Part shown: positions 1 through 58,916 of the stretch, one piece after another | Layout of the letters: every line of letters starts with the position of its first letter | Numbering within the stretch: position 1 is the stretch's first letter | The notes under the pieces: generated by a model | Databases searched by the model: none | What the model saw: only the letters and a program-made list of their open reading frames with translations | Told to the model about the DNA's origin: nothing | Assembly: GCA_040757775.1 (NCBI GenBank) | Contig: JBFLWQ010000001.1 | Span: forward strand, 1-58,916 | Direction of reading: 5' to 3' | DNA length: 58,916 nucleotides | Source of the DNA: Thermodesulfobacteriota bacterium | GTDB lineage: Bacteria > Desulfobacterota > UBA8473 | Position numbers and translations under genes: made by a program

Positions 1-48
1 TTCAAATCGCATCTTCCGAACCTCCTGTAATATCTCTGTCCGTCCCAT
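1..48 (-). CDS. IS transposase, N-terminal fragment cut by the window edge (ISNCY-like)
   Basis: Reading leftwards from an ATG at 48-46, 16 codons are visible before the window ends. The start is preceded by a strong GGAGGTGA ribosome binding site three bases away. The visible peptide (MGRTEILQEVRKMRFE) resembles from memory the opening of ISNCY-family transposases, which continue into a helix-turn-helix and an integrase core; none of that can be checked here. The adjoining bases carry two GGACAG copies that could belong to the element end. The family name is a recollection and not a database match. It could also be another DNA-binding protein. Confidence 0.45.
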   Translation of the reverse strand, partial: MGRTEILQEVRKMRFE

Positions 49-79
49 ACGTCACCTCCACTGGTGACCATTGTAAACC

Positions 80-109
80 GGACAGATTATGTGCTACAAT
101 ACAGGACAG
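80..109. repeat. Two direct GGACAG copies, candidate IS terminal sequence
   Basis: GGACAG occurs at 80-85 and 104-109, 24 bases apart, just upstream of the truncated transposase gene on its 5' side. Many insertion sequences carry transposase-binding repeats of this kind next to the terminal inverted repeat. The far end of the element is outside the window, so the end cannot be fixed. Confidence 0.3.
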
Positions 110-184
110 TTTATTTGTTTCTGACAGTTAATCAAAAAACCCTTGCAACCTTGTATAATAAAAAGTAATATACAGAGAACTTTT

Positions 185-307
185 GTAACTATTCAGGCAG
201 GCGCAAAGGCACAGAGTACCAAAGGCACAAAGTAGGAAAAAACAACGAAACGACCCTGATATGCTTCGTGCCTATGTGCCTTTGCCACTTTGTGCCTGAG
301 TAGTTAC
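185..307. repeat. Long imperfect inverted repeat upstream of the CoA ligase
   Basis: The left arm starts GTAACTATTCAGGCA and the right arm ends TGCCTGAGTAGTTAC. Inside, both arms carry the words CAAAGGCACA and its complement, giving roughly 35-base arms round a central spacer. The outer 12-mer GTAACTATTCAG recurs at 9434-9445 and, inverted, at 17542-17553, so this looks like a dispersed repeat and not a gene-specific operator. The rest of the 49-364 gap holds no convincing gene. Confidence 0.6.
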
Positions 308-364
308 GAACTTTTCAAAGATTTCATACAATACCTTTTTGAAAGGAAAAGAAGGGAGGAAACA

Positions 365-1798
365 ATGAATCCAATTAACCATATGAGAGACTATATCGAA
401 CAGCTCAAAAAAGAAGGGTCCATCAGAACGGAGCTGCCGCCCAGAAAAGAAGAGAGATTCTATAACCCGGCCATTGAGACCTTGCCACGGGATAAGATAG
501 AGGCAATAAGGGACAGCCACATACGCTATATAGTCAAATGGGCATACGAGAAATCCGAGTTCTATCGCAGACTGTGGGACGAGAAAGGAATCAAACCCGA
601 TGACATTAATGGCTATGAAGATCTGGAGAAACTGCCCGTATGGAGAAGGGATTCTATACTGAAAGACCAGAAAGATAACCCCCCGTATGGCACCAGGGTA
701 GCTAATGACCTTCTGCCATATGTTAACAAGCTGCACAAATCTGTAGAGAGTTCTGGAACCAGGGTTTTGCTGCCCTGGACATTGGAAGAGTGGAGTATAT
801 TTCTCCAGGAGGTTTGGGGAAGAGCATTCTGGATATGCGGATGGAGGCCAGGTGGAGTATATATAGTTCACGTCCCCCTGGAAAGGGGTGATACAAGCAG
901 TTCTCTGACGATGCTAAGCCTGAAGAGATTGGGAATTTTGACGTATGCGGAAGATTACGTAGGATTTATGAGGGACAGAGAAGATGCGATTAATTTTACC
1001 TCTCTTTTAAAAACCAACTTCAAACCAATTTGTACCCTCCTCAGCCCAAATTTTTTCTTAAAGCTGGGACACCAATTTGAAAGGATGGGGATTGATTCTC
1101 CCTTTGATATAGTCAATATCAAGGGAAAGGCTATTACACCAAAAATGCGTCAGGAGATAGCATCACTCCATAAAAAGGCAATGTTGAATTACGTATACGA
1201 AACAACGGAATTAATCCTCTTCCCAGAGTGTTCATGGTCAGCGGAGAGGGGACTGAGTCAGATACACGAGCCCGAGGACCTGTATGTTTCAGAATCTGTT
1301 GACCCTGAAACCGGTAAAAGGGTCTTTCAGGGAAAAAGGGGAGAATTAGTGGTAACATCTCTCTTTCATCATACCATGCCCCTTATCCGGTTCGGAACAG
1401 AAGATGTTATCCCCAATGAGTGGACTACAGAGCCTTGCGGATGTGGGATAACACATAAGAGATGGCTTGCACCGGTCATTGGGTCTGTAAAAAATATCTT
1501 TAAGGTTAGGGGTAAAGAATTTCTACCATGGGATGTTGAGTTGATCATAGCTGACATACCCAGTACAACTATGGTCTATCAACTAATACTGGATGATTGG
1601 AATATGGACACTCTTAAATTAAAAGTGGAAACCTTCAGGGATCTTCCTCACCAAGATTATGAAAGGGAAGTAAAGAAGATACTAGTAGAAAAACTGGGAG
1701 TCCCTGTTGCCTTAGAGTTGGTTCCATCCAAGACAATCCCTGTATATCCTGGTAGTTTTAAGTTTGAAAACGTTGTTGACGTCAGAGGGAGAAAATAA
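365..1798 (+). CDS. PaaK-like AMP-forming acyl-CoA ligase (phenylacetate-CoA ligase family)
   Basis: This 477-residue protein should activate a carboxylic acid to its CoA thioester via an acyl-adenylate, in the cytoplasm. Seen in the sequence: SSGT near residue 129 in place of the usual SSGTTG adenylate loop, YETTE near residue 280, LIRFGTEDV matching the A8-type Asp motif, and a C-terminal PGSFKFENVVD with the expected catalytic lysine. The loop is degenerate: it lacks the second Thr-Gly, so activity on a standard substrate is uncertain. I chose ATG 365 because GGAGGA lies just upstream; a longer frame from 290 runs into a repeat. It precedes the mutase genes in the same direction and may supply their substrate. 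Confidence 0.8.
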   Translation: MNPINHMRDYIEQLKKEGSIRTELPPRKEERFYNPAIETLPRDKIEAIRDSHIRYIVKWAYEKSEFYRRLWDEKGIKPDDINGYEDLEKLPVWRRDSILKDQKDNPPYGTRVANDLLPYVNKLHKSVESSGTRVLLPWTLEEWSIFLQEVWGRAFWICGWRPGGVYIVHVPLERGDTSSSLTMLSLKRLGILTYAEDYVGFMRDREDAINFTSLLKTNFKPICTLLSPNFFLKLGHQFERMGIDSPFDIVNIKGKAITPKMRQEIASLHKKAMLNYVYETTELILFPECSWSAERGLSQIHEPEDLYVSESVDPETGKRVFQGKRGELVVTSLFHHTMPLIRFGTEDVIPNEWTTEPCGCGITHKRWLAPVIGSVKNIFKVRGKEFLPWDVELIIADIPSTTMVYQLILDDWNMDTLKLKVETFRDLPHQDYEREVKKILVEKLGVPVALELVPSKTIPVYPGSFKFENVVDVRGRK

Positions 1799-1851
1799 AG
1801 GGAATCTGGGTCGAACTGCTAATTATGGGGAAAGACTCAAATAAGTTGACT

Positions 1852-1926
1852 GTCATTGCGAGCGGCAACGAAGCAATCCCAGAAGATTGCCACGTCGTTG
1901 GCCTTTGGCAAACTCCTCGCAATGAC
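1852..1926. repeat. CATTGCGAG-type palindromic repeat
   Basis: GTCATTGCGAG at 1852-1862 is matched by its exact reverse complement CTCGCAATGAC at 1916-1926, enclosing GAAGCAATC-type words. Partial copies occur near 6620-6661 and 12608-12640, and a full pair lies inside the element at 48356-48485. This is a dispersed REP-like repeat of a kind common in Deltaproteobacteria. Confidence 0.75.
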
Positions 1927-1946
1927 TGCTTTAAAGGAGGATATTA

Positions 1947-3611
1947 ATGGAGGACAAGTTTGAAAAACTCGCAAAGGCATATAAAGAGGGGGCGAGTCGA
2001 CTTAAAACATGGTCGGGATTTGAAGTAAAAGAGGTTTATAAGCCCGAGGATGTAGAAGGGATTGATTACAATAAGGACATAGGCCCCCCTGGTAAATATC
2101 CTTTTACGCGGGGGATACACTCCGATATGTTCAGGGGGAGAATCTGGACTAAACGGGAGGTCTGTGGCTACGGTACTCCTGAAGACGTTAATGGTAGGGT
2201 TAAGTACCTGATTGAACAGGGGCAGACAGGGTTAAACGTGATCTTCGATTTGCCTACAAATTTTGGAATTGATTCTGACCACCCCTTTGCTGAAGGGGAT
2301 GTCGGGGTCCTCGGTATGCCATACAACTCATTGGTCGATATGGAAAAGCTGATGGAAGGTATCCCCATGGAGACAGTGAGCATGTCTCTTATTGCCTCAT
2401 CATGTAGCGCACCTGTGGTAATGTCTCAGTACGTGGCACTGGGCAAGAAAAGGGGATTAGATATATCGAAGTTTAGGGGTACTATCCAGAATGATCCTGC
2501 CCACCACTATTACAGCGGGTACAGGGACAAATTTTTACCTATAGATGTAATGGTCGAAAATGCGATAGATATTGTAGAGTACTGTGCGAGATACATGCCA
2601 TCATGGTATACGATGAATATAAATATGTACGACTTGCGTGAACAGGGGATAAATGCTGCCCAGGAGATTGCCTTTGGTTCAGCTTTTGGCATTGATTACG
2701 TGAAGAAAAGTTTAGAGCGGGGGCTGGATATAGATAGTTTTGCACCCAGGATTGCCTTTTACTGTTCTGCCCACATAGACTTCTTTGAAGAGATAGCAAA
2801 GCTCCGGGCTGCACGGAGGCTATGGGCAAGAATCATGAAGGAGAGGTTCGGGGCAAAAGACCCAAGGTCATGGAAGTTCAAATTCGGTGTTCATACTGCT
2901 GGCTGTTCACTCGTTCCCCAACAGCCTTTAAATAATATAATTCGAGTGGCATACGAAGCTATGGCTGCTGTTCTCGGTGGGGTGCAATCACTCCACTGCT
3001 GTTCCTACGATGAACCTATCTGCCTCCCTACTGAGCAGTCTCACAGACTGGCATTGAGAACCCAGCAAGTCCTGGCATATGAAACAGGGGTAGCAAGCGT
3101 GGCTGATCCCCTGGCAGGCTCTTATTACATTGAAAACCTCACCAACAGGATTGAAGAAGAAGCAGTAAGCATTATGAACGAGATTGAAGAGATGGGTGGT
3201 ATGATAGCGGCGGTAAAGAGAGGTTGGTATGAAAAGGAGATAGAAAAGGCATCACTAGAGTATCAGAAAGAGGTAGAAACTAAGGAACGACTTGTCGTCG
3301 GGGTAAATGAATTTACCATACCACCTGAAGAGGATACAAAAGAGGAGGTTCATGTAACCCCGCCTGAATCAATCACAAAACAGATAGCGAATGTGAAAAA
3401 GCTTAAGGAAACAAGAAACAAGGAAAGGGTTAAGAAACAGTTAGACATTTTATACAGGATGGCACAGGAGAAAGAAAAAAGGGAGAATCTGCTTCCCTTC
3501 ATAATAGATGCTACATCTTCCTATGCTACTATAGGTGAAATCTTGGGGACTATCAGGATGGCAAACGGATTGAGTTATGATCCCCTTGATATAGTGAAAC
3601 CGCCGTTTTAG
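1947..3611 (+). CDS. Methylmalonyl-CoA-mutase-like large (catalytic) subunit, substrate uncertain
   Basis: The 554-residue protein is the TIM-barrel subunit of a coenzyme-B12-dependent acyl-CoA mutase, without the C-terminal B12 domain, as in split mutases. Family landmarks visible are RGIHSDMFRGRIWT, FDLPTNFGIDSDHP, GTIQND and SLHCCSYDEP. Compared from memory with the Propionibacterium enzyme, the substrate Tyr (TMY) is Phe here, the Arg of MVRNTY is not conserved, and the His of GYHMQ is Asp (MYDLRE). These changes argue against methylmalonyl-CoA as substrate and for another branched acyl-CoA. The B12 subunit follows 72 bases later. A paralogue lies at 54688-56349. ATG 1947 follows an AAAGGAGG site. 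Confidence 0.88.
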   Translation: MEDKFEKLAKAYKEGASRLKTWSGFEVKEVYKPEDVEGIDYNKDIGPPGKYPFTRGIHSDMFRGRIWTKREVCGYGTPEDVNGRVKYLIEQGQTGLNVIFDLPTNFGIDSDHPFAEGDVGVLGMPYNSLVDMEKLMEGIPMETVSMSLIASSCSAPVVMSQYVALGKKRGLDISKFRGTIQNDPAHHYYSGYRDKFLPIDVMVENAIDIVEYCARYMPSWYTMNINMYDLREQGINAAQEIAFGSAFGIDYVKKSLERGLDIDSFAPRIAFYCSAHIDFFEEIAKLRAARRLWARIMKERFGAKDPRSWKFKFGVHTAGCSLVPQQPLNNIIRVAYEAMAAVLGGVQSLHCCSYDEPICLPTEQSHRLALRTQQVLAYETGVASVADPLAGSYYIENLTNRIEEEAVSIMNEIEEMGGMIAAVKRGWYEKEIEKASLEYQKEVETKERLVVGVNEFTIPPEEDTKEEVHVTPPESITKQIANVKKLKETRNKERVKKQLDILYRMAQEKEKRENLLPFIIDATSSYATIGEILGTIRMANGLSYDPLDIVKPPF

Positions 3612-3622
3612 GCAATAGTAGG

Positions 3623-3642
3623 GGCAAACCTGCGTGTTTGCC
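3623..3642. repeat. Small hairpin between mutase subunit genes
   Basis: GGCAAAC at 3623-3629 and GTTTGCC at 3636-3642 form a seven-pair stem with a six-base loop. It lies in the short gap between the two mutase genes. There is no T-run, so it looks like a repeat or mRNA stability element and not a terminator. Confidence 0.45.
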
Positions 3643-3683
3643 TCAAAAGGGTTGAGAAGTTGATAAGGGAGCACAGAATCGCT

Positions 3684-4103
3684 ATGAATTTAAAGAAAAA
3701 AACAAAGGTTTTAATTGCCAAGGTTGGGTTAGATGGTCACGACAGGGGTGCCAGGGTGATAAGCCAGATGTTAAGAGATAAGGGGATGGAAGTGGTTTAC
3801 ACAGGAACACTTCAAACGCCTCACACGGTTGTTAAGACTGCCGAGGAAGAAGATGTGGACGTTATTGGGCTAAGCTTCTTAGCTGGAGGGCATATTCCCC
3901 ATACCAAAAGCATAATAAACCTTCTTAATGAGAAAAAGCTGGACAATATACTTATAATACTTGGAGGGGTAATCCCAAAACAAGATATCCCCATCCTTAA
4001 AGAACTCGGTGTAAGTGAGGTCTTCAGGGCAGATTCGGGAGTAGAGTCCATTGTTAAACACATCCAGGAAAATACCAGATGTAACCCTACTCGTAACAGT
4101 TAA
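3684..4103 (+). CDS. B12-binding small subunit of acyl-CoA mutase
   Basis: This 139-residue protein is a complete cobalamin-binding domain. It has the base-off DxHxxG motif (LDGHDRG, residues 17-22) whose His ligates cobalt, then SFL in the middle and GG in LGGVIPKQD, the usual nucleotide-tail contacts. It should pair with the large subunit just upstream, and could also serve the second large subunit at 54688-56349, which has no small subunit in this window. A TTG at 3660 would add eight residues. I prefer ATG 3684, although its ribosome site is weak. The likely operon order is ligase, large subunit, small subunit. Confidence 0.87.
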   Translation: MNLKKKTKVLIAKVGLDGHDRGARVISQMLRDKGMEVVYTGTLQTPHTVVKTAEEEDVDVIGLSFLAGGHIPHTKSIINLLNEKKLDNILIILGGVIPKQDIPILKELGVSEVFRADSGVESIVKHIQENTRCNPTRNS

Positions 4104-4132
4104 CGATTCTCAGTTAACAGTTTACGGTAATT

Positions 4133-4160
4133 ATAACAGCAGGCTTAAGCCCGCTGTTAT
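4133..4160. repeat. Hairpin between convergent genes (ACAGC...CTTAAG family)
   Basis: ATAACAGCAGGCTT is followed directly by AAGCCCGCTGTTAT, a 14-base arm pair with one mismatch. It sits between the converging mutase small subunit and GGDEF genes and could end transcription, but no T-run follows it. A related perfect palindrome lies at 12658-12681. Flanking copies of GTTAACAGTT and AACTGTTAAC form an outer inverted pair. Confidence 0.55.
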
Positions 4161-4222
4161 ATAAAGCTTGAAGCATTTTTGCCAACTGTTAACTGCAAAC
4201 TCTAAACTGTTAACTGATATCC

Positions 4223-6232
4223 TTACTCATGGATAGTTATTCTATCGCCACCTAATCGTTTCGCAGTGTACATGGCATTATCCGCATGCCTAACGAATGT
4301 TTCCAGGTCATATTCTAAGCGGTATTCAACCAAACCAATACTGAAAGTGACATCAACCAATCCATTATTATTAAAGGATGTCCTTATCCTTTCAGCAACT
4401 GGTAATGCCTGATCTTTGTCAGTCTCCGGCAAGACAACTACAAATTCATCCCCGCCATACCTGTATCCTGAATCAACATTTTCACGGATACTATTAGCAA
4501 CTACCTTTCCAACCTCATATAAAACCTTATCGCCTTCTAAATGACCATACGTATCATTGTAATACTTAAACCTATCGACATCGAATAATAACAGAGAAAG
4601 GGGATGTTTGAGCCGCTTAGCCCTCTCTACCTCTCTCTTCAATTCATTATAGAAATGCCTCTGGTTATAGAGCCCTGTTAAGTTGTCTGTTATTGAGAGC
4701 TTTTCTAATTCTTTTTGCAGCTTTTTATTTTCAGTGATGTCTTTATAAATCCCAAGGCTGCTTATAATTTCTCCTTTATCATCCCGTAAAAATGAGACAG
4801 AAACACTTATAGGGATAGTGCGACCATCCTTTGTTATAAGGGCAGTTTCGTAATTTCTCAATTTCCCTTCTTTGCGTACCAGCTTCATTATCTTCCTTGC
4901 TTCCCCCATTCCCCCAACATAATACTTCGATATATGAGTATCCAGGATATTTCCCCTCTTATAACCCAGCATTTCCTCTGCCCCTTTACTAGCAAGGGTA
5001 ATATTACCTTTGTTATCCAGTGTAGTAATCCCGTCTATTGATCCCTCAATAACACTCTCTAAAAAGTCCTTTATTTTCCTTAACTCTATTTCTATCCTCT
5101 TCTTTTCTGTTACATCCTTACCTATTGCGACTATCCCAACCGCTCTACCCTCTTTGTCTCTTAAAAGATCATAGGACATACTAAGGGTAATGGGCGTCCT
5201 GTCTTTTTTGATAAAGTCTAATTCTCCAAAATGCAGCCTGCCTTCTTTCTTGACAATCTTACCGATTCTCTTTGCCTCCTCCAATCCGCCAGCATAATAC
5301 TGTGATATATGGGTCTCAAATACCTCCTCCTTTCCATAACCAAACATCCTCTTTGTCCCACTATTTGCAAAGGTGATCTTTCCATCCATATTAGTAACAA
5401 CTATGGAATCTGTTGAACTCTCTAAGATTCTCTCCAGAAAATCCCTTGTCTCCTTTAACTCATTCTCCGTCCGCTTCCGCTCGGTGATATCACGTCCCTC
5501 AGGCACTAAATATTTAACTTTTCCCTTTTCATCATAAATCGGGTGCATACTAAATTCGATCCAAATCAGGCTGTCAGCCATATGGGCTTGAATCTCTTGG
5601 ACCAATGTCTTTCCTGAAGCACATGCCTCTATATTTTCCTTAATCACTTCTCTTGCTTCCTCGGAGTATGCCCACCAATAGGTATCATAAAACATCTTTC
5701 CCACAACATCTTCCAGTTTGATTCCAGCAGCAAGCAGAGGCGTATTGTTTACAAATATAAGTTTTCCAGTGGGTTCCAAAACGCCAACAAAAGTCAGCAT
5801 GTCGTTCAAGGTGCCAGAAAAGAACTCTTCCCTCTCCCGCAGGGCATCCTCCATCCTTTTCATCTTCGAGATGTCTCTGGCCATCCCCAGTGTACCTGTT
5901 ATCTCGCCTTTAGCATCTCTTAAGAAGGATATAGAAACCAAGGTGGGGATTTCTCTCCCATCCTTGGATATAAAGACTATCTCATAGTTCTTTATCCTCC
6001 CATCTTTCTCCAATGCCCTCATTATCCTTTTTGCCTCTTCTTTACCATCTTTATAGAATAGCGATATATGCCTCCCAATCGCCTCTTCGTTCTTGTAGCC
6101 CAAAAATTCTTCTGTCCCTTCCCCCAAGAAGGTTATTATCCCCCTTAAATCCGTAGTCACCATAGGATCTACTATACAATTTATCAGACTTTTCATGTAC
6201 TCTTTAGTCAGTGTTAATTCTTCTTTTCCCAT
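4223..6232 (-). CDS. PAS-PAS-PAS-PAS-GGDEF diguanylate cyclase
   Basis: The 669-residue protein should make cyclic di-GMP in response to signals sensed by four tandem PAS domains (about residues 10-125, 133-255, 262-380 and 385-503). It ends in a GGDEF domain (about 510-669). The active-site motif is intact as RYGGDEF, with FDVDRFKYYND upstream. The usual RxxD inhibitory site five residues before GGDEF is not in register (RENVD), so product feedback may be absent. There is no membrane segment. The gene overlaps by 19 bases a small two-helix membrane protein gene just upstream, which may act with it. A GGAGG site precedes ATG 6232. Confidence 0.92.
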   Translation of the reverse strand: MGKEELTLTKEYMKSLINCIVDPMVTTDLRGIITFLGEGTEEFLGYKNEEAIGRHISLFYKDGKEEAKRIMRALEKDGRIKNYEIVFISKDGREIPTLVSISFLRDAKGEITGTLGMARDISKMKRMEDALREREEFFSGTLNDMLTFVGVLEPTGKLIFVNNTPLLAAGIKLEDVVGKMFYDTYWWAYSEEAREVIKENIEACASGKTLVQEIQAHMADSLIWIEFSMHPIYDEKGKVKYLVPEGRDITERKRTENELKETRDFLERILESSTDSIVVTNMDGKITFANSGTKRMFGYGKEEVFETHISQYYAGGLEEAKRIGKIVKKEGRLHFGELDFIKKDRTPITLSMSYDLLRDKEGRAVGIVAIGKDVTEKKRIEIELRKIKDFLESVIEGSIDGITTLDNKGNITLASKGAEEMLGYKRGNILDTHISKYYVGGMGEARKIMKLVRKEGKLRNYETALITKDGRTIPISVSVSFLRDDKGEIISSLGIYKDITENKKLQKELEKLSITDNLTGLYNQRHFYNELKREVERAKRLKHPLSLLLFDVDRFKYYNDTYGHLEGDKVLYEVGKVVANSIRENVDSGYRYGGDEFVVVLPETDKDQALPVAERIRTSFNNNGLVDVTFSIGLVEYRLEYDLETFVRHADNAMYTAKRLGGDRITIHE

Positions 6233-6405
6233 TCATTCACATCCTCCGGGGTATGTATTCCAACCCCTAAAAAGGTGATAAAAACAGCAACTGTTAAGCC
6301 GACAATAATATTCGACCTGTCAAAGAAGAAAGCCAGGTATAATGAAGAAATAAGCACAATCAAAGCGGCTACAGGAATCAAAAATTTTGCCCGAATGTTT
6401 ACCAA
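6214..6405 (-). CDS. Small two-helix membrane protein upstream of the diguanylate cyclase
   Basis: This 63-residue frame begins at a TTG (6405) with GGAAGGGAG nine bases upstream, and overlaps the diguanylate cyclase start by 19 bases, which suggests coupled translation. It encodes two hydrophobic stretches (about residues 7-26 and 32-50) joined by FFDRSN and ending in a charged tail. I do not recognise a family. Its layout would suit a membrane anchor or sensor for the soluble PAS-GGDEF protein, but that is inference from position only. A non-ATG start and small size leave some doubt that it is expressed. Confidence 0.5.
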   Translation of the reverse strand: MVNIRAKFLIPVAALIVLISSLYLAFFFDRSNIIVGLTVAVFITFLGVGIHTPEDVNEWEKKN

Positions 6406-6504
6406 TTCTAATATCTCCCTTCCCAGATTGATTTACAGGACTTCATCTCCCTCATTTTATGCTTTGAAAAACTATGTTCTTTCAGACCTGTCAGGCAGAA
6501 GCCC

Positions 6505-6533
6505 TTGACATAAAAAACAATTTAAGTTATACA
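6505..6533 (+). promoter_or_regulatory. Candidate sigma-70 promoter for the ABC ATPase gene
   Basis: TTGACA at 6505-6510 and TATACA at 6528-6533 are separated by 17 bases and point to the gene at 6681. The -35 is perfect; the -10 matches four of six consensus bases. A CATTGCGAG-type repeat half lies between promoter and gene. Confidence 0.4.
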
Positions 6534-6680
6534 TGCGTAAAATGAGCTATTTTTTTATCGAAAATCCTATAGCTCCTGTTTTTGCGAGTTCGCCCAAGGT
6601 GCCAAAGCACTTTCCTGAAATAATGAGATTGCTTCGCCCGCCTCTGACGGGCTCGCAATGACATCAAAGGATCGCTTAAC

Positions 6681-7691
6681 TTGAACCTTCAAATCCTTGA
6701 ATCCTCGAACCCGAATAAAAGATTACTTGATATTATAAACCTGGAGACACACTTCATCACAGACCAGGGGACTGTAAGGGCCGTTGATGAGGTGAGTTTA
6801 CATCTGGATGAGGGAGATACCCTTGGCTTAGTAGGAGAATCAGGGTGCGGAAAGAGTGTAACTGCCCTCTCTATTATGCGATTGATCCCTAACCCGCCAG
6901 GAAAGATTGCGGGGGGTGAAGCAATTTTTGAAGGCCACGACCTCTTTAAGCTCAAAGAGGCTGAGATGCGTAAGATCAGGGGGAATAAGATATCCATGAT
7001 ATTCCAGGAGCCTATGACCTCTCTAAACCCCGTCTTCAAGATCGGAGATCAGATCTCAGAAGTTATAAGGCTTCATCAGGGTGTTTCAAAAAAAGATGCC
7101 ATTGATATATCCGTGAGTATGTTAAAACTGGTTGGGTTCCCATCCCCGGAGAGAAGGATAAAGGAATATCCCCACCAGATGAGCGGAGGAATGCGGCAGA
7201 GGGTGATGATTGCTATGGCTCTATCATGTAAACCAAAATTAATGATTGCCGACGAACCGACTACCGCTCTTGATGTAACAATCCAGGCTCAAATTATGGA
7301 TCTGATGAGTCGGCTTAAAGCAGAAATGGGGATGTCAATTATACTCATTACACATGACCTAGGAGTAATCGCAGAGTCTGCGGAGTCCGTGGCTGTTATG
7401 TATGCCGGTAAAATAGTAGAATATTCTAACGTAGTTAACCTTTTCGGAAACCCCAAACACCCCTATACCAAAGGGCTTATGACCTCATTGCCAAGAATAA
7501 ATGGAGGCGGAACAGGCAAAAAAAGATTAGAGGTTATACCGGGAATGGTGCCCGGACTATCAGATCTCCCCAAAGGATGCAGATTTTCCCCAAGGTGCAA
7601 GTATGTTATGCCTGTGTGTACTGAACAGAACCCTATCCTAAAAGAGCACACAGAAGGACATCTAGTAAGCTGCTGGACGTACCTCTCTTAG
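6681..7691 (+). CDS. Oligopeptide/dipeptide ABC transporter ATP-binding protein (OppD/DppD type)
   Basis: The 336-residue ATPase has Walker A (GESGCGKS), the signature MSGGMRQR, Walker B ([13 protein letters not shown]) and the switch His (THD). It then has the Cys-bearing oligopeptide C-terminal domain ([15 protein letters not shown]) that marks the Opp/Dpp/Nik group and can hold an iron-sulfur cluster. It would energise peptide or nickel import with permeases and a second ATPase, none of which is nearby, so it is an orphan here. The start is uncertain: TTG 6681 has AAAGGA nine bases upstream, but the first codons run through a CCTTGAAT-type octamer repeat. It converges on hemC with a 30-base overlap. 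Confidence 0.9.
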
Positions 7692-8597
7692 AATCTCTCC
7701 TGCCCCCTTAGCCAACAGCTTTTCAGCCAGTTTCTCACCCAATATAACCGGATTATTAGGATCTCCTTCCACGCTGTCTCTTAATATTACTCTGCCATCT
7801 ATACTGCCTACTATACCACAAAGAGCTAAAACCCCGTCATTGATTTCAGCCAGGGCAGCTATTGGAACCTGACAGCCTCCCTCTAACCTTTTCAGGAATG
7901 TCCTCTCTGCTATAATTGAGGTTTCCGAATCAGGAGAATTCAGAAAATCTACAATCTCATTGCTCTTATCATCATCAACCCGGATTTCAATCCCAAGAGA
8001 CCCCTGCCCTATAGCTGGAAGCATAATCTCGGGCGGGATAAACTCTGAGATTCTATCTTCCCAACCCATCCGTTTTAACCCTGCGGCAGCCACAATAATG
8101 GCATCCAGAGGATGGGTCTTTAACTTTTTCAACCTTGTGTCCAGATTACCCCTCAGGGCTACCACGTGAAAACTTTTGCAGAAATGCAGAAGTTGTGCCT
8201 GCCTCCTCAAGCTGCTCGTTCCTATCCTGGAATTTAGAGGCAAGTCTCCAAGTTTTATATTATCCCTTGAGATCAGAGCATCTCTGAAATCTTCTCTTTC
8301 TGTTATTGCCTTTATAATTAAGCCCTCTGGCAAAACCGTAGGGACATCTTTCATACTATGAACCGCAATATCTATCCTATCATCTAAGAGGGCATCTTCA
8401 ATCTCTTTTAAAAAAAGCCCCTTACCCCCCACTTTTGCTAATGGAACATCTGTGATTTTATCTCCTCTGGTCTTTATCTTTTCCAAGCTGCACTGTATAC
8501 TCGGGTATCTCTTCTCTAACTGTTCCTTTACCCAATTCGCCTGCCATAATGCAAGCCGGCTTGAACGTGTACCGAGCCGTATTCTATCCTTTACCAT
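7662..8597 (-). CDS. hemC: Porphobilinogen deaminase (hydroxymethylbilane synthase)
   Basis: The enzyme polymerises four porphobilinogen molecules to hydroxymethylbilane in tetrapyrrole synthesis, feeding haem, sirohaem and the B12 needed by the mutases in this window. At 311 residues it has the normal length. It shows the opening [13 protein letters not shown], the substrate-binding region VHSMKDVP and SLRRQAQL, and the dipyrromethane-attachment Cys in [11 protein letters not shown]. The other haem genes are not adjacent. Its stop overlaps the convergent ATPase gene by 30 bases. Confidence 0.95.
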
Positions 8598-8636
8598 AGT
8601 CCTTCCATAACCGTTCGCATTCAGCCAAAAAGGGTT

Positions 8637-9350
8637 TTACTCTAAATGAAACCACTTACGGTTATTTAGCCACCATTTCCCCATAGAAACAATCTGCTCA
8701 TTTAGAGACCTGATTCTTGTACTACATATCTGCAATATTTTCATCGTCATCTTTATAGCCAAGTCCTTGTCTTCCTCAATTATTTTAGAAAAATCCAGGT
8801 CACTGATTTCCAGAATACGGGTGTTTGTCATGGCAACAATGGAAGCTGAAGGAGGAAGGTTATCAAAAAAGGACACCTCTCCAAAGACATCACCGTCTTC
8901 TAAAACAGCTATGGTCTTAGCTGAACCCCCAGTTATATCTTTCAAAACCTTAACTTCTCCTGAGTAGATAATGTTTAATGTCCCTTTTTCTTTCCCTTCG
9001 GTTATTATCGATTCATCTTTGGCATAAGCAACATCCTTGCAATAGGGAAGAATCTTCCCAATCTCCTTCTCATTGAAACCATTAAAAAAAGCCAAGTTTT
9101 TTACACTATTGACTTTAATATCCGTGGCAATCTCTATCCTTCTTCTGAATCTCTTTTCTGAGATTATCAAATTGCTCAAAGGGCAATAGTTAATTATTCC
9201 TGATACAAAGGAGTATATGCCAACGAATAAGGCGATAATCCTGGCAGTGAAGCTTAAATACTCGCCCCCATAAAAGAAAACAGCACCAATAAGTATTACG
9301 CCCCCTAAAACCCGAAGCCCTCTGTCCATTGTGTATTCTTTTCTTCCCAA
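8637..9350 (-). CDS. Membrane-anchored cyclic-nucleotide-binding-domain protein
   Basis: The 237-residue protein starts with a short DUF2892-like segment of two membrane helices (about residues 10-55, including RGLRVLGG and ending in the cysteine of NYCPLSN). A cNMP-binding beta-barrel follows (about 85-205), with the phosphate-binding region seen as GDVFGEVSFFDNLPPSASIVA. No helix-turn-helix follows, so it is not a Crp-type repressor; it probably regulates something at the membrane. The TTG at 9350 has AGGGGGTG nine bases upstream, and an ATG at 9329 is an alternative. Partners cannot be named. Confidence 0.75.
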   Translation of the reverse strand: MGRKEYTMDRGLRVLGGVILIGAVFFYGGEYLSFTARIIALFVGIYSFVSGIINYCPLSNLIISEKRFRRRIEIATDIKVNSVKNLAFFNGFNEKEIGKILPYCKDVAYAKDESIITEGKEKGTLNIIYSGEVKVLKDITGGSAKTIAVLEDGDVFGEVSFFDNLPPSASIVAMTNTRILEISDLDFSKIIEEDKDLAIKMTMKILQICSTRIRSLNEQIVSMGKWWLNNRKWFHLE

Positions 9351-9433
9351 AAAGATTCACCCCCTTATTACTGAAATTATAACCTTTCACAGAATTCCCA
9401 ATGAGAACTTTGAAAAACTATGTTTCTTTTGAG

Positions 9434-9445
9434 GTAACTATTCAG
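9434..9445. repeat. Copy of the GTAACTATTCAG 12-mer
   Basis: This exact 12-mer also opens the inverted repeat at 185-307 and is found inverted at 17542-17553. It follows a TTTGAAAAACTATG word that also occurs near 6467. Confidence 0.5.
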
Positions 9446-9483
9446 CTTTTATCTAAAGCCCTGTATTTTAGACAGCCGATCCG

Positions 9484-9519
9484 CCTCGAATCCTTGAATC
9501 CTTGACCCCTTGAATCCTC
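9484..9519. repeat. Octamer tandem array (CCTTGAAT/CCTTGACC)
   Basis: Four and a half copies of an eight-base unit are visible: CCTCGAAT, CCTTGAAT, CCTTGACC, CCTTGAAT, CCTC. The array lies just beyond the prfB stop. Similar arrays occur at 6686-6716, 10706-10741 and 15813-15848. Confidence 0.75.
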
Positions 9520-9525
9520 ATGGTT

Positions 9526-10642
9526 TCACCAACTTTTTTGGAGATGATCCTTATTGGAAAGTAAAAAGGCATCAATTAACTGATCGATACCTCCATCCAA
9601 TACAGCGTCTACATTACCTATCTCTTTGTTTGTCCTATGGTCCTTGACCATCCTGTAAGGATGCAGTATGTAAGAACGTATCTGGCTTCCCCATGCAATC
9701 CCCTTCTTATTGCTATGGAGTTCACTCATCTCCTCAGCCCTTTTTTCCAGCTCCAACTCGTAAAGCTTGGATTTAAGAACCTTCATTGCCATAGCCTTGT
9801 TCTTATGCTGAGACCTCAAATTCTGACACTGTACCACAATACCTGTTGGGAGGTGTGTAACCCTCACTGCCGAATCGGTTTTATTGACATGTTGCCCACC
9901 AGCTCCGCTGGCTCGAAATGTATCAATTCTTAGCTCATCATCATTTATATCCACATCGAACTCATCTTCAATGTCAGGGTATACGAATACAGAGGCAAAT
10001 GAGGTATGCCGCCTCCCACCAGCATCAAAAGGTGATATCCTAACCAGCCTGTGTATCCCTATTTCTGCTTTCAGAAGACCGTAAGCATAATCTCCCTCCA
10101 TAGTAAAGGTTACACTCTTTAGCCCTGCCTCATCGGCACCCAGGTAATCTATAATCTCTGTCTTAAACCCCTTACTTTCAGCCCATCGTAAATACATCCT
10201 CATTAACATCTGTGCCCAATCCTGGGCTTCAGTACCACCAGCCCCGGCATGAATGCTAACAATAGCATTATTAAAATCATTCTCTCCTCCCAGCATCCGC
10301 TTGACCTCCATCTCCAATGCCTCTTCTTCTATCCTGTCAAGGCTTGCTTCGATCTCAGCAACAGTTTCTTCATCACTCTCCTCTTCTACAAGTTCCAGGA
10401 GGACTCCCACATCCTCAACTTTCTTTCTCTGCTCTTCCCACTGATTTACCAGATTATGAAGAGCTTTACCCTCTTTTAAAACCAGCTGTGCCCTTTCTTT
10501 ATCGTCCCAAAAATCAGGTTTTGCCATCAACTTTTCTATATCCCCTAAACGTAAATTTATCCCGGCTATATCAAAGATGGCCTCGAAGATCATCCATTTT
10601 CTTTTTCAGCTCTTTAAACCTCTCTTGAACGTCGTTTAACAC
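9526..10642 (-). CDS. prfB: Peptide chain release factor 2, made by programmed +1 frameshift
   Basis: RF2 ends translation at UGA and UAA. The product is about 371 residues: 23 codons read from GTG 10642 to CTT 10574, then a +1 shift across an in-frame TGA (10573-10571), then 348 residues from 10572 to 9526. The body shows the stop-reading motif SPF (VRISPFDAGG) and the peptidyl-transferase motif GGQ (GAGGQHVNKTDSAVR). GTG 10642 has GGAGGAG eight bases upstream. An ATG at 10660 lies in frame but would sit inside that site. The shifted peptide joins DDLRGHL to DIAGINL, as in other RF2 proteins. The uninterrupted frame from 10593 lacks the true N-terminus. Confidence 0.95.
10571..10585 (-). promoter_or_regulatory. 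prfB programmed frameshift site (CTT TGA)
   Basis: On the minus strand the codons CGA GGC CAT CTT TGA are followed by T. The peptidyl tRNA on CTT slips forward one base over the in-frame TGA, which RF2 itself reads, so low RF2 raises RF2 synthesis. A GAGG at 10584-10581 sits a few bases upstream, where the stimulatory anti-ribosome sequence is expected. Confidence 0.93.
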
Positions 10643-10703
10643 TTTTGGTTCTCCTCCCATTTGTCCCGTTTAGAGATAAATCGTCCTGTAGTTTTTTAAC
10701 ATT

Positions 10704-12272
10704 TCACTTGAATCCTTGACCCCTTGACTCCTTGAATCCTTTCCTCGTGACTATTATTAATATTAATGTAATTCCCAAACATATCCTGGCAAAAATGTCT
10801 CCATATCTTGTATAAAAGGTATGGATCTCAACTAAAGGAACCCTGTCTACGAGAAACCCTTTTGTAAATATCTCTGTTGTAGCTCTTATCTTTCCCGTAG
10901 CATCGATAAATGAACTGATGCCTGTATTGGCAGCCCTGGCTACAAAGACCCTGTTTTCAACTGCCCGAAAAGTCACCATAGAAAGATGCTGATATGGAGC
11001 GGACGTCTCTCCAAACCAGGCATCATTGGTTATATTTACTAAAACATTTGCCCCTTTTTTGACGAATTTTCTAACCAGGTCAGGGAAAATGCCCTCATAA
11101 CATATAAAAACGCCAAGTCTTCCCATGGGAAATTCCAATGGCTCAACCCTTTTACCTGAGGAAAAATCACCGATCCCTTCAACAATCTTATCAATAAAAT
11201 ACAGATACTTACCAAAGGGGACATACTCACCCAAAGGAACTAAATGGATCTTATCGTACCTCCCAAACAGATCGTTATCAGGTGAAATTAAAAAGGCACT
11301 GTTGAAATACTCTATCTTCCCCCTACTCTCCTTATAGGCAGGACTTCCGAACAGAAGGTATGAATCAGTTTCTTTAGAGATATCAATGATCAGATTCCTA
11401 TACTTATCATAAGATTGGAAGAAAAAGGGGGTGGCCGCCTCCGGCCAAACAATCAGACTGGGACTGGACTTAGCAGCCTGATAACTCAGGTCTCTGTATA
11501 TTTTAAAGGTACTGTCCTGAAATGCAGGATCCCATTTCCTGCTCTGATCGATATTACCCTGTATAAGCGCAACCTTTATATCTGAGAATGTTTGAGCCTT
11601 ATCACTGACATCAGATAGCCGCCACCCTCCGTAACTAAAAGCTATCATCAAGAGAAGAAAGGTAAAGGCAGCCTCTTTATAAAACCTTTGCTCATTCTTT
11701 GAAAACCGGCAGTAAGATATATTAAACAATAGAGCATTTACTAAGACAATTAAGAAACTTATCCCATAGACCCCAGTAATATCAGAAACCTGGATAAGGG
11801 GCAGAATTAAAAACTGGGAGTATCCCAAACTCTCCCAGGGGAAACCTGTAAACAGGAAAGACCTGACATATTCTAAAGAAACCCAGATAAATGGGGCTGT
11901 AGTGACTTCCTTTAAACCAATCCTGCTCTCAATATATCTTACCAAGAATGCAAAAGCACCAATGAAAAGACTTAAATAAGATACAAGAAGCAGTAGAACA
12001 AAAACACTGAGTATACAGTTAAGGTTGCCATAACGAGAAACCGCAACGAAAACCCAGTATACCAGACCCAAAAAGAATACAAAACCAGTGATTGACCCCA
12101 GATAAAAACTATGGTGCAGTCTCTTTCCCTGAATTGCATAGAACAATGGGATAAGCGAAAACCAGGCAATTATTTCCAGATTAAACCTGGGAAATACAGT
12201 AACGAGCAATAAACCAGAAGATACAGCAAGTAATATGTCTCTCGATGCTATAGATGATTTATCCTTGATCAC
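10704..12272 (-). CDS. lnt: Apolipoprotein N-acyltransferase
   Basis: Lnt adds the third acyl chain to lipoproteins in the inner membrane, the last step before Lol export, which implies an outer membrane. The 522-residue protein has about eight hydrophobic segments and then a nitrilase-like periplasmic domain. That domain carries the triad Glu (VWPEAATPF), Lys (DKIHLVPLGEYVPFGK) and Cys (FICYEGIFPD), and also NITNDAWFGETSAPYQH. The last dozen codons (ending SRGQGFK) are encoded by a CCTTGAAT-type octamer array, so the true C-terminus has probably been replaced by repeat sequence. The start at 12272 is GTG with a close AAGGG. Confidence 0.93.
   Translation of the reverse strand: MIKDKSSIASRDILLAVSSGLLLVTVFPRFNLEIIAWFSLIPLFYAIQGKRLHHSFYLGSITGFVFFLGLVYWVFVAVSRYGNLNCILSVFVLLLLVSYLSLFIGAFAFLVRYIESRIGLKEVTTAPFIWVSLEYVRSFLFTGFPWESLGYSQFLILPLIQVSDITGVYGISFLIVLVNALLFNISYCRFSKNEQRFYKEAAFTFLLLMIAFSYGGWRLSDVSDKAQTFSDIKVALIQGNIDQSRKWDPAFQDSTFKIYRDLSYQAAKSSPSLIVWPEAATPFFFQSYDKYRNLIIDISKETDSYLLFGSPAYKESRGKIEYFNSAFLISPDNDLFGRYDKIHLVPLGEYVPFGKYLYFIDKIVEGIGDFSSGKRVEPLEFPMGRLGVFICYEGIFPDLVRKFVKKGANVLVNITNDAWFGETSAPYQHLSMVTFRAVENRVFVARAANTGISSFIDATGKIRATTEIFTKGFLVDRVPLVEIHTFYTRYGDIFARICLGITLILIIVTRKGFKESRGQGFK
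10706..10741. repeat. Octamer tandem array overlapping the 3' end of lnt
   Basis: Units ACTTGAAT, CCTTGACC, CCTTGACT, CCTTGAAT, CCTT follow each other with an eight-base period. The array is read as the last residues and approach to the stop of lnt on the minus strand. Confidence 0.7.
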
Positions 12273-12397
12273 TGCCCTTCTTTATTACTTCTGAGTAACT
12301 TTAAAAAGTTACTTCTTGATAAACCGCCCCTGCGGGGCGTGGGTCGCTAACGATTAAAATTTCTCGATTCGCTGAAATGACGAGTTGTTGAGACTTC

Positions 12398-12586
12398 TTA
12401 CTTGGCTTTATCTTCGAATTTATCTTCCATTATTTGATGAAATAGTTTAACAGCTCTATCCAACTGACTTTTTGAAAAGTATTTAGCCCTTTCGTGAAAA
12501 TACTGACAGGCAGGATAACGTATACTAAAATCCGACACATCCTTCTCAATTGATTCAATCTCTTTAATAAAATCCTCTTCTTTCAC
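12398..12586 (-). CDS. Small hypothetical helical protein
   Basis: A 62-residue frame starts at GTG 12586 with GAGGG eleven bases upstream. The product is highly charged and looks helical throughout (acidic start, FHERAKYFSKSQLDRAV in the middle, lysine-rich end), with one cysteine in YPACQYF and no membrane segment. I do not recognise a family. It lies upstream of lnt on the same strand with a gap of about 125 bases holding repeat fragments. Codon use looks like its neighbours, but the small size keeps confidence moderate. Confidence 0.5.
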   Translation of the reverse strand: MKEEDFIKEIESIEKDVSDFSIRYPACQYFHERAKYFSKSQLDRAVKLFHQIMEDKFEDKAK

Positions 12587-12657
12587 TTGAAAATGTCCCT
12601 CTTCCTCTCATTGCGAACCCGCCAGAGGCGGGCAAAGCAACTCTCCCCTTTTTTTTC

Positions 12658-12681
12658 AACAGCACACTTAAGTGTGCTGTT
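12658..12681. repeat. Perfect 24-base palindrome
   Basis: AACAGCACACTT is followed by its exact complement AAGTGTGCTGTT with no loop. It shares the ACAGC...CTTAAG...GCTGT plan with the hairpin at 4133-4160. A T-run lies on its left side, which is the wrong side for a plus-strand terminator. A CATTGCGA repeat half at 12608-12640 adjoins it. Confidence 0.6.
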
Positions 12682-12775
12682 ATAGGGGTCGCTCACCTAT
12701 AGCGAACTGACATTTTCTATGTCCTTTGTGTCTCTTTGAGGCATGCAGAGTTCACCTTATAAAATACCCCCAATG

Positions 12776-13417
12776 TTATCCACTTACTGCTGATACTACC
12801 TCATAGCCGTTATCTTCAATAGCTTTGGCGATAGAGTTTATGTCATCTGTATCCAGACGGAAATAGTAAACCCTTTTTTCCTTTCCTTCATGGGGTGACA
12901 TACCAACGCTTATAATTTCAGCACCATTTTCTCTGATTATTTTAGAGACATTTTGGAATGCTTCAGCATCCTCACCCAAAGCTACATCTACCCTTGAGCT
13001 GTATTTTATAACTCCCATAATCTCTATAAATACCTCTAATATATCGGTCCCTGTAATCATCCCAATCAGCTTATCCCCTTCCACAACAGGCAGTCCTCCA
13101 ATCTTATAATGCTGGAGAAGTATTGCCGCCTCTTCCACGTCGGTCTGGGGAGTAACTGTAATAGGGTCTTTTGTCATAATCTCCCCCACAGTAGAGAATT
13201 TTGATGTAAAATAGTATGTCTGTTCTGACCCTTCAGATTTTGACGGTATTAAAACCTGGCGAAGATCAGTGTTCGTTATGATTCCTACGAGTTTTTCGCC
13301 GTCTAATACCGGGATATGACGTATTTTTTTGGACTTCATGAGTTCAAAAGCCTTTTTAACATCGTCCTTAATCTTAATTGTTATAACTTTCCCCGATATT
13401 ATGTCTCCTACTAACAT
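12776..13417 (-). CDS. CBS-domain pair protein with C-terminal ACT-like domain (AcuB type)
   Basis: The 213-residue protein has two CBS motifs (about residues 7-60 and 77-130, with IRHIPVLDGEKLVGIITNTD and GGLPVVEGDKLIGMITGTD). They usually bind adenine nucleotides as an energy sensor. A C-terminal beta-alpha-beta region (about 140-213) looks ACT-like, as in AcuB. No enzyme domain is fused, so it is probably a regulatory partner. The family has been linked to acetoin or acetate use in Bacillus, but nothing adjacent supports that here. ATG 13417 follows GAGGT at seven bases. Confidence 0.85.
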   Translation of the reverse strand: MLVGDIISGKVITIKIKDDVKKAFELMKSKKIRHIPVLDGEKLVGIITNTDLRQVLIPSKSEGSEQTYYFTSKFSTVGEIMTKDPITVTPQTDVEEAAILLQHYKIGGLPVVEGDKLIGMITGTDILEVFIEIMGVIKYSSRVDVALGEDAEAFQNVSKIIRENGAEIISVGMSPHEGKEKRVYYFRLDTDDINSIAKAIEDNGYEVVSAVSG

Positions 13418-13526
13418 GACAGTTACCTCACCATCTCAAGTTTTGTTATTCATGTTTATAGTACTTTTGTTGTAATATTCTATTCCAAAGGTTACATTTT
13501 GTCAATGCTTATAAAATCTTTGCTGC

Positions 13527-13555
13527 TTGACATACATGGCAAAATCATTTAATAT
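13527..13555 (+). promoter_or_regulatory. Candidate sigma-70 promoter for plsY
   Basis: TTGACA at 13527-13532 and TAATAT at 13550-13555 are 17 bases apart, pointing to plsY 68 bases downstream. The -35 is perfect; the -10 matches four of six. Confidence 0.5.
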
Positions 13556-13622
13556 CTTTCTTAAATTCTTAGATCAAATCTGTTCTTCCAGGTAGGACTT
13601 AAGGAAGAAAGATGAGGCCAAT

Positions 13623-14207
13623 ATGACTTCCTTAGGAATACTCCTTGTTGTCTTTGCCTATCTTTTTGGATCCATACCTACGGGCGTTATACTTTCCAGA
13701 CATTTTGGTAAAATAGATATCAGAAAGGAAGGTAGTGGAAATATAGGAGCAACCAATGTGTACAGAACTCTGGGAAAGACCCTGGGAGTATTAACCCTTA
13801 TAGGGGATGTACTAAAGGGAATGATACCTGTAATCACTGCCATCTGGCTACTAAAATCAGAGGGCTGGATAGGTCTAACAGCCCTTTCAGCCTTCATCGG
13901 TCATATATACCCAGCTTTCCTGAAGTTCAAGGGTGGCAAGGGAATAGCTACAGCACTGGGTGTCTTCGTAATCATTGTTCCGTGGGCTATTTTATTGGCT
14001 TTTCTCGCATTTGCAGGCACGCTATACAAATGGAGATATGTATCTCTTGGTTCAATGGTAGCCGTAGTAAGTCTCCCCATCTGGATCATTGTCCTATCCT
14101 ATTCAAGTATCTACGCTATTTATAGTATTATTATAGCCTGTTTAGTAGTCTACCGACATAAAGAGAATATTCAACGACTAGTAAGGAAAGAAGAATCTCG
14201 TTTTTAA
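13623..14207 (+). CDS. plsY: Acyl-phosphate:glycerol-3-phosphate acyltransferase
   Basis: PlsY makes lysophosphatidic acid from acyl phosphate and glycerol 3-phosphate at the inner membrane, the first step of phospholipid synthesis. The 194-residue protein has about five membrane helices and the three conserved loops: SIPTGVILSR near the start, GSGNIGATNVYR near residue 37, and HIYPAFLKFKGGKGIAT near 95-112. Length and order match the family. The start has GAGG five bases upstream. plsX is not nearby. Confidence 0.95.
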   Translation: MTSLGILLVVFAYLFGSIPTGVILSRHFGKIDIRKEGSGNIGATNVYRTLGKTLGVLTLIGDVLKGMIPVITAIWLLKSEGWIGLTALSAFIGHIYPAFLKFKGGKGIATALGVFVIIVPWAILLAFLAFAGTLYKWRYVSLGSMVAVVSLPIWIIVLSYSSIYAIYSIIIACLVVYRHKENIQRLVRKEESRF

Positions 14208-14304
14208 ACGCCTTTTAATTATTTTTCAAGAAACCGAGAAGGATACTGAGGTAATTCAGCAGATGAGGTTTTGACAGTATAGAATAACAGGAAAGGAACA
14301 TATA

Positions 14305-14691
14305 ATGAACTTACCAGAAGAGTTGAAATATGGTAAACAGCATGAGTGGGCAAAGGTTGAAGGCAATCAGGTTACTGTGGGAATTACTGATTTTGCCCAG
14401 AGCGAACTTGGAGAAGTAGTATACATCGAACTCCCGGCAAAGGGAACAAGCGTACAGAAAGACAAACCCTTTGGTATAATAGAATCAGTAAAGGCAGTCT
14501 CTGATCTGTATTCTCCTGTGAGTGGTAAGGTAGCAGAAGTGAATGGCGGATTAGAAGAATCCCCGGAAATAGTGAATGATGACCCTTATGGAGAAGGATG
14601 GATGATAAAGATTATACCTTCAGATATATCTGAACTGGATACCCTCCTTTCCGCTAAGGAATACGAGGAGTTTTTAAAAGAGGAAAAGTAA
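14305..14691 (+). CDS. gcvH: Glycine cleavage system H protein (lipoyl carrier)
   Basis: H protein carries the aminomethyl group on a lipoyl-lysine between the P, T and L proteins. The 128-residue sequence has the full fold, with WAKVEGNQVTVGITDFAQ and the lipoylation site IIESVKAVSDLYSP (the Lys near residue 63). It ends in GWMIKI and a short helix. No gcvT, gcvP or glycine riboswitch is visible, so its partners are elsewhere. It could also act in lipoate relay. AAGGAAC precedes the ATG. Confidence 0.95.
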   Translation: MNLPEELKYGKQHEWAKVEGNQVTVGITDFAQSELGEVVYIELPAKGTSVQKDKPFGIIESVKAVSDLYSPVSGKVAEVNGGLEESPEIVNDDPYGEGWMIKIIPSDISELDTLLSAKEYEEFLKEEK

Positions 14692-14713
14692 GGGCACGAT
14701 TTATCGTGCCCTT
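14690..14713. terminator. Hairpin directly after gcvH
   Basis: AAGGGCACGAT at 14690-14700 and ATCGTGCCCTT at 14703-14713 form an 11-pair stem with a two-base loop starting inside the gcvH stop. Only a short A-rich tail follows, so termination would be weak; it may instead be a repeat element. Confidence 0.45.
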
Positions 14714-14731
14714 AAACAAGCGGAGACCACT

Positions 14732-15748
14732 GTGTCTTTCAGAAGGAAGATAACCAGTACAAAATTCATCGGTTTTCATGGAATCCTGGGATTTCTTGTC
14801 CTGATATGCTCTGAGTTTCTAATGCTGAAAGGAATAGAACCCTTTTCTACATGGTTCTATTCCTTTGCATGGTGGTCATATATACTGATTATAGACAGCA
14901 TTATCTACAGGATAAAGGGGAACTCCTTAATAATAAACAGAACCAGGGAGTTTTTCTTATTAATGCCCTGGTCTATAGTTATCTGGCTTATCTTTGAACT
15001 GGCAAATCTTTCCCTTAAGAACTGGTATTATATAAATGTACCAGATATACTCTGGCTAAGGTGGGCAGGATACGCCATGGCATACTCTACCGTATTACCA
15101 GGGATATTCGAAACTATGGAACTCCTGGAATCGTTAAATATTTACAAAAATACCTCTATAAAAAGAATTGCCATAACCCCAAAATGGTATCTTATTTTTT
15201 ATATCACAGGAACGGTTTTCCTGATCGCCCCCCTTGTCCTTCCAAAGTACTGTTTCCCTTTAATATGGGGGAGTTTTTTCTTTCTGTTGGAACCTATAAA
15301 CCACAGATTCAACGGGAGATCTCTTTTAAGAGATTGGGAAAGTGGAACTCCCCGAAAGTTCTATTTATTCCTTACAGCAGGGTTTATCTGTGGCGGGTTA
15401 TGGGAATTCTGGAATTACTGGGCAATGACCAAGTGGATTTATACCGTACCCTTCTTCGATGAGTTAAAGCTATTTGAGATGCCCCTTCTGGGCTTTTTGG
15501 GGTTTCCGCCCTTTGCAGTAGAGTGCTACGTTATTTATAATTTTATCTCCCTATTCCGATATCATCGGGGATGGGAGGAAGACAGTTACATGGTAAATCC
15601 TGATAAAAAAACCCCCGTTAGACTAGTTATACTATTGACCGTTATATTACTTGTATTCTTTGCAGCAGTGTTTTATAGTATCGATTCCAAGACTGTAAAC
15701 TCATATAGATCCCATGTCAACTACCATCGGCTAAAGCCAATGGTTTGA
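14732..15748 (+). CDS. Uncharacterised polytopic membrane protein
   Basis: This 338-residue protein has about eight or nine hydrophobic segments spread over its length. It is rich in Trp and Phe, with WFYSFAWWSY near residue 45 and WEFWNYWAMTKW near residue 230. I recognise no family. The GTG start at 14732 has CGGAG about nine bases upstream. The C-terminal residues (NYHRLKPMV) are encoded by a dispersed repeat at 15717-15743 that also supplies the end of hisI, so the original tail may be lost. It follows gcvH after a hairpin and may share its transcript. Confidence 0.7.
   Translation: MSFRRKITSTKFIGFHGILGFLVLICSEFLMLKGIEPFSTWFYSFAWWSYILIIDSIIYRIKGNSLIINRTREFFLLMPWSIVIWLIFELANLSLKNWYYINVPDILWLRWAGYAMAYSTVLPGIFETMELLESLNIYKNTSIKRIAITPKWYLIFYITGTVFLIAPLVLPKYCFPLIWGSFFFLLEPINHRFNGRSLLRDWESGTPRKFYLFLTAGFICGGLWEFWNYWAMTKWIYTVPFFDELKLFEMPLLGFLGFPPFAVECYVIYNFISLFRYHRGWEEDSYMVNPDKKTPVRLVILLTVILLVFFAAVFYSIDSKTVNSYRSHVNYHRLKPMV
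15717..15743. repeat. Dispersed repeat with ATCGGCTAAAGCC core, copy 1
   Basis: TCAACT followed by a CCATCGGCT/AGCCAATGG hairpin. Copies with the same TCAACT leader lie at 24027-24052 and 58549-58572. Here it encodes the end of the membrane protein. Confidence 0.7.
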
Positions 15749-15812
15749 GGGTTCAAGTCCGCCATAGGCGGAAAGGGGTCAAGTGATCAAGGGAGAATTT
15801 TCTCTTTACTAC

Positions 15813-15848
15813 TCTCGAATCCTGGAATCCTTGACCCCTCGCACCCTT
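15813..15848. repeat. Octamer tandem array
   Basis: Units CTCGAAT, CCTGGAAT, CCTTGACC, CCTCGCAC, CCTTG show the same eight-base period as the arrays near prfB and lnt. Just upstream, related words occur in inverted sense (AAGGGGTCAAG). Confidence 0.6.
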
Positions 15849-15870
15849 GTAGCGCAAAAGATCGAACTTA

Positions 15871-15923
15871 AGTCTTTCCGCCTCAGGCGGAAGTGTTTTT
15901 CTCCCATTCCCCGAAGAAGACAA
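15871..15923. repeat. 53-base dispersed repeat with terminator-like hairpin, copy 1
   Basis: The stem TTCCGCCT/AGGCGGAA (sharing its central CA) is followed by GTGTTTTT and a conserved tail CCCATTCCCCGA. A copy at 58684-58736 has the same length and matches at about 47 of 53 positions. It could terminate the upstream membrane protein transcript. Confidence 0.7.
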
Positions 15924-15945
15924 CAAAAAAGGATAATACAACCAA

Positions 15946-16743
15946 ATGAAAAAAAACCTCTTTTTAAAAAATATATGCCGGCTAAGATTTTTACCCTTTA
16001 TATGCGGGTTAATCTTATTAGCCAACCTAGGTACAGCCAAAGCGGAGATAAAATATCCAAAGCCCACAGGGGCAGTCAATGACTTAGCAGGTATTATCTC
16101 CCCGGATTACGAGAAACAGATGGAATCATTGTCCCATGAGGTTTTGCAAAAGACCGGAACTTCCATAGTCGTTGCAACAGTGGAGACTGTGGGAGATATA
16201 GACTATTCTATATACGCCAATGATCTCTATCAAGCCTGGGGTATAGGGAAAAAAGGAGAGGACAAGGGTGTCTTGATTTTCCTTGCCTTAAAAGAGAGGA
16301 AACTCAAAATTGAGACAGGCTACGGTGTAGAAGGAATCCTACCCGATGGGTTGGTGGGTCAAATAAGGGATGATTACATGGTACCTTACCTGAAGAAGAA
16401 CGAGTTTGGGCAAGGCATATTGAATGGTCTGACCATACTGGCTGCCATAATTGCCAAAGATGCTGGGGTTAAACTGAGTGGCATGGATGACCAGCCAATA
16501 GTTAAAATGCCTGTATCGAAAAAGCGAATTTCAGCACTGGGATTTCTTCCCATCCTGTTCTTCATAGTACTCTTCCTGATATTAGCCCGATCCAGAACCG
16601 GCGGAATATTGCCCTTATTGTTATTGATGATGATGGGTGGCAGAGGAGGAGGATTTGGAGGTAGTTTTGGCGGTTTTGGAGGAGGCTTCGGTGGCTTTGG
16701 CGGCGGTAGTAGTGGTGGTGGTGGAGCCGGCGGCAGTTTCTAA
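15946..16743 (+). CDS. TPM-domain protein, exported or membrane-anchored (YgcG type)
   Basis: The 265-residue protein starts with a signal segment (about residues 10-35, ending near AKAEIKYP). A TPM domain follows (about 40-165, with VNDLAGIISPDY, YQAWGIGKKGEDKGVLIFLA and IETGYGVEGILPDG). It ends in one membrane helix (about 195-225) and a very glycine-rich tail. TPM proteins typically act with LemA, and a lemA gene lies 840 bases downstream, beyond a nucleotidyltransferase gene. Their shared role is not well defined; envelope processes and photosystem II repair in plants are the known contexts. Ribosome site AAGGA is distant (12 bases). Confidence 0.88.
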   Translation: MKKNLFLKNICRLRFLPFICGLILLANLGTAKAEIKYPKPTGAVNDLAGIISPDYEKQMESLSHEVLQKTGTSIVVATVETVGDIDYSIYANDLYQAWGIGKKGEDKGVLIFLALKERKLKIETGYGVEGILPDGLVGQIRDDYMVPYLKKNEFGQGILNGLTILAAIIAKDAGVKLSGMDDQPIVKMPVSKKRISALGFLPILFFIVLFLILARSRTGGILPLLLLMMMGGRGGGFGGSFGGFGGGFGGFGGGSSGGGGAGGSF

Positions 16744-16767
16744 AAGTTAAAACAAGGAGATGGAGCG

Positions 16768-17499
16768 ATGGTAAAAATACCAAAGGAACCCAAAGAGATA
16801 TTTCAGGAAATAACAAAGGACTTTCAGACAGCCTTTGGCAACGATCTCATGTCTATAATTCTCTACGGCAGTGGAGCCAGCGGAGACTACGTTCCTAAGA
16901 GATCAGATTTGAATTTTCTCATAGTTTTAACTGAAGAAGGGATAAATACGCTGGAGAGATCCTTTGAAGTTCTATCAAAATGGCGGAAAAGGAAGGTAAG
17001 TATTCCTCTCTTTTTAACAAAGTCTTATATAGCATCTTCTCTTGACACGTTTCCTGTCGAATTCTTGAATATGAAGATGAATCATATATTGGTCTATGGA
17101 GAAGACGTGCTTGCGAACCTTTCTTTTGAAAAAGGAAACCTTAGAGTACAGTGTGAAAGAGAATTGAAGGCAAAACTCCTACAGTTGAGGCAAGGGTACC
17201 TGGATGCCTCTAAAAGAGTGAGAAATCTGAGTCTCCTTATAGTCAGCTCAATCCCGGCTTTCATCGCCATATTCAGGGCATTACTCTATCTAAAAGACAT
17301 AGAAGTGCCTGTCAAAAGGGAAGATACAGTCTCTCGTGTCTGCGAAGAATTTGATCTGGACCATGGGCTATTTTCAACCCTTCTCGGTGTTAAGAATAAG
17401 GGGAAAAAATCCTCAAAAGGGGAGATGGATTGGTTAATACACAGATATATAACTGAGGTAAGACGGCTCTCATTAATTGTCGATAAGATGGATATGTGA
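16768..17499 (+). CDS. Nucleotidyltransferase-fold protein with altered metal motif
   Basis: The 243-residue protein has an N-terminal nucleotidyltransferase signature, YGSGASGDYVPKRSDLN (about residues 31-47), and a helical C-terminal half. The usual metal pair is DxD, but here it reads SDLN, with Asn in place of the second Asp, so catalysis may be lost or changed. It lies between the TPM and LemA genes in one direction (24 bases after the first, 84 before the second), a placement that suggests a functional link. ATG 16768 has GGAG upstream. Substrate cannot be inferred. Confidence 0.7.
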   Translation: MVKIPKEPKEIFQEITKDFQTAFGNDLMSIILYGSGASGDYVPKRSDLNFLIVLTEEGINTLERSFEVLSKWRKRKVSIPLFLTKSYIASSLDTFPVEFLNMKMNHILVYGEDVLANLSFEKGNLRVQCERELKAKLLQLRQGYLDASKRVRNLSLLIVSSIPAFIAIFRALLYLKDIEVPVKREDTVSRVCEEFDLDHGLFSTLLGVKNKGKKSSKGEMDWLIHRYITEVRRLSLIVDKMDM

Positions 17500-17541
17500 T
17501 CCAGACATTAAGACTATAGACCTCAGACATTAGACTGAAGG

Positions 17542-17553
17542 CTGAATAGTTAC
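17542..17553. repeat. Inverted copy of GTAACTATTCAG
   Basis: CTGAATAGTTAC is the exact complement of the 12-mer at 185-196 and 9434-9445. Confidence 0.5.
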
Positions 17554-17583
17554 AACTAATCTTAATTTTAACAGGAGGGAAAA

Positions 17584-18159
17584 ATGACTAAAACAGGTAA
17601 GATATCGCTTATAGTAATAGCAATCATAGTAATCTTTCTTATCTCAACCTATTCTTTTGTAAAGGGGACGTATAACAGATTCGTAACCCTCGAAGAGGGA
17701 ATAAAAGGTGCGTGGGCTCAGGTGGAAAATCAGCTTCAGAGACGCTATGACCTGATCCCTAATTATGTGGAAACCGTAAAGGGCTATGCCAAACATGAAA
17801 GAGAGGTCTTAATCCAGGTAACTGAGGCCAGAGCGAGCGTTGGAGGGGCAAAAACCGTCCAGGAAAAAATTCAGGCAAATAATCAATTATCTACGGCTTT
17901 AAGCAGGCTCCTGGTAGTTGTAGAAAGGTATCCTGATTTAAAAGCCAACCAAAACTTCATCCGTCTACAGGATGAACTTGCCGGAACCGAAAACAGAATT
18001 GCCGTAGAACGAATGAGATATAACGAGGCAGTCAAAGTATTCAACATCAGGATAAGATCATTCCCAGCAAACATCCTCGCAAACATATTCGGTTTTAAAG
18101 AGGCAGCCTTCTTCAAGGCTCCAGAAGAGGCAAAGGCAGCCCCCAAAGTAAAATTTTAA
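17584..18159 (+). CDS. lemA: LemA family membrane protein
   Basis: LemA proteins are anchored by one N-terminal helix with a helical-bundle domain. In this 191-residue protein the helix is at about residues 7-27. It is followed by the family core GAWAQVENQLQRRYDLIPN (46-64), VKGYAKHE, ALSRLLVVVERYPDLKAN and RIAVERMRYNEAV. Function is unclear; it is often found beside TPM proteins, as here. A good AGGAGGG site precedes the ATG. The gap upstream holds an inverted copy of the GTAACTATTCAG repeat. Confidence 0.93.
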   Translation: MTKTGKISLIVIAIIVIFLISTYSFVKGTYNRFVTLEEGIKGAWAQVENQLQRRYDLIPNYVETVKGYAKHEREVLIQVTEARASVGGAKTVQEKIQANNQLSTALSRLLVVVERYPDLKANQNFIRLQDELAGTENRIAVERMRYNEAVKVFNIRIRSFPANILANIFGFKEAAFFKAPEEAKAAPKVKF

Positions 18160-18273
18160 TCAGGAAGTCTTTCAGAGGAAACCATCTGAGTCTCTGGTAG
18201 TTAACTTAGGAATGCCGCCAGCTTTTGTAGTTTGTATGGTCAATGCTTTTATCAAGGATATTTCTATTTAGGC

Positions 18274-18303
18274 TTGACTTTTCAAAACGAAGTAAAATAG
18301 AAT
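18274..18303 (+). promoter_or_regulatory. Candidate promoter for the EF-G gene
   Basis: TTGACT at 18274-18279 and TAGAAT at 18298-18303 each match five of six consensus bases, with an 18-base spacer, 46 bases before the ATG at 18350. Confidence 0.55.
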
Positions 18304-18349
18304 GACCTTTTTAAAAAATCGACACCCATTGTTTTGAAAAGGAGATTTC

Positions 18350-20425
18350 ATGAAAAAGCTCGAGGTGAATAAACTTAGGAATATAGGTATTGTAGCCCAC
18401 GGTGGAGCCGGAAAAACTTCCTTAGCAGAAGCGATGCTTTTCAATGCAAAGACAACTGACCGCATGGGAAGAGTTGATAATGGAACCTCAATAATGGATT
18501 ATGAACCTGAAGAGATAAAGAGAAAAATTACCATCAGTTCATCCCTGCACCATTTTGGTTGGGAAAAACACAAGGTGAATATAATAGACACCCCTGGAGA
18601 TACAAATTTTAGTAACGACGCTAAAAACTCTCTATATGTGGCAGATGGGGCAGTAGTGGTTATCGATGCAATCTCAGGCATAAGAGTACAGACTGAAAGG
18701 CTCTGGCAGTATTGTGATGAATTCAGACTTCCCAGAATAATCTTCATAAATAAGATGGACAGGGAAAGGGCATCTTATTCCAACCTTCTTGATGATATAA
18801 ATAAAATCCTTGGAAAGAAAGCAGTAATTACTCACATCCCGATCGGTGCAGAAGAGTCCTTTAGAGGTCTTATAGACCTGATGAAGATGAAAGCTCTGGT
18901 TTATGAAAACGACGGTAGTGGAAAGTATACTGAAAAAGAAATCCCTGGAGAACTCAGCGAGGAGGCTATAAATTTGAGGGGAAAGATGATAGAAGATATA
19001 GCAGAGACATCAGACAAGTTATTGGAAAAGTATTTAGAAGGGGAAAGTCTGAGCTCTGAAGACATGTATCAGGGGTTGAGGGAGGGAACACTCGATATGA
19101 AGTTCGTCCCTGTAATATGTGGTTCAGCCTTGAAAAATATTGGAGTCCAACCCCTGATGGATGAGATTGTTCACTGTCTCCCTTCCCCACTGGAAAAGGG
19201 GGAAAATAAAGGCAAAAATCCCACCACAAAGGCGGAAGATGTCCGTAAGCCTAATGAGGAAGATCCTTTCTCTGCCCTGGTTTTCAAGACAATAGCTGAC
19301 CCTTATACAGGAAAATTAACATTATTTCGCATCTATTCTGGCACTATGAACTCTGATTCAACGGTATACAATTCTTCCAGGAAAGTAAAAGAAAGAATTG
19401 GACAGATATTTCAGATAGAGGGGAAAAGTCAAAAACCAATAGACTCTGCCGGTGTTGGCGAGTTAGTGGCAGTGGCAAAACTTAAAGATACCAGTACAGG
19501 AAACACCCTCTGTGATGAAAATGCCCCTATAACCTTTGAAGGAGTTACCCCTCCACCACCAATAATATCTTTTGCTATTGAGCCAAAGACCAAGGGAGAT
19601 GAAGAAAAGGCTACTATATCCTTAAATAAGCTTATAGAAGAGGACCCTACTATCAGAATTCATCGGGATGAACAGACCAAAGAAATCATACTATCAGGAA
19701 TGGGGCAGGTTCATCTGGAGGTTATCTTAGAGAAGTTAAAGAGAAAATTCGGCGTAGAGGTAGGGTTAAAATTGCCCAAAGTTCCTTATAAAGAGACAAT
19801 CCGTGGAAAAGCAAAGGTACAGGGGAAATACAAGAAACAGTCCGGAGGGAGAGGACAGTATGGAGATGCATGGTTAGAGGTGGAACCCATGCCCAGAGGA
19901 GCAGGTTTTGAATTCGTCGATAAGATAGTGGGGGGCGTAATCCCCAGACAGTATATCCCGGCAGTAGAGAAGGGGATTATTGAGACCATGAATGAGGGTG
20001 TAATGGCAGGATACCCGGTAGTAGATATCAAAGCTTCATTGGTCTTTGGGTCTTTCCATACTGTGGACTCATCTGAGATGGCATTTAAGATAGCCGGTTC
20101 TATGGCATTTAAGAAAGGATGTCTGGAAGCCGGCCCGGTTCTATTGGAACCTGTCATGAATATGAATATTACCGTTCCAGATGAAAATATGGGCGACATT
20201 ATTGGAGACTTAAACAGCAGGAGAGGCAAGGTTTTGGGCGTGGAAGGAAGGGATAATAGCCAGATAATAAAAGCCCAGGTCCCTATGGCTGAGGTCTTAA
20301 CGTATGCCCCTGATTTGAGTTCAATGACAGGAGACAGAGGAACGTTTACTATAGAGTTTTCTCATTATGAGGAGGCGCCGGCACATATCAGCGAAAAGGT
20401 TGTCACAGCCGCCAAAAAAGAGTAA
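18350..20425 (+). CDS. Elongation factor G-like GTPase (EF-G2 type)
   Basis: This 691-residue protein has all five EF-G domains. The G1 loop is AHGGAGKTSL in place of the standard AHIDAGKTT, which marks the divergent EF-G2-like group; G3 is DTPG, G4 NKMD. Domain IV shows GGRGQYGDAWLEVEP and the end has SMTGDRGTFTIEFSHYEE. Such paralogues may take part in ribosome recycling, stress or a part of elongation; standard translation genes (rpsL, rpsG, tuf) are not adjacent, so it is probably not the main fusA. An AAGGAG site and candidate promoter precede it. Confidence 0.88.
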   Translation: MKKLEVNKLRNIGIVAHGGAGKTSLAEAMLFNAKTTDRMGRVDNGTSIMDYEPEEIKRKITISSSLHHFGWEKHKVNIIDTPGDTNFSNDAKNSLYVADGAVVVIDAISGIRVQTERLWQYCDEFRLPRIIFINKMDRERASYSNLLDDINKILGKKAVITHIPIGAEESFRGLIDLMKMKALVYENDGSGKYTEKEIPGELSEEAINLRGKMIEDIAETSDKLLEKYLEGESLSSEDMYQGLREGTLDMKFVPVICGSALKNIGVQPLMDEIVHCLPSPLEKGENKGKNPTTKAEDVRKPNEEDPFSALVFKTIADPYTGKLTLFRIYSGTMNSDSTVYNSSRKVKERIGQIFQIEGKSQKPIDSAGVGELVAVAKLKDTSTGNTLCDENAPITFEGVTPPPPIISFAIEPKTKGDEEKATISLNKLIEEDPTIRIHRDEQTKEIILSGMGQVHLEVILEKLKRKFGVEVGLKLPKVPYKETIRGKAKVQGKYKKQSGGRGQYGDAWLEVEPMPRGAGFEFVDKIVGGVIPRQYIPAVEKGIIETMNEGVMAGYPVVDIKASLVFGSFHTVDSSEMAFKIAGSMAFKKGCLEAGPVLLEPVMNMNITVPDENMGDIIGDLNSRRGKVLGVEGRDNSQIIKAQVPMAEVLTYAPDLSSMTGDRGTFTIEFSHYEEAPAHISEKVVTAAKKE

Positions 20426-20437
20426 AGCAAGTTAGTT

Positions 20438-21043
20438 ATGAGCGAAGATTTCAAGGATAATACGGATAAAGAAAATCCAGCTAAGGATACCAAACGTATC
20501 TCTGATCTTGAAACTCCAGAAGAAATCACAGACCAGGATACAGAGAAAGAGGGAATAGAGAAGGAAGAGGGAGAGAAAGAAGGTGAAGAAGGAGAAGAAG
20601 GGGAAGAAAGGAAAGAAGAGAAAAAGTTCCTTAGCTTATATCAGAGGGTTCAGATAATGTCTGTTCCTGAAAAGATTCAACTTGCCCTTAAAGGAGATAA
20701 AGAGGCAAGGAGTCTCTTGATCAGAGACCCGAATAAACTGGTGTCAACTGCTGTAATAAAGAGCCCCAAAATATCAGAGAGCGAGATTCAGCAAATCGTT
20801 CAATCAAGAAGTGTAACCGATGAAATCCTGCGGATTATAGTTCAGAACAGAGAATGGATGAGTAAATACAAGATAAAGGTAGGGTTAGTTAACAATCCTC
20901 TAACTCCCCTTACTATATCTTTGAATATTTTGAATAACCTACGGGAGCGGGATTTACGCCTCTTGTCTAAAAATAGAAACGTCCCAGCCGCCTTATCCAG
21001 AACAGCAAAGAAATTATGGGACGAGAGGTCAAAACACCAATAG
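20438..21043 (+). CDS. Conserved-looking hypothetical protein with acidic N-terminus
   Basis: The 201-residue protein follows the EF-G gene after 12 bases, so they are probably cotranscribed. Residues 1-65 are highly charged and acidic with Glu/Lys/Gly runs and are likely disordered. The rest is helical, with PEKIQLALKGDKEARSLL and SVTDEILRIIVQNREWM, in a pattern reminiscent of short helical repeats. I do not recognise a named family and see no membrane segment or catalytic motif. Position suggests a role linked to translation or stress, but this is weak. Confidence 0.7.
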   Translation: MSEDFKDNTDKENPAKDTKRISDLETPEEITDQDTEKEGIEKEEGEKEGEEGEEGEERKEEKKFLSLYQRVQIMSVPEKIQLALKGDKEARSLLIRDPNKLVSTAVIKSPKISESEIQQIVQSRSVTDEILRIIVQNREWMSKYKIKVGLVNNPLTPLTISLNILNNLRERDLRLLSKNRNVPAALSRTAKKLWDERSKHQ

Positions 21044-21050
21044 GGATAAC

Positions 21051-21806
21051 CTACCTCCATCTAAGAAGCCCTGCTTCTACCAATCTCAGTACCCTGTCCA
21101 TCAGGTATCCCAATAATCCTATTACCACCATCCCGGCCAGAATATCATCAGGTCTTTGGATATCCCGCGCTGTCATAATCATATAACCCAACCCATAGCC
21201 CGTTTTAACCCCTGTGAATTCAGCTGCTACTAATGTCATCCATCCAATACCCAATCCAATCCTGAGTCCTGTTAAGATTAAAGGCATAGCCCCTGGCGCT
21301 AAAACCTTAAATAGGACTTCCTTTTCTTTTGCTCCTAAACTACGGGATGCCTCAACCAGTAAAACATCCACAGATACTATTCCAGCCATGGTGCTCAATA
21401 AAATTGGAAAGAATGCCCCTAAGAATATTATAAAGGCTGCCGATTTTATACCAATCCCAAACCATAATACTGAAATTGGTATCCATGCAAGAGGTGGAAC
21501 AGGCCTTAACATCTCTATTATAGGATCCACCATCCTTTTAAGGGGTTTTGACCAGCCCATAACTATGCCCAGGGGTATACCGATCATTGCTGCAAATAAA
21601 AAACCCCAGAAGACACGATTTAGACTCTCCAGTATGTGCTGCATAAGTCTGTACCCCGGTGGTAACCCCACTATTAAAAGATCTCTAATCCCCAAAAGTA
21701 CATCTGCCGGAGATGGGCATTTATACCTTGGAATGACACCAAAGTAAGAAAGAAGCTGCCAGACAACTATCATACCAACCAATAATATATATCTTGAAAG
21801 CCTCAT
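21051..21806 (-). CDS. ABC transporter permease, TauC/SsuC/NitT type
   Basis: The 251-residue protein has about six membrane helices and the EAA loop that meets the ATPase (EASRSLGAKEKEVLFKVLAPGAMP, with the conserved EA...G). It belongs to the nitrate/sulfonate/taurine/thiamine-precursor import group. Its ATG overlaps the stop of the binding-protein gene by four bases (ATGA), so the two are translationally coupled. No matching ATPase gene lies next to them, so the complex must use one encoded elsewhere. It converges on the gene ending at 21043. Confidence 0.92.
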   Translation of the reverse strand: MRLSRYILLVGMIVVWQLLSYFGVIPRYKCPSPADVLLGIRDLLIVGLPPGYRLMQHILESLNRVFWGFLFAAMIGIPLGIVMGWSKPLKRMVDPIIEMLRPVPPLAWIPISVLWFGIGIKSAAFIIFLGAFFPILLSTMAGIVSVDVLLVEASRSLGAKEKEVLFKVLAPGAMPLILTGLRIGLGIGWMTLVAAEFTGVKTGYGLGYMIMTARDIQRPDDILAGMVVIGLLGYLMDRVLRLVEAGLLRWR

Positions 21807-22795
21807 CTCTTTATAATCTCCTTAAGAATCCTTGAGTCAATAAACGTGCGGGTAAAGGTCTTTGGGCTTGTTATCTTTATATAACCAAGCCTATTCAAAA
21901 AATCCACATATTCTACTTCACCTTCTATGCTAGGTTCATAGTCAAACTCTATATTCTTCACAGCCTGCCTGATTGTGACTTCATCCATTCCGGTATACTT
22001 CATTCCTATCTTTACAGCCTCTTCAGGGTGGTTTTTTATATAATTCGTTGCATCCACGTGGACCTTTACTATCTTTCTTACCAATTCAGGGTGTTCCTCC
22101 ATGAATTTTAAGTCGGCCACCAATACACAACAGGGGTGATGTTCCCAGATATCACGAGAAGTTACGAGTATCCTCCCTATCCCTTTTGTAACGGCTTTTG
22201 CTACATGGGGCTCCCATGCAATAAAGGCATCAATATCTCCTGCTTTCAATGCCCATATCATCTCCGGGGGCTTAATCACTATGATTTTTACTTCATTAAA
22301 TCCTAAACCATTCCTGATTAATGTCTTTCTTAAGAGAAAATCCTGTACTGTTGAGAAGCCCGGAATGGCAATGGTCTTTTCCCGAAGGTCATTGATACTC
22401 TTGACATTAGAGGCTCTATTCACTACCACCGCTGACCCTTCCTTATTGGCCTGAGCCAAAACCCTTACATTGGCTGTGTTATTGGCTACAGATGTTGTCG
22501 CAGGGGCTTCGCCTACATAACCAACATCCAAACTGCCTGCAGCGAATGCACTCACCTCCTCCGGTCCAGCCTTAAAGATACCACCAATCTCCATGCTAAC
22601 ACCTTCTTTCTTAAAAAGACCCCTTTCAAAAGCAACAAAAGCGGCTAGCTGATGCAAATCGCTCTGGAGGTACCCCATCCTTACTTTTACCTCAGTTTTA
22701 TTTTTGCCTGTACACGAGAGGAGTAAAACTGGCAAGAAGAGTAATATTATGGTTATTACAAGATATTTAAAGTTCCTGTTATTAATACAACTCAT
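21803..22795 (-). CDS. ABC transporter substrate-binding lipoprotein, NitT/TauT type
   Basis: The 330-residue protein has a lipoprotein signal ending in LLLSC (Cys near residue 28), then an NMT1/SsuA-like two-lobe binding fold. Visible features include VRMGYLQSDLHQLAAFVAFERGLFKKEGV and a C-terminal lobe with DAFIAWEPHVAKA and HPCCVLVADLKFM. Ligands in this family include alkanesulfonates, taurine, nitrate and pyrimidine precursors; none can be chosen. Lipid anchoring fits the lnt gene in this window. GAGGT lies seven bases before the ATG. It is coupled to the permease gene by an ATGA overlap. Confidence 0.9.
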   Translation of the reverse strand: MSCINNRNFKYLVITIILLFLPVLLLSCTGKNKTEVKVRMGYLQSDLHQLAAFVAFERGLFKKEGVSMEIGGIFKAGPEEVSAFAAGSLDVGYVGEAPATTSVANNTANVRVLAQANKEGSAVVVNRASNVKSINDLREKTIAIPGFSTVQDFLLRKTLIRNGLGFNEVKIIVIKPPEMIWALKAGDIDAFIAWEPHVAKAVTKGIGRILVTSRDIWEHHPCCVLVADLKFMEEHPELVRKIVKVHVDATNYIKNHPEEAVKIGMKYTGMDEVTIRQAVKNIEFDYEPSIEGEVEYVDFLNRLGYIKITSPKTFTRTFIDSRILKEIIKR

Positions 22796-22980
22796 TTTAA
22801 AAACCTCATTGCAGATAAGCTTTCAGTTCTTCCTCAGTTATCGGTTGCCAGTTGTCAGCGATCAGCCATTTTTCCTTTTTCCTGATCCCCGTTAACTGGA
22901 ATCCGTGAACCGTTACAAGAATACAGAAAAAAGGATTGAAAGGCAAATTATTTCCACCCTAAAAACCCGGCAAATTATTC

Positions 22981-23008
22981 TTGACATTGCCTGATGATGA
23001 CATATACT
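22981..23008 (+). promoter_or_regulatory. Near-consensus promoter upstream of the MOSC-hisI pair
   Basis: TTGACA at 22981-22986 and TATACT at 23003-23008 (five of six) are 16 bases apart. It points to the MOSC gene, leaving a leader of about 175 bases that contains three hairpins. The rest of the 22796-23188 gap shows no gene. Confidence 0.55.
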
Positions 23009-23082
23009 TCCATCAGCTTTTGACCTCTTTTGGAGTTCTGAGTAGCTAATGCCAATTTGCCTTCATTTAATGTAATTATGTC

Positions 23083-23131
23083 GGGCGAGACGCCCAACCT
23101 ACTCAACGGTAGGACAGGTGTTCCGCCTGTC
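23083..23131. repeat. Cluster of three short hairpins in the MOSC leader
   Basis: GGGCG/CGCCC (23083-23095), CCTAC/GTAGG (23098-23113) and GACAGG/CCTGTC (23113-23131) form consecutive small stems. They resemble a dispersed intergenic repeat; a riboswitch is not recognised. Confidence 0.5.
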
Positions 23132-23188
23132 TGTAATATTAATGAAATAAAAGTAGTATAACATACGATATGTCAAAGGAAAGAGTTA

Positions 23189-23647
23189 ATGCTCATGGAG
23201 AATAATCTTACAACAGGAAGGGTGATTGCTGTCTGCATCAGCAAAGATAAGGGCACCAGGAAGGAAAATATAAACAGAGGCAAAGTAATCAAAGGCTTTG
23301 GCTTTGAAGGCGATGCCCATGCTGGCAATTGGCATCGTCAGGTCAGTCTGCTATCTATTGAAAGTATCCAAAAGATGAGAGAAAAAGGGTTAGATGTTGG
23401 TCCTGGAGATTTTGCTGAAAATATAACCACACAGGGGATTGATTTATTAAAGCTACCCATTGGAACGAAACTCACCGTAGGCAAACATGCCTTACTGGAG
23501 GTAACCCAGATTGGCAAAGTCTGTCATACCAGGTGCGCTATCTTTTATGAGGCTGGCGACTGTGTGATGCCAAAGGAAGGGATCTTTGCAAGAATACTGA
23601 CAGATGGCATAATAGAGATTAAGGATGAAATAAAGGTGGTGAGGTGA
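23189..23647 (+). CDS. MOSC-domain protein (sulfur carrier to metal-sulfur cluster assembly)
   Basis: The 152-residue protein is a stand-alone MOSC domain, related to the C-terminal part of molybdenum-cofactor sulfurases. Visible are [35 protein letters not shown] and the conserved Cys region [16 protein letters not shown]. These proteins are thought to move sulfur for molybdenum cofactor or related metal centres. It is followed one base later by hisI. An AAGGAA site precedes ATG 23189; an ATG at 23195 is an alternative. Confidence 0.88.
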
Positions 23648-23648
23648 T

Positions 23649-24044
23649 ATGAGATTAGTATATGAGATAAAATTTGATGAAAAGGGGCTGGTACCAGCCA
23701 TTATTCAGGATTACAAAAATAATGAAGTGCTAATGCTTGGTTATATGAATAGAGAGGCAGTCAGTAAAACCTTAGAATCTGGTAATGTTCATTTCTGGAG
23801 CCGCTCGAGAGGCAAGATGTGGGTTAAAGGAGAAACCTCAGGGCATACACAAAAGGTCATGGACATATTCTTCGACTGTGACATGGATACGATACTGGTA
23901 AAGGTAGATCAGAAAATAGCAGCATGTCATACTGGATACAGAAGCTGTTTTTATAGAAAGGTAAAGGGCAATAACTTAATAATCTGTAGTAAAAAAGTAT
24001 TTGAGGAGAAAGAGGTCTATCAAAAGTCAACTGCTATCGGCTAA
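23649..24044 (+). CDS. hisI: Phosphoribosyl-AMP cyclohydrolase
   Basis: HisI opens the adenine ring of phosphoribosyl-AMP in histidine synthesis, using zinc. The 131-residue protein has the family landmarks [36 protein letters not shown] and CHTGYRSCF, giving the metal Cys and Asp residues. It lies alone, apart from other his genes, one base after the MOSC gene. The last residues (STAIG) and the stop codon are supplied by a dispersed repeat at 24027-24052, which has replaced or extended the natural end without touching the active site. Confidence 0.95.
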
Positions 24045-24052
24045 AGCCGATA
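24027..24052. repeat. Dispersed repeat with ATCGGCTAAAGCC core, copy 2
   Basis: TATCGGCT/AGCCGATA forms an eight-pair hairpin with an AA loop; the TAA in the loop is the hisI stop. The TCAACT leader is shared with copies at 15717 and 58549. The hairpin separates convergent genes. Confidence 0.7.
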
Positions 24053-24060
24053 CAATAGCT

Positions 24061-25245
24061 CTATTTACGGGGCAACTTAAGAACCTGGGTTGCTATCACT
24101 GTTCGTTGGATCTCTGAAGAGCCGCCCCAGATAGTCAAACTCGCTGAGTTGATCCAGCCCATGGTTGCCTGATGTATGGAATTATCAAACTCCTCAAGGT
24201 TATACCAGGACTGGCCATAGGGTCCTACCGCCTCTATATTCAAGTCCATTACACGCCGATAAAGTTCGGAACCATAAACCTTTAAAAATGATGCCTCAGG
24301 ACCAGGTGCCGAGCCGACCTTTAACTGCGACAGTATTCGGAAGAAGGTATATAAAAGGGAGTTGCAGTCTACCTCCAATGCGGCCAATTTCCTCCTGAAA
24401 ACGGGATCCTGCATCAGTGGTTTCCCTCTATAAATGGTTTTTTCTGAGTTTTTACGGACTGTCTCGATGGCATAAATCAGTTCGCCTACTGGAAAGGCGT
24501 TTAACCGTTCATGTTGCAGGAGCGCCCCTGCAAGTTTCCAGCCTTCACCCATCTTACCCACCAGATTCTCTCTCGGGACACGAACATCATCAAAGAAAAC
24601 CTCACAGAAAGGCGCATGGTCCGTCAGTGCCTCAATAGGGCGTATAGTTATGCCAGGGGTTTTCAGATCTGCAAGCAAGAAGCTGATACCTTCCTGCTTT
24701 TTTCCGGATGAATCAGTTCGCACAAGCAAGAAAATCCAATCCGCATGGTCCGCCATGCTTGTCCAAGTCTTCTGCCCGTTGAGAACAAAGTAATTCCCTT
24801 CAGGGACAGCCTTCAAATTCAGACTTGCCAGGTCCGATCCCGCATTGGGCTCTGAAAATCCCTGACACCAAATGGTCTTACCGGACAACATGTCGGGAAT
24901 GAATCTATCCTGTTGTTCTTTGGTTCCATGCTGTAACAGCAACGGGGCTAACATTCCGAGCGAAACGAGTTTGGTTTTAAGCCTGGGCGCACCGCAATGG
25001 CTATACTCATAATTGAAGATAAATTGTTCTGTCTCACTGAAACCTGCACCGCCCATTTCTTTAGGAAACTCCGGAGAAATCCACCCTTTTTCATAAAGAG
25101 TCTTGTGCCACTTAAACATCAGATCATGTTCAAGGGTACTTCCGCCAAGTGTTTGGTCTTTAACATCAGGGGGGGTATTCTCTTCAAACCATTTCCTCAC
25201 TTCCTCCCTGAATCTTTCTTCATCACTCGAATAGGAAACTTTCAT
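24061..25245 (-). CDS. Acyl-CoA dehydrogenase family protein, subunit of a paired enzyme
   Basis: The 394-residue flavoprotein has the FAD-binding signatures WCQGFSEPNAGSDLA and LNGQKTWTS, and the C-terminal GGSSEIQR. The position that is catalytic Glu in YEGT-type enzymes is Gly (TIWGGSSEIQR), so the base must lie elsewhere or in its partner. A second family member precedes it by 17 bases on the same strand. Such pairs form mixed-subunit dehydrogenases in steroid and other ring-containing acyl-CoA breakdown. A GAGGGGG site precedes the ATG. Confidence 0.9.
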   Translation of the reverse strand: MKVSYSSDEERFREEVRKWFEENTPPDVKDQTLGGSTLEHDLMFKWHKTLYEKGWISPEFPKEMGGAGFSETEQFIFNYEYSHCGAPRLKTKLVSLGMLAPLLLQHGTKEQQDRFIPDMLSGKTIWCQGFSEPNAGSDLASLNLKAVPEGNYFVLNGQKTWTSMADHADWIFLLVRTDSSGKKQEGISFLLADLKTPGITIRPIEALTDHAPFCEVFFDDVRVPRENLVGKMGEGWKLAGALLQHERLNAFPVGELIYAIETVRKNSEKTIYRGKPLMQDPVFRRKLAALEVDCNSLLYTFFRILSQLKVGSAPGPEASFLKVYGSELYRRVMDLNIEAVGPYGQSWYNLEEFDNSIHQATMGWINSASLTIWGGSSEIQRTVIATQVLKLPRK

Positions 25246-25262
25246 CTTTTTAACCCCCTCAA

Positions 25263-26399
25263 TTAATAACCGCTTAGTCTTGTATACCGATCGAGATGAT
25301 AATCGGTATCCCCAAAAAGGATTTCAGATACCTTTGCCCGCCTGAGGAAAAAACCGATATCTCCTTCATTCGTGAATCCAATTGCTCCAAACAGTTGAAC
25401 AGCCGCCTTGGTTATCTCTATATAAGCGGAAGAACACTTTGCCTTTGCTATGGATACTGCCAATGCCCTCTCGTCGGTCTTTTCGTCTATTGATGCAATG
25501 GCATAATATACAGAAGAGACTGCCAATTCCTTCTGAATAAACATGTCTGCTGTCTTGTGCTGAGGCGTCTGGAATGTCCCGATCGGCTTCCCGAACTGCG
25601 TCCTCTCGGAAAGATACGCAACCGTCAAATCGAGACTGGATTTCATTCCTCCGACCATCTCCGCACAAATGCCTGCAGTTGCCTGATCAATTGCCTCAGA
25701 CAGCAACGGATATCCCCGGCCCACTTCACCGATGACATTGCTCCCAGAGACTGAGACGTCTCTTAATTCCATGATACATGCATTACGTCCATCCATTGTC
25801 TTCAAAGGAGTAATCTTTACTCCGGCATCATGGGAGGAAACCATAAAAAGGGTAATGCCGTCTTTATCTGCCACTGACCCGGATGTGCGGGTTGAAACCA
25901 CGAACCTGTCAGCGGAGAGGCCGTCGAGCACGAATATTTTCTTGCCCGAAATGAAATATGCATCGCCTCTTTGCTCGGCTGAGGTTGCACAGAAATTGAT
26001 ATCGTATCGTCCATCATCTTCAAGATATGCGGCGGTTATCATCAAGTCACCGGAAACCACCCCGGGTAACACCTCATGCTTTTGCGATTCGGAACCACCC
26101 ATCAGCACAAGGTTTCCCCCCAGCAATACATTTGATATCCAGGGTTCCGGCAACAGTCCTCTGCCGAATTCTTCCAACAACACCATTACAAAAGCAAAAT
26201 CCAGTTCAAGCCCACCATATTCTTCAGGGTATATAAGCCCCATCCACCCCAGTTCGGCCATTTTTTTCCATACCTCTTTGGAGTATCCCAACGGATCATT
26301 ACGCAGTGTTCTCAAACGATCAAATGAATGGTCCTTTTTGACGAAGGAGGCAACACTCTCCTTCAAACTTAGGTGTTCACTACTGAGTTCAAAATCCAT
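25263..26399 (-). CDS. Acyl-CoA dehydrogenase family protein, partner subunit
   Basis: The 378-residue protein has the N-terminal helical domain (LGWMGLIYPEEYGG), a degenerate middle domain (MITAAYLEDDGRYD replaces the usual T-E-P-x-A-G-S) and a C-terminal helical domain ending LFGDTDYHLDRY. The Glu of YEGT is Asp here. The C-terminal form FGDTDYH matches, from memory, small subunits of heteromeric acyl-CoA dehydrogenases. It and the next gene probably make one enzyme. A GAGGGGAT site precedes the ATG. The integron lies immediately upstream of it. Confidence 0.88.
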   Translation of the reverse strand: MDFELSSEHLSLKESVASFVKKDHSFDRLRTLRNDPLGYSKEVWKKMAELGWMGLIYPEEYGGLELDFAFVMVLLEEFGRGLLPEPWISNVLLGGNLVLMGGSESQKHEVLPGVVSGDLMITAAYLEDDGRYDINFCATSAEQRGDAYFISGKKIFVLDGLSADRFVVSTRTSGSVADKDGITLFMVSSHDAGVKITPLKTMDGRNACIMELRDVSVSGSNVIGEVGRGYPLLSEAIDQATAGICAEMVGGMKSSLDLTVAYLSERTQFGKPIGTFQTPQHKTADMFIQKELAVSSVYYAIASIDEKTDERALAVSIAKAKCSSAYIEITKAAVQLFGAIGFTNEGDIGFFLRRAKVSEILFGDTDYHLDRYTRLSGY

Positions 26400-26534
26400 A
26401 CTTTATCCCCTCTATCTATCTCCTACTTAATTATATTGTTCTCTTGCTCAAGTACTCCTCGTATTCTTTACCTTATATTTATTTTCAACCAGAAAGAAAG
26501 TCAACACTTTTTTAACTGAAATTCTCTGAGCTTT

Positions 26535-26654
26535 TTAAATTAAGCCCTTTCCTGCTTTCTTTATCAGCCACTTGGTATTCTCCATTAAGCCCAGAGCGTG
26601 CCGGAACTGGGGATTGAAATCAATGGCCGCAGTGTTTTGAACTTTTCCTGTCAT
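26535..26654 (-). pseudogene. 39-codon remnant resembling the N-terminus of a Pif1-like helicase
   Basis: A short frame starts at ATG 26654, overlapping the integrase stop as TGATG, and ends at 26535. The peptide contains DFNPQFRHALGLMENT and then KKAGKGLI. From memory, the first part resembles the region before Walker A in Pif1/RecD-like ATPases, where a GKAGTGKS loop would follow; here the loop is broken and the frame stops. I read it as a truncated helicase gene left by insertion or deletion. It could instead be a chance coupled ORF. Confidence 0.4.
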
Positions 26655-27982
26655 CATATCGTATCACCGTTTCCATGTTCAGTCTGCTCCTCCCTGTGGC
26701 GTAAGAGGGTATCCAGCGGACTCATCGGCGCTTTCGACATATTCCTGAGGACATGGGTATAAATCATGGTCGTTTCAACGTTCTTGTGACCGAGAAGTTC
26801 CTGAACCTCGCGGATGTTAACACCGTTCATCAAAAGATGGGTAGCAAAACTGTGGCGCAGGGTATGGACACTGGCATGCTTCACAATCCCAGCCTTCCTT
26901 ACCGCCCCTGCCACTATTTTCTGAATTGAACTGGGACTGATATGGTGACGGCGCACCTTGCCGGACCGAGGATCAACGGAAAGCGAAGCGGCGGGAAAGA
27001 CATACTGCCAGCCCCATTCTTTTGCCGCGTTCGGATATTTACGGTCGAGAGCTTCCGGCAGATGTACCTCACCGTAACCCTTCTCAAGGTCTTTTTCATG
27101 AATCTTCATCACGTGACACAGATGTTCTTTCAGGCTTTCTTTAACCGCTTCGGGCATAACGGTCATCCTGTCTTTATCCCCCTTGCCTGCCCTGACAATA
27201 ATGGAATTTAATCCGAAATCAATATCCTGAACCCGCAGCCGTGCAAGCTCCATTAACCTCATACCTGTACCATACAGCAGTTGAATGATGAGCAGATCCT
27301 TGCCCCCTAATTTGCTAAGCAGTCCTTTGACTTCTTCCTGTGTCAGCACTACTGGTATCTTGGGCCCCCTTTTGGCGCGCACCGTTTTGCTGAGATCATG
27401 AAGATTAATCTTCAGCACGTCCCGGAATAGAAACAGCAGAGCATTGAATGCCTGATTCTGAGTGGATGATGATACTCTTTGCCTTATGGCAAGGTGGCTC
27501 AGGAAATCCCTCAGATCCGTCTCATCAGCTCCGTCTTTTTGCCAATGCTTACCTTTTGTACCTGTCACGTAATTGTAAAACCGCTTGAACCATTCCATAT
27601 AGCTCCGTTCTGTACTGTATGCATAATGCTTGATTCTTAAAGCCTCCCGGAGTTTCTGCCGTGTTCCCTGGTAATCAGGAAATCTGTTCTGAGAAATGAA
27701 TTCCGCATTTGGTGATAATAACGATGTGTCACCGGAAAGAAAATGATTGATATAAAGCCTGATAGCGTTATCTGCCTGTTCCACCTGCCAGCCCTGCAAC
27801 TTCTTTTCTCTTTCAAGGGAGTCAAGAAATATCTTTATTCTTAAATCCAGGTTCTTGTCCTGATGCTCATTGGAAAAAGAAAGGAACTTACTTGCCCAGA
27901 GGGCATAAAAAGGAACATGGACTTTCAGCGCCAGTTTATATTCAACAAGATATTTTTGGAAATCGGGCAAAATATTGGTCAC
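26654..27982 (-). CDS. Integron integrase (IntI-type tyrosine recombinase) with extra N-terminal domain
   Basis: This 442-residue recombinase should insert and excise gene cassettes at attI and attC. Catalytic residues are all present: Arg242 ([10 protein letters not shown]), Lys267 (GKGDKDR), His373 and Arg376 ([10 protein letters not shown]), His399 (LLGHK) and Tyr408 (TTMIYTHV). The IntI-specific insert is clear (about 308-350, with [20 protein letters not shown] and [11 protein letters not shown]), as is the tail SPLDTLL. Residues 1 to about 106 are extra compared with 320-340-residue IntI proteins and look like a second helical core-binding domain ([18 protein letters not shown]). GTG 27982 has AAGGGG nine bases upstream. 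It diverges from three cassettes, as in other integrons. Confidence 0.95.
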
Positions 27983-28030
27983 TGAACAGCCCCTTGATAA
28001 AAGGATGATTTTATGCGGATTACGTTTTTT

Positions 28031-28049
28031 ATGATAATAAACATATCAT
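28031..28049. promoter_or_regulatory. Inverted repeat overlapping the integrase promoter
   Basis: ATGATA at 28031-28036 and TATCAT at 28044-28049 are exact complements with a seven-base spacer. The site covers the -10 and part of the spacer of the candidate integrase promoter, where a repressor would block it. It does not match the E. coli LexA box. Confidence 0.4.
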
Positions 28050-28063
28050 CGGTATATTTTCAA
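28034..28063 (-). promoter_or_regulatory. Candidate integrase promoter
   Basis: On the minus strand TTGAAA (28063-28058) and TATTAT (28039-28034) each match five of six consensus bases with an 18-base spacer, pointing to the integrase start at 27982. Confidence 0.5.
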
Positions 28064-28072
28064 GAATAATTT

Positions 28073-28101
28073 TTGACTTTTATTAGCAGTAGGTATAAAA
28101 T
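28073..28101 (+). promoter_or_regulatory. Candidate cassette promoter Pc
   Basis: TTGACT at 28073-28078 and TAAAAT at 28096-28101 each match five of six consensus bases with an ideal 17-base spacer. It points into the cassettes and lies about 50 bases before the predicted insertion point. Its position between integrase and cassettes is what the integron model predicts. Confidence 0.55.
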
Positions 28102-28161
28102 TCATTAAAGTTATGTGTGTCAGTACGGGAATTAAGTATTACGTATTTTAATCGTTGTGTG
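28102..28161. other. Predicted attI region and cassette 1 left boundary (G^TT at 28154/28155)
   Basis: GTTGTGTG at 28154-28161 is the exact reverse complement of CACACAAC at the start of the first attC (28725-28732). That is expected because a circular cassette joins its own left end to its attC. Integron integrases cut between G and TT, placing the cassette 1 boundary at 28154/28155. The attI integrase-binding repeats themselves are not recognised. Confidence 0.6.
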
Positions 28162-28241
28162 TGAAATAATAAAGGCAAAATGGCATAATAAAAAATCATT
28201 AACCAGGCACCTATACTAAACCCAATACAGAGGTAATGCCA

Positions 28242-28709
28242 ATGCTTGAGTTTTTTATTGCCCTTCCCATTGGAGCAATTATCGGATGGATAATTCGTGA
28301 AATTGTTAGCGATCGGTTGGCTCGTGATAGAGCCTTGGAAGCTATTGACGCTACCCATCGAAACGCCATTGAGCTTATTCATATCAACAATAGAAAACTT
28401 GCTGGGATGCGTTTGCGTGATGCTTTTAATCCTGAACTTGCCAAACTCCAACATTCGGAGAAATACCACTTTCTTCAAATTCCCCACATATTGAAAGTTG
28501 CCCTTGAAAGGCATCAAGCTGCAATTAATGAATTTAGGTTTTTCCTTGAAGGGGATGAACTCGATTCCTTCAACAAAGCATGGGATGAATATCATTGCGA
28601 CCGTTATACACACAAAACAGACCTTGATAAACATATGCCATTGTCTGCTAAAGACATTCAAACATCCATAAGTCAGATCCAGGCTATTCTTAAATTTACA
28701 GAGAATTAA
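28242..28709 (+). CDS. Cassette 1: membrane-anchored hypothetical protein
   Basis: The 155-residue product begins with one hydrophobic segment (LEFFIALPIGAIIGWI, residues 2-17) and continues as a charged, helical, probably cytoplasmic domain. Visible words include LRDAFNPELAKLQ and AAINEFRFFLEGDELDSFNKAWDEY. I do not know a function. ATG 28242 is preferred because AGAGG lies eight bases upstream; the ATG at 28236 is too close to it. It is the first gene behind the candidate Pc promoter, the best-expressed place in an integron. The cassette continues 15 bases beyond the stop before its attC begins. Confidence 0.75.
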   Translation: MLEFFIALPIGAIIGWIIREIVSDRLARDRALEAIDATHRNAIELIHINNRKLAGMRLRDAFNPELAKLQHSEKYHFLQIPHILKVALERHQAAINEFRFFLEGDELDSFNKAWDEYHCDRYTHKTDLDKHMPLSAKDIQTSISQIQAILKFTEN

Positions 28710-28724
28710 ATACATAAAATACCT

Positions 28725-28783
28725 CACACAACCTGTTAATCCAGCCGATTCGCTATCGCTCACGGCTGATTACCTTGTTACAC
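28725..28783. other. attC site of cassette 1
   Basis: R'' is CACACAAC (28725-28732). L'' AATCCAGCCG (28738-28747) pairs with L' CGGCTGATT (28763-28771), leaving one unpaired C, the extrahelical base typical of attC. R' is GTTACAC (28777-28783), with the cut after G 28777. The loop is 15 bases. Confidence 0.8.
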
Positions 28784-28786
28784 AAA

Positions 28787-29293
28787 ATGGAACATATTCA
28801 TAATTTCACCGAGACAGAACAAAGAATTCTTTCTGATATCCGACGGTGTCTTGAGTCCGTCCGAGGGATTACCAGCCAGGATGTGACATCTGCTACCGAC
28901 GGTGCCAGTGTCTTGAACAAATTACGACAGGTCGCATACGAAGACATTAACCAAATACAGCATGAGGAAATGATTCTAAGAGCTGCACGTTTGCTTCAAA
29001 GCACGGAGTTTCCCGATCAGCAGATTGACTGGTACTGGAACCCCCGCCAAACTGGCGATAATTCGGAGCCCGACCTAAGAGCCATCAGAGGCGGTGAAAT
29101 AGTGATTTCCGCAGAAATTACTGCTTCTGAAAAGCCCGTAGGGACAATCGATACGCATATACGCGACACCCTTACAAAATTAAATAATATGCCGGGGCGG
29201 AAGTTTTACTTCGTGCGGACTGCATCGATGGAACAACGAGCCAAGACGAAAGTCGAAAAAGGCAGATATGCAATTGAAATCAAAAGGATTTGA
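28787..29293 (+). CDS. Cassette 2: hypothetical protein
   Basis: The 168-residue product is soluble, with a helical N-terminal half and a beta-rich C-terminal half (GEIVISAEITASEKP, then KFYFVRTASMEQRAK). The order EPDLRA...EIT vaguely resembles a nuclease PD-ExK core with the Lys replaced, but this is too weak for a call. ATG 28787 begins only nine bases into the cassette, leaving almost no leader, which is usual for cassette genes. A TTG at 28775 would begin before the cassette boundary and is rejected. Expression depends on Pc unless a promoter lies within cassette 1. Confidence 0.75.
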   Translation: MEHIHNFTETEQRILSDIRRCLESVRGITSQDVTSATDGASVLNKLRQVAYEDINQIQHEEMILRAARLLQSTEFPDQQIDWYWNPRQTGDNSEPDLRAIRGGEIVISAEITASEKPVGTIDTHIRDTLTKLNNMPGRKFYFVRTASMEQRAKTKVEKGRYAIEIKRI

Positions 29294-29295
29294 CA

Positions 29296-29353
29296 ACCCA
29301 ACAAAGCAATCCAGCCGATCGCTTACAGCTCCGGCTGATTTTACTCGTACGCC
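29296..29353. other. attC-like site of cassette 2, right core altered
   Basis: R'' is ACCCAAC (29296-29302), a perfect RYYYAAC. L'' AATCCAGCCG (29308-29317) and L' CGGCTGATT (29332-29340) are identical to those of the first attC, with the same bulged C. The right core reads GTACGCC where GTTRRRY is expected, so recombination at this junction may be weak. Confidence 0.7.
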
Positions 29354-29365
29354 CTAATAAAACAC

Positions 29366-29393
29366 TTGACATTTGTTGTTTTAAAGCTACAAT
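29366..29393 (+). promoter_or_regulatory. Near-consensus promoter of the toxin-antitoxin cassette
   Basis: TTGACA at 29366-29371 is perfect and TACAAT at 29388-29393 matches five of six, with a 16-base spacer. Transcription should start at about 29399-29400, on or next to the A of the toxin ATG, giving an essentially leaderless mRNA. Confidence 0.65.
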
Positions 29394-29399
29394 ATAGTT

Positions 29400-29735
29400 A
29401 TGGGTGATTCCAAAATAGAACTTCTCGAATATTTAACCGAAGACGGAGAAAACCCCTTCCATAACTGGCTTAATTCACTGAAAGATCGATTCGCACGTGC
29501 GCGGATTCGAGTTCGATTGAATCGTGTAAGACTTGGAAACTTTGGTGATTGCAAACCTGTTGGAAAAGGAGTGAATGAGTTGCGAGTGGATTATGGTCCA
29601 GGATATCGGGTTTATTATGGAAAATCGGAGACGACCATCGTGATTTTACTATGCGGAGGTTCTAAAAAATCTCAGTCAAAAGATATTCAGTTGGCTCAAG
29701 CATATTGGGCCGATTTCCAAAGGAGAGCAAAATGA
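29400..29735 (+). CDS. Cassette 3 toxin, HigB/RelE-ParE superfamily
   Basis: The 111-residue protein matches the small addiction-module killer group of RelE-like toxins. It has NPFHNWLNSLKD near residue 20, RVRLNRVRLGNFGDCKPVGKGVNEL in the middle (broken here by no stop), and the hallmark RVDYGPGYRVYYG followed by ILLCGGSKKSQ. These toxins usually cut mRNA at the ribosome. It overlaps the antitoxin by four bases (ATGA), with toxin first as in higBA loci. No ribosome site precedes the ATG, in line with a leaderless transcript. Confidence 0.9.
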   Translation: MGDSKIELLEYLTEDGENPFHNWLNSLKDRFARARIRVRLNRVRLGNFGDCKPVGKGVNELRVDYGPGYRVYYGKSETTIVILLCGGSKKSQSKDIQLAQAYWADFQRRAK

Positions 29736-30031
29736 AAAAAGTAACAGAAAAATACGAAACTAACCTCAGAGAAGATCTTCTCGATCCTGTTGAGGCCGCA
29801 GAATATTTAAATGCCGCATTGGAAGATGGTTCCCAGGAAGTGTTTTTAATGGCGTTAAAAGACGTTGCAAACGCAAAGGGCATTTCTGAAATAGCACGAG
29901 AAACGAAACTGAACCGTGAAAATCTTTATCGAATTCTTTCAACACAAGGTAATCCAAAATTAAAAAGTTTGAGTTCTGTTCTTCATAGCGTTGGGTTGAA
30001 ACTGTCCGTTGAAGTAGAAAATCAAGTTTAA
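29732..30031 (+). CDS. Cassette 3 antitoxin, HigA-like helix-turn-helix protein
   Basis: The 99-residue protein matches the antidote group paired with these killers: an N-terminal arm (LLDPVEAAEYLNAALEDG), then a Cro/CI-type helix-turn-helix (DVANAKGISEIARETKLNRENLYRILS) and a short C-terminal strand. It should neutralise the toxin and repress the operon through DNA near the promoter at 29366-29393. ATG 29732 has AAGGAGAG seven bases upstream and overlaps the toxin stop (ATGA). Antitoxin translation has its own good ribosome site while the toxin has none, which may keep antitoxin in excess. Confidence 0.9.
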   Translation: MKKVTEKYETNLREDLLDPVEAAEYLNAALEDGSQEVFLMALKDVANAKGISEIARETKLNRENLYRILSTQGNPKLKSLSSVLHSVGLKLSVEVENQV

Positions 30032-30040
30032 GCACTATTT

Positions 30041-30099
30041 GGCAAACATATTGCTTCAGCCGTCCTCGTAAACTCGGCGGATGAACTTAAGCGTTGAGC
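30041..30099. other. attC site of cassette 3
   Basis: R' is GTTGAGC (30093-30099), a perfect GTTRRRY. TTCAGCCG (30055-30062) pairs with the CGGC and TGAA parts of CGGCGGATGAA (30075-30085), leaving a three-base bulge. The stretch AACTTAAGC before R' resembles the same position in aadA-type attC sites. The left core GGCAAAC is imperfect. Confidence 0.7.
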
Positions 30100-30191
30100 C
30101 TGTAGAAAAACCCTGGATTTCTCCAATAATTACTTTATTAGACGGCAGATTTATGGTACCATCACTACAATAATATGAAGGCAGACTGGCT

Positions 30192-31031
30192 ATGAAGGTA
30201 CTTTACACATCCGATCTCCATGTAGATGAGGAACACTACCAAAAACTCCTTGAGCTACAGAGAAAACAGAGGGTAGACCACCTCATTATTGGTGGAGACT
30301 TGATCCCAAACAGACCTGGTTTTCATGACCGCATTTATAACCAAAGGGACTTTATAAAGCAGTTCCTTTATCCCTATATTTCAAAACTAAAAAACACTAA
30401 ACCAAACCTGGGTATTTATCTAATGATGGGGAATGATGATACAGCAGCCAATATGGACCTTCTTGAGGGAATGGAAAAGGAAGGAATAATAAACCTTCTT
30501 CACAAAAGACATCATATTTTAGATGCAGAAATTCACCTTGTGGGATATGGATATGTGCCTATCACGCCTTTTTCCCTAAAGGACTGGGAAAGATTTGACA
30601 CTAATGATAAGGTGGTTGCCGAAAGTCCCCGAAGATCTTTTCTGAGTACTAAACATGGTATGAACCAGATAGACCTCTATGAGGTAATAGGGAAAGAAAA
30701 AACCATAGAAGAAGACATGAAATTCTTAGCCCATATAAGCGACCCCAAAAAGACCATATATGTTATGCACGCTCCTCCTCATAATACCGCTTTAGATAGA
30801 CTTTTCAACGGAACCTCATGTGGAAGCAAATCAATAAGAAATTTCATTGCGAAGCATCAGCCTTATCTCACCCTTCACGGTCACATTCATGAATCACCTA
30901 TGATTTCAGGGATATTTATGGAAGAGATAGGAGATACTATCTCTATCAACCCGGGACAACGACAAGACAGATTACATGCTGTTGTATTTGAAACAGGAGA
31001 CGTTAAGGGAACTCTTGATTATTTTCACTAG
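30192..31031 (+). CDS. Calcineurin-type metallophosphoesterase
   Basis: The 279-residue protein has the full metal-binding set: SDLHVD near the start, GGDLIPN near residue 36, MMGNDD near 82, MHAPPHN near 195 and LHGHIHESP near 235. It hydrolyses a phosphoester with two metals; the substrate is unknown. The protein resembles the YfcE/Rv0805-like group of stand-alone phosphodiesterases. It is the first ordinary gene after the last attC and is not followed by another attC, so it is probably outside the cassette array. GAAGG lies ten bases before the ATG. Confidence 0.88.
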   Translation: MKVLYTSDLHVDEEHYQKLLELQRKQRVDHLIIGGDLIPNRPGFHDRIYNQRDFIKQFLYPYISKLKNTKPNLGIYLMMGNDDTAANMDLLEGMEKEGIINLLHKRHHILDAEIHLVGYGYVPITPFSLKDWERFDTNDKVVAESPRRSFLSTKHGMNQIDLYEVIGKEKTIEEDMKFLAHISDPKKTIYVMHAPPHNTALDRLFNGTSCGSKSIRNFIAKHQPYLTLHGHIHESPMISGIFMEEIGDTISINPGQRQDRLHAVVFETGDVKGTLDYFH

Positions 31032-31128
31032 TTTGAAAAATTCTAACAAAAATGCTTGCCAACTCAATTTAAATCTGTTTAAATATTAACCTATACTTCT
31101 ATAAAAATAATTAAGGGGAATATACCTA

Positions 31129-31764
31129 ATGGTCAGTAATCCAGGAGTATTAGATATTTTATTCCTTTTTCTGGCAACTCATTCTGAACTTTTCATATAT
31201 CTTGCTTTATTTTCTGTTCTGATTTTAGCTGGTTTGGGGGTACCTATACCAGAAGATGTAGCTCTCATTGGAGGTGGATTCCTGGCATATGGTGGCTTCA
31301 GCAACTTAACTATTACCTTTATAGTCTGTTTTTTCGGTGTTATACTGGGAGATATTGCAGTATTCTCTATGGGAAGAAGATGGGGTGATAGCGTAATAAA
31401 ACATCGCCATTTTGTGAGGGTAATCTCTGAGAGAAAGCTAACTCACGCAAGAAACTTTTTTAAGGCACATGGTAGCAAGACAATTTTCATGGCACGATTT
31501 ATCCTGGGGTTCCGTGTCGTTGCCTTTGTTACCGCAGGGATTCTAAAGATGAAGGCGTCTCATTTTATTACTATAAACACCCTGGCTGCTTTGATAAGTG
31601 TTCCAGTACTGGTATTCATAGGGTATTTATTTGGTGCAAATATCGACGTAGTAATCAAAGTAGTTAAGAGAGCGGATGTGCTAATCATTATCTCTCTCTC
31701 TTTAGTGATAGGTTTAACTGTAGTATATCACATTTGGAAGAAGAGAAAGAAAAGCAGTCTATAA
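31129..31764 (+). CDS. DedA family membrane protein
   Basis: DedA proteins move lipids such as undecaprenyl phosphate or phosphatidylethanolamine across the inner membrane. The 211-residue protein has about five hydrophobic segments and the family motifs GVPIPEDVALIGGG (near residue 37), GVILGDIAVFSMGRRWG (near 73) and FMARFILGFRVVAFVTAGILKM (near 123, interrupted by no gap). Acidic Glu and Asp in the first loop and Arg residues in the second match functional members. AAGGGGA precedes the ATG. Confidence 0.92.
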   Translation: MVSNPGVLDILFLFLATHSELFIYLALFSVLILAGLGVPIPEDVALIGGGFLAYGGFSNLTITFIVCFFGVILGDIAVFSMGRRWGDSVIKHRHFVRVISERKLTHARNFFKAHGSKTIFMARFILGFRVVAFVTAGILKMKASHFITINTLAALISVPVLVFIGYLFGANIDVVIKVVKRADVLIIISLSLVIGLTVVYHIWKKRKKSSL

Positions 31765-31782
31765 TATACCTCACATACACGC

Positions 31783-32532
31783 CTATTTCAGAACCTTCAC
31801 CCTTGACAAAAGGTCATCACCGCATACAATAGGGTAGCCATGCCCGGGGTAAAGACTTTTCACTTTGAGATAAGCCCTTATATCATTAAAAGATCTCTTT
31901 ATCTGGTTGTAGTTACAGCAAAAAAGGTTTAATTCCCCTTTTCCATCCATATTCAGAATAGTATCACCCGAAATAAGAATATTTTTCTTTTCATGCCACA
32001 GACAGGCACTGTCAGTGGTATGCCCTGGGGTTGAGATAACCCTCCAATCCAGGGTATAGGGTATAGTGTCACCATCTCCGAGCCAATGATGAACCTTGTA
32101 CCTCACAGATACCTTTTCTCTCAAGAATGGTAAAGGTATCCCCACTTTATCATCCAGTTTAATTTCGAGAAGAGATGGGATGTGACGGTCCAATTTCAAA
32201 TATACAGGAGGAAGATTCCCAAACCATGCTCCAACAGGAGGAATGCATATCTTTTCTTTTCTATTGAAAAAATCTTTGACCTTTTTATAGAAAGCCACTT
32301 CAGCGCCAGGTAATTTATCTAACAGGTATGATATCCCTGATACATGGTCTATATGAAAATGGGTTGAGAATATAACGATCGGGCATTTTTCCTTAGGAGA
32401 GAGCCCATCAATGCATCTAACTATATTTTTCACCTCTTCAGAAGATCCCACGTCAACAAGGATTAAAACATCTTTCTCTGAAATAAGATAACAATTTGAG
32501 AATCCACCGCTTATTAAAGTTACATAATCCAC
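31783..32532 (-). CDS. Metallo-beta-lactamase-fold hydrolase
   Basis: The 249-residue protein has the two-metal set of the MBL fold: THFHIDH near residue 56, STPGHTTDS near 166, SGDTIL near 190 and PGHG near 230. These match glyoxalase II-like and related thioesterases or hydrolases. No specific substrate can be named. GTG 32532 has AAAGGA nine bases upstream. The yacG gene lies 21 bases upstream on the same strand. Confidence 0.88.
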   Translation of the reverse strand: MDYVTLISGGFSNCYLISEKDVLILVDVGSSEEVKNIVRCIDGLSPKEKCPIVIFSTHFHIDHVSGISYLLDKLPGAEVAFYKKVKDFFNRKEKICIPPVGAWFGNLPPVYLKLDRHIPSLLEIKLDDKVGIPLPFLREKVSVRYKVHHWLGDGDTIPYTLDWRVISTPGHTTDSACLWHEKKNILISGDTILNMDGKGELNLFCCNYNQIKRSFNDIRAYLKVKSLYPGHGYPIVCGDDLLSRVKVLK

Positions 32533-32553
32533 TAAACAATTTCCTTTAAAGCT

Positions 32554-32733
32554 CTAAGGATCTTTTTCTTCCTTATCATTTTTATCTCCATTGATAGACT
32601 GCCCTGAGATGACATAACCACTGTCAAACCATCTGCCAAGGTCAATCAGCTTACACCGCTCAGAGCAGAAGGGACGGAATGGATTTGCCTCCCACTCAAC
32701 CTTCTTCCCACATCTAGGGCATCTTACCTTCAT
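32554..32733 (-). CDS. yacG: DNA gyrase inhibitor / zinc-binding protein YacG
   Basis: The 59-residue protein has the YacG zinc knuckle, CPRCG near the start and [13 protein letters not shown] after 15 residues, then a charged tail. In E. coli YacG binds GyrB and inhibits gyrase. ATG 32733 sits six to seven bases after GAAGGA; the ATG at 32739 is too close to that site. It probably shares a transcript with the MBL hydrolase downstream. Confidence 0.9.
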
Positions 32734-32941
32734 AGGCATTCCTTCAAAGGATCTTTATTGACAAATTTATTTTCTTTTAAAACAACCTTTCAATTACCAA
32801 TTTTTTTGCCTGATTGTCAAGATAATAAGCATCTGAAGTTTCAGTCATAAAAAAGTTGCTTTTTTTGTGACAATGGGTAAAATTACTAATCTGATATATG
32901 CCCAAATTTAAGAAAGATTAATCACACGAAAGGTAAATAAT

Positions 32942-34840
32942 ATGCTTGATCTAATGAGAAAACATGCTAGATCCTGGTTCATACAGATAGCCCTCTTTGC
33001 TGTAATACTAGTTTTTGTCTTTTGGGGAATCGGGAGTTTTAGCAAGGACAAAAGCAATAGAATAGCAACTGTCAACAATAACCCCATAACAATCCAAGAA
33101 TACAGAGAAACCTATGAAAATCTGTTAAAGAGATATCAGGATATCTACAAGAATGATCTCTCTGAAAAAATGATTGATCAGCTAAATCTCAAAGAAATGG
33201 CTCTGGAAGGTTTAATAGAAAGGGCCCTTTTGATACAGGAAGCAGATAGGCTGGATTTAAAAGTAACTCAGAAAGAACTCAAAGAATCAATTATGAATCA
33301 CCCTGCCTTTCAGAAAGACGGGAGGTTTAATCATTACCAGTATGTAAACTTATTGAGATACCACAGGATGACACCCGAGGAATTTGAAGCATCTCAAAAA
33401 AGGGACATCTTGATAAAGAAGGTTGAATGGGTCATAAAAGATAGTGCAAAAATATCTGACAGGGAAGTACTGGATGTCTACACCTTAGAGAATGAAGGTG
33501 TTAATATCGAATTTATCAGGTTAGCAGCCTCCTCTTTTACAGACAAGGTAAAGGTGTCAGATGAGGAAGCAAAGGATTATTTTTTAAAGCACAAAGAAGC
33601 GTACCAAACACCAGCGAAGGTAAACGTTCAGTATTTGAGTTTTAATCCAAAGAACTATGAGCCCAAAGTCCAGATTACAGAAGATAATATAAATGATTAC
33701 TACCAAATGAACACAGAAAAGTTTACTCTGCCAGAGAAAATACAGGCAAGACATATATTAATCAGAAGTTTTGCTGATGATGATCCTGAATCGGTTAAGA
33801 GGGCGGGAAAGAAAGCGGAAAAGGTTCTTTCTGAGATACAAAAGGGGGCAGATTTTGCCACATTAGCCAGGGTATACTCAGATGATCCTTCGGCAAAGAA
33901 GGGCGGAGAGTTAGGTTATATAGATAGAAAAAGTTTAATGGGACAGATCAGAGAGGCTATATCTTCCCTTAAGAAAGGAGAAGTTAGCCCAATTATTAAG
34001 AGTCCTTTCGGCTTTCACATACTAAAGATTGAAAAGATTCTAAATTCAAGAACCATGCCTTTAAAGGAGGCAAGGTCACAGATTGTTTCCATATTGAGGC
34101 AGGAAAGGGCACAGGAATTGGCAGATGAGAAAGCAGAAAACGTTAATGCAATGATTAATGAAGGAGGAAACCTTAAGAAACTTGCCTTCAATATAAAGAT
34201 GGATTTACATGAGACAGGCTTCTTCGCTATAGGAGAAAGCATAAAGGAACTGGGCAGAAATAAGCCTTTTTCTGATGCCGCTTTTTCTCTTAAAAAGGGT
34301 GAGATAAGTCAGTTGATAAAATCCTCGGGTATAAATTACATCCTGCAGGTGGTTGAAAGGGTAGAACCTCGAATACCCGAACTCCACGAAGTCAAAGATG
34401 GGGTAAAAAAAGATGTACAAAATGAAAAAGGAAATGCTATGGCCAAAGCAAAGGCAGAAGAATTAGTAGAAGAGTTACGGATGGGTAAAAAATGGGAACA
34501 CCTAACTTCTGAAAATAAATTAAGGGTTGAAGAAACAGGGTTTTTTAAAAGAGGGGACAGTATCATACCAAACATTGGATACTCTGAAGAGATTAAAGAA
34601 TATGCATTCTCTTTAACCCCAAATAATCCCTATGCTAACAGGGTGTTCCATACTAACGATACTTACTTTATAGTTAAATTGAAAAGTAAAAAGGATGCAG
34701 ATGAAGAAAAATTTAATTCGGTGAAGGATAGGCTCAAGAAAGTGCTTATTGAACAGAAAAAAGAAGAGATCTTTCAAACATGGATCAATAGTCTAAAAGC
34801 CAGCGCAAAGATTGTGAAAGATTTAAACAACATTAGGTGA
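32942..34840 (+). CDS. PpiD/SurA-type periplasmic peptidyl-prolyl isomerase
   Basis: The 632-residue foldase is anchored by one N-terminal helix (about residues 13-34, IQIALFAVILVFVFWGIGSF) and acts in the periplasm on newly exported proteins. A SurA_N-like chaperone region follows, then a parvulin domain (about 270-370, with ARHILI, SDDPSAKKGGELGYI and PFGFHILK). A second degenerate parvulin-like segment comes near 410-480 and a helical C-terminal part closes the protein. Size and layout match PpiD. AAAGGT lies before the ATG. Confidence 0.92.
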   Translation: MLDLMRKHARSWFIQIALFAVILVFVFWGIGSFSKDKSNRIATVNNNPITIQEYRETYENLLKRYQDIYKNDLSEKMIDQLNLKEMALEGLIERALLIQEADRLDLKVTQKELKESIMNHPAFQKDGRFNHYQYVNLLRYHRMTPEEFEASQKRDILIKKVEWVIKDSAKISDREVLDVYTLENEGVNIEFIRLAASSFTDKVKVSDEEAKDYFLKHKEAYQTPAKVNVQYLSFNPKNYEPKVQITEDNINDYYQMNTEKFTLPEKIQARHILIRSFADDDPESVKRAGKKAEKVLSEIQKGADFATLARVYSDDPSAKKGGELGYIDRKSLMGQIREAISSLKKGEVSPIIKSPFGFHILKIEKILNSRTMPLKEARSQIVSILRQERAQELADEKAENVNAMINEGGNLKKLAFNIKMDLHETGFFAIGESIKELGRNKPFSDAAFSLKKGEISQLIKSSGINYILQVVERVEPRIPELHEVKDGVKKDVQNEKGNAMAKAKAEELVEELRMGKKWEHLTSENKLRVEETGFFKRGDSIIPNIGYSEEIKEYAFSLTPNNPYANRVFHTNDTYFIVKLKSKKDADEEKFNSVKDRLKKVLIEQKKEEIFQTWINSLKASAKIVKDLNNIR

Positions 34841-34870
34841 TGAAATGCCATGGCACATGCTATTTTTTGC

Positions 34871-34899
34871 TTGACACAGAACCCTTATTTCGCTATAAA
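34871..34899 (+). promoter_or_regulatory. Consensus promoter of the cold-shock gene
   Basis: TTGACA at 34871-34876 and TATAAA at 34894-34899 have a 17-base spacer. Transcription should begin near 34906, giving a leader of about 130 bases before the start codon, as in cold-shock mRNAs whose leaders respond to temperature. Confidence 0.7.
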
Positions 34900-35034
34900 G
34901 GATGCTATATTAAATGATCCGTATAATTAATTTAGTTGGTTCACGGGTCGGTTACACTCACAAAGATTATCCCTTTGTCAGAGTTGCGACCTGAGTTTTG
35001 GGATCATAGAAGTTTTATAAAGGAGGCCATTGCT

Positions 35035-35235
35035 TTGGTAGAGGGAACTGTAAAGTGGTTTAGTGACAAAAAGGGATACGGTTTTATCAGTCAGGACGAA
35101 GGTGGAGATATTTTTGTCCACTATTCATCCATCAACACGACCGGATTCAAGAGCCTTGCTGAAGGTGACCGGGTAAGTTTTGAAGTTGAAGAGAGCAACC
35201 GGGGACCTGTGGCTAAAAACGTAAACAAGGTCTAG
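35035..35235 (+). CDS. Cold-shock domain protein, CspA family
   Basis: The 66-residue protein is a single OB-fold that binds single-stranded RNA and DNA. It shows the RNP1 motif KGYGFI and RNP2 DIFVHY, preceded by GTVKWFS. I place the start at TTG 35035, because AAGGAGG ends eight bases before it and the family begins here; the longer open frame from 34936 adds 33 residues unlike any CspA and covers the leader. The long leader and strong promoter suggest cold-shock style control. Ends with the usual PVAKNV. Confidence 0.93.
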
Positions 35236-35347
35236 TTTACTGCGGTTAAAGTAATCTAAAAAGTATAGATTCTAACGTTTGGAGATACTAAAGGTACTTA
35301 AATATAAAACCAGGTATTGCCAAATATAAGCAGGTTTTTACATACGG

Positions 35348-37531
35348 TTAAAGATAGCTCCTTTCTTCAAGCAATGCCGGGGTAAGTTCCTTTGCCCCGC
35401 CGATAACGTAAATTCTTCCTTTCCCAATCCTGGAAATTTCTCTCATAAGCCATGGATTTGCCGATTTCTCATTAATACAGATAGATGATATAGTTATACC
35501 TTTTCTAATAGTCTTCGAAGCCTCTTCCAGACAGTATCTTTCAGGAAAAGGTTTGGGGGCATTCGCATCTCCATCAGAAACAAGAACTATATGCTGTTTC
35601 ACTTCTCCCCTTTTGTGTTGAGTTAAAAGGGAACGGGACTTTGAAATGCCATACCCGATGTTAGTGAAGGCATTTTCATGAAGTTCCAGGTCTAAAACCT
35701 TCTTTGCAACCAAATACGGATTACCAGTAATTTCTACCACTATATCAGCCATATTTGAGAAAGTTACCACACCAATCCTGTCTTTATAATGGGTGCAGGC
35801 TAAGGCAAGTGCAACAGCGCTCTCTTTTGCATACCACAGTTTATCCAGTTGAGACATTGTCCCTGAAAGGTCTATGGTTATTGTAATCTCCAACTTCTTT
35901 CTAATATCCCTTTTCTTTACCATTATATCTTCTCTGGCTATATGATCACGCCGATTTTTAATGGCTTCTCTGATAGTATCCTTTATAGACACATCCCTGT
36001 ATCTGTCACCAAATCTGTATCTCCTGAAACCTACTATCCTTCCGTCACCAAAGTTCAACCTCTTCCCAGTTTTGTGCCGCCCATCTCCTGATGAATTGTA
36101 GTAATCCCAGTATTTCGGGACCAACTTTTCAAGGAGCATCGTGACTGCTTTCCTGGTCATGTCCCATCCCTTACCACTCTTTTCAAGGACGTTTTTGTCC
36201 TCAAGCATATCCAGAGTCTCCTTAAGGGCAAGTTCTTCCAACTTTTTTTTGTACTCTTCAAACATTTTGTCCTTATTTTTCCGTACATTTTCTATCTCCC
36301 AGAGGAGGTCTTCCGTTATATCCTTTCTATTCCCCGATTGAATATCCTCATCGAGCCGCTCTACCGCCTTTTTGTGTATTTCAGCAAGTTTAGATTCTGG
36401 AAACCTATGGATCCTCTTTAGTAATAAGTCAAAATACCCCAGTTTTAGAGGTTGTTTGAATCTCTCAACCCGCATTATCTCTTCGATAAGATCTCTAACC
36501 TCTTCCTCGGTCAGAACAATACCATATTTCTTTTTATCACTGCCATATAGGACTTCATCTACTATCTCCCCAATAATCTCATCAGGCTCCCTTACGGCTT
36601 CTGCATGAGGGGCTATGGTTATCCTGTGAGGCAAGGAGACTCTTGAAGCTGCTTTAAGGATTTCATTCTCCTTTTTTGAGCTTATACGCTTGTATATCGG
36701 GATCAACTCAGCAAATTTGACTTCCCCTCTTGTACTAACGCCTCTTTTTATATCAGGATGATCTCTTGTTTTGTGGACAATTCTCATTATATTATCCTTT
36801 AGGCTATCATCCAGATCTTTTCCATCGAAGAGAATCTGTCCCTCTATTCCACGGTTTTGAAGATAATATAGTTCTACAATATCAAAGTGATCAATCATAT
36901 CTATAGGCAGAGACCTCAATGCCCCTTCTCCACCTGTAGCAATGATTAAGGTATCCAGAGGAATTCTTTCTTCGTAGCCACCAATAGTTATGGAATCTTC
37001 CAGAGCGTTGAGAACAACATTCAATACCCTTTCCGGTATTCTGTCTACAAAGTCTAAAAGCAAAAATCCTCCATTGGACCTCAGGAGTTTACCCGGCGTA
37101 AATGCTCTTATGTCATGGAGTCCGTAAATAATAGCAGCCTCGGGATCCAGCCCACCTATCAAGTCTTCTGGAAGCAACTCAGGACTTCCCTGAACCCTCT
37201 TTACTCTTTGAGAAGCAGGTATAACTTGAAGCTCTATCTCCAATTCCATTTTCCTATTCATGCACCAGGGACAAAGGGGCCTTTGGGGGTAACAATTTAC
37301 GGGGCAGTCTTTTATAACCTCTATATCACCAAGAATATTGCTAATCTTCTCTGCCAGCACCGTCTTTCCACTTCCCGGGGGCCCAAGAATAAGCAAGTGG
37401 TGGCCTGAATAAAGGCTTGTTATTATTTCTTCTTTCTTTTTGTCCTCCAGATGAAAACCATCAAATAGCCACTTTTTAGTTTCTTTTAAAGGAGTAGCTT
37501 CAAGACGGTCTCTAATCTCACTTCGTAACAA
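35348..37531 (-). CDS. AAA ATPase fused to a VWA domain (Mg-chelatase I/D-like)
   Basis: The 727-residue protein joins a chelatase-type AAA module (about residues 25-330) to a C-terminal VWA domain (about 540-727). Walker A is GPPGSGKT. The Walker B stretch reads GGFLLLDFVDR, with Phe where the catalytic Glu normally is. Four cysteines in CPVNC and CPWC, just after Walker A, could bind zinc. The VWA metal site is DLSGTM, close to DxSxS. These proteins act as MoxR- or chelatase-like remodelers that load metals or activate enzymes. TTG 37531 follows GGAAGGAG six bases upstream; the 52 residues before it are hydrophobic and unlike the family. Confidence 0.85.
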   Translation of the reverse strand: MLRSEIRDRLEATPLKETKKWLFDGFHLEDKKKEEIITSLYSGHHLLILGPPGSGKTVLAEKISNILGDIEVIKDCPVNCYPQRPLCPWCMNRKMELEIELQVIPASQRVKRVQGSPELLPEDLIGGLDPEAAIIYGLHDIRAFTPGKLLRSNGGFLLLDFVDRIPERVLNVVLNALEDSITIGGYEERIPLDTLIIATGGEGALRSLPIDMIDHFDIVELYYLQNRGIEGQILFDGKDLDDSLKDNIMRIVHKTRDHPDIKRGVSTRGEVKFAELIPIYKRISSKKENEILKAASRVSLPHRITIAPHAEAVREPDEIIGEIVDEVLYGSDKKKYGIVLTEEEVRDLIEEIMRVERFKQPLKLGYFDLLLKRIHRFPESKLAEIHKKAVERLDEDIQSGNRKDITEDLLWEIENVRKNKDKMFEEYKKKLEELALKETLDMLEDKNVLEKSGKGWDMTRKAVTMLLEKLVPKYWDYYNSSGDGRHKTGKRLNFGDGRIVGFRRYRFGDRYRDVSIKDTIREAIKNRRDHIAREDIMVKKRDIRKKLEITITIDLSGTMSQLDKLWYAKESAVALALACTHYKDRIGVVTFSNMADIVVEITGNPYLVAKKVLDLELHENAFTNIGYGISKSRSLLTQHKRGEVKQHIVLVSDGDANAPKPFPERYCLEEASKTIRKGITISSICINEKSANPWLMREISRIGKGRIYVIGGAKELTPALLEERSYL

Positions 37532-37694
37532 ATCAGGCTCCTTCCTTACTATCGGCGTACTGGTATAAATAATATCAACAAAACTTACGAAAATTATCGT
37601 GATCTTGATAACACAGGAGGGGTTAAATACAGAGGTGATCTTTAAGCGAAAAGGTTCTTCTTTGACAATAAAGGTAAGAAAGGGCATAAAAACT

Positions 37695-38633
37695 CTATTT
37701 TTCTAACCACCTCTTAAAATTCTCTGTAAATAGTCCAGAATTTCCCTTGGGTATTCTTATCAAATGCTTACCCGGGGGCAGATAATATCCTCGTATTTCA
37801 GGATTTAATTCTTTTATTTCTTTAAAAAACGAGTTTGCCGCCTCAGCAATTACCCTTATGTGGACATTAAAAGGTATATCAACCCATACTTCATCGAATT
37901 CAGTAGGATTGTAATATTCATCTTCATCGAGGTCAAATCCATAATTCTCGGGGTTGGAAAGGATGATCTTCGCAGCAAGTATCCTGAAGACAAACCGTTC
38001 TGTCTCTAAAGGCAGATTCAGCTTGTAATAGTTATTCACCCCCTGCTCTCTTATCTCCTTTTTAATCCTGTTTTCACCACAATTATAGGCAGCAAAGGCC
38101 AATGCCCAACTATCAAAGGTTTCATAAAGATAGCTTAGATAGTCTATTGCTGCATCCGTTGATTTAGAAAAATTCAGCCTGTCGTCAAACCACTCATTAA
38201 CCCTCAAATTGTACCTTTTTGCTGTTCCATCTACAAACTGCCACGACCCTGCTGCGCCTTTTGCAGAATAAGAGTATTTTATTAAAGAACTTTCAATTAC
38301 TGCCAGGTATTTTAAATCCTCTGGAAGACCTTTTTTTGTGAGTCTGGCTTCGATGTACGGGAAATACCTCTTGGATCTTTTAAGCCACATCACGACTTGA
38401 GGTATGTTCCCAACGGATACAACAAATTCCCTGTCTAACATTTCCCACACACTCTGATTATCCAGCGGAACTGTCTCGTTACATAGGGTGAGTTTCTTCG
38501 AAGATCTGTATTCTTTCAGGGAATTGATGGGGTATTTAAATGAGTCTTCTGCATTTAAATGAGAGACGGTAAAAATAAAAAAATATATACTTAAACAAAA
38601 TGCTCTTAGAGTAATATTCATCGCTTGTGTCAT
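37695..38633 (-). CDS. Lytic transglycosylase (SLT domain), exported
   Basis: The 312-residue protein has a signal peptide (about residues 6-28, ending HLNAEDS) and a goose-lysozyme-type SLT domain (about 85-210). It shows the catalytic Glu in AVIESSL, then SAKGAAGSWQF and AFAAYNCGENRI. It cleaves murein to anhydromuropeptides, probably for wall remodelling. The C-terminal part resembles MltD but has no recognisable full LysM repeat. ATG 38633 or the ATG at 38621 may be used. It lies 163 bases downstream of the AAA-VWA stop-to-start region on the same strand and may be expressed separately. Confidence 0.9.
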   Translation of the reverse strand: MTQAMNITLRAFCLSIYFFIFTVSHLNAEDSFKYPINSLKEYRSSKKLTLCNETVPLDNQSVWEMLDREFVVSVGNIPQVVMWLKRSKRYFPYIEARLTKKGLPEDLKYLAVIESSLIKYSYSAKGAAGSWQFVDGTAKRYNLRVNEWFDDRLNFSKSTDAAIDYLSYLYETFDSWALAFAAYNCGENRIKKEIREQGVNNYYKLNLPLETERFVFRILAAKIILSNPENYGFDLDEDEYYNPTEFDEVWVDIPFNVHIRVIAEAANSFFKEIKELNPEIRGYYLPPGKHLIRIPKGNSGLFTENFKRWLEK

Positions 38634-38847
38634 CCCAAAATTATGTTTTGAAACATGGTCTCTCTACAAGACCCTTGAAAATGCCGCCTTTGTCAGTACA
38701 GGCTTGCCCCCGTATCGAGTACTGTGCAGGCACAGAATCCCAAGACACCTTAAAAAGACTGGATTCCTGCTTCCGCAATGACAATTTGATGAGTATCAGG
38801 AAAAATTCAAAGCACTATGAGAATGGATTTTGAATAAAAGAGATAGC

Positions 38848-40023
38848 CTAGATAACCCCTTTTTCTATCATCCCTTTTATATCCTGGTCTTTATAGCCCA
38901 AACTCTTTAGAATTTCCTCTGTATGCTGACCTAATGTCGGAGATGGTGTTCTTATCGTTCCTGGTGTTTCAGAGAATTTAAATGGGAAACCCACCGTCGT
39001 TACCTTGCCTTCTACAGGATGTTCCATCTCTAGCAACATTTCTCTATGTTTAACGTGGGGGTCCGCCATCATATCTTCTGCATTATTTATAGGGGCATAA
39101 CATATATCCTTCCCTTCAAAGAGTCCTAGCCATTCCTCCCTGGTCTTCGAGAGAAAGACCTTCTGTAAGTCATCCATGGCTTTTTTCTGACCTTCTCCCA
39201 TAGCAAACTGGTATTCTTTTAGATCTTCTCGACCGATCAGTTTCAAAAGGTTAATCCAGAATTTGTCCTCGATATTGCCCAGAGAGATGAACTTCCCATC
39301 CTTTGTCTTAAATACGTTGTAGCAGGGGGTCTCTCCCGTAATACCCAGCGTCTCTGAACTATGAGACCGTAGGCTTGCAATAAGACTGGCAATATTCATC
39401 ATATTATAAGATACCATACAGTCGGTCATTGATACGTCAATGTACTGCCCTTTGCCCGTCCTATCCCTAGCAATGATACCTGCTAAAATTGAAAAGGCAG
39501 AGAATATGCCTATACTCATGTCTGCAATGGGTATCCCTGGTATCACCGGTGCTCCTGTGTGTCGGCCTGTGGCTTCAAGGATACCAGCCACACTGATATA
39601 GTTCATATCATGCCCCGGTCTATCCTTATAAGGGCCATCTTGACCATAACCTGTAGATGAACAAAAAACGAGTCTGGGGTTTATCTCTTTCAAATCATCA
39701 TAACCCACCCCCAACCGCTTCATCACCCCGGGCCTAAAACTCTCAAAAAGGACGTCGTATTCTTTGACTAACTGGCGAAGTATCTCCTTTCCCTTTTCTT
39801 CTCTGAGGTTCAAGGTCATACTTTTCTTGTTACGATTCGCCATTAAAAATACTGCACTTTCTTTCTTTAATTTAGGGGGCATCCATCTCATGTAATCCCC
39901 TATTTTCGGTTCTTCTATCTTAAGAACCTGGGCTCCCAAATCAGCCAGCATTAAGGTACAGTAATTAAAAGGCAGCAACCTGGACAGATCCAGTATCTTT
40001 ATTCCTTCTAAAGCATAAGCCAT
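38848..40023 (-). CDS. CaiB/BaiF family CoA-transferase (type III)
   Basis: The 391-residue enzyme moves CoA between organic acids through an aspartyl-CoA thioester. It has the family opening GIKILDLSRLLPFNYCTLMLADLGAQVLKIE (split here only for reference), SFRPGVMKRLGVGYD, and the catalytic Asp in IPIADMSIG near residue 170. The end carries TPSPTLGQHTEEIL. It closes the 3' end of the catabolic island and could activate the pathway substrate using an abundant CoA donor. GAAAGGAA precedes the ATG. The exact acid pair is unknown; racemase activity (AMACR-like) is the alternative. Confidence 0.9.
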   Translation of the reverse strand: MAYALEGIKILDLSRLLPFNYCTLMLADLGAQVLKIEEPKIGDYMRWMPPKLKKESAVFLMANRNKKSMTLNLREEKGKEILRQLVKEYDVLFESFRPGVMKRLGVGYDDLKEINPRLVFCSSTGYGQDGPYKDRPGHDMNYISVAGILEATGRHTGAPVIPGIPIADMSIGIFSAFSILAGIIARDRTGKGQYIDVSMTDCMVSYNMMNIASLIASLRSHSSETLGITGETPCYNVFKTKDGKFISLGNIEDKFWINLLKLIGREDLKEYQFAMGEGQKKAMDDLQKVFLSKTREEWLGLFEGKDICYAPINNAEDMMADPHVKHREMLLEMEHPVEGKVTTVGFPFKFSETPGTIRTPSPTLGQHTEEILKSLGYKDQDIKGMIEKGVI

Positions 40024-40060
40024 TTTTGTTTCCTTTCTCTTTTTATTTTCCCTTCTATTT

Positions 40061-40140
40061 GATGGACTTGTAAAAAGTCAAAATTGGGATGGCAAAGTAA
40101 TCTGCCAGAGGCGGACAGATAGACTTTTTACAAAGCCATC
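40061..40140. repeat. 80-base MITE-like inverted repeat
   Basis: The ends GATGGACTTGTAAAAAGTC (40061-40079) and GACTTTTTACAAAGCCATC (40122-40140) are complementary at 17 of 19 positions. It lies between the CoA-transferase and acyl-CoA dehydrogenase genes. No clear target duplication is seen. Confidence 0.6.
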
Positions 40141-40156
40141 TGTTAAGTCAACTTTT

Positions 40157-41335
40157 TTAAGCTAACAGGGTACCTGCAATTACGCTCCTTTGTATCTCAT
40201 TCGTACCCTCAACAATCTGTAACAATTTCGCGTCCCTTATCCGTCGCTCCATAGGATAATCCTTCATATAGCCGTAACCCCCTAAAACCTGAGCTGCCTC
40301 AATAGTTCCTCTCATGGCTACATCCGTAGCAAAGCACTTACACATAGCCCCCAATCTGGACAGTTCCAGTCTCTTTGATTTGATCTTCTGCCATCCTGGT
40401 TCGGCAGTAACCGCGTCTATTTGAGAAGCAGCTTTGTATGTCAGTTGTCTTGCCGCCTCCAGCTCCATTGCAATATCTGCCAGTTTAAACTGTATAGCCT
40501 GTAAGGTTGCAATGGGTTTGCCAAATTGTATCCTTTCCTTGGCATATTCTATAGCATAATCTAAAGCACCCGCCAAAAGTCCCACACCAGCAGCGGCAAC
40601 CATAGGACGGGTCTTATCCAGAGTCTCCATAGCTATGTAAAACCCCTGACCTTCCTGTCCCAGGATATTCTCTTTAGGAATCCTGCAATCTTCCATTATA
40701 ACCTCACACGCAGGTGTAGCTGTATTACCCATTTTTTCTTCTTTCTTACCAATGGAGAGGCCCGGGCTGTTCTTCTCCACTATGAATGCGCTTATCCCTT
40801 TTACCCCTGGGGACTGAGAATCCGTCTTGGCAAAGATAGTTATAACATTTGCCCTGTCTGCATTGCTTATAAAACACTTTGTTCCATTTAACACATAGCT
40901 ATCACCATCGAGAACAGCTTTAGTTTTCATAGATGCACTATCCGACCCGGCTGATGGTTCTGTAAGACCAAATGAAACAAACCATTCCCCGGTGGCTATC
41001 TTGGTAAGATACTTTTCTTTTTGCTGAGGACTAGCGGCTATCACTATGGGTTGTGCACCCAAGTCCTGGACCCCTGCCAGCATACAGCAATTTGAACATG
41101 CCTTTGCCAGTTCTTCAACAACTATTATAAAAGTCAGAAAACTACCACCGCCTCCCCCAAATTCAACCGGGAATGGTATCCCCAAAAGACCATTTGCCCT
41201 GAATAATTCTACAATATCATCGGGAATATGACCTGTCCTGTCGATTTCTTCAGCCCGGGGAGCGATCTTTTCTTGAGACAACCTCCTCACACTATCTCTC
41301 AGCATTAGCTGCTCTTCCGTTAACTGGTACTGCAT
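40157..41335 (-). CDS. Acyl-CoA dehydrogenase
   Basis: The 392-residue flavoenzyme introduces an alpha-beta double bond into an acyl-CoA and passes electrons to ETF. It shows FGLTEPSAGSDSASM, the FAD/substrate stretch CFISNADRANV, and the catalytic Glu in LLQIVEGTNEIQRSV near the C-terminus. ATG 41335 is used because AAGGAGG precedes it; the frame open from 41371 adds 12 residues through the ribosome site. It is one of four such genes in the island, so each may act at a different step or chain type. Confidence 0.93.
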   Translation of the reverse strand: MQYQLTEEQLMLRDSVRRLSQEKIAPRAEEIDRTGHIPDDIVELFRANGLLGIPFPVEFGGGGGSFLTFIIVVEELAKACSNCCMLAGVQDLGAQPIVIAASPQQKEKYLTKIATGEWFVSFGLTEPSAGSDSASMKTKAVLDGDSYVLNGTKCFISNADRANVITIFAKTDSQSPGVKGISAFIVEKNSPGLSIGKKEEKMGNTATPACEVIMEDCRIPKENILGQEGQGFYIAMETLDKTRPMVAAAGVGLLAGALDYAIEYAKERIQFGKPIATLQAIQFKLADIAMELEAARQLTYKAASQIDAVTAEPGWQKIKSKRLELSRLGAMCKCFATDVAMRGTIEAAQVLGGYGYMKDYPMERRIRDAKLLQIVEGTNEIQRSVIAGTLLA

Positions 41336-41382
41336 ATTTCCCTCCTTATCCCTTTTATCATTAACTGCCAACTCTCTTCACA

Positions 41383-41417
41383 GAGGGTTCTGAAAAGGAA
41401 GACTTTTCAGAACCCTC
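41383..41417. terminator. Perfect 15-pair hairpin between dehydrogenase and thiolase genes
   Basis: GAGGGTTCTGAAAAG and CTTTTCAGAACCCTC are exact complements with a five-base loop. The hairpin lies between the thiolase stop and the next gene. There is no T-run on the minus-strand exit, so it may set mRNA stability or attenuation and not full termination. Confidence 0.5.
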
Positions 41418-41489
41418 AAACAGAAAACCCATCTTTAACCATGCATACACCAACACTACTTATGTGCCCAGGACATTGTCTTCTTTTAT

Positions 41490-42686
41490 CTAAAGACCCG
41501 CGATGCAAACACTGATGAGATTCATAGCCGGAAAACCACCCATATTGTGGGTAAGCCCTATCTTGGGATCCTTTATCTGCCTTTCTCCTGCCTTTCCCTG
41601 AAGCTGTTTGTATATCTCATACATCATTCTCAGTCCGCTAGCCCCTATGGGGTGACCAAAACACTTCAAACCACCATCAGACTGACAGGGAATCTTCCCG
41701 TCTAAGTCGAAGAACCCATCTCTAACATCATCTCCTGCCTTGCCTCTGGGTGATATTTGCAGGTCTTCATAGGTCACAAGCTCAGTAATAGAGAAGCAGT
41801 CATGAACCTCAAATAAACTCAGTTCTTCTCTGGGGTTCTTTATCCCCGCTTCCTCATATGCCCTTGCTCCACATCGGAAGCCTGTCTCAACATAGCTACC
41901 ATCCCATTTCGTGTACATCAGTTCCTCTCCTGAACTTATTGCAATCTGGAGGGCCTTGATGCGGACAGGATCGGGTCTGAAACTCTTCGCCATGTCGGCA
42001 CGGCACAAAATAGCTGCAGCAGCCCCGTCACTCACTCCACAGCAGTCAAACAGGCCTAGAGGCCAGGCGATCATTGGGGCTTTCAAGACCTGTTCTTCCG
42101 TCACTTCTGTTCTCAGATGCGCCTTCGGATTCTTTACCCCGTTCTTATGGCTTTTTATAGATATCCTCGCCAGTATCTTTTTCCCCTCTTCCGGATCGAT
42201 ACCATACTTGGCAAAGTATCTTGTAGCCATCATGGCAAATCCCCCGGGTGCAGTCAGCCCAGGCATGATCAGCCGGTTCTTCGTTCCCAAGAGGATAGCC
42301 ATATCCGGAAGACCTCCATAGCCTGTATCTTTGAGTTTTTCACAACCCAACGCAAGGGCTATGTCGCATGCGCCGGAAGCAACAGCGTAAGCAGCCCCGC
42401 GCAAGGCCTCGGAACCCGTGGCACAGAAGTTCTCAACCCTGGTAACGGGCAGGAAAGGCAGCTTTAATGCCATACTCAACGGTGCTGCGGACTTTCCTAC
42501 GTTTACCTCATCAAAACACGACCCAAACCAGGCTGCCTGGATTTCTTTCCTGTCAATCCCTGCATCCTCAATAGCTTCTTGAAATGCTTCCACCATTAAG
42601 TCTTCTGAACCTGCCTCCCATCGTTCACCAAACCTGGTGCAACCCATACCTATAATAGCAACCTTATCTTTTATACCATCAGCCAT
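41490..42686 (-). CDS. Thiolase family protein (SCP-x/acetyl-CoA acetyltransferase-like)
   Basis: The 398-residue thiolase should cleave a 3-oxoacyl-CoA with CoA. The nucleophile Cys is in VENFCATGSEALR near residue 88, the His in CFGHPIGASG near 347, and EVHDCFSITEL carries the non-decarboxylating-type substrate loop. This subgroup, without the usual C-terminal CxG Cys, normally works with a DUF35 zinc-ribbon protein; the next gene upstream (42833-44281) carries such a domain. AAGGAGG precedes the ATG. Confidence 0.92.
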   Translation of the reverse strand: MADGIKDKVAIIGMGCTRFGERWEAGSEDLMVEAFQEAIEDAGIDRKEIQAAWFGSCFDEVNVGKSAAPLSMALKLPFLPVTRVENFCATGSEALRGAAYAVASGACDIALALGCEKLKDTGYGGLPDMAILLGTKNRLIMPGLTAPGGFAMMATRYFAKYGIDPEEGKKILARISIKSHKNGVKNPKAHLRTEVTEEQVLKAPMIAWPLGLFDCCGVSDGAAAAILCRADMAKSFRPDPVRIKALQIAISSGEELMYTKWDGSYVETGFRCGARAYEEAGIKNPREELSLFEVHDCFSITELVTYEDLQISPRGKAGDDVRDGFFDLDGKIPCQSDGGLKCFGHPIGASGLRMMYEIYKQLQGKAGERQIKDPKIGLTHNMGGFPAMNLISVCIAGL

Positions 42687-42711
42687 TTCTGCCTCCTTAA
42701 TATCTTACATA

Positions 42712-42730
42712 TCGGGGGTTCCTCCCCCGA
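42712..42730. repeat. GC-rich hairpin downstream of the HMG-CoA-synthase-like gene
   Basis: TCGGGGG and CCCCCGA form a seven-pair stem with a five-base loop in the gap before the thiolase start. No T-run follows. Confidence 0.45.
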
Positions 42731-42832
42731 ATTTACTTTCTTGCATCATCCATCAGTAGCAGCTAATACAGGGCTACAGAAACTTTCAAGCGGCTACTGA
42801 CGGGACAGCTTACCGGAATGGGGCTAGATCCC

Positions 42833-44281
42833 CTATTCTATAACGGGAACCATTTTCCAGAAGTAACCGTGAATCCCCTTCTGCTCATCAACGTACTTCC
42901 TGCGGAAAGTCATCTCCACCTGCATGTCAACCTTGACAGATTCGAGGTCTGCATCGGTCATGTCAAACCAGAACCTGCCACCCCCTTCAAAATTCACGAA
43001 ACCATAAATTGCCGGTGGATTCACACTGTATGCCAGGTTGTCCGCAGTATAGGTGAAGAGAGTCCCTTTCCTGTTGGAAAAAAGATAGTCTTCCATCTGA
43101 TCAACCGCCAGACAATCTGGATTTACACATATTCTCTGTGCCGGGAATTGGGGAGTGCCACAACTTTTACATTTCGATCCACATAGCCCAAATATCTGTC
43201 TCCGGCTCCTCCAGAGTTCTGATATTGCTGTTGCTGCTATGATTTCCCCACGAATCCCCTTTTCTAAAGGGATAGTATCACGGAAACTGATAGCCTTGTT
43301 GTAATTGTTTAGTTCTCTCCTGGTAGCAAGGTGTTTCTTAACACCCCTTATATTGCCCCTTACTTTCTCTATTTCATCGGTTACCTTAAGCAATATAGCA
43401 TCACTACCATTACCAAAGCTGGCAACAACAATATTGTCACCCGGCTTCGCATCCTCAAGAGCAGCTACAAGCAACAAGAACGGATTACTCGTCCCTGTAT
43501 AACCTATTTTATCGATCATCGGATCTTGTATCTTAGCCGGATCCAGTCCCAGTTTCTTCCCTATCCCCTTATGATCAGCCGCGTAGAGACAAGGATAGGC
43601 TACTTTGGCTATATCTTTCACATCCAGTTTGCATTTCTTGGCTAGGCCGGAAATAGCCTCAAGAATGAAATTCTTATAGCCTACATCCCTTATAAACCTG
43701 TCCTCCCACTGGCGATCAAATACGTGCCCCTCGCCTCTCCAGTGATCCACAAAATCATAGGATACTGAATGAGAGCCTTCGAAGCTAGCAATAACCCCGC
43801 TGTCGCCAACCGCCAGAGAGGCAGCCGCATCGCCGAAGAGTTCCTCCTGGGCACTCCCCGGCTTGCCCACGCGGCAATCGGAAGCAGAGACTACAACGTT
43901 CTTTGCTGACCCTGCCTTTACCGCATCAATTGCCGAAAGGAAGGCGGTAGTTCCTGCCTTAACCGAGGTTGTAAAGTCGGCTGTTCGTATGTCCGATCGG
44001 AGAGAAAAAGCAGTTGCCATTATCTCTGCAACCTGTCTCTCCTTGTACGGGGAAGTGGTAGTAGCAAAATAGAGGGCATCTATCTTTTCCCTGTCTACGC
44101 CATTCAAGCAGTCCATACCCGCAGCCACAGCCATGGTTATACTATCTTCGTCACAATTAGCCACAGCTTTTTCCCCCGGCATGTAAGTTGCCGGATTTAA
44201 CCAACCCATAGCTTTGTAAACAATTCCCCTGTTTATCCGATACCTTGGAATATAAGCACCGTACGAGGTTATACCTACCAT
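42833..44281 (-). CDS. HMG-CoA-synthase-like protein fused to a DUF35 zinc-ribbon/OB domain
   Basis: The 482-residue protein has an N-terminal thiolase-fold domain of the HMG-CoA synthase/PksG type (about residues 1-340, starting GITSYGAYIPRYRI). A DUF35 module follows (about 355-482), with zinc cysteines in CKSCG and CVNPDC and an OB-fold end. Archaeal HMG-CoA synthases carry the nucleophile Cys just before KAGT; here the stretch is DFTTSVKAGT with no Cys, so condensation by the usual route is doubtful. Archaeal synthase, thiolase and DUF35 form one complex, and this fusion beside a thiolase gene recalls that arrangement. AAGGAGG precedes the ATG. Confidence 0.85.
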   Translation of the reverse strand: MVGITSYGAYIPRYRINRGIVYKAMGWLNPATYMPGEKAVANCDEDSITMAVAAGMDCLNGVDREKIDALYFATTTSPYKERQVAEIMATAFSLRSDIRTADFTTSVKAGTTAFLSAIDAVKAGSAKNVVVSASDCRVGKPGSAQEELFGDAAASLAVGDSGVIASFEGSHSVSYDFVDHWRGEGHVFDRQWEDRFIRDVGYKNFILEAISGLAKKCKLDVKDIAKVAYPCLYAADHKGIGKKLGLDPAKIQDPMIDKIGYTGTSNPFLLLVAALEDAKPGDNIVVASFGNGSDAILLKVTDEIEKVRGNIRGVKKHLATRRELNNYNKAISFRDTIPLEKGIRGEIIAATAISELWRSRRQIFGLCGSKCKSCGTPQFPAQRICVNPDCLAVDQMEDYLFSNRKGTLFTYTADNLAYSVNPPAIYGFVNFEGGGRFWFDMTDADLESVKVDMQVEMTFRRKYVDEQKGIHGYFWKMVPVIE

Positions 44282-44727
44282 ATCAAATCCTCCTTTTTGT
44301 ATTGAATGTCCAAGAACTCCTCAAGTTAAAATATGTCCAAGCTTCCCTACATTCTCATCAACGTATGAAACGTAAGATAAATACCACCTCCTTTACAGGA
44401 AAACCTGCAAGAACTTTGAAAAAGTATGCCTGCCTGTGCTGTTGGTACGGTAGACAGGTTTCTTTTGGAAAAGCATCTTTGTAAACGAATTCATGATTTT
44501 TAGGAGGCTCACCTTAGCGAGCGAAATGCAGAAGATTCCCGTCTTTGTCGGGTTTGACTTACCAGAGACGAAGAGTTTGTTCCGCCTCGGGCGGATTCAA
44601 TGGAGCGGGTATGGATGGGTCAAAAAATGCCTGCCTGTGCGATGTACGCAGACAGGTATGCTGAAATGAAAAGGGATGCTCCTATCAAACCCCTCCTACC
44701 AGCAAAGGTAGTCGAACAAAAACAGTA
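44282..44727. repeat. Gene-free gap with two copies of a 30-base repeat
   Basis: Nothing here looks like a gene. TGCCTGCCTGTGC...AGACAGGT occurs at 44427-44459 and again at 44628-44657; each copy can fold through CCTGCCTG-like and CAGACAGG words. The first follows AACTTTGAAAAAGTATG, a word also seen near 9411. The gap separates two groups of island genes. Confidence 0.5.
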
Positions 44728-45057
44728 TTACCAGAACTCAACCTGAGTAACCGCTTCCTTTTCTTTAAGAATCCGAGCAAGCTCCGTCTTAGAACTCTCG
44801 TCCACTATAGTTTCTACCTCTGATAACGATTTACCAGCTTCATCCGTCTTCTTTTTCCATGCGACAAGGTATCCGGGTATCAAGGCATATCTGCAACCAC
44901 TAACCCCGCAGCAGGAATTGTCTATAGCAGCATGGCCTATCACATAGAGAACTTCTCTTTCTCCGTAATTAAGCCGTTTTTCTTCTTCCAGCAGATAGTA
45001 TCCGGCAATAAATCTCACTTCTTTATTCAGCTCTTCGTGGGTATAAATACGCCTCAC
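44728..45057 (-). CDS. Small cysteine-containing hypothetical protein
   Basis: I do not recognise this 109-residue protein. It has a central motif NSCCGVSGCRYALIPGY (about residues 66-82) with adjacent cysteines and a third four residues later, which could bind a metal or form a redox pair. The rest is charged and likely soluble. GTG 45057 is chosen since AGGGG lies eight bases upstream; the frame open from 45132 adds 25 residues with no support. It lies downstream of an SDR gene in the acyl-CoA island, beyond a hairpin, so it may be a small accessory protein of that pathway. Confidence 0.65.
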   Translation of the reverse strand: MRRIYTHEELNKEVRFIAGYYLLEEEKRLNYGEREVLYVIGHAAIDNSCCGVSGCRYALIPGYLVAWKKKTDEAGKSLSEVETIVDESSKTELARILKEKEAVTQVEFW

Positions 45058-45144
45058 TTTCAGCACCCCTGATGTCTGAAAAAACGCCAACCACGTGTAC
45101 CTCAACTCAGTACACTTCGTAGAATTAATCACACATCATAAACC

Positions 45145-45176
45145 AGAACACCCTGCCTTAAAAGACAGGGTGTTCT
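45145..45176. terminator. Hairpin downstream of the SDR gene
   Basis: AGAACACCCTG and CAGGGTGTTCT are exact complements round a ten-base loop, 12 bases past the SDR stop on the minus strand. There is a short T-stretch only on the plus-strand side. It probably trims or ends the MaoC-MaoC-SDR transcript. Confidence 0.5.
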
Positions 45177-45187
45177 TTAATATAAAT

Positions 45188-46012
45188 CTAAAGCGCCATA
45201 CCGCCACTGCAAATAAGAAGCTCACCTGTTATATAATCGGAAAGGGGTGACGCTAGAAACAGTACAGGTCCGGCAGCTTCTTCGGGTGTACCCGTTCTTT
45301 TCAATGGAATCATAGATTTCATAATATCCCTCGAAGTCTTTGGAATACCTACATCTATCTCTTTGTCTCCCACCTTGATTTTTGAGACCAGTTCCTTTTC
45401 TCCTGTCAATCTTGTATCTATAACACCATAAGCAACAACATTGACATTGATATTAAATGCTCCCCATTCCTTAGCCATTGTTTTGGTAATCCCAACGAGG
45501 GCTGCCTTTGCTGCTGAATAGTTTACCTGACCTGCGTTTCCATAGACACCGGCAACGGATGTGATATTCACTATCTTTCGGTGTATTCTCTTACCTTCCT
45601 TGAGTTCTTCCTTTGCTGCTTCTCTCATATATGGAGCAGCAGCTCTGATGATACGGAAAGGAGCTGTAGCATGTATGTCAATCATAGCATACCACTGCTC
45701 ATCCGTCATTTTTTGGATTACTGAATCCCATGTATATCCTGCATTATTAACCAGGATATCCAGTTTCCCCAGCTCTTTAATTGTAGTGTCCATTAATTTT
45801 CCAGGGAAATCTTTATCGGTTACACTGCCTGGAAAAGCTACCGCTTTAACCCCCATCTTCCTGATCTCTTTCGCTGTTTCCTCAGCAGGTTCAGGATCCA
45901 AATCATTTATTACAACAGATGCACCCTCTCTTGCAAAGAGGGTAGCTATCGCCTTCCCTATACCACGGCCAGAACCCGTGATGATAGCAACCTTACCTTC
46001 TAAAAGTGCCAT
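45188..46012 (-). CDS. Short-chain dehydrogenase/reductase (3-hydroxyacyl-CoA dehydrogenase-like)
   Basis: The 274-residue NAD(P)-dependent enzyme has the cofactor loop TGSGRGIGKAIA near residue 12, NNAG near 90, catalytic Ser in NITSVAGVYGN near 150, and YSAAK with Tyr and Lys near 165. A PxKRTGTPEEAAGPVLFLAS end follows. It probably oxidises a 3-hydroxyacyl-CoA to a 3-oxoacyl-CoA. It follows two MaoC genes (40-base gap), so hydration and oxidation are encoded together. AAGGAGG precedes the ATG. Confidence 0.92.
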   Translation of the reverse strand: MALLEGKVAIITGSGRGIGKAIATLFAREGASVVINDLDPEPAEETAKEIRKMGVKAVAFPGSVTDKDFPGKLMDTTIKELGKLDILVNNAGYTWDSVIQKMTDEQWYAMIDIHATAPFRIIRAAAPYMREAAKEELKEGKRIHRKIVNITSVAGVYGNAGQVNYSAAKAALVGITKTMAKEWGAFNINVNVVAYGVIDTRLTGEKELVSKIKVGDKEIDVGIPKTSRDIMKSMIPLKRTGTPEEAAGPVLFLASPLSDYITGELLICSGGMAL

Positions 46013-46052
46013 ATTTTGCCTCCTTCAGGGAATTGACATCGATCCCGTTACT

Positions 46053-46487
46053 TTATGACTTTGATGGCAGGGCAGCCGTTGCTTTGCCAGCTATAACCGT
46101 TTCTCCCCTTTGGTTCTCAGAAATCAGATCTATATCTATGCAGTTGTTTCCATCTTTTGTATATTTGTTACTTACAGTCCCCTTAACCGTTATAACATCC
46201 TTTGGTTTCGTAACTGCTCTGAAGTTGACCCCAAATTTCTTTAAAGCCTTATTCCCCAGCCAATCCGTAAGTGCCTGGCCAACCATAGCCATACTGAGCA
46301 TTCCATGCCCTATGACCCCTCCGAAACCTGCCTTTTCTCCAAAGGAATGAACCGTATGAATCGGATTAAAATCACCAGAAGCCCCAGCATACATAACAAG
46401 CTGGGTCTCTGTAATGGGTTCTTTGACCAAGTTTGGCATACTGTCCCCAACATTAATGTCCTCAAAGAATACCTGTTTTCCTCCCAT
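46053..46487 (-). CDS. MaoC-like enoyl-CoA hydratase, catalytic half
   Basis: The 144-residue hot-dog-fold protein carries the R-hydratase motif GASGDFNPIHTVHSFGEKAGFGG, with the catalytic Asp and His, and then GVIGHGMLSMAMVGQ. It should add water to an enoyl-CoA. It is encoded 25 bases after a second MaoC-type protein that lacks the same dyad, and the two probably form a heteromeric hydratase as in steroid and branched acyl-CoA pathways. GAGGTG precedes the ATG. Confidence 0.9.
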   Translation of the reverse strand: MGGKQVFFEDINVGDSMPNLVKEPITETQLVMYAGASGDFNPIHTVHSFGEKAGFGGVIGHGMLSMAMVGQALTDWLGNKALKKFGVNFRAVTKPKDVITVKGTVSNKYTKDGNNCIDIDLISENQRGETVIAGKATAALPSKS

Positions 46488-46512
46488 GATTTCACCTCTT
46501 TTTTTGTCAATT

Positions 46513-46959
46513 TTATCTTCTCTCTATCAGGGTCATCGTTTCTACTAAAACCTTCTCTTTGTTCTGATTTGTGTAAACGCATTCTAAAACTACGAAGTCC
46601 ATCGTTCCGCCTTTACTTGCCTTCTCAAAAACATTGGCGATTTTAACTTTCCCCGTTACAGTGTCCCCGGGTTTAATAGGTTTAAGATACTCATATTCCT
46701 GTCCACCGTGCAGCACCCTCACCAGGTTCATCTTCAGGTCGGGCACAATCATACCCAACAACCCCCCGGCCATAGAAAAGACCGTTGGAAATGTCGGGGG
46801 AAGGGCTAATCCTTCAAAACCTGCCTCCTTAGCAGCTTTTCCATCATAATAAACGGGATTCTTGTCTCCTATAGCCGTTGCGAACTCTCTTATTTTACCC
46901 TTCTCCACCTCAAAACTGAATTCCGGATACTCTCTTCCAATTACGCTTTTATCTATCAT
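46513..46959 (-). CDS. MaoC-type N-terminal hot-dog protein (FAS1-like dehydratase half)
   Basis: The 148-residue protein matches the N-terminal half of double hot-dog hydratases: REFATAIGDKNPVYYDGKAAKEAGF, LPPTFPTVFSM, VLHGGQEYEYLKPIKPGDTV. The catalytic Asp-x4-His is absent or altered (GDKNPVYYD). It probably shapes the acyl pocket for its partner encoded just downstream. GTG 46968 lies inside the GGAGG site, so ATG 46959 is the likely start. It heads a three-gene operon ending with an SDR. Confidence 0.88.
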   Translation of the reverse strand: MIDKSVIGREYPEFSFEVEKGKIREFATAIGDKNPVYYDGKAAKEAGFEGLALPPTFPTVFSMAGGLLGMIVPDLKMNLVRVLHGGQEYEYLKPIKPGDTVTGKVKIANVFEKASKGGTMDFVVLECVYTNQNKEKVLVETMTLIERR

Positions 46960-47035
46960 TTCAGTCACCTCCTTCTAAACTTGAATCCTTATGGTCTTAA
47001 ACTGCAATCCTTTCATACATATCAGCAAATAAATT

Positions 47036-47231
47036 GAGACCTTTGAAAAACTGCTAATAGTAGCATTTTGACCCATTCGCTTTCCTCAGGGCAGGCCCCT
47101 TCGTCTGTCATTCCGAACGAAGTGAGGAATCCTGTCTTTCTGCTCAGGATAAACTCAAATCTTGAACAGATTAAAACCATTAAGATTTCTCGTCGCTATT
47201 GCTCCTCGAAATGACAAAATTCAAAGGTCTT
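47036..47231. mobile_element. MITE-like element with AAATT target duplication, copy A
   Basis: The left end is GAGACCTTTGAA and the right end TTCAAAGGTCTT, complementary at 11 of 12 bases. AAATT flanks it on both sides (47031-47035 and 47232-47236). It contains no ORF of note; inside are GTCATTCCGAACGAAG and CTCGAAATGAC words. This occupies most of the 46960-47303 gap. Confidence 0.75.
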
Positions 47232-47303
47232 AAATTGGTAGCATAGATACATTTTCAAATCAAGAAAAAATTTATGTTTGAACAAGTTTCTCAAGGGTTC
47301 TGA

Positions 47304-48332
47304 TTAAGTTTTACCCCATTTTTGAATGTATTTCTCCTTTACCTCGGGATTCAGCCAGCCAACTGGCCATTCCCCCTTTAAAACCCGGGCTACCTCTATC
47401 GCCGGACGGTGGGTAAGTTCTAAAAAAGCCGGTATCGAAAAGTGACCAGAATGGCCTGTCACAATAAAGTTGTCGAGCTTCAACAAAGGGTCATCCTGAG
47501 CAATAGGTTCCTGTTCCGTAACATCCACAGCAGCCCCGGAGATTATACCCTCTTTAAGTGCTGTATACAAAGCTTTACTTTCAATAATAGGCCCCCGTGC
47601 TGTGTTGACTATGAAGGCTGTGGGCTTCATCTTTTTCAGTTCATTCAATCCTATCATATGCTTTGTTTCTGTGGTAAGAGCACTGTGAACAGACAGAACA
47701 TCTGATTCTTTGAGGAGTTGATCTAAATCCATCCGTTCAACTCCCAATTCTGATAAAATGCTCTCAGGTGCGTAAGGATCATAAACTATGATTCTCATAT
47801 CAAAGCCCTTTGCTTTTGGAACAAGGGCTCTTGGAATTCGACCGAATCCGAGAAGCCCTAAAGTTTGCCCTTTCAGCCGAGACATCTTTGGCCATATCTG
47901 CTTTTGCATATCCGGGTCAGGTTCACTTTTCCATCCTCCACTTTTCACAAATTCATTAAGTTTGACTATCTTTCTGGTGCAGGAAAGGATAAGAGCCATA
48001 GTGTGGTCTGAAACCTCTTCCAGACAGTAATCAGGTATATTGGCTACCAAGACGCCATGTTCGGTAGCTGCAGCTACATCAAGCTTGTCATAACCAATTC
48101 CCATGCTCTGGATAAACCTGCACCTGATCAATTTTTCAATCACCTTTCTGGAGAATGGCTGAAAAGTAGCTACCCCTATTATAGCATCGGCATCGTGGGC
48201 TGTATCGATGAGTTCATCCTCGGACATACAAAACTTCTTAACCACCTCAACATCCAATCCTTCCCCTTTAATAAGCTTTTCATAATCTGGCGCCATAGGA
48301 ATATCGAAGACCTGAGCTATCTTAAAACCCAT
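47304..48332 (-). CDS. D-2-hydroxyacid dehydrogenase family protein
   Basis: The 342-residue NAD-dependent enzyme has the Rossmann loop LGFGRIPRALVPKAKGFD near residue 165. The catalytic Arg is in VNTARGPI, the Glu in DVTEQEP and the His in VTGHSGHFS. It would interconvert a 2-hydroxyacid and a 2-oxoacid; phosphoglycerate dehydrogenase-like proteins are the nearest group but there is no ACT domain. ATG 48332 follows GGGGGAGGT; the frame open from 48404 reads back into an adjacent MITE. The gene is flanked by two related MITE-like elements, so it may have been part of a mobilised segment. Confidence 0.9.
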   Translation of the reverse strand: MGFKIAQVFDIPMAPDYEKLIKGEGLDVEVVKKFCMSEDELIDTAHDADAIIGVATFQPFSRKVIEKLIRCRFIQSMGIGYDKLDVAAATEHGVLVANIPDYCLEEVSDHTMALILSCTRKIVKLNEFVKSGGWKSEPDPDMQKQIWPKMSRLKGQTLGLLGFGRIPRALVPKAKGFDMRIIVYDPYAPESILSELGVERMDLDQLLKESDVLSVHSALTTETKHMIGLNELKKMKPTAFIVNTARGPIIESKALYTALKEGIISGAAVDVTEQEPIAQDDPLLKLDNFIVTGHSGHFSIPAFLELTHRPAIEVARVLKGEWPVGWLNPEVKEKYIQKWGKT

Positions 48333-48355
48333 TTTACCTCCCCCTTTCCCGATTT

Positions 48356-48485
48356 GAGACCTTTGAAAAATGCCCAATTTATCATTGCGAACGAAGTGAA
48401 GCAATCTTTGTGCCCTGCCCTGAGATTGCTTCGCCCCGATTTGTCGGGGCTCGCAATGACTGAAAGCGAGTTTTTCAAAGGTCTC
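48356..48485. mobile_element. MITE-like element with GATTT target duplication, copy B
   Basis: Perfect 15-base terminal inverted repeats, GAGACCTTTGAAAAA and TTTTTCAAAGGTCTC, are flanked by GATTT at 48351-48355 and 48486-48490. The 130-base element holds a CATTGCGAA/CTCGCAATG inner pair and GAAGCAATC words. No protein is encoded. Ends match copy A at 47036-47231. Confidence 0.85.
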
Positions 48486-48587
48486 GATTTAAGAGAATTT
48501 AAGAGATTGTTAAAAAAATATCCCTTTCTCTCTTAACATGGATTTTTTACCTGAGCAAAAGCATGTATATACCGATACCAAAAAGTG

Positions 48588-48983
48588 TTATTTCTTGGCT
48601 GCATCCCTGGGGTTTACAGTAAAAACCTCATCAACTTTAATTGTTCCAACCCCTTTAACATCCAATTTCATTTTTTCTTTTACGTTTTTTGCAAATTGGT
48701 CAAAAAGTGGGCCGGAGGTCTGAAACCCCTGAAACGTACCCTTCACCTGATACCCTGCTGGCGGAAATTTAAAGGACAGGGCAGTAGCTTTCTTTGTCTC
48801 CTCGAGATTCTTATTGGTTTTGCTCCCAAATATGTCTGCGAAGGCTACGGTTTCATCATCAAGCGCTGACAACGTCCCTTTAGGAACAACATTCACAATG
48901 CCTTTTTTGTCTACTGTAGCCAATACCTTCGAAGCACCCTGATCATTAAACATATCCATAACTTCCTTTGACATTTTAGCCAT
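48588..48983 (-). CDS. Pyridoxamine 5'-phosphate oxidase-like flavin-binding protein
   Basis: The 131-residue protein matches the split-barrel FMN-binding fold: ASKVLATVDKKGIVNVVPKG, VAFADIFGSKTNKNLEE and ALSFKFP. True pyridoxamine oxidase residues are not evident, so it is probably a general flavin or cofactor-binding reductase. It is the last gene of the thiolase-DUF35 group, 33 bases after the DUF35 gene. ATG 48983 follows AAAGGAGA; the frame from 49001 begins inside that site. Confidence 0.8.
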   Translation of the reverse strand: MAKMSKEVMDMFNDQGASKVLATVDKKGIVNVVPKGTLSALDDETVAFADIFGSKTNKNLEETKKATALSFKFPPAGYQVKGTFQGFQTSGPLFDQFAKNVKEKMKLDVKGVGTIKVDEVFTVNPRDAAKK

Positions 48984-49016
48984 TGTTTTTTCTCCTTTCA
49001 AAATGAATTAAATACA

Positions 49017-49421
49017 CTAACCTTCCAATTTAAATGCCAATGCTATCCCATCACCTGCAGAAAATTTATCGCCTTTTACTACCTTGTACCCGATTGACAC
49101 TTTTTTGCCTATAAGGTCCATACCGGCTTTATCAGGATCAAGGTCAACAATATTACCCATAATCCACGGCCCTTCATCTAACTCTACCATACCAACAATA
49201 TATGGAGCCTCAAACCCTTCAGGCGGGACTCTTATTACAGTATATGTCTTTATTTCACCTTTACCACTCAGATTAACAATATCCATGTCTTCACTGGCAC
49301 ACTGGATACAAACCTTTTTGGGCGGGACTGTGTACCCACCACATTTGTTACACTTAAGGCCTAAAAAACTGCCACTCATTAACGCCTCTTTATATTTATT
49401 ATAGGTCAATTTGTATTCCAC
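49017..49421 (-). CDS. DUF35 zinc-ribbon/OB-fold protein, thiolase partner
   Basis: The 134-residue protein has a zinc ribbon (CNKCGG and CIQCAS, about residues 24-42) and an OB-fold (TYTVIRVPPEGFEAPYIVGMVELDEG). Such proteins bind acyl-CoA thiolases and are thought to channel CoA substrates. It starts at GTG 49421, with AGGAGGT upstream, four bases after the thiolase stop, so the two are tightly coupled. This supports a thiolase-DUF35 complex in acyl-CoA cleavage or condensation. Confidence 0.92.
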   Translation of the reverse strand: MEYKLTYNKYKEALMSGSFLGLKCNKCGGYTVPPKKVCIQCASEDMDIVNLSGKGEIKTYTVIRVPPEGFEAPYIVGMVELDEGPWIMGNIVDLDPDKAGMDLIGKKVSIGYKVVKGDKFSAGDGIALAFKLEG

Positions 49422-49425
49422 TTTT

Positions 49426-50589
49426 CTACCTCCTGAATATCATATTGCATACTGTCGCAAGATCACCGCCAAGGGTATCTATCATACCTATCTTTGCCCC
49501 TTTGATCTGTCTCTCACCGCACTCTTCTCGCAGCTGCTTTACTATCTCGTAAGCCTGAGCAGCTCCGGTAGCTCCAATGGGATGTCCCTTTGCCTTCAGC
49601 CCACCTGATGGGTTTATAGGTATTTCACCTTTAATAGATGTTTTACCTTCTTCAACGGCCTGGCTACCCTTTCCGAACTCAAAAAAGCCCAGACCCTCCG
49701 ATGCAAGTATTTCTGCTATCGTAAAACAGTCATGCAACTCACAAACATCTATATCTTTTGGTCCAATTCCTGCCTGCTTATAGGATTGTTTGACGGCTGT
49801 CTCTCTTGCCTTTATCCTGGTAAAATCCTTTTGAGTATAGAGGGGACCCGCTGATCCCTGCCCCACTCCTGCGATATAAATAGGCTTCTTGGTAAGCTCT
49901 TTTGCCCTATCGGCAGAGGCAAATATCAGGGCAGCCGCCCCATCCGAGAATGGGCAGCAATCAAGTAATTGCAGAGGATCTGCAATTACAACACCAGATA
50001 AAACCTTCTCTACTGTTATCTCTTTCCTGAATTGGGCTTTAGGGTTTAACACTCCATTCTTATGATTCTTCACAGCAACCATTGCCATCTGCTCTTTCAG
50101 CTTTTGAAGAGGAATTCCATACTTCTTTGAATAAAGATGGGCTGCCATTCCGAATGCCCCTGGAAAGGTAATACCGGCAAATCCCTCATAACGGCTATCA
50201 CTCCCCATAGCAAATGTCCTGGTAGCCATGGGGGTTCCCATAGCCATCGCCTTCTCTGTTCCCCCCACTAACACTATGTCATAGAAACCAGATGCAACCC
50301 ACAGATATGCATTCCTCATTGCCACCGTAGCAGAGGCACATGCCCCTTCAAACCTTGTGGCAGGCACATTCGGTATCCCAATATCGGCTGCACACATAGG
50401 CGCCATATTCATCTGACCTTCCTCAAAATCTCCAAGAACGTTCCCCAAGAACAGCGCCTGGATGTCCTTGGGTTCCAGATTCGACTCGGTTATTGCATCC
50501 ATTGCTGCCTCTGAGAACATCTCAATTTGAGTCTTTTGTGACATCCCAAACTGAGTCATGCCAACTCCAACTACTGCTACTTCTCTCAT
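49426..50589 (-). CDS. Thiolase family protein (DUF35-linked)
   Basis: The 387-residue thiolase has the nucleophile Cys in FEGACASATVAMRNA near residue 85, CELHDCFTIAEI near 285 and the His in KGHPIGATGAAQ near 340. It probably cleaves a 3-oxoacyl-CoA as the last step of a beta-oxidation round. The gene order is hydratase, dehydrogenase, thiolase, DUF35. AGGAGG precedes the ATG. Confidence 0.93.
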   Translation of the reverse strand: MREVAVVGVGMTQFGMSQKTQIEMFSEAAMDAITESNLEPKDIQALFLGNVLGDFEEGQMNMAPMCAADIGIPNVPATRFEGACASATVAMRNAYLWVASGFYDIVLVGGTEKAMAMGTPMATRTFAMGSDSRYEGFAGITFPGAFGMAAHLYSKKYGIPLQKLKEQMAMVAVKNHKNGVLNPKAQFRKEITVEKVLSGVVIADPLQLLDCCPFSDGAAALIFASADRAKELTKKPIYIAGVGQGSAGPLYTQKDFTRIKARETAVKQSYKQAGIGPKDIDVCELHDCFTIAEILASEGLGFFEFGKGSQAVEEGKTSIKGEIPINPSGGLKAKGHPIGATGAAQAYEIVKQLREECGERQIKGAKIGMIDTLGGDLATVCNMIFRR

Positions 50590-50621
50590 CTTAAATCCTC
50601 CTACCAGAACATTCTAATGTT

Positions 50622-51785
50622 TTACAGCAGAGTATTAGCGATAACTACTCTTTGAATCTGATTCGTACCCTCATAGAGCTGGGTTATCTTTGCATCCCTC
50701 ATCATCCGTTCTACAGGATACTCTCTTATATAGCCATATCCACCAAGAACTTGAATGGCATCTACAGTGACTTTCATGGCCGTATCAGAAGCAAAATTCT
50801 TTGACATGGATGAAAATCGAATGACCTCAGCAGGCAATCTGCTCATATCCTTAGCCTGCTTTTCAAGTAATGATGCTGTTTTGTATAAAAGCTGCCTTGC
50901 TGCCTCTACCTGAGTCGTCATATCAGCCAGCATAAACTGTATACCCTGAAAGGTAGTGATAGGTTTGCCAAATTGCTTTCTCTCCTTCGCATATCCAATA
51001 GCATAGTCAAGGGCACCCTGGGCTATGCCAAGGGCCTGAGCAGCTATACCCGGTCGGGAGAAATCCAGCGTCTTCATACAGATTGCAAATCCCATCCCTT
51101 CGTCACCGAGAAGGTTCGCAGCCGGTATCCTGCAGTCCTCAAAGATTAGTTCTGTTGTATCACTCCCCCTAATCCCCAATTTTTTCTCGTGCTTGCCGAC
51201 GGAAAATCCGGGGGACCCCTTTTCAACGATAAAAGCACTCAAAGCTCTGGAAGACTTTTCTGTATTGGGGTCTGTCTTGGCAAAGACAGAGTAAACATTT
51301 GCAATACCGCCGTTTGTAATAAATATCTTGGTGCCATTCAGGATGTATGCATCTCCGTCTTTTACTGCCCTTGTCTGAATACTTCCCACATCGGAACCTG
51401 CACCTGGCTCGGTTATAGCACATGCACTAAGGTGTTCTCCGCTGGCTATTTTTGGAAGAAACTTTTGTTTCTGTTCCTCACTACCCCCTAAAAGGATTGG
51501 CAGCAAACCCAATTCCTGAACAGCAGGGATAAGTCCGGTACTTGCGCATGCCTTCGATAACTCTTCAATAATGATACACAATGCCAGGGGACCTGATCCC
51601 ATACCACCGTATGCCTCGGGGACATCGGCACCCATAAGGGCGTTTTCCTTGAGGAGTTCTAAAATATCCCACGGGTATTCTTCTGTCTCATCTATTTCGG
51701 CTGCCCTGGGAGCAACCTTATCCACCGCTAGTTTCCTTACTGTCTGGCGGATCATCTCTTGTTCTTCAGTCAGATCGTATTGCAT
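50622..51785 (-). CDS. Acyl-CoA dehydrogenase
   Basis: The 387-residue flavoenzyme has ACAITEPGAGSDVGSIQT, IFITNGGIANVYSV and the catalytic Glu in ITQLYEGTNQIQRVV near the C-terminus, as in short- and medium-chain butyryl-CoA-type dehydrogenases. It lies between enoyl-CoA hydratase and thiolase genes with gaps of 41 and 32 bases, forming a beta-oxidation operon. An AAAGGAGG site precedes the ATG. Chain-length specificity cannot be set from sequence. Confidence 0.94.
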   Translation of the reverse strand: MQYDLTEEQEMIRQTVRKLAVDKVAPRAAEIDETEEYPWDILELLKENALMGADVPEAYGGMGSGPLALCIIIEELSKACASTGLIPAVQELGLLPILLGGSEEQKQKFLPKIASGEHLSACAITEPGAGSDVGSIQTRAVKDGDAYILNGTKIFITNGGIANVYSVFAKTDPNTEKSSRALSAFIVEKGSPGFSVGKHEKKLGIRGSDTTELIFEDCRIPAANLLGDEGMGFAICMKTLDFSRPGIAAQALGIAQGALDYAIGYAKERKQFGKPITTFQGIQFMLADMTTQVEAARQLLYKTASLLEKQAKDMSRLPAEVIRFSSMSKNFASDTAMKVTVDAIQVLGGYGYIREYPVERMMRDAKITQLYEGTNQIQRVVIANTLL

Positions 51786-51826
51786 TTTTCCCCTCCTTTG
51801 CGGCTATTGGGTAATCCATCTGCCTA

Positions 51827-52606
51827 TTATCTTCCCTTGAATTGTGCCTTACGCTTCTCTAGAAATGCCTTTGCCCCTTCCTTTTGATCTTCAGTTTTAA
51901 AGAGTTCGCCAAAGAGTTTTCTCTCTAATTTCTGACCTTCGTTAAGGGTCATATTAACACCTTCATCTATAGCCTTTTTAGCATACTTTATAGCTACAGG
52001 ACCTTTCTCCATAATCTTCTTTGCCATATTCTTTGCCTCTGAAACGGTTTCTCCTTTTGGGGCTACCCTATCCACAAGGCCGATTTCTTTTGCCTCAGAG
52101 GCACTTATCATGTCGCCGGTAAATATGAGTTCCTTCGCCTTACCTTTCGATACCAATCTTGGAAGCCTCTGGGTACCGCCTGCACCCGGAATAACGCCCA
52201 GGTTTACCTCTGGTTGTCCAAACTTTGCACTCTCAGAGGCAATCCTGATATCACATGCCATAGCCAGTTCGCAGCCTCCCCCCAGAGCCATACCATTAAC
52301 TGCACAGATAACCACTTTCTCAAGACCCTCGATTTTGTCAAAAACCCCCTGGAGTTCCTGAGAAAACCTCTCACCCTCTTTTTGTCCCAGTTGAGGGAAC
52401 AGACTTATATCCGCTCCCGCCACAAAGATCTTCTCCCCTGCCCCGGTTAGTACAACGGTTTTTACATCCTCATTCTTTGCCAATTCATCAAAAACCTCGT
52501 CCAGTTCACAGGTGGTCTTTTTATCCAGTGCATTCGCCGGCGGATGGTTAATAGTAACAACAGCTATACCCTCTTCGACCGCATAACTCACAAATTCCCG
52601 ACCCAT
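51827..52606 (-). CDS. Enoyl-CoA hydratase (crotonase family)
   Basis: The 259-residue crotonase has the oxyanion-hole segment VAGADISLFPQL near residue 63 and NGMALGGGCELAMACDI near 105. Both catalytic Glu positions are present, in the GGGCELAMA and QPEVNLGVIPGAGGT stretches. It should add water to a trans-2-enoyl-CoA to form the S-3-hydroxyacyl-CoA. It lies 29 bases after the dienoyl-CoA reductase-like gene and 41 before an acyl-CoA dehydrogenase. AAGGAGGG precedes the ATG. Confidence 0.94.
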   Translation of the reverse strand: MGREFVSYAVEEGIAVVTINHPPANALDKKTTCELDEVFDELAKNEDVKTVVLTGAGEKIFVAGADISLFPQLGQKEGERFSQELQGVFDKIEGLEKVVICAVNGMALGGGCELAMACDIRIASESAKFGQPEVNLGVIPGAGGTQRLPRLVSKGKAKELIFTGDMISASEAKEIGLVDRVAPKGETVSEAKNMAKKIMEKGPVAIKYAKKAIDEGVNMTLNEGQKLERKLFGELFKTEDQKEGAKAFLEKRKAQFKGR

Positions 52607-52635
52607 TATTTACCCTCCTTCTTAGGTTATTTCCC

Positions 52636-54636
52636 TCATATCTGTCTGCCAATAACTGCCCCTTCGTATATTGCGTCTAAAGCCTTCCTTGGTTCTTTGC
52701 AATCGCCAATGGCATAAAGCTCCTTTACCTCTCCCTGCAACTCGTTAAAGAGTTTATTGTCCGACTCTGAACCAACAGCAAGCACTATGGTATCAGCCTC
52801 TAACAACTCCTGATAGTCTCCCTTTTTGATCTTCACCCCGTTTTCTGTTATCTCTTCAACCTTTGCCTCAGTTACTATATTAATACCATGATTCTTTAGC
52901 CGCTTTCTCATTACCCAGAGGGACGTCTTACCTATATCCCTGCCGATCTTTTTAAACATCTCGACAATTGTTATATCCTTCCCTCTTCTGGTTAAAGATA
53001 CAGCAGTTTCAGGGTCCAAGGCACCATAGGAACTTAAGAATACAGCAGCATCAGGGGTAACAGTACCCTTCGTGGCTAAAAAGAGGGCTGTTTCACACCC
53101 AATTGCCCCTCCGCCTGCAATTACGATTCTTTTCCCTATTCTTGCCCTTCCTGCAAGGACTTCTTTGGCTGTGAAAACATTATCACGCTTTATTCCGGGG
53201 ATATCAGGCAGTTTGGGTGATGCACCGGTCGAAATTACTACAGCACCAGGTTTCAAGTTTTTAACCATTGACTGAGTTACATCTTTTTCAAGGAATAGCT
53301 TTACATTCAGCTTTTCCAATTGTCTTGAAAAATATCTGGTTATATTTTCGAATTCCTCTTTCCCGGGAGGAACAGCAGCGAAATTCAACTGACCGCCAAG
53401 TGCTTCTCTACTCTCATATAGTGAAACATCATGGCCTCTGAGACCCAATACTCTTGCCGCCTCCATACCCCCGGGGCCTCCTCCAATTACCATAACCTTC
53501 TTCTTCCTGCCGGCTGGTCTTATCTCGAACTCCTTCTCCCTTCCAACGCTTGGATTCAGCATACAGGTGACAGGTTTAAGAGAAAATACATTATCAAAAC
53601 AACCCTGATGGCAGGCTACACACTTCCTAATCTCTTCATATCTTCCTTCCCTCGCCTTATTGGGAAACTCCGGGTCAGCAAGAAGTGGCCTTCCAATCGC
53701 CACAAAATCTGCTATCCCATCACTCAGTATCTTTTCTGCAAATATCGGATCATTAATCCTCCCTGAGCCAATAACCGGAATCTCCACCTCCTCTTTAATC
53801 CCTCTGGCAAGATACAGGAAAGCACCATGGGGGACTGAACCTGTGGTTAAAGGCACATCTGTTTCGTGACCACCCCCTGTTACACTTATCGCATCTATCC
53901 CTGCCTTTTCGAGCTCCCTTGCGATAACCTTCCCCTCTTTCAGAGTATTGCCTCCGTCCAGAAACTCGTCTGCTGAAATTCTGCATATCAGGGGATAATC
54001 CCTTCCTGCCTCTTTTCTTGTTTGCTCAATTATTTCCAGGAGGAATCTCAATCTGTTTTCTATCTCACCCCCGTATTGATCTATCCTTTTATTACTAACA
54101 GGCGATAAAAATTCCCTTATAAGATAACCGGAACAACAGTTAAATTCGACGGCATCAAAGCCTGCTTCCTGTGCCCTCTTAACTGCCTGGGCAAAGCAAG
54201 TAACAATTTCCTTAATCTCTGATATTGATAGTTCTCTTGGGATTTCTCCGGTAAGATTAGACAAAACAGCAGAAGCAGATATTGGTTGCTCCCCTATAAG
54301 TGACGAGGGGGCATATTTACCCCCATGATATATTTGAATGCCGATCTTAGCTCCATGTTTATGCACAGAACTGGTCAATTTTTTTAAACCTGGGATGAAT
54401 TTGTCCTCAGCAATACTAAGGAGGGTTGGCATACTTCTGCCTCTCGGCTCAATATACCCCCCTGCAGATATAATCAGCCCCACCCCTCCTTTTGCCCTTT
54501 CAATGAAGAAATCTATCATTCTCTGGGTAACAGATTCATTATCCGTATAATTCAAACCCATTGCAGGCATAATGATTCTGTTTTTTAATTCCATATTACC
54601 GATACGGGCTTTCTCGAATAATTTGTCCACCAACAT
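52636..54636 (-). CDS. 2,4-dienoyl-CoA reductase-like NADH:flavin oxidoreductase
   Basis: The 666-residue protein joins an Old-Yellow-Enzyme FMN barrel (about 1-340) to a 4Fe-4S site (CVACHQGC, then CMLNP after a spacer) and a FAD/NAD module (IGGGPGGMEAAR near 388). It probably removes a double bond from a dienoyl- or enoyl-CoA, or acts on a cyclic enone, carrying electrons NADH-FAD-FeS-FMN. An insert near residue 530, LATKGTVTPDAAVFL, lengthens the FAD module. The ATG 54636 has AAAGGA very close; a GTG two codons on is better spaced. It is in the operon between the mutase and hydratase genes. Confidence 0.9.
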   Translation of the reverse strand: MLVDKLFEKARIGNMELKNRIIMPAMGLNYTDNESVTQRMIDFFIERAKGGVGLIISAGGYIEPRGRSMPTLLSIAEDKFIPGLKKLTSSVHKHGAKIGIQIYHGGKYAPSSLIGEQPISASAVLSNLTGEIPRELSISEIKEIVTCFAQAVKRAQEAGFDAVEFNCCSGYLIREFLSPVSNKRIDQYGGEIENRLRFLLEIIEQTRKEAGRDYPLICRISADEFLDGGNTLKEGKVIARELEKAGIDAISVTGGGHETDVPLTTGSVPHGAFLYLARGIKEEVEIPVIGSGRINDPIFAEKILSDGIADFVAIGRPLLADPEFPNKAREGRYEEIRKCVACHQGCFDNVFSLKPVTCMLNPSVGREKEFEIRPAGRKKKVMVIGGGPGGMEAARVLGLRGHDVSLYESREALGGQLNFAAVPPGKEEFENITRYFSRQLEKLNVKLFLEKDVTQSMVKNLKPGAVVISTGASPKLPDIPGIKRDNVFTAKEVLAGRARIGKRIVIAGGGAIGCETALFLATKGTVTPDAAVFLSSYGALDPETAVSLTRRGKDITIVEMFKKIGRDIGKTSLWVMRKRLKNHGINIVTEAKVEEITENGVKIKKGDYQELLEADTIVLAVGSESDNKLFNELQGEVKELYAIGDCKEPRKALDAIYEGAVIGRQI

Positions 54637-54687
54637 TCCTTTACATAAAAACCCCTTCTCCCCGAAAGCAAGAAAGAGGCTTCCTCA

Positions 54688-56349
54688 TCAAAAGGGTGAG
54701 CTCAATACCCCCATTGTATCATAATGATAACCGAATGCCTCTCTTATTGTCCCATTTATCTCACCGATAGTTGCATATGCCTTCACTGCATCTATTATAA
54801 AGGGGAGAAGGTTTTCCCCTGATCTCTTCTCTGCTACTTTCCCAAGCTGCATCAGGGTCTCTTTCAACTTTTCGTTATCCCTGGTCTTCCTCAACTTCCT
54901 GATGCCTTCAATCTGGGTCTTTGCTGCTTCACCCGAAATCTTATGGACAGCACCTTCTATGTCCTCTTCAGGTGGTATTATGAACTCATTCACCCCAACA
55001 ACTATCCTATCCTTGCTGTCTATCTCCTTCTGGTATTTGTATGCTGCTTTTTCTATCTCATTATCCAGCCATTTGCTATCCATGGCAGCGGTTATCCCAC
55101 CCATCTCTTCAATCTCATTGATTATCCTGGTAGCCTCCTCCTCTATCATATTCGTGAGGTTTTCAATATAGTAGGAACCTGCCAGAGGATCGGCCACATT
55201 GACTACACCTGTTTCATAAGCAAGAACCTGCTGGGTTCTGAGGGCTATCCTGTGAGCCTCTTCAGTAGGCAGAGCTATTGGCTCGTCATAAGAACAGCAG
55301 TGTAAAGACTGGACTCCGCTGAGAACAGCTGCCAGCGCCTCGTAAGCAACCCGAATGATATTATTCATGGGCTGCTGGGGAACCAGTGAACAGCCAGCAG
55401 TATGAACCCCGAACCTGAATTTCATCGACCCTGGATCCTTTGCCTGAAATTTCTCCTTCATTATCTTTGCCCAAAGCCTTCTTGCCGCTCTCAGCTTAGC
55501 TATTTCCTCAAAAAAGTCTATGTGAGAAGAACAATAAAATGCCATCCTGGGGGTAAATTCATCTATTTTCAGCCCTCGCTTCAGGACCGCCCTGATGTAT
55601 GCTATTGCCATAGAAAACCCAAATCCGATCTCCTGACAGGCATTTATCCCTGTTTCCCTCAGGTCGTATAAATTCACATTTGTCGTATACCAATTGGGCA
55701 TATTTTTCGTACAGTATTCTATTATATCAACTGCCGACTGAAGGCAGAGGTCCGTATGGGCTGTGTTGGGAGCATACCCGCAGTACCGACCTTTTAAGGG
55801 TTCATTTTGAATGGTTCCCCTTACCCTGGATATATCAACCCCTCTCTTCTCTGCAAGGGCTATATATTGAGCCAGCACGATGGGGGCAGTACATGTGGAA
55901 ACAACTATGGATACACTGACTTTATCGATGGGTATCCCTTCCATGAGAGTCTCCATATCCTTCAGGGAAGAGAGAGGAACACCAATAACTCCGATCTCTC
56001 CTTCTGCCGATGGATGGTCAGAGTCTATCCCGAGGGCAGTAGGCAGATCATTGATAAAATTCAAACCACTCTGTCCTTCCTCTGTCAGATATTTAAGCCT
56101 CTTGTTTGTATCTGCAGGGGTCCCAAACCCGCAAAGCTCCCGCTTGGTCCAGACCCTGCCCCTGAACATGTCTGAATGGATACCTCTTGTGTAGGGATAA
56201 TCACCAGGATTACCTATATCTTTGGAATAGTCAATTCCACTGAGGTCCTCAGGGGTATAAACTTCTTTCACAGGAAAACCGGACCAGGTCTTTAAGCGTT
56301 TCGCCCCTTCGTAATACGCCTTTTCTAACTTCTCAAACTTGTCCTCCAT
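54688..56349 (-). CDS. Second methylmalonyl-CoA-mutase-like large subunit
   Basis: The 553-residue protein is a close paralogue of the one at 1947-3611, with the same RGIHSDMFRGR, GTIQN and SLHCCSYDEP landmarks and the same Phe and Asp (NLYDLRE) replacements. It differs at the active-site loop (INDLPTALG for IFDLPTNFG), so its substrate may differ. No B12 subunit is adjacent; it must borrow one, perhaps that at 3684-4103. ATG 56349 is chosen because AGGAGGT precedes it by eight bases; the open frame from 56379 adds ten residues. It sits in the island operon just upstream of the dienoyl-CoA reductase-like gene. Confidence 0.9.
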   Translation of the reverse strand: MEDKFEKLEKAYYEGAKRLKTWSGFPVKEVYTPEDLSGIDYSKDIGNPGDYPYTRGIHSDMFRGRVWTKRELCGFGTPADTNKRLKYLTEEGQSGLNFINDLPTALGIDSDHPSAEGEIGVIGVPLSSLKDMETLMEGIPIDKVSVSIVVSTCTAPIVLAQYIALAEKRGVDISRVRGTIQNEPLKGRYCGYAPNTAHTDLCLQSAVDIIEYCTKNMPNWYTTNVNLYDLRETGINACQEIGFGFSMAIAYIRAVLKRGLKIDEFTPRMAFYCSSHIDFFEEIAKLRAARRLWAKIMKEKFQAKDPGSMKFRFGVHTAGCSLVPQQPMNNIIRVAYEALAAVLSGVQSLHCCSYDEPIALPTEEAHRIALRTQQVLAYETGVVNVADPLAGSYYIENLTNMIEEEATRIINEIEEMGGITAAMDSKWLDNEIEKAAYKYQKEIDSKDRIVVGVNEFIIPPEEDIEGAVHKISGEAAKTQIEGIRKLRKTRDNEKLKETLMQLGKVAEKRSGENLLPFIIDAVKAYATIGEINGTIREAFGYHYDTMGVLSSPF

Positions 56350-56501
56350 ATATAATGACCTCCTGGGAGTTAATGCCACCTACCAAAAACCTTTACCGTA
56401 CCTCACTGTAACTAACTCATCAGTTCAATAATAAAGCGCAACATCTATCCCTCCCTTCCTTTAGTCTTGTGTTAAGGGTGTCACAGTATCTTCTCTGGTT
56501 T

Positions 56502-57707
56502 TCAATCCTTGAAAGCTGGTTCTCTAAAGTCAGTAATCGGGATAAAAGTCTGATTCTTTACGTCTACTTTATACAATTTGCTCATCGTTCCGCCTTTATG
56601 ATTATTCTTGCTGTAACTTATGGGCGCCGAAATTTCACCGGTACTAAAGTTTTTAAAGGTTTCATAACCCTCTACCAGAGTATCAGGACTTAGGTTTTTG
56701 CCTGCCCTTTTTAGCCCCTCTGCACAGATCAGTGCAGTGAGCCACCCCTGGCTGTAACTTCTTATCATCCACTTCGTCCCAGGATGATATTTCGTAGTAA
56801 TCTTTCTCAGTTGAGCCATTCCAGGGGTATTATCACTCCAGTAACCGATGGGGCTTGTCGCCAAAGCATCCTTCATGGCATCTCCAACAACTTTTATATT
56901 CTCCTCGTCACTCACATAAAATGTCCCAAAGACCTTGCTTCTTAAAGAATATCTCTTTGCAGCCTGAAAGAAGCAAAGAACAGCACCAACGGCATTATGA
57001 AGGATTATATAATCCGGATCTGATTTCTTTAAAGTCAAGACCTGGGGGGTTGCATCGATCTCGGTGAAGTTAATTACTGCTTTACTACTCAATTTTAAGT
57101 TATAGTTTGTAAGATACTCTTCTGTGGCCCGCAAGCCGTTTTTACCGAATTCATTGTCTGCATAGACAAAGGCTATGCTGGGGTTTTTTGCCTTCAGATC
57201 CTTCACGATATAGTCTACGCAAAGCTTTATCGTGTCATCATAACTCGCCGTTGGTGTGAATACGTATTTTCTAACTGGACTTACCAGTCCGTCTGCAAGG
57301 CTTACGGGTATTACAGGGACCTTATGCTTCTCAATCTGGCTCAGAAGGGCAAATGCCTGACCTGTCCCTCCGATAAAGAGAAGGGACAGAACTGCATCTC
57401 TAAAGATCAGTTTCTTAAAACCAGCGATAGCACCGGGAATTGTATAATGATCATCCTCAACAATGAGCTTTATTTTCCTGCCATTGATCCCCCCTTTATC
57501 ATTGATATTTTGAAATAATGTTTTTGTTGCCTTGGTATAGGGGATACCAACGGGGGCAGCCACTCCCGTCTGGTCCCCAATTAAACCAATCTTTATGGTG
57601 TCATCCGATACACCTCTGACATCTCCTGCATAACCCTGCCTCGTACCAATACATAGGACGCAAATTACTGTCAACATAACTAAAAAAATGGTCAACAATC
57701 TTGTCAT
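56502..57707 (-). CDS. ABC transporter periplasmic binding protein, branched-chain amino acid type
   Basis: The 401-residue protein has a signal peptide (about residues 3-27, ending QGYAGD) and a type-I periplasmic binding fold (IKIGLIGDQTGVAAPVG). It also has GGINGRKIKLIVEDD and a C-terminal lobe with SPDTLVEGYETF. Family ligands include branched-chain amino acids, amides and aromatic acids. No permease or ATPase gene is visible, so it may feed another complex. Location in the island suggests it binds the pathway substrate. ATG 57707 follows AAAGGAGA; the frame from 57731 adds eight residues across that site. Confidence 0.9.
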   Translation of the reverse strand: MTRLLTIFLVMLTVICVLCIGTRQGYAGDVRGVSDDTIKIGLIGDQTGVAAPVGIPYTKATKTLFQNINDKGGINGRKIKLIVEDDHYTIPGAIAGFKKLIFRDAVLSLLFIGGTGQAFALLSQIEKHKVPVIPVSLADGLVSPVRKYVFTPTASYDDTIKLCVDYIVKDLKAKNPSIAFVYADNEFGKNGLRATEEYLTNYNLKLSSKAVINFTEIDATPQVLTLKKSDPDYIILHNAVGAVLCFFQAAKRYSLRSKVFGTFYVSDEENIKVVGDAMKDALATSPIGYWSDNTPGMAQLRKITTKYHPGTKWMIRSYSQGWLTALICAEGLKRAGKNLSPDTLVEGYETFKNFSTGEISAPISYSKNNHKGGTMSKLYKVDVKNQTFIPITDFREPAFKD

Positions 57708-57779
57708 GTTTCTCTCCTTTAAATGTAGCACTCAATAGCCGCTGGACTTATAACTTATAAATTATTAGATTCCCCTTAC

Positions 57780-58526
57780 TTACATAATAATCCCGCCATC
57801 AACCATTAATACCTGCCCGGTTACATAGCGGGCATCGTCAGAAGCCAGGAATGCAGCAACAAGTGCTACGTCTTCAGGCTGACCAAACCTTCCCAGAGGA
57901 ATCTCAGAAATGAATTTCTCCCTGAACTTTGGGTTTGTTCTGATTACTTCTGTCATAGCCGTTTCAATAACCCCAGGTGCTACCGCATTAACATTAATTC
58001 CATATTTGGCAAGCTCTCTCGCTGCTGATTTTGTGATCCCAATCACCCCAGCCTTTGCAGCTCCATAGTTAATCTGTCCCATTGTCCCTCTTACACCTGC
58101 TACCGAGGTAACATTAACGATCTTTCCGTACTTTCTTTCCATCATATGTGGAGCAACTGCTCGAATACAGTTGTAAACCCCTGTTAAATTTACACTTATA
58201 ACCTGATCCCATTCTTCCTGTGTCATTTTGTGAAGCATGGCAGTCCTCGTAATGCCCGCATTATTAACAAGTATATCCACCTTGCCAAACTTCTCTATGG
58301 CTGTATCTATGAGCTTTTGAGCCTCTTCCCTGCTGTTAACACCGGCTTTTACAGCAATTGCCCTTTTGCCTATTCCTTCAATCTCTTTTACTACATTATT
58401 AGCATTATCCACATTCACATCATTTACCACAACACTGGCACCCTGTTTTGCAAATTCTAAAGCATACGCCCTTCCAAGCCCCTGTCCTGCACCTGTAACA
58501 ACAGCCACTTTCCCTTCCAGTCTCAT
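57780..58526 (-). CDS. Short-chain dehydrogenase/reductase, FabG-like
   Basis: The 248-residue enzyme has TGAGQGLGRAYA near residue 12, NNAG near 88, catalytic Ser in NVTSVAGVRGTMGQ near 140, YGAAKAG with Tyr and Lys near 152, and the end VTGQVLMVDGG. It is a 3-oxoacyl reductase or 3-hydroxyacyl dehydrogenase; in this operon the oxidative direction is likely. GGAGGT lies upstream of the ATG. A dispersed repeat lies between it and the partial dehydrogenase gene upstream. Confidence 0.92.
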   Translation of the reverse strand: MRLEGKVAVVTGAGQGLGRAYALEFAKQGASVVVNDVNVDNANNVVKEIEGIGKRAIAVKAGVNSREEAQKLIDTAIEKFGKVDILVNNAGITRTAMLHKMTQEEWDQVISVNLTGVYNCIRAVAPHMMERKYGKIVNVTSVAGVRGTMGQINYGAAKAGVIGITKSAARELAKYGINVNAVAPGVIETAMTEVIRTNPKFREKFISEIPLGRFGQPEDVALVAAFLASDDARYVTGQVLMVDGGIIM

Positions 58527-58548
58527 TTTACTACCTCCTTATTGTAAT

Positions 58549-58572
58549 TCAACTCCTATCGGCTAAAGCCGA
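58549..58572. repeat. Dispersed repeat with ATCGGCTAAAGCC core, copy 3
   Basis: TCAACT, then TCGGCTAAAGCCGA hairpin, as at 15717-15743 and 24027-24052. This copy lies in an intergenic gap and not in a gene end. Confidence 0.65.
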
Positions 58573-58580
58573 CAGCTTGA

Positions 58581-58632
58581 GGCAACCCCCCTCCCCCCCT
58601 TTGCCAAAGGGGAGAGTGAAGGGGGGGTTACC
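58581..58632. repeat. C-rich/G-rich inverted repeat
   Basis: GGCAACCCCCC at the left and GGGGGGGTTACC at the right pair with one mismatch, and CCCCTTTG/CAAAGGGG pair inside. It is a stable hairpin in the gap before the SDR gene, of a type common as a dispersed repeat. Confidence 0.55.
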
Positions 58633-58683
58633 TCTGTGCCTTTGTCACTTTGTGTCTCTATCCCATATACAAAATCAAACTAA

Positions 58684-58736
58684 AGTCTTTCCGCCTCATG
58701 CGGAAGGGTTTTTATCCCATTCACCGAGGGAGACAA
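58684..58736. repeat. 53-base dispersed repeat, copy 2
   Basis: It matches 15871-15923 over its whole length at about 47 of 53 positions, including the near-palindrome TTCCGCCTCATGCGGAA and the following T-run. It ends eight bases from the stop of the minus-strand dehydrogenase. Confidence 0.7.
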
Positions 58737-58743
58737 TAATTAT

Positions 58744-58916
58744 CTAGCCATTAGCTTTTCTGTATCCAAGGGCATCCAAGCCTATTATTGTCTTCTGTAT
58801 GTTGGCGGCTCCCTCCACTATCTGGTAAATCTTTGCTTCCCTGTAGTACCTCTCTGCAGGGTACTCTCCTGAAATTCCATAAGCTCCATAGAGCTTTATG
58901 GCCTGATCAGCTGCCT
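58744..58916 (-). CDS. Acyl-CoA dehydrogenase, C-terminal part, cut by the window edge
   Basis: Fifty-six codons and the TAG stop are visible at the 3' end of a minus-strand gene. The peptide reads AIKLYGAYGISGEYPAERYY and then YQIVEGAANIQKT, the dehydrogenase C-terminal domain, with the catalytic Glu in IVEGAANIQ. The rest lies beyond 58916. It appears to be the first visible gene of the long minus-strand island and the fourth acyl-CoA dehydrogenase gene in it. The EGA in place of EGT is common in glutaryl-CoA-like and longer-chain members; no specificity is claimed. Confidence 0.9.
   Translation of the reverse strand, partial: AADQAIKLYGAYGISGEYPAERYYREAKIYQIVEGAANIQKTIIGLDALGYRKANG

Follow-up and report, generated by a model that had tools for sequence, protein, structure and literature searches.

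Two short repeats flank a dehydrogenase gene in the window, which is the whole 58,916-nucleotide stretch of DNA analysed here, from the 50-contig, 3.1-Mb draft genome of an uncultured deltaproteobacterium. The two copies are very probably MITEs mobilised by an IS5-family (IS5_4) transposase, and they very probably arose by two independent insertions rather than as parts of a composite element. The pair is an ordinary, well-supported kind of mobile DNA, and the link between such ends and IS5 elements has already been published for Porphyromonas and Neisseria elements. The present case extends the partnership of GAGACC-ended IS5 elements and MITEs known from these two genera to Desulfobacterota. 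What it adds is a target preference, full-length elements that match, and a duplication firmly set at 5 bp.

Table 1. Positions of the two elements, their target-site duplications, and the gene between them in the window
Feature	Position	Strand	Size	Details
Target-site duplication, left of copy 1	47031-47035	.		AAATT
MITE copy 1	47036-47231	.	196 bp	ends GAGACCTTTGAA / TTCAAAGGTCTT
Target-site duplication, right of copy 1	47232-47236	.		AAATT
D-2-hydroxyacid dehydrogenase gene between the elements	47304-48332	minus	342 aa	length counted from the conserved ATG
Target-site duplication, left of copy 2	48351-48355	.		GATTT
MITE copy 2	48356-48485	.	130 bp	perfect 15-bp terminal inverted repeat GAGACCTTTGAAAAA
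Target-site duplication, right of copy 2	48486-48490	.		GATTT

Both elements had inverted ends with 12 bp in common, and their terminal inverted repeats were 12-15 bp long. Exact GAGACCTTTGAA was found at three of the four ends; the fourth, on the right of copy 1 (47220-47231, AAGACCTTTGAA), differed by one mismatch. A transposase open reading frame was absent from both copies, and both were shorter than 500 bp. The core of copy 1 contained TCATTCCGAACGAAGTGAGGAATCC...CGAAATGA, and the core of copy 2 was a palindrome, TCATTGCGAACGAAG...CTCGCAATGA. No Rfam match was found in the window. The preliminary description of this DNA had reported two MITE-like elements with shared ends, each with its own duplication. 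Its positions for the elements and duplications proved exact to the base, and the shared 12-bp ends were recovered with the single mismatch in copy 1. Their MITE-like nature was borne out by short length, lack of a transposase, inverted ends, 5-bp duplications, empty sites, and many dispersed copies.

The gene between the elements matched the NCBIfam D-2-hydroxyacid dehydrogenase superfamily, with every match below the curated cut-off. Its open reading frame as listed opens at a TTG within copy 2; the relatives conserve the ATG at 48332. Copy 2 ends 23 bp upstream of this ATG, and the Shine-Dalgarno stretch is spared. The gene lies in a minus-strand run of acyl-CoA/thiolase/MaoC/SDR type genes, consistent with the earlier statement that the pair brackets a 2-hydroxyacid dehydrogenase gene within an operon. 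The order is thiolase, DUF35, pyridoxamine-oxidase-like gene, copy 2, dehydrogenase, copy 1, two MaoC dehydratases, and SDR, where all names except that of the dehydrogenase are readings of the translations.

The corresponding locus was compared among relatives. Deltaproteobacteria MAG SURF_34 (G002) belongs to the same genus, and its dehydrogenase protein is 86% identical to that of the window. Both insertion positions are unoccupied in this genome (...CAGCAACTGAATTGCTAGCATAG... and ...CTTTCATAATTTAAGAGG...). The empty sites equal the window minus the element and one duplication, and the alignments were ungapped over the junctions. As the preliminary description had predicted, each target is present in a single copy: GAATT at site 1 (AAATT in the window) and AATTT at site 2 (GATTT in the window). 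Because AATTTAAGAG occurs again just downstream of site 2 in the window, an alternative alignment is possible there; the site is empty in both alignments. Since the duplications of the two elements differ and both sites are empty in G002, two separate insertions are indicated, as had been proposed. The comparison supports the view that they flanked the dehydrogenase gene independently, in the lineage of the window and after its split from the genus mates. In two members of the same family (G005 and G007), the gene order was the same, with the dehydrogenase between its usual neighbours and without these elements. The dehydrogenase gene is native to the operon. In the genus mates G003 and G004, the upstream intergenic gap contained different, incomplete ends of this type, a sign that it has been hit more than once. 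At the G004 locus (L049, G004:C11, 80-1400), the dehydrogenase and the MaoC gene are separated by an inserted substrate-binding-protein gene that has a MITE-type end on just one of its sides.

The ends are not chance occurrences: the 3.1-Mb genome contained 15 copies of GAGACCTTTGAAAA, one of them within a coding gene, and none of the reversed pattern. With one mismatch allowed, GAGASCTTTGMA gave 168 occurrences versus 53 in the control. Further copies sharing these ends, for which the preliminary description had proposed a search, are present in this genome. Together, this genome and those of the genus mates contain dozens of them, with cores of several different kinds. The own-genome subfamilies are distinguished by their cores (TCATTGCGAACGAAG..., GTCATTCCGGCGAAAGCC..., GTCATTTCGACTGGAAGG..., and GAAGTACCCCTTTCG...) and have identical ends; the GAAGTACCCCTTTCG... 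subfamily has an additional outer end 21 bp further out. A sister of copy 1 with the same right half lies at about 129.2-129.34 kb of another contig of the same genome (L023, G000:C3). A second outer end (GAGACCTTTGCACAACCTGCC-GAGAGCTTTGAA), 21 bp beyond the inner one, was seen at L021, L024, L067, and L082 (own genome and G003/G004), and at L021 and L067 the 5-bp duplication was located at the outer end.

Scanning the genome collection for ends plus core gave at least 119 stretches, mostly in Desulfobacterota MAGs. The bearers included Syntrophaceae, Smithella, Desulfobacteraceae, and Ca. Desulfaltia; outside Desulfobacterota, single matches were found in one Caldisericaceae and one Thermodesulfovibrionia MAG. 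Element length in the family was mostly 80-260 bp, and cores varied strongly between subfamilies while ends were fixed. The duplication was examined in 139 distinct end-pairs of less than 450 bp from many genomes. An exact 5-bp duplication was present in 85 of them, and the best length was 4 in just one. When flank pairing was shuffled, 5-bp duplications averaged 1.0 with a maximum of 5. The 54 pairs without an exact 5-bp duplication are partly false pairings or decayed copies. The target preference was A-Y-(5 bp, A/T-rich)-R-T. In viral contigs, GAGACCTTTGCACAAC gave nine matches, with paired ends in none.

The mobiliser was sought with a Neisseria IS5 transposase sequence that is 84-93% identical to copies in a Neisseria record. 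With this query, IS5-family elements were found in 23 of 395 genomes of the phylum and in two of ten MITE-bearing genomes. Full-length elements were about 1.2-1.5 kb long and had 5-bp duplications; their asymmetric ends matched, with GAGACCTTTGCACAACC on the upstream side of the transposase and GAGACCTTTGAA on the downstream side. The duplications were TGAAG in the MITE-rich Desulfobacteraceae CSMAG_2422 (L330), AAATA at L286, and ATCCC at L305; L309 and L313 also had the ends and exact 5-bp duplications. The element at L311 had the ends GAGACCTTTGCAAAA and GAGACCTTTGAAAAA, the latter equal to the MITE end, and a 6-bp repeat (TCTTCC) on both sides. The Neisseria IS5 copy had the ends GAGACCTTTGCA/TGCAAAGGCCTC and the duplication ATGCC. 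The transposases scored above the curated cut-off for NCBIfam IS5_4 and matched DUF772 and DDE_Tnp_1 in Pfam, and the D, D, and E residues were conserved in all eight that were aligned.

The preliminary description had also proposed a search of the genome for a transposase whose ends start GAGACC. An intact IS5_4 transposase was found in the same-genus G004 (L303, G004:C18) as a 377-codon open frame between GAGACCTTTGCACAACC and AAGACCTTTGAATTTTCC; this element had both ends and no matching 5-bp flanks. The window's own genome contained only a 29-residue relic (G000:C21:14789-14875); a full-length IS5 element with such ends was absent, although repeats can be missed in a 50-contig draft. A second, decayed transposase copy in G004 had a perfect GAGACCTTTGAATTTTCC end, and a decayed copy in G016 had the ends GAGAGCTTTGAA/GAGACCTTTGCA. 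In G026:C41 (L338/L332), about 1.3 kb of other sequence interrupted an IS5_4 transposase gene that had GAGACC-type ends on the outside. Three other candidates for a parent or autonomous element were rejected. The DDE_Tnp_1 match in the own genome (C11, IS1182-like, cut by the contig end) was without GAGACC ends; around the PF13586 transposases of the relatives, GAGACC end-pairs with a shared flank were absent; and a 1.08-kb end-pair around a PEP-CTERM gene in G247 had no duplication. MITEs and IS elements were alike over no more than about 12-18 bp, which argues that the MITEs did not arise by simple deletion from the IS copies seen.

On this evidence, we infer mobilisation in trans by the IS5_4 transposase. 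Each of the two MITEs is a short non-coding stretch within 12-15 bp ends recognised by an IS5-family (NCBIfam IS5_4 type) DDE transposase. A full-length element would supply the transposase in trans, and the enzyme would bind GAGACCTTTG(A/C)A at both MITE ends. It would then excise or copy the MITE and insert it, with a preference for A-Y-(5 bp)-R-T sites, at cuts staggered by 5 bp, which would produce a duplication of that length. In the lineage of the window, two insertions took place independently on either side of the dehydrogenase gene once this lineage had split from its genus mates.

The clean duplications had been taken as a sign of recent activity, and this claim held in part. The insertions are younger than the split from relatives at about 85% protein identity. 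Against it, the nearest relative of copy 2 in its own genome was 84% identical, and the transposase there is only a relic. The nearest relatives of copy 2 overall were 93% identical and located in G002 and G003, with flanks unlike this region of the window. Present activity in the host is unlikely, with no intact transposase seen in the 50-contig draft. The copies are probably stranded now, since a 29-residue relic is the only transposase trace in that draft genome.

BrickBuilt (MITEPgRS) of Porphyromonas gingivalis is a non-coding element with the terminal inverted repeat GAGACCTTTGCA/TGCAAAGGTCTC; its repeat GAGACCTTTGCA has been linked to the IS5-family ISPg1/ISPg9 and ISNme1, and one comparison of filled and empty sites gave a short duplication (PMC4596501). 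The elements described here resemble BrickBuilt in being non-coding, in having an IS5-matching terminal inverted repeat, and in showing filled and empty sites with a short duplication. BrickBuilt, however, has a 23-bp minisatellite core, is limited to Porphyromonas, and has reported duplications of varying length, whereas MITEs of the window type have a palindromic core, almost always 5-bp duplications, and hosts mainly in Desulfobacterota. IS5 elements of the ISNme1/ISPg1 type (NCBIfam transpos_IS5_4) have the same 12-bp ends, with a 5-bp duplication in the Neisseria copy, and their Desulfobacterota relatives encode IS5_4 transposases. Unlike the window elements, with which they have 12-18 bp in common, they encode a transposase. 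No earlier report of Desulfobacterota MITEs with these ends was found in a literature search that was incomplete. Abundant short intergenic repeats also include the Correia elements and NIME/dRS3 repeats of Neisseria. The ends and TA target of Correia elements are unlike those of the window elements. Some cores here (GTCATTCCGGCGAAAGCCGGAATCC) presumably resemble dRS3-type palindromes; dRS3 repeats are not known to be bounded by these terminal inverted repeats.

The preliminary description had further suggested that the pair could move the dehydrogenase gene as a unit. The outermost ends of the pair are inverted and 96% identical over 23 bp, and a composite transposon of 1450 bp (47036-48485) would be similar in length to a full-length IS; a transposase could therefore in principle pair the outer ends. 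The outer flanks of this unit differ, however (AAATT versus GATTT), each element has its own duplication, and none surrounds the whole. The gene is also not absent or displaced in relatives: in G002 it has orthologous genes on either side and none of these elements, and G005 and G007 are syntenic. In 244 loci (1.24 Mb), none of the inverted ends lying 700-3500 bp apart shared a 5-bp flank, even when four matching bases of five sufficed. A composite transposon is thus highly improbable, and the idea of a mobile gene cassette at this locus, tempting but wrong, is removed.

It is also quite unlikely that the elements are kept mainly as regulatory or RNA-processing hairpins (REP/BIME-like), with the core palindrome selected and the spread incidental. 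Such a role would agree with the very stable hairpins of the transcribed strand, one long hairpin for copy 2 (-64.1 kcal/mol, z -9.2) and a strong one for copy 1 (-63.9 kcal/mol, z -3.75), with insertion between genes of an apparently co-directional operon, and with a core motif, TCATT(C/G/T)CG...CG(C/G/A)AATGA, common to most subfamilies and also present outside these ends. However, transposition is evident from the exactness of the 5-bp duplications, the conservation of the ends, and the empty sites, and subfamily cores vary strongly while the ends stay fixed. The operon of the relatives is without these copies, so they are not needed there. Two independent insertions of IS5-type MITEs remain the preferred explanation.

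A related but separate idea, that the cores (TCATTNCG...CGNAATGA) are independent modules riding on MITEs with unrelated ends and different transposases, is rather doubtful. If true, MITEs would be shuttles for a selected hairpin module spread across phyla. Modular cores that recur in MITEs whose ends differ are the aspect that most deserves a specialist's attention. A few similar cores were bounded by inverted repeats of the CTCGTAAAAAGTC type in place of GAGACC ends (L137, 7035-7110; L100, 5064-5152), which suggests that cores are shared between MITE families with different ends. A weaker case was seen at L176 (5515-5598). Core-pattern scans gave one viral contig and none in 395 genomes, with a spacing that was probably too strict. 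In the window itself, a stand-alone palindromic core, TCATTGCGAGCGGCAACGAAGCAATC...CTCGCAATGA, lies at 1853-1925; it has no GAGACC ends. On its left is ACTCAAATAAGTTGAC, which is similar to the left flank of a further core in the same genome (L350).
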